Positions 1 through 33,171 of a stretch of 33,171 nt of DNA are shown in pieces (the stretch's first letter is position 1; the number at the start of each line of letters is the position of its first letter). The notes under the pieces are model-generated. The model was given only the letters and a program-made list of their open reading frames with translations, did no database searches and was not told the origin of the DNA. This DNA is from an uncultured Parabacteroides sp. (GTDB lineage: Bacteria > Bacteroidota > Bacteroidia > Bacteroidales > Tannerellaceae). The DNA is taken from assembly GCA_947036995.1 (NCBI GenBank), contig CAMQTD010000010.1, positions 1-33,171 of the forward strand, in the 5' to 3' direction. A program made the translations under genes and the position numbers.

Positions 1-47
<47 letters not shown>

Positions 48-116
48 ATATGTTTATTATTTGACAACAAATAGATAGATTCAAATCTTTTATAAATCTC
101 AATCTTCTCTATATTG

Positions 117-188
<72 letters not shown>

Positions 189-214
189 ATATGTTTGTTA
201 TCAGATAACGAGTA

Positions 215-222
215 CAAAGGTA
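215..222 (-). promoter_or_regulatory. Bacteroidetes -7 promoter element for initiator tRNA genes
   Basis: On the minus strand this reads TACCTTTG, matching the Bacteroidetes sigma-ABfr consensus TAnnTTTG, 26 bases before the tRNA 5' end. No clear -33 TTG is seen. It probably drives both tandem tRNA copies. Confidence 0.6.
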
Positions 223-305
223 GTGCTTTTTATTTACTATCCTAATTATTTGAGATATATTTTTCATTTAAATCCATCAAAAAATTACAACAACTCCATA
301 AACAC

Positions 306-2291
306 CTAACCCTTAGGGATATATTTTATTTTTAATATTAATGGCTCAACATCTTTTTCGACATCTAAAACAGACTCTTCTGTTAAAAGGGGGATCTCTT
401 CAGTAGAAACGCGTGTAATATCTAACCCTAACGACTTGGCATTATTCACAAATACGCGTTTGAGTACAAAAAAGTAGTCCATGATAATCTTTTTCACAAA
501 CGTAAATTCATAATCCTTTACCTGCACATCTTCAATTAATATATAACGGCATGCACTTACAATACCCAATGCTTTTAACGAAGGGTAAGGGCTGCTTTGA
601 TCAATTCGTTTTTGATCTGCTAAAGCTTGGCGGATTTGTTTAAAGTAGCGGTTTATTCGGGGCTCTTCTTTAAAGCCTTGCCTGATGTTTACATGTATAA
701 GTCGGTTCTTGATCACCTCTTCGTAATCATATTCGAGCATATGAGGCTCGTCTACCCTTTCGATATGCAGCAACCAATATATATCGGCTCGTTTGGGGGG
801 ATTGTGTAGTATAGAATAGATCACTTTGTTTTCTATCTGAGTCGATGTTGACGAATCAGTAATATAAACGAGCTGCGAGGCATACCTATTGATTGTTTTG
901 TCATTTGCGAGCGCATCAATCATGGGTGCATATGTCGCCATCGGCAAGAACTTTGTAAACTGCCTAGCGAGGGCAGCACCTCGATACCACACATACATGA
1001 TGGAGATAAAAAAGAGAGTAAGCAGAAGCGAAAGCCATCCACCGGTTAAGAATTTCATTAAATTAGCGATCAGAAACGTCGACTCTATAAGCAGAAACAA
1101 GCCCGCAAACAGCAGCAATTGATAGGTTTTGATCCGTGTTTTGAGGTAACTAATCAAAAGCATCGTAGTCATTAACATCGCAACAGTAATGGATAATCCA
1201 TAAGCAGCCTGCATAGCGCCCGAGCTTTGGAAATAAAACACAATAAAAAGGCAACAACTATATAGTGTCCAATTGATCACTGGGATATACATCTGCCCTT
1301 TGATATTTGTAGGGTAGTTAATACGCACCTTAGGGAAGAAGTTTAACGAGATAGCTTCACTAACAATAGAGAACGAACCCGTTATTAATGCCTGACTCGC
1401 AATAATTGCCGCCAATGTTGAAATAGTGATTCCGATCGGTATAAACCAATGCGGCATCATTGCAAAGAATGGATTAACACCACTGCTCTCGCTACTCAAA
1501 TGACTCAACACCCAAGCGCCTTGTCCAAAATAGTTGAGCAACAGACTACTTTTCACAAACCCCCACGAGATACGGATATTCTGCAATCCACACTGCCCCA
1601 CGTCAGAATAGAGCGCCTCTGCTCCCGTTGTACACAGAAACACAGCGCCTAATAAGAGTAATGCATGCGGATGTTCGCTGATAATTCGGTAAGCGTAATA
1701 GGGATTAATCGCTTTTAGTATTGCAGGGTTACCTACTAGATGAATCAAACCAAAAACTAAAAGCATCGAAAACCATACGGCCATAATAGGTCCGAAGTAT
1801 CTACCCAGCGAACTTGTTCCGAACTGTTGTGCAAAAAAGATCCCTGTTAGAATGATTACAACAAAAAGCAGCACGGGTATATCTGGATCATACATCTTTA
1901 ACCCCTCCATTGCCGATGTAACCGTAATAGAGGGCGTTATTACACCATCACCCAAAAGGGCACACGCTCCGATTATAGCAATTACATAACTCCATTTCGA
2001 TCTATTTTTAAGCAGCATAAAGAGCGAGAAGATACCCCCCTCTCCTCTGTTTGTTGCTCTGAGTGCAATCAGCACATACTTTACGGTGGTTTGCAGCGTA
2101 AGTGTCCAGAAGATACACGAAAGCGCACCCAATACAAAATATGCGTCCACCTTACTGGCTGTACCTAAAATGGCTTGCATCGTATAGAGTGGCGAAGTTC
2201 CTAAATCTCCAAAAACAATACCTAACGTAATAATCAAACCCTTAACGCTTAATTCTGTTGGATTGTTTGTCTGCAATGGTATATGTGGCAT
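306..2291 (-). CDS. kup: Potassium uptake permease Kup/KUP family
   Basis: This is an inner-membrane K+ uptake permease of the KUP/HAK/KT family, thought to be a K+/H+ symporter. At 661 residues it is slightly longer than E. coli Kup (622). The N-terminal hallmark GDLGTSPLYT is at residues 28-37, followed by GEGGIFSL and GDGVITPS, and then about twelve hydrophobic segments up to roughly residue 440. The remaining C-terminal third is hydrophilic and should be cytoplasmic, as in the family. The ATG start directly precedes the conserved first helix. The gene is transcribed away from cysS with a 148-base shared upstream region, and stands alone, with the initiator tRNAs downstream on the same strand behind their own promoter. 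Confidence 0.95.
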   Translation of the reverse strand: MPHIPLQTNNPTELSVKGLIITLGIVFGDLGTSPLYTMQAILGTASKVDAYFVLGALSCIFWTLTLQTTVKYVLIALRATNRGEGGIFSLFMLLKNRSKWSYVIAIIGACALLGDGVITPSITVTSAMEGLKMYDPDIPVLLFVVIILTGIFFAQQFGTSSLGRYFGPIMAVWFSMLLVFGLIHLVGNPAILKAINPYYAYRIISEHPHALLLLGAVFLCTTGAEALYSDVGQCGLQNIRISWGFVKSSLLLNYFGQGAWVLSHLSSESSGVNPFFAMMPHWFIPIGITISTLAAIIASQALITGSFSIVSEAISLNFFPKVRINYPTNIKGQMYIPVINWTLYSCCLFIVFYFQSSGAMQAAYGLSITVAMLMTTMLLISYLKTRIKTYQLLLFAGLFLLIESTFLIANLMKFLTGGWLSLLLTLFFISIMYVWYRGAALARQFTKFLPMATYAPMIDALANDKTINRYASQLVYITDSSTSTQIENKVIYSILHNPPKRADIYWLLHIERVDEPHMLEYDYEEVIKNRLIHVNIRQGFKEEPRINRYFKQIRQALADQKRIDQSSPYPSLKALGIVSACRYILIEDVQVKDYEFTFVKKIIMDYFFVLKRVFVNNAKSLGLDITRVSTEEIPLLTEESVLDVEKDVEPLILKIKYIPKG

Positions 2292-2405
2292 ACTATATAT
2301 AATATGATGAATCTGTTCTGTTTATTAATTTAACACGAGCACAAAGAGGTTTGTTGTAGTTTGATAGATATTTGTATAACGTATGCTTAATTCAAGTTTT
2401 TTATG

Positions 2406-2413
2406 TAGTTTTG
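2406..2413 (+). promoter_or_regulatory. -7 promoter element for cysS
   Basis: TAGTTTTG fits the Bacteroidetes TAnnTTTG -7 consensus. It lies 26 bases before the cysS ATG, which would give a short leader. A matching -33 TTG at the ideal distance is not evident. Confidence 0.55.
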
Positions 2414-2439
2414 CACTCTATAAAAAGCATATATAAGAC

Positions 2440-3915
2440 ATGGAACATCCATTAAGTATTTATAATACCCTTTCACGTAAGAAAGAACAGTTTATTCCGC
2501 TGCACGAAACATCCGTAGGCATGTATGTGTGCGGACCTACAGTGTATGGCGATGCTCACCTAGGGCATGCACGTCCGGCAATCACATTCGACCTTTTGTT
2601 TCGTTACCTCAAACACCTCGGATACAAGGTGCGTTATGTGCGTAACATTACCGATGTGGGTCACCTCGAAAACGATGCAGATGCAGGAGAAGATAAAATC
2701 GGCAAAAAAGCACGTCTCGAAGAGTTAGAGCCAATGGAAATTGTACAGTTCTATCTGAACCGTTACCACGAGGCAATGGGCACCTTGAATGTGCTTCCGC
2801 CAAGCATCGAACCGCATGCTTCGGGACATATCATTGAGCAGATCGAACTTGTTAAAACAATTATGGCAAATGGCTTTGCTTACGAAAGCGAAGGCTCTAT
2901 CTATTTTGATGTTGCAAAATTCGACAAACAGTATGGATATGGTAAGCTATCGGGTAGAAATATCGAAGATATGCTTAACACCACACGCGCACTAGACGGA
3001 CAGACCGAAAAGCGTAACAGCATTGACTTTGCACTATGGAAGTGTGCCTCACCAGAACATATCATGCGTTGGCCTTCGCCTTGGAGCGATGGTTTCCCTG
3101 GATGGCACTGTGAGTGTACTGCTATGGGACGTAAATATTTGGGAGACGAATTTGATATTCATGGCGGTGGTATGGATTTAGTATTCCCTCACCACGAATG
3201 CGAAATAGCACAAGCTGTTGCCTCACAGGGCAAAGAGAATGTACGCTATTGGATGCATAACAATATGATTACCGTAAACGGACAGAAAATGGGTAAATCG
3301 TTGGGGAACTTTATCACCCTCGACCAATTCTTTTCTGGAGATCACGCCTCTTTGGCGCAAGCATATAGCCCGATGACGATTCGTTTCTTTATCCTTCAGG
3401 CACATTACCGCAGTACGGTAGACTTCAGCAACGAAGCGCTTCAAGCATCCGAAAAGGGATTGAAGCGTTTAATGGAAGCTGTTGCAAACCTAGACAAACT
3501 AACACCTTCGGAGCAAACAACGGTCGAGGTACAAGGTCTGCGCGCGAAATGCTACGAGGCAATTAACGACGATTTGAATAGTCCGATTACAATCTCGTAT
3601 CTATTTGATGCTGCACGTGCTATTAATTCGGTATTGGCAGGTCATGGCACAATCTCTGCTGCCGATCTAGAAGAGCTTAAAGCTGTATTCAATCTATTCT
3701 TGTTCGATATTTTGGGCTTAACACCAGAAATGCAAGAGGCTGCAACAAATACCGAAGCGTATGGAAAAGCGATTGATATGCTACTCGAACTGCGTCAGCA
3801 AGCAAAAACAAATAAAGACTGGGCTATGTCTGATAAAATCAGAAACGAACTAACCGCACTTGGCTTTGAGATCAAAGATACCAAAGAGGGTGCAGAATGG
3901 AAGTTAGCTAAATAA
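2440..3915 (+). CDS. cysS: Cysteinyl-tRNA synthetase
   Basis: A class I aminoacyl-tRNA synthetase charging tRNA-Cys with cysteine using ATP. The 491 residues are close to the usual length. The HIGH signature appears as HLGH at residues 40-43, just after CGPTVYGDA whose Cys31 is a zinc ligand. The other zinc ligands sit in WHCECT (about 222-227) and HHECE. The KMSKS loop appears as KMGKS (about 283-287). The C-terminal helical anticodon-binding region is present, so the enzyme looks intact and cytoplasmic. It has its own -7 element upstream. Its 3' side opens into the unusual 734-base repeat-bearing gap. Confidence 0.98.
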
Positions 3916-3928
3916 ATACGATACGAAT

Positions 3929-4170
3929 ACAGCAAAGTCTCCTTTGCTCAAAAAAACCGTAATGTTTTAAATCAAAAGCCGTACTATTTTACCCTAGAAG
4001 CCGCAATGTTTTTAGCGTAAAACATTACGGCTTTTGGCGTAAAACATGGCGGATAATTGCTAGTTGATAAATAGACGGTGTCTTTGCTCGAACAGACGGT
4101 GTCTTCTACACCTAAAACTACTAGCTTTCAGCAAATAGACATATGTATATTCAAACACAGACATATGTCT
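3929..4170. repeat. Array of short repeats on a 22-bp period
   Basis: Cutting this stretch into 22-base blocks from 3929 puts similar words at the same phase. Blocks at 3951, 3973 and 3995 carry variants of CAAAAGCCGTAATGTTTTA. Blocks at 4017 and 4039 carry the same word inverted (TAAAACATTACGG and TAAAACATGGCGG). AGACGGTGTCTT occurs at 4073 and 4094. AGACATATGT occurs at 4137 and 4159. The block at 3929 holds a small palindrome, AGCAAAG-TCTC-CTTTGCT, and the block at 4105 fits no group. The units are degenerate, AT-rich and non-coding (22 is not a multiple of three). Function is unknown. A 22-bp step is two helical turns, which would place protein-binding sites on one face. Confidence 0.65.
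3998..4033. repeat. Long hairpin within the 22-bp array
   Basis: Arms 3998-4012 and 4019-4033 pair over 15 bases with one mismatch around a 6-base loop. No U-tract follows on either strand, so it is not a standard intrinsic terminator, though it could shape the 3' end of the cysS transcript. Confidence 0.7.
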
Positions 4171-4173
4171 ATT
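4134..4173. repeat. 13-bp perfect inverted repeat with AGACATATGTCT palindrome
   Basis: AATAGACATATGT at 4134-4146 is the exact reverse complement of ACATATGTCTATT at 4161-4173. The right side also contains a perfect 12-bp palindrome, AGACATATGTCT, at 4159-4170. The arrangement resembles paired operator half-sites but no binding protein can be named. Confidence 0.6.
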
Positions 4174-4270
4174 ATATGAAATCACAACAATCCAACATAT
4201 AAAGTGGGCGAACCGTTCAGATAAGGTTGAAGTAAATTATTTTTTACATCATTAATATATTTATAAATAG

Positions 4271-4433
4271 CATCTTATGGTGACTATTTGGTTTTTACAC
4301 CCTGCTGTATATTCTGCTGTTTTGATATCGGAGAACCATTTTCATTAGCCTATAGAAATTCAGGTGCTTCAAGTGAGTTTGTTCAGCTGGCTGAAGCGTA
4401 AGGTGTAAAAAACAAAAAGTCACTACATCTTAT
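4271..4433. mobile_element. Candidate MITE with 22-bp terminal inverted repeats and 8-bp target duplication
   Basis: Bases 4280-4301 and 4402-4423 are inverted repeats matching at 20 of 22 positions (outer end GTGACT, inner end TTTACACC). The direct repeat CATCTTAT flanks them at 4271-4278 and 4426-4433, as expected of a target-site duplication. The element between the duplications is 147 bp (4279-4425). It has no open frame long enough for a transposase, so it would need to be mobilised in trans. It could be a deletion derivative of an insertion sequence. The family cannot be assigned by eye. Confidence 0.6.
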
Positions 4434-4475
4434 TGAGCTACATCTATTTGTGGTGGTGAAATTATTTTTCATTGG

Positions 4476-4495
4476 AACAAAAAGATATTTGCTTC
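4476..4495. repeat. Left copy of a 19-20 bp direct repeat flanking the epimerase gene
   Basis: AACAAAAAGATATTTGCTTC here matches 5642-5660 apart from one inserted base. The two copies bracket about 1.15 kb containing the whole epimerase gene. AT-rich composition makes chance similarity possible. Confidence 0.4.
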
Positions 4496-4649
4496 GTACA
4501 ACCTTTTTTATCGCTACCCCTTCAATAAGCATAACAAGAGATGACCAATCAACATCATACGATTATATTTACCTGTTTTTTTTAAACAACTACCCACCCT
4601 TCCATTGTTATAGTATCGGTTAGTTACCATCAACTATAATAAAAATACT

Positions 4650-5675
4650 ATGAATTTATTAATAACAGGATGCGCAGGATTTATTGGATTTCATTTAACA
4701 AAACGAATGTTACAAGACGGACATAAAGTTGTCGGCATTGATAATATGAATGCATACTACGACCCTACACTTAAATACGCACGCTTAGCACTACTTAAAG
4801 AGATGCGCAACGAGTATAATTTTCAATTTATGCAAATCGATGTTGAAAATACAACCCAAATACAAAATCTGTTTGCAAGTAATCAATTCGACACCGTGTG
4901 CCATCTAGCAACACAAACAGGAGCACGTTATAGTGCTGAAAATCCACAACAATATATATCGACCAATATACAAGGCACCTTTAACATCTTAGAGATTTGC
5001 CGAAATTATCCACATATCCACCTTATTTATGCAAGTAGCTCGAGTGTATATGGAGCCAAAGCAACGCTTCCGTATAGCGAAACACAAACAACAGATCAAC
5101 CAAGCAGCCTGCATGCAGCCACATTAAAATCGGGCGAATTGATGGCGCATGCTTATAGTGAGCTTTATGGTATAAAAACAACAGGACTTCGTTTCTTTAC
5201 TGTTTATGGACCATGGGGACGACCAGATATGACACCCTCACTATTTGCAAATGCAATTATACACCATAACCCTATCGAATTATATAATAATGGCGATATA
5301 TATCGCGACTTTACCTATATAGATGATGTTATTAATGGAATGGCATTGATTATAAAAAATCACCCGCTAAACGAACAGCACGAACGCGCGAATATTTATA
5401 ATATAGGACACTCATCTCCTGTTCACTTGCGAGATTTTGTGTACACACTAGAACAATCAATCGGCATCAAAGCCTTAACGGTAGACAAACCCATGCAATC
5501 GGGCGATGCACTCATTACTTGGGCAGATGTATCACACCTGCAAAACGATTATGGATATATACCGCGAATATCGCTAAAAGAGGGTATCCAATCATTTATT
5601 AGGTGGTATAAAGAGTACACTAGAGCATATCAAATCCCGAAAACAAAAAATATTTGCTTCCATCTTTTTTCTTAA
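4650..5675 (+). CDS. NAD-dependent sugar-nucleotide epimerase homologue with altered catalytic motif
   Basis: A short-chain (extended SDR) protein resembling UDP-glucuronate 4-epimerases, 341 residues. The NAD-binding GxxGxxG is at residues 7-13 (GCAGFIG). The family's Ser motif (ASSSSVYG), the RYSxENP motif, LRFFTVYGPWGRPDM and the C-terminal PMQxGD region are all present. The catalytic YxxxK, however, reads HAATL: residue 155 is His where Tyr is expected and 159 is Leu where Lys is expected, with a Lys at 160. The normal reaction needs both residues, so 4-epimerisation may be lost or changed. The reading frame is otherwise intact. The gene stands alone between a repeat-rich gap and the ribosomal operon, with no glycan genes beside it, and its last codons lie in a copy of a short direct repeat. 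Confidence 0.85.
   Translation: MNLLITGCAGFIGFHLTKRMLQDGHKVVGIDNMNAYYDPTLKYARLALLKEMRNEYNFQFMQIDVENTTQIQNLFASNQFDTVCHLATQTGARYSAENPQQYISTNIQGTFNILEICRNYPHIHLIYASSSSVYGAKATLPYSETQTTDQPSSLHAATLKSGELMAHAYSELYGIKTTGLRFFTVYGPWGRPDMTPSLFANAIIHHNPIELYNNGDIYRDFTYIDDVINGMALIIKNHPLNEQHERANIYNIGHSSPVHLRDFVYTLEQSIGIKALTVDKPMQSGDALITWADVSHLQNDYGYIPRISLKEGIQSFIRWYKEYTRAYQIPKTKNICFHLFS
5642..5660. repeat. Right copy of the direct repeat flanking the epimerase gene
   Basis: AACAAAAAATATTTGCTTC matches 4476-4495 with a single-base indel. It overlaps the final codons of the epimerase homologue, so the extreme C-terminus may have been shaped by recombination at this repeat. Confidence 0.4.
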
Positions 5676-5828
5676 ACCAATTCGAGGCAGCTAAAAAACA
5701 TAAATTTCTCACCATTCATCTGGTAATTTGAATTAAGATACCGAACCTACATACGTACAAACAACTTCGAGCAAAAGCGTTGACCCCAAAAAAGATAGGT
5801 AAAAGTTTTTTATTTTGAAGAAAAACCG

Positions 5829-5836
5829 TACCTTTG
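5829..5836 (+). promoter_or_regulatory. -7 promoter element of the rplM operon
   Basis: TACCTTTG matches TAnnTTTG. A T-rich stretch (5806-5811) sits at about -33 without a clean TTG. Transcription would begin near 5843, leaving a leader of about 120 bases before rplM. Confidence 0.65.
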
Positions 5837-5872
5837 CAACTCGATTATTATCAAATATGTATTAAAAGTTTA

Positions 5873-5936
5873 GTTCATAGCGCATTATCAAATCAATGTG
5901 TCCGACGCGATGATGAGATGCTGAACAATGTTTTTT
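5873..5936 (+). promoter_or_regulatory. Candidate attenuator/leader structure before rplM
   Basis: In the predicted rplM leader, GTTCA at 5873-5877 can pair with TGAAC at 5921-5925. Inside this, GCATTATC (5882-5889) can pair with GATGATG and GATGC (5909-5920) with some bulges. The stem is followed within a few bases by six T (5931-5936), resembling an intrinsic terminator placed before the gene. Autogenous control by L13 or S9 is known in other bacteria, and a similar role here is inference. Confidence 0.4.
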
Positions 5937-5965
5937 GAGTTATTAACAAAATTAATTATTACGCA

Positions 5966-6421
5966 GTGGATACTTTAAGTTTTAAGACCGTTTCTGCAAA
6001 CAAAGCAACTGTAACCAAAGAATGGGTCATTGTTGATGCAACAGGACAATCTTTAGGTCGCCTTTGTTCAAAAGTAGCAAAACTTTTGAGAGGCAAGTAC
6101 AAACCATATTTCACGCCTCACGTGGATTGTGGAGACAATGTTATTATCATCAACGCGGACAAAGTCGTTTTGACTGGAAACAAGTGGAATGATCGTGTTT
6201 ATTTGAGCTATACAGGTTATCCTGGTGGTCAACGTGCAATCAACCCAGCTTCATTGATGAAAAAAGGTGAAGACCGTTTGTTCAGAAAAGTGGTAAAAGG
6301 TATGTTACCTAAAAACCGTCTTGGAGACAAATTGATCGGCAATATGTACGTATATGCTGGTACAGAGCACAAACATGAGGCTCAACAACCAAAGTCACTT
6401 GATATAAACTCTATTAAATAA
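5966..6421 (+). CDS. rplM: 50S ribosomal protein L13
   Basis: Structural protein of the large ribosomal subunit (uL13), 151 residues, close to the usual length for Bacteroidetes. Conserved stretches include GQSLGRLCSKVAKLLRGK, FTPHVDCGDNVI, YTGYPGGQR and KGMLPKNRLGD. The start is a GTG codon at 5966. The encoded N-terminus (MDTLSFKTVSANKAT) agrees with Bacteroidetes L13, and an in-frame stop at 5936-5938 with no ATG between excludes an upstream start. It heads the rplM-rpsI-rpsB-tsf block, and rpsI begins 5 bases after its stop. Confidence 0.97.
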   Translation: MDTLSFKTVSANKATVTKEWVIVDATGQSLGRLCSKVAKLLRGKYKPYFTPHVDCGDNVIIINADKVVLTGNKWNDRVYLSYTGYPGGQRAINPASLMKKGEDRLFRKVVKGMLPKNRLGDKLIGNMYVYAGTEHKHEAQQPKSLDINSIK

Positions 6422-6426
6422 TAAAA

Positions 6427-6813
6427 ATGGAAGTAGTAAATGCAATAGGAAGACGTAAAGCAGCAGTTGCTCGCGTGTTCGTTAGCGAAGGTACTGGTAA
6501 AATTGTGATCAACAAGCGTGATCTTGACAATTATTTCCCTTCAACTATTCTTCAATTTATTGTAAAGCAGCCTCTTACTAAATTAGGCGTTGCAGAGCAA
6601 TATGACATCAAAATCAACCTTGATGGTGGAGGATTCAAAGGTCAATCAGAAGCAGCTCGTTTGGGTATTGCTCGTGCATTGATAAAAATAAATGCTGAAG
6701 ACAAACCTGCTCTTAGAGCTGAAGGATTTGTAACTCGTGACTCTCGCGTTGTAGAACGTAAGAAACCGGGACAACCAAAAGCAAGAAAGAAATTTCAGTT
6801 CAGCAAGCGTTAA
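6427..6813 (+). CDS. rpsI: 30S ribosomal protein S9
   Basis: Structural protein of the small subunit (uS9), 128 residues. The N-terminal GRRKAAVARVFV, the central GGGFKGQSEAARLGIARAL and the basic end KKFQFSKR are characteristic. The flexible basic C-terminal tail normally reaches the P-site tRNA anticodon. Translation is almost certainly coupled to rplM, with a 5-base gap. A 136-base spacer separates it from rpsB. Confidence 0.98.
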   Translation: MEVVNAIGRRKAAVARVFVSEGTGKIVINKRDLDNYFPSTILQFIVKQPLTKLGVAEQYDIKINLDGGGFKGQSEAARLGIARALIKINAEDKPALRAEGFVTRDSRVVERKKPGQPKARKKFQFSKR

Positions 6814-6949
6814 TATTATTTGTGAGCTTCTTACAAGTAAAGTGCGTTTAGTATCTAAATCTACGGGATTTCTTTTGTATGTTGATTTACGGGAGAACTA
6901 CCTGAGGATTGTGTGTTAAACAGAATGTAAACGAATTAAAAACAAAACA
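6814..6949 (+). other. Spacer between rpsI and rpsB
   Basis: The 136 bases hold no TAnnTTTG element in proper form and no strong hairpin. Short partial repeats (CTACGGGATTT, TTTACGGGAGAA) occur at 6862 and 6888. It is probably a transcribed leader for rpsB. A regulatory fold is possible but was not demonstrable by eye. Confidence 0.3.
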
Positions 6950-7834
6950 ATGTCAAGAGTTAATTTTGATCAGTTATTAGAAGCCGGAGTACACTTCGGA
7001 CACTTAAAAAGAAAGTGGAATCCAGCTATGGCTCCTTATATTTTCATGGAGCGCAATGGTATTCATATCATTGATTTATATAAAACAGTTGCTAAAGTAG
7101 AGGAAATTTCAGAAATTTTGAAGCAGGTTGCGAAATCTGGTAAAAAAGTTCTTTTCGTTGCTACAAAAAAACAAGCTAAAGAGGTTGTTGCAGACAGAGC
7201 TTCTTCTGTTGGAATGCCTTACGTCGTAGAGCGCTGGCCAGGAGGAATGTTAACAAACTTCCCAACCATTCGTAAAGCTATCAAGAAAATGTCTACTATT
7301 GACAAGATGGCAACAGACGGTACATTTGATAATCTTTCAAAAAGAGAAAAACTTCAAATCACACGTCAACGTGCAAAACTAGAGAAAAACTTAGGTTCTA
7401 TTGCAGACCTAACTCGTCTTCCTTCTGCATTGTTCGTTATTGATATTATGAAAGAGCACATTGCAGTGCGCGAAGCTAACCGTTTAGGTATACCTGTATT
7501 TGCTATGGTAGATACAAACTCTAACCCAAATGATGTTGACTACGCTATTCCAGCAAATGATGATGCTACAAAATCTGTAGATATTATCTTGGAAGCAATT
7601 TGTGCAGCTATGCAAGAAGGTCTTCAAGAGCGTAAAGCTGAGAAGGTTGACACTGCAGAAGCAGAGGGTGATGCTCCAAAAAAGGATCGCAAGCCTAAAA
7701 CTGGTGTGAGAAAAGAAAGAATTAAGAAAGCAGACGATGCTTCTGAAATAACTGAAGTGCCTGTAGTTGCTGCTGTAGAAGTAGTTGCTGAAGTAGTTGC
7801 TGAGGTTGTTGTTGAAGCTCCTTCTGCAGAGTAA
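6950..7834 (+). CDS. rpsB: 30S ribosomal protein S2
   Basis: Structural protein of the small subunit (uS2), needed for S1 docking. The protein is 294 residues against about 240 in E. coli. The core is conserved: EAGVHFGHLKRKWNP near the start, NGIHIIDLYKT, FVATKKQAKE, ERWPGGMLTNF and GIPVFAMVDTNSNP. After about residue 225 comes an extension with a basic patch (KKDRKPKTGVRKERIKK) and an Ala/Val/Glu-rich end with repeats of VVAEV. Such extensions are common among Bacteroidetes but variable. The 136 bases before it (6814-6949) hold no clear promoter, so co-transcription with rpsI is likely. Confidence 0.97.
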   Translation: MSRVNFDQLLEAGVHFGHLKRKWNPAMAPYIFMERNGIHIIDLYKTVAKVEEISEILKQVAKSGKKVLFVATKKQAKEVVADRASSVGMPYVVERWPGGMLTNFPTIRKAIKKMSTIDKMATDGTFDNLSKREKLQITRQRAKLEKNLGSIADLTRLPSALFVIDIMKEHIAVREANRLGIPVFAMVDTNSNPNDVDYAIPANDDATKSVDIILEAICAAMQEGLQERKAEKVDTAEAEGDAPKKDRKPKTGVRKERIKKADDASEITEVPVVAAVEVVAEVVAEVVVEAPSAE

Positions 7835-7851
7835 TTCATCGCAAATATGCC

Positions 7852-7914
7852 AATGTGTCAACTTGCTAGTTAATGAATTTTCGTTAAGCTACATGTTGGC
7901 ACATTGCCTTTTTA
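7852..7914 (+). terminator. Hairpin between rpsB and tsf, possible attenuator
   Basis: AATGTGTCAAC (7852-7862) pairs with GTTGGCACATT (7895-7905) at 10 of 11 positions around a 32-base loop. GCC and five T follow. It sits 17 bases after rpsB and about 45 before tsf, so it may partly terminate transcription and set the S2:EF-Ts ratio. A processing or stability hairpin is the alternative. Confidence 0.45.
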
Positions 7915-7957
7915 TATGTATTCATATTTATAACTTTAAATAAAAGAGAAAAAAATT

Positions 7958-8782
7958 ATGGCAGTATCAATGGCTGATATTACCCACTTGCGTAAAATGA
8001 CAGGTGCTGGTATGATGGATTGTAAAAATGCGTTGACAGAAGCTAACAGCGACTTCGACACAGCAATGGAAATCATCCGTAAAAGAGGACAAGCTATCGC
8101 AGCTAAACGTTCTGATCGCGACGCGGCAGAAGGTTGTGTGTTAGCTCAAAGCAATGGCGATTTTGCTGCTGTTGTTGCATTGAAATGTGAAACAGACTTC
8201 GTAGCTAAGAACAGCGAATTCATGGGCTTAACTCAACTTATTCTTGATACAGCTATGGCTAACAAGCCTGCTACGACAGAAGAGTTATTGGCTATCGAAA
8301 TTGAAGGTCGTTCTATCCAAACTTTAATCACTGACCGTATTGGTGTTACTGGTGAGAAAATGGAGATCGGTTTTTACGAATTCGTTAACGGTGCTACAAC
8401 TGTTGCTTATATCCACCCAGGAAACAAACTAGGTACTATCGTTGCTTTCAACCAAGCTGACGTTTGTGCAACTGTTGCACGTGACATCGCTATGCAAGTA
8501 GCTGCTATGGCTCCTGTAGCTGTATGTGCTGCTGAAGTTTGCCCAGAGATCGTTGCTAAAGAACTTGCTATTGCAGCAGACAAAGCACGTGAAGCTGGTA
8601 AGCCAGAAAACTTGATTGATCGTATCGCTCAAGGTAGCCTTCAAAAATATTATCAAGAGAACACGTTACTTTCTCAATCTTTTGTGAAAGAGAACAAAAT
8701 GACAATTGATGAGTATTTGAAAAAACAAGATAAAGATCTTACTGTTGTTGGATTCAAGCGTGCAAACTTGAATGTTGAATAG
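7958..8782 (+). CDS. tsf: Translation elongation factor Ts
   Basis: Guanine nucleotide exchange factor that regenerates EF-Tu-GTP. It has 274 residues, near the typical length. The N-terminal UBA-like domain carries LRKMTGAGMMDCKNAL, the core contact motif CETDFVAKN lies near residue 80, and the coiled region AGKPENLIDRIAQGSLQKYY with an LLSQSFVKE segment follows. It ends the ribosomal protein block, as the usual rpsB partner, and is followed by a strong terminator. The ATG start lies after a purine-rich AAAAGAGAAAAAA stretch. Confidence 0.98.
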   Translation: MAVSMADITHLRKMTGAGMMDCKNALTEANSDFDTAMEIIRKRGQAIAAKRSDRDAAEGCVLAQSNGDFAAVVALKCETDFVAKNSEFMGLTQLILDTAMANKPATTEELLAIEIEGRSIQTLITDRIGVTGEKMEIGFYEFVNGATTVAYIHPGNKLGTIVAFNQADVCATVARDIAMQVAAMAPVAVCAAEVCPEIVAKELAIAADKAREAGKPENLIDRIAQGSLQKYYQENTLLSQSFVKENKMTIDEYLKKQDKDLTVVGFKRANLNVE

Positions 8783-8813
8783 TATTTGATTCTTTTTCTG
8801 TAAAGAAACATGT

Positions 8814-8853
8814 AAAAGGGCACACCTAAATTTATTAGGTGTGCCCTTTTTTT
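8814..8853 (+). terminator. Intrinsic terminator after tsf
   Basis: Arms AAAAGGGCACACCTAA (8814-8829) and TTAGGTGTGCCCTTTT (8835-8850) pair perfectly over 16 bases around a 5-base loop and run into a T-tract. It closes the ribosomal protein operon. Confidence 0.93.
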
Positions 8854-8939
8854 CTTTTAATATATGTATTCGATTGATTAAAACTCATTATTTTTTCTTT
8901 TTTTAGATGGTTAATTGCCCATTTATCGAACATTAACCT

Positions 8940-8947
8940 TATATTTG
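8940..8947 (+). promoter_or_regulatory. -7 promoter element for the glucokinase gene
   Basis: TATATTTG matches TAnnTTTG 39 bases before the ATG. A TTG at 8915-8917 sits slightly further upstream than ideal. Confidence 0.6.
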
Positions 8948-8986
8948 TTACACTTAAAAATATATTAACCATATAAAATTTAAATC

Positions 8987-9952
8987 ATGGATGAGCAGTA
9001 TGTTCTAGGTATCGATATAGGCGGTACTAACAGTGTTTTTGGCGTAGTTGATGCAAGAGGTAGTATCCTTTATAGTGGAGCTATTAAAACTGGGCAATAC
9101 ACTGAGATTAATGATTATGTAGCTGAATTATGCAAAGGCGTTAAGGTGATTATCGAATTAGCAGGTGGTATCGAATTATTCAGAGGTGTTGGTGTTGGTG
9201 CTCCAAACGGTAACTATTTTAGTGGTTGCATTGAGTTTGCTCCAAATCTTCCTTGGGAGGGTAAAATTCCTTTGGCTCAATTAATCAGCGACCAGTTAGA
9301 TGGTCTTCCTGTATCATTAACAAATGATGCGAATGCAGCTGCTATTGGTGAGATGACTTATGGTCTTGCTCGTGGCATGAAAGATTTTATCGTAATCACA
9401 CTTGGAACAGGTGTAGGTAGCGGTATTGTTGTGAATGGTACATTGGTTTATGGTCATGATGGTTTTGCAGGTGAGCTAGGCCACGTAATTGTGCGCAGAG
9501 GTGAAGGTGCTCGTCCTTGTGGTTGTGGTCGTAACGGTTGTTTAGAGGCTTATACTTCGGCAACAGGTGTGGCACGTACAGCACGTGAAATTTTAGAGAA
9601 GCGTACTGACGAAAGTTTGCTTCGTGGAATGCCAGCTGCAGATATTACATCGAAAGATGTGTACGATGCTGCTATCAAAGGTGATAAAATTGCATTGGAG
9701 ATTTTTGAATTTACAGGTGAGATGCTTGGAGAAGCATTTGCTGACTTTGTAGCATTCTCTAGCCCTGAGGCAATCATTCTTTTTGGTGGATTAACTAAAG
9801 CGGGTGATTTAATTATGGATCCTATTCAAAAGAGCATGGACAAAAACATGCTAAAAGTATTTGAAGGAAAAACTAAAGTACTTTTCTCTCAACTAAAAGA
9901 GAGCGATGCTGCCGTATTGGGTGCAAGTGCACTTGGTTGGGAAGCAAAATAA
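8987..9952 (+). CDS. ROK-family glucokinase
   Basis: A cytoplasmic ATP-dependent sugar kinase of the ROK family, probably phosphorylating glucose at C6. It has 321 residues. The phosphate-binding motif DIGGTN is at residues 10-15. The sugar and catalytic region LTNDANAAAIGE follows, then the second phosphate loop GTGVGSGIVV. The ROK zinc site is clear: GH near 164 and CGCGRNGCLE near 178-187. There is no N-terminal helix-turn-helix, so it is a kinase and not a ROK repressor. Substrate preference (glucose against other hexoses) cannot be read from sequence. It is a single-gene unit with its own promoter and a strong terminator. Confidence 0.92.
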   Translation: MDEQYVLGIDIGGTNSVFGVVDARGSILYSGAIKTGQYTEINDYVAELCKGVKVIIELAGGIELFRGVGVGAPNGNYFSGCIEFAPNLPWEGKIPLAQLISDQLDGLPVSLTNDANAAAIGEMTYGLARGMKDFIVITLGTGVGSGIVVNGTLVYGHDGFAGELGHVIVRRGEGARPCGCGRNGCLEAYTSATGVARTAREILEKRTDESLLRGMPAADITSKDVYDAAIKGDKIALEIFEFTGEMLGEAFADFVAFSSPEAIILFGGLTKAGDLIMDPIQKSMDKNMLKVFEGKTKVLFSQLKESDAAVLGASALGWEAK

Positions 9953-9980
9953 ATTTGATACATTCAATTTTGAAATATGT

Positions 9981-10022
9981 AACTCCACGATTGATTTTAA
10001 AAATCAATCGTGGAGTTTTTCT
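9981..10022 (+). terminator. Intrinsic terminator after the glucokinase gene
   Basis: AACTCCACGATTGATTTT (9981-9998) is perfectly complementary to 10000-10017, with the A/T centre forming the loop, followed by T residues. It separates the kinase gene from the Nudix gene. Confidence 0.93.
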
Positions 10023-10048
10023 GTATAATTAAATTAATCACCTAACAA

Positions 10049-10579
10049 ATGAAACATCCTTTATCTCAATTTCAATACTGCCCAATCTGCGGTGAGAAAA
10101 GTTTTGTTGCTGCAAACGAAAAAGCAAACAAATGTACTGCATGCAATTTTTTGTACTACTTTAATCCCTCGTCTGCGGTAGCGTGTTTTATTCGAAATAA
10201 AGCTGGTGAGCTACTGGTAGCACGCCGTGCATTCGACCCCGCTAAGGGAACGCTAGATTTACCTGGTGGCTTTGTTGATGCAAATGAATCACTCGAGGCA
10301 GCAGCCATCAGAGAAGTAAAAGAAGAAACAGGCTTGATCGTTTCGCATTGTAATTATCTTTTTTCTCTTCCTAACATTTATCCATTTGCTGGTTTTGAGG
10401 TGCAAACGGTCGATGCTTTTTTTGAATGTTTCGTAGATTCTTTTGAAAAAGTGAAGGCGATGGATGATGTTGCTGAAATTATAGCTACGCAACTTGATGC
10501 TTTAGAGGCTGCTGATTTTGGTTTAGATTCTGTTCGTAAAGCAGTAATGCAATATAAGGCGATGCATATTTCAGATTAA
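10049..10579 (+). CDS. Zinc-ribbon Nudix hydrolase
   Basis: A 176-residue Nudix pyrophosphohydrolase. The N-terminal zinc ribbon has Cys11, Cys14, Cys29 and Cys32 (CPIC...CTAC). The Nudix box runs from about residue 74 to 96 as GFVDANESLEAAAIREVKEE plus TGL, and the glycine, glutamate, REVxEE and TG positions are all intact. The layout (ribbon plus Nudix) is shared with NudC-like NADH or capped-RNA pyrophosphatases and with several unassigned ADP-sugar hydrolases. It lacks the NudC N-terminal domain and its length is too short for NudC. The substrate is therefore unknown. Confidence 0.88.
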   Translation: MKHPLSQFQYCPICGEKSFVAANEKANKCTACNFLYYFNPSSAVACFIRNKAGELLVARRAFDPAKGTLDLPGGFVDANESLEAAAIREVKEETGLIVSHCNYLFSLPNIYPFAGFEVQTVDAFFECFVDSFEKVKAMDDVAEIIATQLDALEAADFGLDSVRKAVMQYKAMHISD

Positions 10580-10627
10580 CAAACTATTTTTTATATTTTA
10601 TAGACCTTTTATTTCCAGCGGTTTCGT

Positions 10628-10635
10628 TATCTTTG
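10628..10635 (+). promoter_or_regulatory. -7 promoter element for the TPR/barrel unit
   Basis: TATCTTTG matches TAnnTTTG, with a T-rich stretch at about -33 (10607-10610). The predicted leader is about 50 bases. Confidence 0.6.
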
Positions 10636-10691
10636 TACGTTAAAAATGTAGGATTTCAATATGTGATCCTAATAATAAAAAAGAACAAGTA

Positions 10692-13691
10692 ATGAAAAGA
10701 ATACTTATTCCGCTGTGCCTTGTAGTTGGTGCACAATTTACTGATGCGCAGAGATCATACCAATTTGACTCTGTCAATCGTCTGTTTAATGAAGGGAAGG
10801 AGCTATTTGTTTTAAAAAACTATGCTGGATGCATGGATAAAATGGAAGCTTACAGGGGTGTATCTACGGATACTGATTTGATACAAGAGGCAGACTATCT
10901 GTTAGCTTGTTCGGCATATGAGCAAAATCTCCCGAGTTCAATTGATGGGTTAAAATCTTTTTTAGATCAATACCCTGATACACACCATGCAGCTATAGTT
11001 CATTACTTAATCGGTTCGGCTTATTTCTCTAAAGAGGACTATCCTAGAGCGTTGCATTATTTTAATCAATCCAATCTTGATCGATTGAGTTTGGAAAATC
11101 AAGAGGCCTATACATTTAGGCTTGCTTATGCGTTACTTAAAACTGACGAATTAGATAAAGCACGTCATTATTTTACATTGCTTCAGAATATTGGAACAAC
11201 GTACAATCAGGATGCAACCTACTATCTTGCCTATATAGACTATGCTACAGGAAAATATGATGATGCGTTGGAGCAATTTATCAAACTTAAAAACAATCCT
11301 GAATTAGCTGAGAAGTCTAAATACTATATTACCCAGATTTATTTTATTCAACATAAATATAACAAGGTTATCCAAACAGGAGAAGCGCTGTTAAGCGATT
11401 ATCCTAACAATGCTAACAATGCCGAAATTTATCGCATTGTTGGAAACTCATACTACAATCAAGGAAATCAGAGCAAAGCGTTGGCAATGCTAAGTGATTA
11501 TGTTGAATCGGCAGATAAGCCGCTTCGCTCAGATCTATACATACTCGGTGTTTGTCAATTTAATGCTGGAACATATCGCGAGGCTATCGGATCTCTAGGA
11601 CAAACAGTACTGCTTGACGATCCTGTTACACAGAGTGCTTATCTCTATTTAGGACAAGCATATCTCAAAGTTGGTGATAAAAACAATGCGCGCATGTCTT
11701 TCGAAAATGCAGCGAAAAGCAACTTTGATAGAGAAATGAAAGAAACAGCACTTTATAATTATGCATTGCTAATTCATCAAACCTCTTTTACTGGCTTTGG
11801 TGAGTCTGTATCGTTGTTCGAATCTTTTTTAAATGATTTTCCACAATCTAAATATACAGATCGTGTGAACAGTTATTTATTAGAGGTGTATATGACTACA
11901 AAGAATTATAAAGCTGCGCTTACGTCGATCAATAAAATTAAGCGTCCAAGCAATAAAATATTAGAAGCCAAACAAGGTATACTATTCCAATTAGGTACAC
12001 AAGCCTTTACGAATATAGCTTTACCAGAAGCAATAACACTGTTTGATAAAGCGATTGCGCTGCCAGCTTACAATAAAGAGGCTCGCAACGAATCTTATTT
12101 CTGGCGCGCCGAATCTAATTACCGTTTGGGTGAGTACACCAAAGCTGTAACAGATTACCGTGCGTATATTAACAATGCAGGCAGAGCGACTCCAGCGATG
12201 CATGCTTTGGCACTATATAACTTAGGATATTCTTATTTTAAGCTACACCAATACAGCGAGGCATTGAACTTTTTCAAACAATATGCAGCCGTAGAGAGTA
12301 ATCAGCAAGCTCCAGCTTTAGCAGATGCTTATAATCGTATTGGCGATTGCTTATTTTATAACCGTCAGTTTGCTTTAGCAGAAGAGAATTATACGCGTGC
12401 GGCACAATTGAGTCCGTCTGCCGCTGATTATTCTGTTTATCAAAAGGCATATGTACTCGGCTTACAAAAAGACTATAAGGGGAAAATCAATATCCTAGAT
12501 AAATTAATTACAAACTATCCAAACTCTCAATATGTAGATGATGCATTGTTTGAAAAGGGACGTTCGTATGTATTGCTCGAAAATGGAACAGGTGCAGCAA
12601 AAGCATTTAATCAATTAGCAAAAAATCATCCACAATCGCCTTTGGCACGTAAAGCAGGTATTCAATTAGGATTACTCTTCTTTAACGACAATCAATTGGA
12701 TAAGGCTATCACATCGTACAAGCGCGTAATTGATAATTACCCAGGTAGTCAAGAAGCTAAAACAGCACTACAAGACTTGAAATCGGTTTATGTAGAGTTG
12801 AATGATATCAATACATTTGCTACGTATGCAAACTCGTTGGGTGGAAATGTTCGTTTCGAAGTTTCGGAGCAAGACTCTCTAACCTATATGGCAGCTGAAA
12901 AACAGTTTATGCGTGGCGAAAACGGTGCTGCTCGTAAGAGTTTAGTTGGTTATCTCCAAGCATTCCCACAAGGAGCTTTCAGTGTAGATGCAAACTATTA
13001 TTTAGCAAGTATCGCCTTTAACAACAAAGAGCATGCAGAGGCATTACGCCTATTTGATTTAGTTGTTGCGAGTGGACACACTAAATTTACCGAAGATGCT
13101 TTAGCTAGAAAAGCAGAAATCCAGTACCTACAGAAAGAATATGCCGAAGCATTGAAAACATTCAAGCAACTTTTAGCTGTAGCACAGACTCCTTCAAACC
13201 AAGAAGCTGCGCGCTTAGGTTTAATGCGTTGTGCACAATTAACAGCTAACCATGCCGAAGCAATTGAAGCTGCAACAGAACTGCTTAATGCTGCTAAACT
13301 ATCTCCAGAGGTGAAGCGCGAAGCACACTATAACCGGGCAAAAGCTTATATTGCATTGAAGCAACCAAACAAAGCTTATGCCGATTTAAAATTACTGTCG
13401 AGCGATACACGTACAGTACACGGTGCTGAAGCTAAATACCTTTTAGCACAGATATTCTTTAACTCAAAAGAGAGCGATAAGGCAGAAAAAGAGTTGATGA
13501 ATTTTATCGAAAACGGAACACCTCATCAATATTGGTTAGCCCGTGGATTTATTCTATTGGCAGATATTTACATTGCTAAGCAAGATGATTTCCAAGCGCG
13601 TCAATACCTTGTTAGTTTGCAAAACAACTACAAAGCAAAAGATGATATTGCTGCTATGATTGAAGATAGATTGGGTAAATTAAAGAAATAA
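10692..13691 (+). CDS. Large exported tetratricopeptide-repeat protein
   Basis: A 999-residue protein with a signal peptide (MKRILIPLCLVVGAQFTDAQ, cleavage near residue 18-20) and then almost continuous tetratricopeptide repeats to the C-terminus. Typical repeat words are ALHYFNQSNLD, AIGSLGQTV, ALNFFKQYA, AITSYKRVIDNYP and ALRLFDLVVASG. Several units have the longer TolA-binding/YbgF-like form with a YP or FP turn. No enzyme domain is visible. It should lie in the periplasm or on the inner face of the outer membrane, acting as a scaffold. The next gene, an outer-membrane barrel, starts 13 bases later, so the two are co-transcribed and probably work together. Function is not known to me. Confidence 0.88.
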   Translation: MKRILIPLCLVVGAQFTDAQRSYQFDSVNRLFNEGKELFVLKNYAGCMDKMEAYRGVSTDTDLIQEADYLLACSAYEQNLPSSIDGLKSFLDQYPDTHHAAIVHYLIGSAYFSKEDYPRALHYFNQSNLDRLSLENQEAYTFRLAYALLKTDELDKARHYFTLLQNIGTTYNQDATYYLAYIDYATGKYDDALEQFIKLKNNPELAEKSKYYITQIYFIQHKYNKVIQTGEALLSDYPNNANNAEIYRIVGNSYYNQGNQSKALAMLSDYVESADKPLRSDLYILGVCQFNAGTYREAIGSLGQTVLLDDPVTQSAYLYLGQAYLKVGDKNNARMSFENAAKSNFDREMKETALYNYALLIHQTSFTGFGESVSLFESFLNDFPQSKYTDRVNSYLLEVYMTTKNYKAALTSINKIKRPSNKILEAKQGILFQLGTQAFTNIALPEAITLFDKAIALPAYNKEARNESYFWRAESNYRLGEYTKAVTDYRAYINNAGRATPAMHALALYNLGYSYFKLHQYSEALNFFKQYAAVESNQQAPALADAYNRIGDCLFYNRQFALAEENYTRAAQLSPSAADYSVYQKAYVLGLQKDYKGKINILDKLITNYPNSQYVDDALFEKGRSYVLLENGTGAAKAFNQLAKNHPQSPLARKAGIQLGLLFFNDNQLDKAITSYKRVIDNYPGSQEAKTALQDLKSVYVELNDINTFATYANSLGGNVRFEVSEQDSLTYMAAEKQFMRGENGAARKSLVGYLQAFPQGAFSVDANYYLASIAFNNKEHAEALRLFDLVVASGHTKFTEDALARKAEIQYLQKEYAEALKTFKQLLAVAQTPSNQEAARLGLMRCAQLTANHAEAIEAATELLNAAKLSPEVKREAHYNRAKAYIALKQPNKAYADLKLLSSDTRTVHGAEAKYLLAQIFFNSKESDKAEKELMNFIENGTPHQYWLARGFILLADIYIAKQDDFQARQYLVSLQNNYKAKDDIAAMIEDRLGKLKK

Positions 13692-13704
13692 GGAGCATAA
13701 TATA

Positions 13705-15456
13705 ATGAATACAAATAGAATAAAGTTAGGCGTAAAATCGTTTTGTATGCTTGCGCTAACTGTCGCTTCGACACAGGTACATGCACAGCAAGACACTGCA
13801 ACCGTAAAGAGTGTAAACCGTGAGATGACGCTCGAACGTGAGTATGATCCTACGGTGCAAGATGCATCTAAGATCAATACACTACCCGTAGTAAAAGAAC
13901 CTTCGGTACGTAAAATGCCTATTAATTATGCCAACTTCGCATCGGCAGTAGAACCTAAAAACGAACTTAATTTATTAAGTTCGGGAGATTTAATGACGCC
14001 AATAGCGTTTAGTGACAAACGTGGTTACTTTAATTTCGGTATCGGTACCTACCTAAATATAAATGGCGATTTAGGCTACCATATATTGAATACTGAGAAA
14101 GATAAGTTAGGTATTTATTTCTCGCATCGTTCAACAAATGGAGAGATCGAAAGCGTACAAACAGGCATAGACTCAAAAGCAAAACTGAATGATAACCTTG
14201 GCGGTATTAATTACAAACATGAATTTGATGCTTTAGCCCTTAAGCTAGCTACAAATTATGGTTACACTTCGTATAATTATTACGGGAGTTTTCCGTCTGA
14301 CCGACCAGCACAGACCCCTTGGGGAGATAAAAATCAAGTAAATAAACAGTTCTTTATTGCTGCAGGAGTTGAATCTGCAAGAGAAGAGGGTTTTAATTAT
14401 TTGTTAGACCTAGACTATCGTAATTTCTCACGTAAATACGGTGCAGACTCAATAATTGATGGTATAAAAGAGCATGCCATAGGAATGAAGCTTGATTTGA
14501 ATGCATCATTTGCAGGAGATAATACAGTGGGTTTGCAGATTTTAGCAGAAAATCTATCTTACACACTTCCAACAGAAGGAAAAGAGTTTTTCCATAATTT
14601 TGACAGCCGTTCCGCAATTACGCTGAATCCTTATTTTGCAAAACAAGGTGTTAATTGGAACCTTTTAATAGGTGCAAATGTAATGATTGATATGGGTACA
14701 GATACCAAACTATTTGCATCTCCAAATATTAAATTTGATGCAACCATTGCTGATGCAACTGTTTTTTATGCCAACCTATTGGGTGATGCGAAATTAAACA
14801 GTGCTTACCAAATGTCTTTGGAGAATCGTTATATAAATCCAGCAGTAGGCGTTAATGCATCACGTACATGGATGGATGCTATTATCGGTATTAAATCTGG
14901 TATTGCTCCGAGCTTTTGGTTTGATGTGTTTGCAGGTTATAAAGCAACAGACGAAGATCATTTTTATGTTCCTCACATTATTTCGAATGGTGTTTATGAT
15001 AATACAATTGATTTAACTTATGCTAATTCTCGCAAATTCTTTGCAGGGGTGAATCTTAAATACAGTTACCAACAACTATTTAATATCTCTCTAAAAGGAG
15101 TTTATAATGGTTGGAGTGCAACCGATTCTGAGCTGATAGGTGCTGTTCTACCACCCTTTAAAGCATACAACAGACCCTCTTTTGAATTGAATGCAGGTGT
15201 TGAAGTAAACCCAATGAAAAACCTATCATTCTTGGTAGACTATAATTTAGGTGCTGGACGTTATGCGCTACTAGAAGGTAAGAATATTTCGATGAATAAC
15301 ATCAACGAACTTAACCTGAAAGGAACATATACCTTTAATAAAACCATCGGTGTATATGCACATTTAAATAACCTATTGTTCCAAAAATACGACCTGTATT
15401 ATGGATACGCTTCGCAAGGATTTAATGCAATGGCAGGGGTAAATATTAACTTCTAA
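13705..15456 (+). CDS. Outer-membrane beta-barrel protein, TonB-receptor-like without plug
   Basis: A 583-residue exported protein. A signal peptide ends near VHAQQ (about residue 28). A segment rich in charged residues follows, then alternating amphipathic strands with aromatic girdles to the end. The last residues, MAGVNINF, end in Phe, the usual C-terminal signal for the BAM machinery. It resembles the barrel half of TonB-dependent receptors but has no room for a complete plug and no clear TonB box. The N-terminal DPTVQDASKI region may be periplasmic. Coupling with the TPR gene suggests a partner complex. A strong terminator follows. The transported or bound ligand is unknown. Confidence 0.8.
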   Translation: MNTNRIKLGVKSFCMLALTVASTQVHAQQDTATVKSVNREMTLEREYDPTVQDASKINTLPVVKEPSVRKMPINYANFASAVEPKNELNLLSSGDLMTPIAFSDKRGYFNFGIGTYLNINGDLGYHILNTEKDKLGIYFSHRSTNGEIESVQTGIDSKAKLNDNLGGINYKHEFDALALKLATNYGYTSYNYYGSFPSDRPAQTPWGDKNQVNKQFFIAAGVESAREEGFNYLLDLDYRNFSRKYGADSIIDGIKEHAIGMKLDLNASFAGDNTVGLQILAENLSYTLPTEGKEFFHNFDSRSAITLNPYFAKQGVNWNLLIGANVMIDMGTDTKLFASPNIKFDATIADATVFYANLLGDAKLNSAYQMSLENRYINPAVGVNASRTWMDAIIGIKSGIAPSFWFDVFAGYKATDEDHFYVPHIISNGVYDNTIDLTYANSRKFFAGVNLKYSYQQLFNISLKGVYNGWSATDSELIGAVLPPFKAYNRPSFELNAGVEVNPMKNLSFLVDYNLGAGRYALLEGKNISMNNINELNLKGTYTFNKTIGVYAHLNNLLFQKYDLYYGYASQGFNAMAGVNINF

Positions 15457-15478
15457 GATTAGAATACACATTAATATA

Positions 15479-15521
15479 ATGCAATATAGAACGAACAAAC
15501 GTTCTATATTGCATTTTTTTT
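15479..15521 (+). terminator. Intrinsic terminator after the TPR/barrel unit
   Basis: ATGCAATATAGAACG (15479-15493) pairs perfectly with CGTTCTATATTGCAT (15500-15514) around a 6-base loop, followed by eight T. Confidence 0.93.
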
Positions 15522-15531
15522 GTTTGAACGG

Positions 15532-15561
15532 TTGCTTTGTGGATTTTATTATCTAAGTTTG
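15532..15561 (+). promoter_or_regulatory. Promoter of topA
   Basis: TTG at 15532-15534 and TAAGTTTG at 15554-15561 are separated by 19 bases, matching both halves of the Bacteroidetes housekeeping promoter. It lies 29 bases before topA. Confidence 0.75.
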
Positions 15562-15590
15562 CACTTGATTTGAAACGGAATATATAAGGT

Positions 15591-18149
15591 ATGCAGAAAA
15601 ACTTAGTAATTGTCGAGTCCCCAGCCAAAGCGAAAACCATAGAAAAATTCTTAGGAGAAGATTTCAAGGTTATGTCGAGCTATGGTCATATTAGGGATCT
15701 TCAGAAGAAAGATTTTGGAATTGATTTAGCGAATAATTTCACACCAAGGTATGAAGTTCCTGTAGATAAAAAGAAAATAGTTTCCGAACTTAAAGCGAGT
15801 GCAAAGTTGGCCGAAAAGGTATGGCTAGCATCCGATGAAGACCGTGAAGGAGAAGCCATAGCATGGCACCTTTACGAAGTTTTAGATCTGAAGAATAAAC
15901 CTACGCAGCGTATCGTATTCCACGAAATTACGAAAACAGCAATATTAAAAGCAATTGAAACACCGCGTGATATTGATTTGAATTTGGTAGATGCACAACA
16001 AGCTCGCCGAATCTTAGATCGTATTGTAGGTTTCGAACTCTCCCCTATTTTATGGCGCAAGGTTAAGCCTTCGCTCTCAGCAGGGCGTGTGCAATCTGTT
16101 GCCGTACGTGTTATTGTAGAGCGTGAGCGTGAGATTAATGCATTTGTATCTGAAGCAAGCTACCGTGTAATTGCCGAATTTATACTACCAGATGGTAGCA
16201 CTATTCTGAAAGCAGAACTAAGCAAACGTCTTAAAACAAAAGAGGAAGCACAGGCTTTACTGGAAAAGTGTCGCCAAGCTACATTTAAGATTGACGATAT
16301 CGTTAAGAAACCTGTCAAGAAATCTCCAGCACCTCCCTTTACGACCTCTACACTACAGCAAGAGGCTGCTAGAAAGTTAGGTTACTCCGTTTCGCAAACA
16401 ATGGTGATTGCCCAGCGACTCTACGAGGCTGGATTTATCACCTATATGCGTACCGACTCGGTTAACTTGTCTGACTTAGCTTTAGGAACTGCAAAGGCTG
16501 CAATCGTAAATACATATGGTGAAGAGTACCATAAATTCAGAAAATTCAATACAAAAAGTAAAGGAGCTCAAGAAGCCCACGAGGCAATTCGCCCCACCTA
16601 TATCGAGAATGCAAAGATTAAAGGTGATAGCAAAGAGCAAAAAATATACGATTTGATTCGTAAGCGTACCATGGCGAGTCAGATGGCTGATGCAGAGTTG
16701 GAGCGTACGATAATTTCGATCGGACTTGAAGGTGCTTCTGATCGTTTCGTTGCAACAGGCGAGGTGATTAAGTTTGACGGATTTCTTCAACTTTATATGG
16801 AGAGTAACGACGACGAACAAGATAACGAGCAAAGCAGCGGATTACTTCCTCCAGTACACCTAGACGAGATACTTTCATTGAATGAGGTTACAGCTACGGA
16901 ACGTTTCACACAACGCCCTCCACGTTATACTGAGGCTAGTTTAGTGCGTCGTTTAGAGGAACTAGGTATTGGTCGTCCATCTACGTATGCACCAACAATC
17001 CAAACGGTACAGAACCGTGGATATGTAGAACGTGGTGATCGTGATGGTGTGATTCGTAACTACAACATGCTTACACTGGTTCAAAATGAAATTACAGATC
17101 TAGATAAAACAGAAATAGCAGGTGCAGACCGCAATAAGTTAATGCCAACCGATATTGGTATCGTGGTAAACGACTTTTTGATGCACTACTTCCCTAATAT
17201 CTTGGATTACAATTTTACAGCTAATGTAGAAAAAGAGTTTGACTTAATCGCAGAAGGTGATTTAAAGTGGACGGATTCAATTGATACTTTTTATAAAGTA
17301 TTTCACCCCATTGTTGTTTCTACAAGCGAAGCCAAGTTAGAGCATCGTGTTGGTGAGCGTCAACTTGGAGCAGATCCTGTATCGGGCAAACCAGTATTTG
17401 TAAAAATAGGTCGCTACGGACCAGTTGTACAGATGGGAATATCTAATCCTGATGATGAAACAGTAGAGAAACCTCGTTTCGCAGCCTTGTTAAAAGGGCA
17501 ATCTATTGAAACTATTCTGTTAGACGAAGCAATGAAACTTTTTGATCTACCGCGTACCGTAGGAGATTATGAAGGTAAAACAGTTGTTGCCGCTATCGGT
17601 CGCTTTGGTCCATTTGTGCGTCATGATGCTAAATTCATCTCGATACCGAAAGAACTTCAACCACAAACAATAACCCTTGAAGAGGCAATTGCTTTGATTG
17701 ATGATAAGCGTATCAAAGATATTGAAAAGCATATCAAGACGTTTGATGAAGATCCTGAGGTGCAGATACTAAAAGGTCGTTTTGGTCCTTATATTGCATA
17801 TCAAAAGGTGAACTATAAGATCCCTAAAACCATAGAAGATCCAGCATCACTTACGATCGAAGATTGTATGCAACTAATCAAAGATGCCCCTGCTAAAACA
17901 GGTAAGCGTGGAACAAAAGCTGCTGCAGCTAAAGAAACGACTGCTACAGCCAAAAAGAAAGCTGCAACAAAGAAAACAACAACTGCAACTGCTAAGAAAA
18001 CAACAGCTAAGAAGGAAACAGTAAAAAAAGAAACAACAAAGAAAACAGCAGCAAAAAAAACGACAGCAACGACAGCAACGAAAGCAGCAGCAACGAAAGC
18101 GTCTACTACGACTAAAGCAAAGAAGACAACAAAAGTTAAAGAAGCATAG
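15591..18149 (+). CDS. topA: DNA topoisomerase I with lysine-rich C-terminal tail
   Basis: Type IA topoisomerase that relaxes negative supercoils. The 852 residues begin with the Toprim domain (VIVESPAKAKTIEKFLG, then ASDEDREGEAIAWHL with the metal-binding acidic triad). The catalytic tyrosine is Tyr285 in ITYMRTDS. The strand-gate motif SAGRVQSVAVR is intact. The C-terminal region has several topoisomerase repeat units of the form GRFGPFV or GRYGPVV without Cys4 zinc ribbons. From about residue 769 to 852 the protein is almost only Lys, Ala and Thr with scattered Glu, like a histone H1 tail, probably a disordered DNA-binding extension. It has its own promoter. No clear terminator separates it from the next gene. 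Confidence 0.97.
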   Translation: MQKNLVIVESPAKAKTIEKFLGEDFKVMSSYGHIRDLQKKDFGIDLANNFTPRYEVPVDKKKIVSELKASAKLAEKVWLASDEDREGEAIAWHLYEVLDLKNKPTQRIVFHEITKTAILKAIETPRDIDLNLVDAQQARRILDRIVGFELSPILWRKVKPSLSAGRVQSVAVRVIVEREREINAFVSEASYRVIAEFILPDGSTILKAELSKRLKTKEEAQALLEKCRQATFKIDDIVKKPVKKSPAPPFTTSTLQQEAARKLGYSVSQTMVIAQRLYEAGFITYMRTDSVNLSDLALGTAKAAIVNTYGEEYHKFRKFNTKSKGAQEAHEAIRPTYIENAKIKGDSKEQKIYDLIRKRTMASQMADAELERTIISIGLEGASDRFVATGEVIKFDGFLQLYMESNDDEQDNEQSSGLLPPVHLDEILSLNEVTATERFTQRPPRYTEASLVRRLEELGIGRPSTYAPTIQTVQNRGYVERGDRDGVIRNYNMLTLVQNEITDLDKTEIAGADRNKLMPTDIGIVVNDFLMHYFPNILDYNFTANVEKEFDLIAEGDLKWTDSIDTFYKVFHPIVVSTSEAKLEHRVGERQLGADPVSGKPVFVKIGRYGPVVQMGISNPDDETVEKPRFAALLKGQSIETILLDEAMKLFDLPRTVGDYEGKTVVAAIGRFGPFVRHDAKFISIPKELQPQTITLEEAIALIDDKRIKDIEKHIKTFDEDPEVQILKGRFGPYIAYQKVNYKIPKTIEDPASLTIEDCMQLIKDAPAKTGKRGTKAAAAKETTATAKKKAATKKTTTATAKKTTAKKETVKKETTKKTAAKKTTATTATKAAATKASTTTKAKKTTKVKEA

Positions 18150-18171
18150 GCTGTTTTCACTAGATTATATA

Positions 18172-18179
18172 TATATTTG
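18172..18179 (+). promoter_or_regulatory. -7 promoter element before the nucleotidyltransferase gene
   Basis: TATATTTG matches TAnnTTTG 36 bases before the ATG. It may give the gene its own transcription despite following topA by only 66 bases. Confidence 0.5.
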
Positions 18180-18215
18180 TAGCTTAAAATAAAAAACAAT
18201 ATAAAATTACAACTT

Positions 18216-19118
18216 ATGAAACCAACATTATTTGTACTTGCTGCTGGTATGGGCAGCCGTTATGGAGGATTGAAACAATTAGATGGTTTAGGCCCTAATG
18301 GAGAAACAATCATGGATTATTCAATCTTTGATGCTATCCGTGGAGGATTCGGAAAATTAGTTTTCGTAATCCGTAAATCTTTCGAAGCTGACTTCAGAGA
18401 GAAAATTATTTGTAAATACGAAGGTCATATCCCTGTGGAATTGGTATTCCAAGAGTTAGATATGCTTCCAGCAGGATTTACTGCACCAGAAGATCGCGTT
18501 AAGCCATGGGGTACAAACCATGCAGTATTGATGGGTAAAGATGTAATCAGTGAGCCTTTTGCTGTAATCAATGCAGACGACTTTTATGGTCGTGATAGCT
18601 TCGAAGTGTTAGGCAAAGCCTTAACAGCGATGACTGGCAAAAGCAACGACTACTGTATGGTTGGTTACCGTGTAGGTAATACATTATCAGAAAGTGGTTC
18701 TGTAGCACGTGGCGTATGTGCAACGGATGCAGCTGGTTATTTAACAACAGTGGTAGAACGTACAGCTATTGATAGAGTAGGTGACGAAATTCAATTCAAA
18801 GACGAAAACGATGCAACAGTTGTTTTAGCCGAGAATACACCTGTTTCGATGAATATGTGGGGATTCACACCTGACTACTTCAAGTACTCAGAAGATTTCT
18901 TCATTAACTTCTTGAAAGAGCAGATGGGTAATCTGAAATCAGAATATTTCATCCCATTGATGGTGAACGAACTTGTAAACAATGGCACAGCACGTGTTAA
19001 AGTATTAGATACTACCTCTAAATGGTTTGGCGTTACATACGCAGCAGATCGCCAAAGTGTAGTAGATAAAATCCAAGAATTGGTAAATGCAGGTGAATAT
19101 CCAGCTAAATTATTTTAA
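18216..19118 (+). CDS. Sugar nucleotidyltransferase
   Basis: A 300-residue cytoplasmic protein of the NTP-transferase (GT-A fold) family, which makes NDP-sugars from sugar 1-phosphates. The nucleotide-binding loop LAAGMGSRYGGLKQL is at residues 8-22 and has the family's GxGxR arrangement followed by the conserved Lys. The metal-binding region appears as VINADDFYG. Compared with RmlA or GalU the rest is divergent, so the base and sugar cannot be named. It lies alone after topA, with a bidirectional terminator downstream. Confidence 0.85.
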   Translation: MKPTLFVLAAGMGSRYGGLKQLDGLGPNGETIMDYSIFDAIRGGFGKLVFVIRKSFEADFREKIICKYEGHIPVELVFQELDMLPAGFTAPEDRVKPWGTNHAVLMGKDVISEPFAVINADDFYGRDSFEVLGKALTAMTGKSNDYCMVGYRVGNTLSESGSVARGVCATDAAGYLTTVVERTAIDRVGDEIQFKDENDATVVLAENTPVSMNMWGFTPDYFKYSEDFFINFLKEQMGNLKSEYFIPLMVNELVNNGTARVKVLDTTSKWFGVTYAADRQSVVDKIQELVNAGEYPAKLF

Positions 19119-19147
19119 GATATAAACGATCTATATCTTATTACTAT

Positions 19148-19199
19148 AAAATAACAAGGGTGTTGGCGAAATTATATTCGCCAACACCCTTGTTATTTT
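19148..19199. terminator. Bidirectional intrinsic terminator between convergent genes
   Basis: Bases 19148-19170 and 19177-19199 form a perfect 23-bp inverted repeat around a 6-base loop, with A-rich left and T-rich right ends. It can end both the nucleotidyltransferase transcript (plus) and the mutS2 transcript (minus). Confidence 0.93.
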
Positions 19200-19221
19200 A
19201 AAAAAGATAGTGCGCAATACT

Positions 19222-21729
19222 TTAGTCTAACTCAACTAGTGTAACACCTGCACCACCAAACTGTACGTGTTCGTCTCTGAAATGATACACGCCAGATATT
19301 CCACTCAGATAATCTCGTATGATTTGTCTTAAAGCACCTGTTCCTGTTCCGTGTAAGATGCGAACTGTTCCAGCTGCAACTAAGATAGCATCGTCCATAA
19401 AATAGGTGACAGCTTGCAGAGCCTCATCTCCACGCATACCACGAACATCTATTTCGAGTTTGAAGTTTAATTTCTTCTCGCGCATATCATCGGCGGTCTG
19501 GCTGCTTACAAACGTACTCTTTGCATTTTCGGTTTTAAGCAATGCTTTGCTTACAGCTTCTAGTCGGTCTAGCTTTACGGTTGTTTTAATCATTCCAAAG
19601 GCAACTACTGCCTGTTTATTTTGAAGTGCTAAAATTGTTCCGGCTGTTAATTGTCCCTTCATCTTCACAGCATCACCTACTGCCAAAGGCTTTTTCACGG
19701 CAATTGGTTTAGGGGTAGCTGGGGTTTGAGGATTTGCTACGGCATCTTTTTTCTTATTCTGCTTCCGCTCTTTGCGCTCTTGTAGGAGTGCCATTTTACG
19801 AGCAATCTTATCATCAGACTCCTGTTTGTACTCTTCGGCTACTTCGGCTTTGAATAGGTCGAGCGATTTTCGTATCGAACGTGTCTTCTCTTTTTCCGCT
19901 TCTGCCTCTTTGATCTGACGGATTGTATTCTCTATGCGGGCATTGGCTTCTGCGAGGATACGTGTTGCTTCTGCCTTGGCAGTTGCCATAATCTCTTTCC
20001 GCTGCTTGTTTATCTCTTGTAAGTCTTGCTCATATCGAGCGGTAACATCTTCGAGCTTCTTCTCTTGCTGGCGTACGTTTTGACGTTTAGTTTCCCAATA
20101 TCGTTTGTCGCGTACAATATCTTGCAGGTATTTATCCATGTCGATATACTCAGACCCTACTTTGGCTGATGCATCGGCAATAACCTCTTCGGGCAGACCA
20201 ATCTTGCGTGCTATCTCTACAGCAAACGAGCTACCAGGGTTTCCGATCGAGAGTTTAAAGAAGGGTTGCATCAAATGGCGATCGTATAACATCGCACCAT
20301 TTACTACCCCTGCATGATCTTCGGCAAAGTGCTTTAGATTTTGATAGTGTGTCGTAATTACGCCAAATGCTCCTTGTTGGTTGAAGCGGTCTAACAGTGC
20401 TTCGGCTATAGCGCCACCAATCTGAGGCTCAGTTCCACTACCAAACTCATCAATCAAAAGAAGTGTTTTGGTGTTGCAGTTGCGCACAAAATACTTCATA
20501 TTGGTTAGGTGGGAGCTGTATGTACTCAAATCGTTTTCGATCGATTGCTCGTCGCCAATATCAATAAAAAGATGATCGAAGATACCACAATGCGAATTGC
20601 TTCTAAGCGTAATTAAAAGACCACTTTGAAGCATGTATTGCAATAACCCCACGGTTTTAAGGCATACCGACTTACCTCCAGCATTTGGTCCGGATATGAT
20701 CAGTAGGCGTTGTTCCTCATTGAGTTCAATATCTAAAGGAACTACTTTCTTTTGCTGCTTTTGGAGCGACAAGAAGAGTATTGGATGCACCGCCTCTACC
20801 CAATCTAGTTGCTGAATGGGTTCGATCTGCGGACGAATCGCGCCAATCTGATCGGCAAAGAGTGCTTTGGAACGGATAAAATCTATCGTTCCCATAAACT
20901 CGTAAGAGAGTAGAATATCTGGTGCAAGCGGACGAATCTCGCTTGTGAACGTCATTAAGATACGCATAACCTCACGGCGTTCGTCTCCTTCGAGTTCGCG
21001 GATGCGGTTATTGGCATCTACGACTTGTGCAGGTTCGATAAAAACAGTTTTACCTGTTGCCGATTCATCGTGTACGATTCCTTTTATCTTCCGTTTAAAG
21101 GCTGGGATTACAGGAATTACAAGCCTTCCATCACGCATGGTTGGCGCTACATCTTTATCTACATATCCTTCAGATTGAGCTGCACGCAAAATAGAGTGCA
21201 GGCTGCGTGAGATCCCACTCATTGTAGAGGTTATCTCTCTTCGGATTTGAGACAGTGTGGGTGAAGCATTATCCTTAATACGTCCAAACTTATCTAATAT
21301 GGCATCAATTTTATCCACTAAATAGGGGAATACAAATACCTCTCCTGCTAGTGTTGTTAGCGATGGATAGAGTATTTCGTCGCCATTATCGCCACCTGGG
21401 CGAAAGAAATGTACAATCTCGTTGATTGTTTGTAGCGAGCGTTTGAGGTCGAAAAGTTCCTTTTCGTCCATGTATGTACCTTCGGGGCGAATGCGTTTAA
21501 GCGAATAGCGCACATCAAAGAAGTGGCTCGATGGGAAATCTACCTCGCCGTGTAGGATGCAGACAAATTCTTCGGTCTGCATCAACCACTCGTTGATGGT
21601 TTCAAAGTCTGCCGAAAATTGCATCTCTTCTACACGTTCTTTGCCGAGCGGACTTAAACATTTTTCAGTCAGTAACAGTCTTACTTTATCGAAGCCTGTT
21701 TTTATTTCAAAATTTTGAGGATATATCAC
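19222..21729 (-). CDS. mutS2: MutS2 family ATPase with Smr endonuclease domain
   Basis: An 835-residue MutS2 protein. MutS2 limits recombination by acting on branched DNA in some species and acts as a sensor of collided ribosomes in others. Core and lever regions lead to the ABC-type ATPase, with Walker A ISGPNAGGKS near residue 344, Walker B LLLIDEFGSGTEP and the H-loop ITTHYQNLK. A long coiled coil rich in Lys and Glu follows (about 520-650), then a KOW-like segment. The C-terminal Smr domain has the IDVRGMRGDEAL motif. The usual HGKGTG reads HGTGTG, a Lys-to-Thr change. It follows a secreted PDZ protein by 27 bases, so the two share a transcript. Confidence 0.95.
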   Translation of the reverse strand: MIYPQNFEIKTGFDKVRLLLTEKCLSPLGKERVEEMQFSADFETINEWLMQTEEFVCILHGEVDFPSSHFFDVRYSLKRIRPEGTYMDEKELFDLKRSLQTINEIVHFFRPGGDNGDEILYPSLTTLAGEVFVFPYLVDKIDAILDKFGRIKDNASPTLSQIRREITSTMSGISRSLHSILRAAQSEGYVDKDVAPTMRDGRLVIPVIPAFKRKIKGIVHDESATGKTVFIEPAQVVDANNRIRELEGDERREVMRILMTFTSEIRPLAPDILLSYEFMGTIDFIRSKALFADQIGAIRPQIEPIQQLDWVEAVHPILFLSLQKQQKKVVPLDIELNEEQRLLIISGPNAGGKSVCLKTVGLLQYMLQSGLLITLRSNSHCGIFDHLFIDIGDEQSIENDLSTYSSHLTNMKYFVRNCNTKTLLLIDEFGSGTEPQIGGAIAEALLDRFNQQGAFGVITTHYQNLKHFAEDHAGVVNGAMLYDRHLMQPFFKLSIGNPGSSFAVEIARKIGLPEEVIADASAKVGSEYIDMDKYLQDIVRDKRYWETKRQNVRQQEKKLEDVTARYEQDLQEINKQRKEIMATAKAEATRILAEANARIENTIRQIKEAEAEKEKTRSIRKSLDLFKAEVAEEYKQESDDKIARKMALLQERKERKQNKKKDAVANPQTPATPKPIAVKKPLAVGDAVKMKGQLTAGTILALQNKQAVVAFGMIKTTVKLDRLEAVSKALLKTENAKSTFVSSQTADDMREKKLNFKLEIDVRGMRGDEALQAVTYFMDDAILVAAGTVRILHGTGTGALRQIIRDYLSGISGVYHFRDEHVQFGGAGVTLVELD

Positions 21730-21756
21730 AGTATATATATGAGTCGTATTTTTTTA

Positions 21757-23187
21757 TTATTCAATAGAGAGTGTAAACTCTGTTCGGATCGTTGGACGAA
21801 CTAGAATATCTAGAACCTCCAAATTACGCACTACCTCAAACTGGCAGGTATTAATTCCTGTTGGGTTGATGTATGGTGCAAAGTTATATAGATATGAAAA
21901 TAGCGCATGATATTTGTTCTCTTTTACCATCTCGGCTATTGCGGCATAATCGTCTACAGCCCAAAACATACAAGATTTGATGTTGGCGGCATTTGTAAAA
22001 CGAGTTGTTGCGTCGCGGTATTTATAAGATGCTAAGACAAATTCTCTATATGCAGCAGACAGTTGGTCGATCGAAAGTGCTGCATCTTGTTTGTTTATCT
22101 TTAAAACTCTATCATTGGCTCTAATTCCTGCGGCATAGGCTGGTCCGTTTTGATCTACATCTACCACTTGAGACAAGCTGTCTTTGTTAAAGCCGATACC
22201 TGTATAGTTGTATGTTTTGTAGCTTGCTTTGAAACGAACATTTTCAGTATCTTTTACAAAAGGATACTGCATACACATTAATGGGACAAAAATGCGTGCA
22301 TACTCCTCTAGGCTATATGGCTCTGTAAGTCGTTCGTTTGCTTCGCACTCCCAAATAACTGGAGCAGATACGGCTGTCGTGTCTGTTTTGTCGACCAATC
22401 GGAATCCTAATTGCAAAAGGTATTCTGCTTCGGCATTCGATGCCGAAAGTCTCAAGAAAGGAAATTTCTCAACCAATCCTGTGGTCGAGTTGTAACGCTT
22501 AACTGTTGGTGTCTCGGTCGAAACTTTATTTTGCCCTACGTAGTTTGAGTTTTTATCAAAGTAATAAAAAGTCTCTACTAATAGATCGGCAGAACTATCT
22601 ACAAGAAGAAGTCCTTTTTGTGTCAATTCGTTTTCTATGCAATCGTTCAGTGCTGTTTCGATCTTTTCATTTGCTTCGTCTACTGCGGCAAACGAGAAGG
22701 TTTTGAAGCGAGCAAAGTCTACCGAATCTGGTGCAATTGTTTTAAACGGACAAAGAAACATGCGTTCGTTGGTAAAATCTAATCCATACATCTCAAAAAC
22801 AGATGCAAGCTGATTCTCTGTAACCGCAGATGCTGCTTTACAGTCTCGCTTTAGAAATACTGTTCGGGATGATTTTGCTAAATTTTTTATTTCTAGCGCT
22901 GTATCTTTATTTCCTGCAAGGTTTAATTGCTCATCTATTTCGGTCGTTGACATTCCTACCGTACTTATACCATTAATTTTAAGAATAATATCGGCATACT
23001 TTAAACCTACCGATTCGGCACTTGTGTAGGGCGAAACGGCTGTTATAACTGGTAGATGCGTCCCCCAATTCGGACTCTCACTTAATGTATACGTAAACCC
23101 AGGACGACAAACGATATCTTTTTGAGCTGACACATTGGAGAGTGTGATAAAAATAAATAAGCTTGATAATAAAAAGATTCTCCTCAT
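21757..23187 (-). CDS. Exported protein with two PDZ-like domains and a DUF4136-like region
   Basis: A 476-residue protein with a signal peptide (hydrophobic LLSSLFIFITL, cleavage after NVSA). The first PDZ-like domain spans about residues 30-105, with VTAVSPYTSAESVGLKYADIILKINGIS as its carboxylate-loop and turn region split over two strands. A middle part (about 150-290) begins VDFARFKTFSF and contains DLLVETFYYF, resembling the DUF4136 lipoprotein fold. A second PDZ-like domain covers about 335-395 (GPAYAAGIRANDRVLKIN). No protease catalytic triad is visible, so it is probably a periplasmic binding protein. The gene is upstream of mutS2 by 27 bases. A functional link is not evident. Confidence 0.72.
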   Translation of the reverse strand: MRRIFLLSSLFIFITLSNVSAQKDIVCRPGFTYTLSESPNWGTHLPVITAVSPYTSAESVGLKYADIILKINGISTVGMSTTEIDEQLNLAGNKDTALEIKNLAKSSRTVFLKRDCKAASAVTENQLASVFEMYGLDFTNERMFLCPFKTIAPDSVDFARFKTFSFAAVDEANEKIETALNDCIENELTQKGLLLVDSSADLLVETFYYFDKNSNYVGQNKVSTETPTVKRYNSTTGLVEKFPFLRLSASNAEAEYLLQLGFRLVDKTDTTAVSAPVIWECEANERLTEPYSLEEYARIFVPLMCMQYPFVKDTENVRFKASYKTYNYTGIGFNKDSLSQVVDVDQNGPAYAAGIRANDRVLKINKQDAALSIDQLSAAYREFVLASYKYRDATTRFTNAANIKSCMFWAVDDYAAIAEMVKENKYHALFSYLYNFAPYINPTGINTCQFEVVRNLEVLDILVRPTIRTEFTLSIE

Positions 23188-23260
23188 GATTAATTATTTT
23201 TTGCGTTTTATCTATACATTCGATTTTCTTAGGCAGAAGACCTACAAGAAAAACAATATA

Positions 23261-23268
23261 CAAAGATA
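23261..23268 (-). promoter_or_regulatory. -7 promoter element for the PDZ-mutS2 unit
   Basis: On the minus strand this reads TATCTTTG, matching TAnnTTTG, 73 bases before the PDZ gene ATG. Confidence 0.55.
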
Positions 23269-23311
23269 CAGCAAAAACTTTAAATCCATTACGCTTAAGG
23301 TACTGATTATT

Positions 23312-23998
23312 TTATTCTTGCTTAAAATGCAACAACTGTTTGTTGTTATTGAATAGCTCCAAATCGAGGTTTGTAAATTTTATAATGCCTTGATACAGTA
23401 CTTCGCCGTTGGTAAGCAGAACAATATTCTCGTCAGACAAACGATGCCAATCACCTGTTTCAAGCATGATTATCTTAGCCGTATTGACCTCTTCACACTT
23501 TATGTTATATGTATAGTTTGGCAATAGTGAAAGGGTTATTTTTTGCTCTACACTATCTTTTAATAGCGCAGTGTAATGGGTGTTTGTTATCACCCCCATA
23601 CGACAAGCAGCAGTGCGGGCAAAGCGTATTAGACTTGTTATAACAAGGTGATTGTGGGTGTTTATACTGCTTTTTGGTGCCTCGATCTGAAAGCCCATCA
23701 ACTCGCAATACACCCCTTCGGCAGTGTTTAGATCGAGGTGGTGATAGGCTTCGGCTATTTGCTTGTATGCTGCACAGTTTGAGACAGGGATTGTTTGTCC
23801 AGTGATGCAGTCTTTGAAGGTTGCTTTACCATCTACAGCTCGGTAGTCGCCACTGAAATAGTAGCTACCTTGTGCAATATCGAGTGTATCCGCCTCAACA
23901 GTTAGTTCGGTTAGGGCACTGGGTTTATTCTTTTTCGATTCTTTGTTTAAACAACTAAAACAGAGAGTGAGGCAGGCAACGAAGATAACTTTTTTCAT
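23312..23998 (-). CDS. Probable lipoprotein, NlpE-like at low confidence
   Basis: A 228-residue protein starting with a short basic n-region and a hydrophobic stretch ending in CFSC (Cys16), then a Lys/Asn-rich hydrophilic segment. This fits a lipoprotein signal, though the residue at -3 is atypical and Cys9 is an alternative. The mature part has small beta-rich pieces such as YYFSGDYRAVDGKATFKDC, and near the end GDWHRLSDENIVLL followed by VLYQGIIKF, a pattern reminiscent of NlpE/META-type domains. I do not recognise the family with certainty. It lies between the SNF2 helicase terminator and the PDZ gene on the same strand. Confidence 0.6.
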   Translation of the reverse strand: MKKVIFVACLTLCFSCLNKESKKNKPSALTELTVEADTLDIAQGSYYFSGDYRAVDGKATFKDCITGQTIPVSNCAAYKQIAEAYHHLDLNTAEGVYCELMGFQIEAPKSSINTHNHLVITSLIRFARTAACRMGVITNTHYTALLKDSVEQKITLSLLPNYTYNIKCEEVNTAKIIMLETGDWHRLSDENIVLLTNGEVLYQGIIKFTNLDLELFNNNKQLLHFKQE

Positions 23999-24019
23999 AA
24001 CGATTCGATTTTATTATAT

Positions 24020-24065
24020 TAAAAATAACAAAGGCAACGAACTTTTTGTTTTCGTTGCCTTTGTT
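24020..24065 (-). terminator. Intrinsic terminator after the SNF2 helicase gene
   Basis: AACAAAGGCAACGAA (24027-24041) pairs perfectly with TTCGTTGCCTTTGTT (24051-24065). Read on the minus strand it is followed by ATTTTTAAT, so it terminates the helicase transcript. Confidence 0.85.
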
Positions 24066-24131
24066 AATATGAAAATAATTTATCTCAGTTAAACAGAGTT
24101 TGTTAGCCCAATATATTTCAGTAGATTTGAA

Positions 24132-27100
24132 TCAACCCCTTAAAAGATCTAACAGCTCTGCTTTTGTTAATTTGTGCGACAGGTTACTGCCTTCTAGTAA
24201 CGAGTCTGCCAAATCTTTTTTGCTTGCATGCATACGGATAATCTTCTCTTCGATAGTCTGCTTAGCCACAAGGCGATACACGGTAACAGGGCGTAGCTGC
24301 CCGATACGGTGTGCACGGTCTGAGGCTTGGTCTTCGATGGCAGGATTCCACCATGGATCCATATGAATGATAAAATCCGCTGCCGTAAGGTTAAGTCCTA
24401 ATCCTCCAGCTTTTAGACTGATCAAGAATACGGGTTGTTCTCCTGTTTGAAACTCTTTCACCAACTTAGCACGCTCAGGGATGGGTGTAGAACCATCGAG
24501 ATAGAGATAAGGTATTTTAAGCTCGTCTAACTCTGCACGTATCAAGGCAAGGTGTGAAGTAAATTGGCTAAATACCAATGCACGGTGGTTATTCTCTTGT
24601 AAATCATTTACGATAGAAAGAAAGACCTCTATTTTTGAGGATTTAATCTTCAAATCTTTGTTTACTAAGTTTACGTTACATGCAGCCTGCCTTAGTTTGG
24701 TTATCTCAGAGAGGGTTTGCACTGGGTTCAGTGTGCCAGATTCGAGCTCTAGTTCTGTTTTACGTCGAAGCAGTTCGTAGTATCCCATCTCGACCTCGCT
24801 AAGCTCGACCTCTTTGATAATTTCTGTTTTTGGAGGTAGCTCGTTTAATACTTCGGACTTTGTGCGACGAAGCAAGAAGGGAGAAATCAACTTTTTGAGT
24901 TGCTTTTGCTGTACTTTATCACCATGCTGCGTAATCGGTTGGATAAAGCGTTCGTTAAACTGCTCGAAGCTACCTAACAATCCTGGTATAATAAACTGAT
25001 ACAGGTTCCAAATCTCTCCCAAATGGTTTTGAATAGGTGTACCTGTTAGTAAAAGACGAAACGAAGATTGAAGCTTCATGGCACTTTTAGACATTTTAGT
25101 CTCTTTATTCTTGATGGTGTGCCCTTCGTCTAAAGCAATTACATTCCATACTTTATCCGTCAGTAGTGCCTCTTCGGTTACCAATAATCCATACGTAACC
25201 AAAATCACATCATGCGCTGTCGCAGCATTTATCAATTCGGCACGGTTCACGCCCGATCCATTCACTGGCATCACTGTGAGTGAAGGGGCAAAACGTTCAA
25301 TCTCTGATTTCCAGTTAAGCAATACAGAGGCTGGTGCAACAACTAACGAAGGACCTTTTTTGGCAACCAAAAGCAATAGGGCAATTGTTTGCAAGGTTTT
25401 ACCAAGTCCCATATCATCTGCCAAACAAGCACCTGCTCCCCAACCATTCAATCGAGCCAACCAACGAAAACCATCCTCTTGATATTCACGCAACGATGCT
25501 TGCAGCTGTTTAGGTACAGTATAGGTTGCTACTTCGGCTTTACCGATTTTACTTTTCAGGGTCGTGTATGCTTTATCTCCTTTGATATTTACACCTGCTT
25601 CGGTTAATGCATCGAGCCCGAGTGTAGCAAATTGTTGAATTTTGAGTTTGCCTTTCTTGTCAACCGCTACTTGTGCCTCTAGGTTGAGCAGTTGGCGACG
25701 CAGTTGGTTCGATAAGGCTAAGAAATCACCGTTAGCCATTTTAATAAAACGCCCTTGACTGCTACGCACGCCATCGATCAATTCGGCAACACTCATCAGC
25801 ATATCTTTGCCGACTTTTAATTCGCCCTCTATCTCGAACCAGTTATTTTTCGATTTGAGGCTTAATTTAAGGTTACTAAAGTCCGCCTGTTGCGTTATCT
25901 TGAAACGCACACCTTCGGGCCATTCGACTAAGATATCTTTTTCGTCTTTCAACGCATCTAATAGCTCTAATGATTGGTATGGATCTTCAAAGAGTACACC
26001 TTGTAGAATATCTTCGTCTGGTGCAATCTCTTGAAAACGTTGTTCAACAAAGAGCGCATTATTTTTTTCTTTCGCAAAGCTCCGCACAGCCTGACACTTA
26101 TCACCCTCAATTACACCTACCACACTCTTTCCGCCAACACCTGGCTTGCAATAGGGTGCTACAGATGTTAGTGGCTTGATATAAAGCTCTGCCTTCAATC
26201 CACTACCTATTGGTATTAATTGAATCACGGCTCTATTGTCTCCTTTAATTTGCTTCATCGAAGCATCTTTATTGATCAAGTCAGAATATATTGTTATTTC
26301 CGAATTGATATGGTTGAGCAGCTGCATAAGTTTCTCTTCTGCCTCAAAAGGGAAAAGGCTTATACGGCTCAGTAGTTGTGTAATTTCTAGCTGCTTGGTA
26401 GATAGCTTCATTACATTAATACGTACATCATTTTCTACCTCGATGCGGATATACGATGTATCGGCTGGGGTATTTAATGTAAGTTTGTATCCTGTTTTTG
26501 TTTTGTTGATTTGCAGCTCTGGCTTTTTCTCTACAATTTCTATTGCTATAGAAGGATTCGACTTCAAAAACACATGCGGAGAACCTATCAAGCTAGCCAT
26601 GGTCTGCTCTATATTGAAGTTATAGTCGGTAGCCCCATAATAGTGTTGGTGTTTTTTTATACTATCGGCTACGTTGTTATCTTGTGCCGTCATAAAAGCT
26701 TGCGTCTTATTATATAAGCGAGAAAGAGCTATGGCACGCCCTTTTGTCCACGTAATTCCATCTTTCGACTTTTGTATGTGTGGATAAATACCCAAATAAC
26801 TAGGCTCTATAAAATAAACAATTCGTTCTAAACTTGCAGCTGATTTTGATACCCCTGAAACTTTTGAGGTTATTAATCTATTCAACACACGCTCCCACTC
26901 CTCTTCGACCTTCACGAGTGTAAAAGGAGAGTTAAAGCCTAACTCTTTGTTTAAGGTTTGATACAACGATTTGTGATCTACACTTGCACTTGATAAAATT
27001 AATTGAATCAATTTATAGGGCGTGCTTTTCAATAAATCATCATATATTTGCTTATGTGTGCTCATGAAACCCACATCTATTTTAAAGTAAGATGCTGTTG

Positions 27101-28148
27101 CCATCAGCAGCATAAATTCAAGCTTTTTTATAACACTGAATGTCATCCCTTTTCGTACAAAATTAACAGCGTCGTCTTGTTTTGGCAATTTTACAGAAAA
27201 AAGCAGGTGCGCAATGAGGAATTCTTCCGTTTTAAAATTCTTTTTGTTGTAAATCGTCATCAATTTATCCAAATCCTTTGGGTTGCTGCTTGCAACCAGC
27301 GCAATGGCGTGCAGAAATGAGAATATATAATCTATTGTAAATACATATCTAAACGCATTGAATGCACTCTTCTGTGCTTTTTCAAAAAAGACTAATGCCT
27401 GATCAATATCTCCGTTCAATACATAGTATGCTGCATGCAGTCGTAACCCCAAACCTGTATCCATACCCACCTCATTAGGGATATCTACAGGTTCGCCTTT
27501 AAACAAAAACAACAACATATTGTATAGTAGCGTCGACTCTTTTTTTAAGCTCGGGGGCATCTCTTTCATTTGAATCATCAACGTATAAACCAATTCAGCC
27601 TTTTCGGGCGAATTCAAATTATTTAGCACCTGGTTAACACGACTATCGAAATACCGATAAAGTATTGCAAATGGAATAGCTGATTCCTCCACATTAAACT
27701 GATCATAATCAATCAATTCAATAATTAAATCTAGAATATTCTCATCATCATCATTCACATCGGCAAATGTTAATCTTAGCGGTTCTTTTGAGGAGAGATA
27801 ACATAAAAGTTTCTCGTCTATTGATAGTTCTTTCTTTCGCGTTTTTATGTTGTTAAGGAATAAACCTTTCGAATATTCATTTTTGGATGCCAATTGCACC
27901 ATATAGTAAGCTTTGAAGGATGGGACTAGTATATATAGCATCCCCCTCATATAAAATGCCTCTTGTACTATGCCTAATTTTTGCAATTTCCTAAGCTCTG
28001 GAAGTATTATCGACTCTTTAATTTCTAACAAGTTAATTGCCGAATAAACTTCATGAATTGACAAAAGGGGTTTATGAAAAACAAATTGTTCAATAATCTC
28101 TGTTTGCAATTTGGTCAGTTTGTCTGTTATAAAGCTATAATTAATCAT
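24132..28148 (-). CDS. Large SNF2-family DNA-dependent ATPase
   Basis: A 1338-residue superfamily 2 ATPase of the SNF2 (Swi2/Snf2, HepA/RapA-like) group, which uses ATP to translocate along duplex DNA and displace proteins. Helicase motifs fill the last third: motif I DDMGLGKT near residue 910, motif II DEGH near 1007 in place of the usual DEAH, motif III LLTGTPIQN, then motif V ISLKAGGLGLNLTAAD and motif VI SDRAHRIGQLRPV. The first 880 residues have no recognised enzyme domain. They begin with a winged-helix-like section (up to about 90), continue with helical repeats, and then a beta-rich part. Such long N-termini occur in Bacteroidetes SNF2 proteins. It is divergently arranged with the HU/SPOR gene. 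Confidence 0.93.
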   Translation of the reverse strand: MINYSFITDKLTKLQTEIIEQFVFHKPLLSIHEVYSAINLLEIKESIILPELRKLQKLGIVQEAFYMRGMLYILVPSFKAYYMVQLASKNEYSKGLFLNNIKTRKKELSIDEKLLCYLSSKEPLRLTFADVNDDDENILDLIIELIDYDQFNVEESAIPFAILYRYFDSRVNQVLNNLNSPEKAELVYTLMIQMKEMPPSLKKESTLLYNMLLFLFKGEPVDIPNEVGMDTGLGLRLHAAYYVLNGDIDQALVFFEKAQKSAFNAFRYVFTIDYIFSFLHAIALVASSNPKDLDKLMTIYNKKNFKTEEFLIAHLLFSVKLPKQDDAVNFVRKGMTFSVIKKLEFMLLMATASYFKIDVGFMSTHKQIYDDLLKSTPYKLIQLILSSASVDHKSLYQTLNKELGFNSPFTLVKVEEEWERVLNRLITSKVSGVSKSAASLERIVYFIEPSYLGIYPHIQKSKDGITWTKGRAIALSRLYNKTQAFMTAQDNNVADSIKKHQHYYGATDYNFNIEQTMASLIGSPHVFLKSNPSIAIEIVEKKPELQINKTKTGYKLTLNTPADTSYIRIEVENDVRINVMKLSTKQLEITQLLSRISLFPFEAEEKLMQLLNHINSEITIYSDLINKDASMKQIKGDNRAVIQLIPIGSGLKAELYIKPLTSVAPYCKPGVGGKSVVGVIEGDKCQAVRSFAKEKNNALFVEQRFQEIAPDEDILQGVLFEDPYQSLELLDALKDEKDILVEWPEGVRFKITQQADFSNLKLSLKSKNNWFEIEGELKVGKDMLMSVAELIDGVRSSQGRFIKMANGDFLALSNQLRRQLLNLEAQVAVDKKGKLKIQQFATLGLDALTEAGVNIKGDKAYTTLKSKIGKAEVATYTVPKQLQASLREYQEDGFRWLARLNGWGAGACLADDMGLGKTLQTIALLLLVAKKGPSLVVAPASVLLNWKSEIERFAPSLTVMPVNGSGVNRAELINAATAHDVILVTYGLLVTEEALLTDKVWNVIALDEGHTIKNKETKMSKSAMKLQSSFRLLLTGTPIQNHLGEIWNLYQFIIPGLLGSFEQFNERFIQPITQHGDKVQQKQLKKLISPFLLRRTKSEVLNELPPKTEIIKEVELSEVEMGYYELLRRKTELELESGTLNPVQTLSEITKLRQAACNVNLVNKDLKIKSSKIEVFLSIVNDLQENNHRALVFSQFTSHLALIRAELDELKIPYLYLDGSTPIPERAKLVKEFQTGEQPVFLISLKAGGLGLNLTAADFIIHMDPWWNPAIEDQASDRAHRIGQLRPVTVYRLVAKQTIEEKIIRMHASKKDLADSLLEGSNLSHKLTKAELLDLLRG

Positions 28149-28186
28149 TAATTGGATTTATTGGATTTTCAGACTACAAATATAGA

Positions 28187-28194
28187 AATATTGA
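28187..28194 (-). promoter_or_regulatory. -7 promoter element for the SNF2 gene
   Basis: On the minus strand this reads TATATTTG, matching TAnnTTTG, about 38 bases before the ATG. It is back to back with the promoter of the HU/SPOR gene in a 91-base divergent region. Confidence 0.5.
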
Positions 28195-28227
28195 TACAGA
28201 ATTTGTTCGCTATTTAAAATAATAATA

Positions 28228-28235
28228 TACCTTTG
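28228..28235 (+). promoter_or_regulatory. -7 promoter element overlapping the start of the HU/SPOR gene
   Basis: TACCTTTG matches TAnnTTTG, with TTTG at 28202-28205 as a possible -33. The ATG follows only 4 bases after the element, so the transcript would start at or very near the start codon and could be leaderless. Confidence 0.55.
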
Positions 28236-28239
28236 TGAT

Positions 28240-29208
28240 ATGCTTAGAATAATTTTACATATAGAACGGTTACTTTTGGTACACGATTGTGTTATCATCC
28301 CCAAAGTAGGTGGCTTTGTATTACAAAACCATGCCGCTACTTTTTCGGAAGTGCATGCTTTATTTGCTCCTGCAAGTAAAGAGGTGGTTTTTAATCAAAC
28401 TCTTCAACACAATGATGGGCTGCTAACAGAGTCGTATATGCATACCTATAATGTAAAATACAACCAAGCGGTAACAATGTTGGATAAAGACATCGAATCG
28501 CTTCGAAGCAAACTCTCGTTAGGCAATGCATTAATATTGGGGCGTATTGGCTCACTATCTATGGAACAAGAGGTATTGCACTTTTATGCTGCTTCGTCTA
28601 CCCTTTTTAGTATTGCTTCGTATGGCCTAGCCTCTTTCGGCATGCCTCTATTAAGATCGCTACAACAAGCTGAGATAGACGAATTGGCTACACCTCAAAA
28701 CTCGCGTAACAAAGATACAATATACATCCCTATTAATAGACGCTTTTTACGTACTGCAGTTGCTTCGGCTGCTGCCATAGCGCTATTTCTATTGATACCA
28801 TCTACTGTAAATCAGGTAGGAAACAGCACATTCAAAGCTAGTATGCTTCCGCTAAACTTCGTTTCGCAAATTTATGTTGAAGTTCCAACGCCTAAAGCAC
28901 CTACAACCATCGAACTCAATGTACCCTTAGCTCCTAGAAAAGTAGCAGCTGTACACAAGAGTGAAAAGGTTCAACCGCAAAAAATGTATCACTTGGTTAT
29001 TGGTAGCTTCCCTTCCGAAAAGGAGGCAACACAATTTATTGCAAAACTTGAAAAAGCAAGCTATCCAAACTATGGTTCGATAACCCGAAAGGGTAGAACA
29101 CGCGTTTTTGCAGCCAAGTTTGATCAAAAAAGCGATGCAGAAACATTCCTAACGCAACTGAGACAAGACAAGAAGTATCAAGATGCTTGGCTCTATGCAG
29201 CTAAATAA
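28240..29208 (+). CDS. HU/CCDC81-like and SPOR domain membrane protein
   Basis: A 322-residue protein. Residues 1-125 resemble the prokaryotic HU-like CCDC81 domain (IERLLLVHDCVIIPKVGGF near the start, ILGRIGSLSMEQE later). A single hydrophobic segment (about 170-185, ASAAAIALFLLIP) crosses the inner membrane. The C-terminal SPOR domain (about 248-322, starting YHLVIGSFPSEKEA) should be periplasmic and bind peptidoglycan denuded of stem peptides, as at division septa. The layout puts the HU-like domain in the cytoplasm, so the protein could link the cytoplasm to the septal wall. Homologues occur across Bacteroidetes. The PIF1-TPR gene starts 8 bases later. Confidence 0.85.
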   Translation: MLRIILHIERLLLVHDCVIIPKVGGFVLQNHAATFSEVHALFAPASKEVVFNQTLQHNDGLLTESYMHTYNVKYNQAVTMLDKDIESLRSKLSLGNALILGRIGSLSMEQEVLHFYAASSTLFSIASYGLASFGMPLLRSLQQAEIDELATPQNSRNKDTIYIPINRRFLRTAVASAAAIALFLLIPSTVNQVGNSTFKASMLPLNFVSQIYVEVPTPKAPTTIELNVPLAPRKVAAVHKSEKVQPQKMYHLVIGSFPSEKEATQFIAKLEKASYPNYGSITRKGRTRVFAAKFDQKSDAETFLTQLRQDKKYQDAWLYAAK

Positions 29209-29216
29209 ACGGTATT

Positions 29217-31226
29217 TTGAGCTTTCAACCCGATACAGATAATAAAGAGTTTCAAGATGCATTGCGACTGATTACTCACACCCGACAGTCTCTATTCTTA
29301 ACCGGAAAGGCAGGAACGGGTAAATCTACATTTCTAAAATACATCTGCAAAAACACCCGCAAAAAGCATGTTGTACTTGCCCCAACAGGCATAGCCGCGA
29401 TTAATGCTGGAGGTGCTACGTTGCACTCATTTTTCAGACTTCCATTCCGCCCCCTACTACCAGACGATCCCGATTTAAGTCTTAAAGGGGGACGTATCTT
29501 TGAGTTTTTTAAATATCCAAAAGAACAGCGAAAGATTCTACAAGAGGTAGAACTGATTATCATTGACGAAATATCAATGGTAAGAGCAGATATTATAGAT
29601 TGTGTAGATCGTATCCTTCGCGTGTTTTCGGGAAATATGCGCCTCCCTTTTGGTGGCAAACAGCTACTGTTTGTGGGCGATGTGTTTCAGCTAGAACCTG
29701 TTGTACCAAGCGATCAGAAAGATATACTCAAACGATTTTACGAATCGCCCTTTTTCTTCTCGGCAAACGTTTTTAAAGATATAAGCCTTGTTCCGATCGA
29801 ATTACAAAAGGTATACAGACAGTCGGACCCCGTGTTTATTGATGTGCTAGATAAAATCCGAAGTAATACAGCAACAGCACACGAACTAAGCATACTAAAC
29901 AAACGCTGCTTCCCAAACTTCATGCCCGAAGATGAGGAGATGTATATCACGCTTGCCACACGCCGCGATCAGGTAGATCATATCAATGAGCAAAAATTAA
30001 AAGCACTCAAAGAAGAGGAGTTTATCTCGCTAGGCAAGGTGGTTGGCGATTTCCCCGAATCGTCGTTGCCGACTCAGCTAAAACTTTCGATCAAGGTAAA
30101 GGCACAAGTAATCTTTATAGATAACGATCCGCTCAAGCGTTGGGTAAATGGTACGATTGGAACACTCTCGTTTATTGATCCTCAAGGTGCTATATTTGTA
30201 TTGCTTGAAAACGGGAAAGAGTGTTTAGTAGAGCCTGTTATGTGGCAAAACCGTAAATACTCGTACAACGAAAAAGAGAAACGAATCGAAGAGGAGGTAA
30301 TCGGCAGCTTTGAACAACTACCACTCCGCCTAGCATGGGCAATCACGATACATAAAAGCCAAGGACTGACGTTCAGTCGTGTAGTAGTAGATCTGAGCGC
30401 TGGCGTATTTGCTGGTGGGCAGACTTATGTTGCACTGAGCAGATGTACCTCGCTCGGAGGTATGGTGTTGCGTAGTCATATTACACCACGCGATGTATTT
30501 GTACGCAAAGAGATTGTTGCATTCAGTAATATATTCAACAATCAAGAGCTTATACAAGACACGCTACTCGCTGGCGAAGCTGAATTTCTGTATGCACAAG
30601 CCGTCTACCATTTTAATAAAAAGGAGATGGGTGCAGCTGTAACTAAATTCACTGCTGCGATCAAAAATAAGAATGAATTGGATAATCCGCTCACACAGCG
30701 CTTTATTCAACGCAAACTAAATCGCATCAACACGCAAGCAGCCGAAATTAAACAACTCAAAGAGGAGTTACAACTGCAACAGAAAACATTAAACCAATAC
30801 GCCCAAGAATATTACTTAATGGGTAATGAGTGTATCACCAAGGCACACGACAAGGCTGCGGCTATCCGCTGCTTTGATAAAGCACTCGAAATGAATCCGC
30901 TATTTGTAGATGCATGGGTGCGCAAAGGTGTTACACTATTTGATAGCAACGAAGTTTTTGAAGCATTGAAATGCCTAAACAAAGCAGTAAAGCTAAGCCC
31001 TACCCTATTTAAATCGTTATACAATCGGGGCAAATGTTTACTCGCTATGGGGCATAGCGAAGAAGCGCTATCTGACTTCTTGAAAGCCTCGGCTGCGAAA
31101 CCGAAACATATTGCAGCCCATCAATATTTAGCAGAAACATACACAAAGCTAAATAACGAACTGTTGGCTCAAAGACATTTATTAATAGCCGAAGCGCTAA
31201 GAGAGGCAAAAAACAATCCCTCTTAA
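29217..31226 (+). CDS. PIF1-like helicase with C-terminal TPR region
   Basis: A 669-residue superfamily 1B helicase. Walker A GKAGTGKST is at residues 29-37, then APTGIAAINAGGATLHSFF, motif II IIDEISMV near 117, GDVFQLEPV as motif III, and near the end of the ATPase part AITIHKSQGLTF and YVALSRC. PIF1-type enzymes unwind DNA 5' to 3' and resolve G-quadruplexes or forks. From about residue 465 there is a helical linker followed by TPRs (about 530-660, with AIRCFDKALEMNP and ALKCLNKAVKLSP). The start is TTG at 29217, 8 bases after the preceding stop. No ATG in frame occurs before the Walker A motif. Confidence 0.9.
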   Translation: MSFQPDTDNKEFQDALRLITHTRQSLFLTGKAGTGKSTFLKYICKNTRKKHVVLAPTGIAAINAGGATLHSFFRLPFRPLLPDDPDLSLKGGRIFEFFKYPKEQRKILQEVELIIIDEISMVRADIIDCVDRILRVFSGNMRLPFGGKQLLFVGDVFQLEPVVPSDQKDILKRFYESPFFFSANVFKDISLVPIELQKVYRQSDPVFIDVLDKIRSNTATAHELSILNKRCFPNFMPEDEEMYITLATRRDQVDHINEQKLKALKEEEFISLGKVVGDFPESSLPTQLKLSIKVKAQVIFIDNDPLKRWVNGTIGTLSFIDPQGAIFVLLENGKECLVEPVMWQNRKYSYNEKEKRIEEEVIGSFEQLPLRLAWAITIHKSQGLTFSRVVVDLSAGVFAGGQTYVALSRCTSLGGMVLRSHITPRDVFVRKEIVAFSNIFNNQELIQDTLLAGEAEFLYAQAVYHFNKKEMGAAVTKFTAAIKNKNELDNPLTQRFIQRKLNRINTQAAEIKQLKEELQLQQKTLNQYAQEYYLMGNECITKAHDKAAAIRCFDKALEMNPLFVDAWVRKGVTLFDSNEVFEALKCLNKAVKLSPTLFKSLYNRGKCLLAMGHSEEALSDFLKASAAKPKHIAAHQYLAETYTKLNNELLAQRHLLIAEALREAKNNPS

Positions 31227-31290
31227 CCGTTTTAAAGCGCTATAATAAAAAAATGTAGCGTTATTTATAGTTTATATCCATAAAATAGAC

Positions 31291-31298
31291 TATTTTTG
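31291..31298 (+). promoter_or_regulatory. -7 promoter element for the TPR protein before ribH
   Basis: TATTTTTG matches TAnnTTTG, giving a leader of about 65 bases before the ATG at 31369. No good -33 TTG is visible. Confidence 0.5.
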
Positions 31299-31368
31299 CG
31301 CTCACATTAAATTCTTATACAATAGATATTTAATAACAAGAGAATTAATAAACAACTATAAAAATATT

Positions 31369-32058
31369 ATGGCTACAAACAAAAACAACTCGGACAAAGA
31401 ATTAGAACAGGTTGGCGAAATTGTTTCTAAATCGGAACAATTTATTGAACAAAACAGTAAAAAACTACTTATCGGCATACTAACGGTCGTGATTGTAGTA
31501 GTTGCAGCAATTAGCTTTCACCAATTATACCTAGAACCACAAGAGAAAAAAGCTTCTACTGCAATGTTTACAAGCGAGCAGTTTTTTGCAAAAGATTCAT
31601 TTGAATTAGCATTGAATGGTAACGGAGCTGATGTTATTGGTTTCGAAGGTGTAATCAAACAATACGGAAGCACTAAAGCAGCTAACCTAGCTAAAGCTTA
31701 CGCTGGTATTTGTAACTACCGTTTAGGTAATACTGAAAAAGCATTAGATCTTTTGAAAGCACATGATGGAAGCGACAATATGATTGCTCCTGCAGTAACT
31801 GGCTTAATTGGCGATTGCTATGTTAAACTAGGTGATGTAAAAAAAGGAATCTCATATTTCGAGAAAGCAGCTAAAGAGGGAGACAACAATGTTATCAGCC
31901 CTGAATACCTAAAGAAAGCAGGTCGTGCTTACGAAAGTCTTGGTCAATACGCTGATGCCGCAAAAGCATACACTGTTATTAAAGAGAACTATTATACTTC
32001 TATGGATGCTGCCGATATCGACAAATACATCGCTAGAGCAAATGCTTTAAAAAAATAA
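31369..32058 (+). CDS. Membrane-anchored TPR protein
   Basis: A 229-residue protein with an acidic, hydrophilic N-terminus, one transmembrane helix (about 34-51, LLIGILTVVIVVVAAISF) and then TPR units in the C-terminal part, including GICNYRLGNTEKALDLL, GDCYVKLGDVKKGISYFEKA and AGRAYESLGQYADAAKAY. With a positively charged Lys pair before the helix, the TPRs should face the periplasm. It resembles YfgM/Tol-associated ancillary proteins in layout but identity is not certain. It precedes ribH, with a terminator-like hairpin between them. Confidence 0.85.
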   Translation: MATNKNNSDKELEQVGEIVSKSEQFIEQNSKKLLIGILTVVIVVVAAISFHQLYLEPQEKKASTAMFTSEQFFAKDSFELALNGNGADVIGFEGVIKQYGSTKAANLAKAYAGICNYRLGNTEKALDLLKAHDGSDNMIAPAVTGLIGDCYVKLGDVKKGISYFEKAAKEGDNNVISPEYLKKAGRAYESLGQYADAAKAYTVIKENYYTSMDAADIDKYIARANALKK

Positions 32059-32098
32059 TTATTCCTTTTATCAAATTGGAATTTATATAAAACAAATC

Positions 32099-32140
32099 AA
32101 AAGGGTGTCTCTATACCAAAAGACATCCTTTTATTTTTTA
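32099..32140 (+). terminator. Intrinsic terminator between the TPR gene and ribH
   Basis: AAAAGGGTGTCT (32099-32110) pairs with AGACATCCTTTT (32121-32132) with one G-A opposition, followed by ATTTTTTA. It ends just 28 bases before ribH, so ribH either reads through or has its own promoter. Confidence 0.75.
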
Positions 32141-32167
32141 AACAGTATACTAAATTAGATAATAATT

Positions 32168-32662
32168 ATGGCTACAGCTTATCAAAACTTATCAGATTAC
32201 GATTTCAACAGCGTTCCAGACGCTTCAAACATGTCAATAGGTATTGTTGTTGCAGAGTGGAACAAACACATCACAGAGGCTTTACTTGAAGGCGCATGCA
32301 ATACATTAGAGCGTCATGGTGTTAAACCAGAAAATATCAATGTTAAGCGTGTACCAGGAAGCTTCGAGCTAACCTATGGCGCTAAACTAATGGCCGAAAA
32401 TAGCGATTTAGATGCTGTTATTATACTTGGATGCGTTATTCAAGGAGATACACCTCATTTTGATTACGTATGTTCTAGTGTAACAAATGGCATCACTGAA
32501 TTGAACCTAATGCACGATATGCCATTCATATTCGGGCTGTTAACAACCAACACTATGGAGCAATCTGAAGACCGTGCTGGAGGAAAACATGGTAATAAAG
32601 GAGACGAAGCTGCAATTACTGCAATAAAAATGATTGATTATACTTGCAAGTTCAAAAATTAA
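32168..32662 (+). CDS. ribH: 6,7-dimethyl-8-ribityllumazine synthase
   Basis: The penultimate enzyme of riboflavin synthesis. It condenses 5-amino-6-ribitylaminouracil with 3,4-dihydroxy-2-butanone 4-phosphate and forms a pentameric or 60-mer shell in the cytoplasm. The 164 residues fit the family. Signatures are VVAEWN near residue 28 (Trp substrate contact), [26 protein letters not shown] with the catalytic His, and [18 protein letters not shown] with NKGDEAA at the end. Other riboflavin genes are not in the window. The tRNA promoter follows within a few bases of its stop. Confidence 0.96.
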
Positions 32663-32673
32663 TCGTATCTTTG
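32644..32673 (+). promoter_or_regulatory. Promoter of the tRNA-Tyr/tRNA-Gly unit
   Basis: TTG at 32644-32646 and TATCTTTG at 32666-32673 are 19 bases apart, matching both promoter halves. The -33 element lies inside the end of ribH. Confidence 0.8.
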
Positions 32674-32692
32674 CATCGCATTAGAAATAATG

Positions 32693-32775
32693 GGGCAGTT
32701 ACCAGAGTGGCCAAATGGGTCTGACTGTAACTCAGATAGCTTACGCTTACGGTGGTTCGAATCCATCACTGCCCA
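32693..32775 (+). tRNA. tRNA-Tyr (GTA)
   Basis: A class II tRNA with acceptor GGGCAGT pairing with ACTGCCC, an anticodon arm TCTGA-CTGTAAC-TCAGA carrying GTA, and the long variable arm typical of bacterial tRNA-Tyr. The discriminator is A. No CCA is encoded. Confidence 0.95.
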
Positions 32776-32785
32776 CTATTTATTT

Positions 32786-32858
32786 GCGAAAGTAGCTCAG
32801 TTGATAGAGCATTAGCCTTCCAAGCTGAGGGTCGCGGGTTTGAGCCCCGTCTTTCGCT
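32786..32858 (+). tRNA. tRNA-Gly (TCC)
   Basis: The acceptor GCGAAAG pairs with CTTTCGC, the anticodon arm TTAGC-CTTCCAA-GCTGA carries TCC, and the T arm (GCGGG-TTTGAGC-CCCGT) is normal. The discriminator is T, as in bacterial tRNA-Gly. No CCA is encoded. It starts 10 bases after tRNA-Tyr. Confidence 0.95.
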
Positions 32859-32862
32859 CTAT

Positions 32863-32901
32863 AAAAAAGGAGAATAACTAAATTAGTTATTCTCCTTTTT
32901 T
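32863..32901. terminator. Strong terminator after the tRNA pair, possibly bidirectional
   Basis: AAAAAAGGAGAATAACTAA (32863-32881) is the exact reverse complement of 32883-32901. The symmetric A and T tracts allow termination from either strand. It shows that the tRNA transcript ends here and does not continue to a tuf gene. Confidence 0.92.
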
Positions 32902-33171
32902 ATGTGCGCTTATGCGATATGTACACCCCCCGTTATACTCAGCCCTTAGTTTTGTTGTTATCTTAAATGCCATTGAGACGATTTTATCACTGTGCACAGC
33001 TGCAAGTAGTATCACGCAAAACAAAAGCAGCAAGCTGACATACCAATTCAATCATCATTCAGCGGAACAAGCTGATATACAAAAAGATGCGAATGAAGGA
33101 TTTAATACAATTTCAACCTTAGATGCATGCATTTTACAAAAATTCGCCTAACAATTTTGGCTCAAAAACAG
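32902..33171. other. Unresolved end of window, no gene supported
   Basis: There is a 79-codon plus-strand frame (32912-33151) and a minus-strand frame ending at 32888 with a hydrophobic LLLLFCVILLAAV segment. Neither has a convincing start, ribosome-binding context or family match. The minus-strand frame lacks an ATG after its upstream in-frame stop. A minus-strand reading frame VFEPKLLGEFL followed by a stop at about 33132 enters from outside the window and might be the end of a gene. None is called. Confidence 0.3.

Follow-up and report, generated by a model that had tools for sequence, protein, structure and literature searches.

A 22-bp array of dyad repeats beside cysS in an uncultured Parabacteroides and its likeness to arrays linked to HU-winged-helix genes in Tannerellaceae

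Organization of the Intergenic Region Downstream of cysS

The window analyzed here is a stretch of 33,171 nucleotides from an uncultured Parabacteroides sp. (assembly GCA_947036995.1, contig CAMQTD010000010.1). Its ORF 2440-3915, identified as cysS by its relatives, the closest being 81% identical and from Parabacteroides distasonis, which assigns the genome to Tannerellaceae or its vicinity, is followed by an intergenic region carrying two repeat arrays, designated A and B (Table 1). A first-pass annotation had described related words recurring here every 22 bp, in fixed phase from position 3929, and the words it listed have been located where it placed them or within a few bases. The period has been confirmed, with a lag-22 identity of 0.596 at 3940-4060, compared to 0.259 ± 0.047 in dinucleotide shuffles, and of 0.47 across 3929-4175. 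Of 1000 shuffles, none came up to these identities at lags of 5 to 59, and TRF also assigned period 22 to the region. The fixed phase holds for the five slots of array A; the stretch 3929-3950 is not a unit, and array B stands out of phase.

The units of array A are imperfect, about 16 bp long, separated by 6-bp linkers and flipped in place, an arrangement that speaks against a CRISPR layout. The earlier description of the region as non-coding and not CRISPR-like agrees with the findings. The positions given earlier for direct and inverted copies were correct to within a few bases, with the amendment that both kinds occupy the same 22-bp slots. Like units are spaced by 22 bp, direct-to-inverted units by 18 (or 40) bp and inverted-to-direct units by 26 bp, which indicates a single fixed ladder in which units have been flipped about a centre between CCGC and AATG. 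The periodicity of array B taken alone is weak, its lag-22 value being reached by 3 of 1000 shuffles, and by 256 of 1000 at some lag; nonetheless, units of type B stand next to A arrays in several further places of the same genome.

Table 1. Positions of the repeat features and associated genes in the window and at related loci (L).
Feature	Position	Strand	Description
cysS	2440-3915		Upstream neighbour of the array region
Array A	3953-4056	.	Five 22-bp slots, order FFFRR; each slot an imperfect dyad AAAGCCGC|AATGTTTT of about 16 bp
A slot 1	3953-3968	+	AAAACCGTAATGTTTT; centre 3960.5; CCG at 3957
A slot 2	3975-3990	+	AAAGCCGTACTATTTT, diverged; centre 3982.5; CCG at 3979
A slot 3	3997-4012	+	Centre 4004.5; CCG at 4001; centre of overall imperfect palindrome and loop of predicted hairpin
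A slot 4	4019-4034	-	Inverted unit; centre 4026.5
A slot 5	4041-4056	-	Inverted unit; centre 4048.5
Array B	about 4073-4169	.	Begins about 30 bp after array A, in a different phase
B dyads	4073-4083, 4094-4104		AGACGGTGTCT, 21 apart
B degenerate slot	about 4115-4127		ACTACTAG-type
B word	4137, 4159		AGACATATGT, 22 apart
Second repeat	4221-4430		Inverted arms 4280-4301 and 4402-4423 (GTGACTATTTGGTTTTTACACC)
ORF	15591-18149		Repetitive 3' end (17900-18100)
D array cassette (C210)	L205 71-2640		D array, HU-HIG gene, VapE/BT4734-like gene
11-bp-period module	L207, L208, L209, L211, L212 near 1404-1520; L206 40-160		GTGATAGAGGA...
ORF6N gene (G075)	L275 462-1360		A-like array about 80 bp downstream
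21-bp-period arrays (G075)	L280 9638; L307 7164; L283 14424; L315 6164		AAAACTCCGGCGGCCTTTT

Dispersal of Array A

The genome to which the window belongs has been assembled to 2.59 Mb in 226 contigs and is 80% complete, and counts given for it as a whole rest on searches combined with stretches of sequence. A DNA search together with later finds revealed around 20 A arrays between genes. All 18 of those placed on a grid fit a five-slot ladder, mostly in the order FF.RR. Periodicity, slot geometry and dispersal are all direct observations. The flanking genes are varied and mostly housekeeping, and no HU-like gene was seen among them when they were read by eye. For 35 arrays of several words, the flanking genes were tandem in 13 cases, divergent in 10, convergent in 7 (including arrays classed as 'inside') and unresolved in 5, which is close to the background of long intergenic regions (55 tandem, 40 divergent and 12 convergent) and argues against a role as terminator or promoter.

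Outside this genome, the exact A pattern was absent from 84,980 species genomes, a set from which the source genome and its nearest relatives may have been left out, and from viral contigs. With a cutoff of E <= 1e-4, a DNA search detected no A array in a further 124 genomes of Tannerellaceae, and phages and plasmids gave no match. G075, a 99% complete genome of another genus, contains an A-like word, AAAGYGCAATGTTTT, at six loci within the 600 kb covered, with no HU-HIG gene beside any of the six arrays. Replication iterons, one of the readings offered by the first-pass annotation, are unlikely: there is no single cluster beside an initiator, and the roughly 20 chromosomal copies lie dispersed between varied genes. 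Its other reading, an operator array, would agree with the preferred one of dispersed operator-like arrays.

A Shared 22-bp Pitch With Different Words

The same annotation had proposed conservation among relatives as a check; it was found for the 22-bp pitch and not for the word. Within 433 kb of the source genome, period 22 is shared by all six of the strongest short-period regions. Other words in this genome are C (RTACAACCnnGGTTGTACGATC), which occupies four slots, and D (ACCCGGGT), for which four slots with spacings of 23-22-23 are the usual layout. In 400 kb of G003, from another genus of Tannerellaceae, 12 regions of period 22 and two of period 21 were detected at an identity of at least 0.65, comprising many different words in mostly about four to five slots. 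At the same identity level, 600 kb of G075 contained 22 regions of period 22 and four of period 21, all other periods below 42 being absent. Period 22 thus dominates the intergenic repeats of three Tannerellaceae genera, with many words and about four to five slots each.

Across 80 cysS loci in Bacteroidales the modal periods were 22 and 23, and small samples from other families of the order contained scattered 21-23-bp arrays without a clear pattern. A strict pair of word D was absent from 294 other Bacteroidales genomes; a word resembling it is present in a single MAG of Bacteroides (L057). In 196 kb of G131, from another family of the order, of which only 11.5 kb is intergenic, no array with a 22-bp period exceeded 0.6. 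This genome has one PF18291 match, at the level of canonical HU, and the lack of arrays in the sample is a predicted absence, observed in one genome with a small intergenic total.

Linkage to HU-Winged-Helix Genes

Contig C210, reached through a PF08800 search, has an HU-like gene (PF18291 HU-HIG, TIGR01201) with a D array some 45 bp upstream of it and a VapE-like/BT4734-like gene after it. On C6 an HU-HIG gene is preceded by a C array, and on C171 another is preceded by a variant of word C. HU-HIG, reportedly named in a 2017 comparative study of HU clades, is thus the gene family linked to the arrays; its Pfam description covers the domain fusion only, and no account of its association with arrays was found in the open literature searched on HU-HIG and on 22-bp Bacteroidales repeats.

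Of the 19 HU-winged-helix genes (PF18291, at least 190 aa) in four genomes, 17 have an array of period 22 or 23 just upstream, compared to 15 of 621 background genes (13/285 in G003 and 2/336 in the source genome; Fisher p = 8e-23), and one of the two background positives in the source genome is the C6 HU gene itself. An array was defined by an identity of 0.655 over 44 columns within 250 bp upstream, and six control periods yielded zero arrays at HU-HIG genes. These thresholds were fixed after the first genomes (G000 and G003) had been inspected, and the closest to an independent test are G075 and G033, where seven of eight and two of two long genes, respectively, carry an array. At L220, a further long gene, the upstream score of 0.59 is below threshold. 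Shorter HU-HIG genes (<190 aa) have an upstream array in 4 of 18 cases, or 4 of 17 once L251 is set aside, as it should be for want of a proper reading frame. PF14848 was considered as a second cognate family, and no case was found in the source genome.

An AlphaFold2 model of the C6 protein (mean pLDDT 82.5; pTM 0.52, with uncertain domain placement) has a body matched by Foldseek to HU proteins and to 4fmr, and a C-terminal unit predicted as helix-helix-helix-strand-strand. Its assignment as a winged helix is based on the model and on how Pfam describes the family, Pfam matches to winged helices in the region being weak.

Covariation of Proteins and Words

A weight matrix was built for each upstream array and scored against a sample of its home genome and against another genome. 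Upstream words found dispersed home arrays in 7 of 8 cases in G003 and 3 of 3 in the source genome, with home scores of about 40-100, whereas scores in the other genome did not exceed about 25. For L215 the best match (96.1, at L131) is its own upstream array, followed by two independent ones scoring 68.5 and 57.9; the home matches of L228, at about 40, belong to a related word. In G075, five of the eight words tested have home arrays (L244, L250, L256, L258 and L260). Two of these, L244 and L256, have matches in G003 as well, at arrays with a related word, the best score of L262 lies in G003, and no home array was found for L252 and L264 in the G075 sample.

Similarity between words was observed to follow similarity between proteins: across 22 genes, rho was 0.445 for all pairs and 0.418 for between-genome pairs, neither value being attained in 2000 permutations. 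An orthologous pair of short HU-HIG genes (L234/L246) retains the related word GAGGTAC. For several words of G003 and G075 no cognate was found, and none of the nine PF18291 hits in the source genome, 80% complete, carries the A or B word upstream.

Proposed Function and Alternative Explanations

The window array consists of dyad sites at a two-turn, 22-bp pitch, and on balance it is probably a landing site for dimers of the HU-winged-helix type that has been spread by copying. The first-pass annotation had remarked that such a pitch would place repeated binding sites along a single face of the DNA, a suggestion which fits the arrays of the same pitch and size upstream of HU-winged-helix genes in other Tannerellaceae genera. 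By analogy with these, the array would be lined on one helix face by dimers of a sequence-specific protein combining an HU-like domain with a winged helix in one fusion (HU-HIG, PF18291). The HU domain would dimerize and bend the DNA, the two winged helices would read the half-sites, and four to five dimers would assemble per array. Every paralog would have its own word, present in an array ahead of the paralog's gene, probably for autoregulation, and in dispersed copies elsewhere, and these proteins may thus be private, sequence-specific organizers of the nucleoid.

Array A has the 22-bp pitch, the four to five dyad slots, the intergenic position and the dispersal in its home genome that characterize this class, and together with B it would be expected to work in the same manner. 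Nonetheless, A and B are not placed in the class, since no HU-winged-helix gene carrying the A or B word was found in the source genome, nor one with the A-like word in G075. We would tentatively extend the proposal to Tannerellaceae as a family with parallel private chromatin systems, in which paralogs and their autoregulated, dispersed words coevolve; the gene for the window's word may then lie in the unassembled part of the genome, or the array may belong to a sister system with another protein. If correct, the main proposal would provide a multicopy family known mainly by its domain architecture with a DNA target and hence with a function open to testing, would make the paralog-word pairs a natural set for reading how DNA-binding specificity diverges, and would account for a large class of Bacteroidales intergenic repeats apparently undescribed in the open literature searched.

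A selfish repeat of MITE or REP type, moved by a transposase and without host function, in which the internal palindromes are transposition structures, is an unlikely but serious alternative. It would account for the roughly 20 dispersed copies, for the larger composites built at several loci from A, B, D and an 11-bp AGTGATAG module, and for some terminal inverted repeats, but not readily for a slot number of four to five and a 22-bp pitch that remain constant across unrelated words, nor for the HU-winged-helix linkage; moreover, no Y1 transposase (RAYT) was found in the 80% complete source genome. Neither a target duplication nor an empty site could be established, an empty-site comparison within the genus of G003 having met species too distant for it (about 70% identity). 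Spread by copying and protein binding are compatible. As a separate observation on the composites, the 11-bp-period module lies about 150-250 bp from D arrays and also beside one A+B pair, with a common order of modules.

It is rather improbable that the A and B arrays are read by a different protein such as one of the ORF6N (KilA-N) type. Such a gene does adjoin an A-like array in G075 (Table 1) and no HU-winged-helix cognate was found for A, yet this is a single instance against five other A-like arrays in 600 kb of that genome without ORF6N nearby, and the motif was not seen at the A loci of the source genome.

Least credible is a structured RNA acting as terminator or mRNA stabilizer after cysS: although the window array folds as one hairpin (-42.3 kcal/mol, z = -7.1), as inverted arrays tend to, and inner linkers are more complementary within loci than expected (0.565 versus 0.415; 3/2000; 18 A arrays), whole arms are as complementary between loci as within (0.622 and 0.619), slots 1 and 5 are less so within, gene orientation is unbiased, and Rfam gave sub-threshold matches with no family at gathering score. 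A conserved full-length hairpin for A arrays is therefore not supported, and the linker signal may reflect local palindrome correction or local pairing.

Relation to Described Systems

The preferred reading, protein dimers on phased dyads, has partial counterparts in ParB-parS and MatP-matS, where a single protein recognizes isolated dyads dispersed over the chromosome. The arrays differ from these in having four to five phased sites and many paralogs with different words. REP/BIME elements with RAYT (TnpA-REP) are alike in being dispersed intergenic palindromes that alternate in orientation and also flank a gene; in the arrays, however, the linked gene is HU-winged-helix, the 22-bp pitch is constant and each genome has many words. 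The nearest described repeat is the BrickBuilt MITE of Porphyromonas gingivalis, a species that also has tandem repeats of 22, 23 and 41 nt (PMC4596501). BrickBuilt resembles the A arrays in being an intergenic, dispersed Bacteroidales repeat (19 copies) with units of about 23 nt, and differs in having 1 to 22.8 direct repeats, a leader and a tail, and IS5-like GAGACC terminal repeats; the passages reporting it describe no fixed slot ladder, unit flipping or linked DNA-binding gene family (PMC4596501).

Additional Repeats

Further repeats have been observed alongside the arrays. In G075, 21-bp-period arrays occur at four loci (Table 1), and a 22-bp CAAACTACCGGTAGTTTG array lies close by at L315, L276 and L279, with an A-like array also at L315. 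In the window, a second repeat with inverted arms follows array B, and stretches similar to it recur elsewhere in the source genome (C30, C134 and C98). The ORF at 15591-18149 contains several short tandem repeats near its 3' end.
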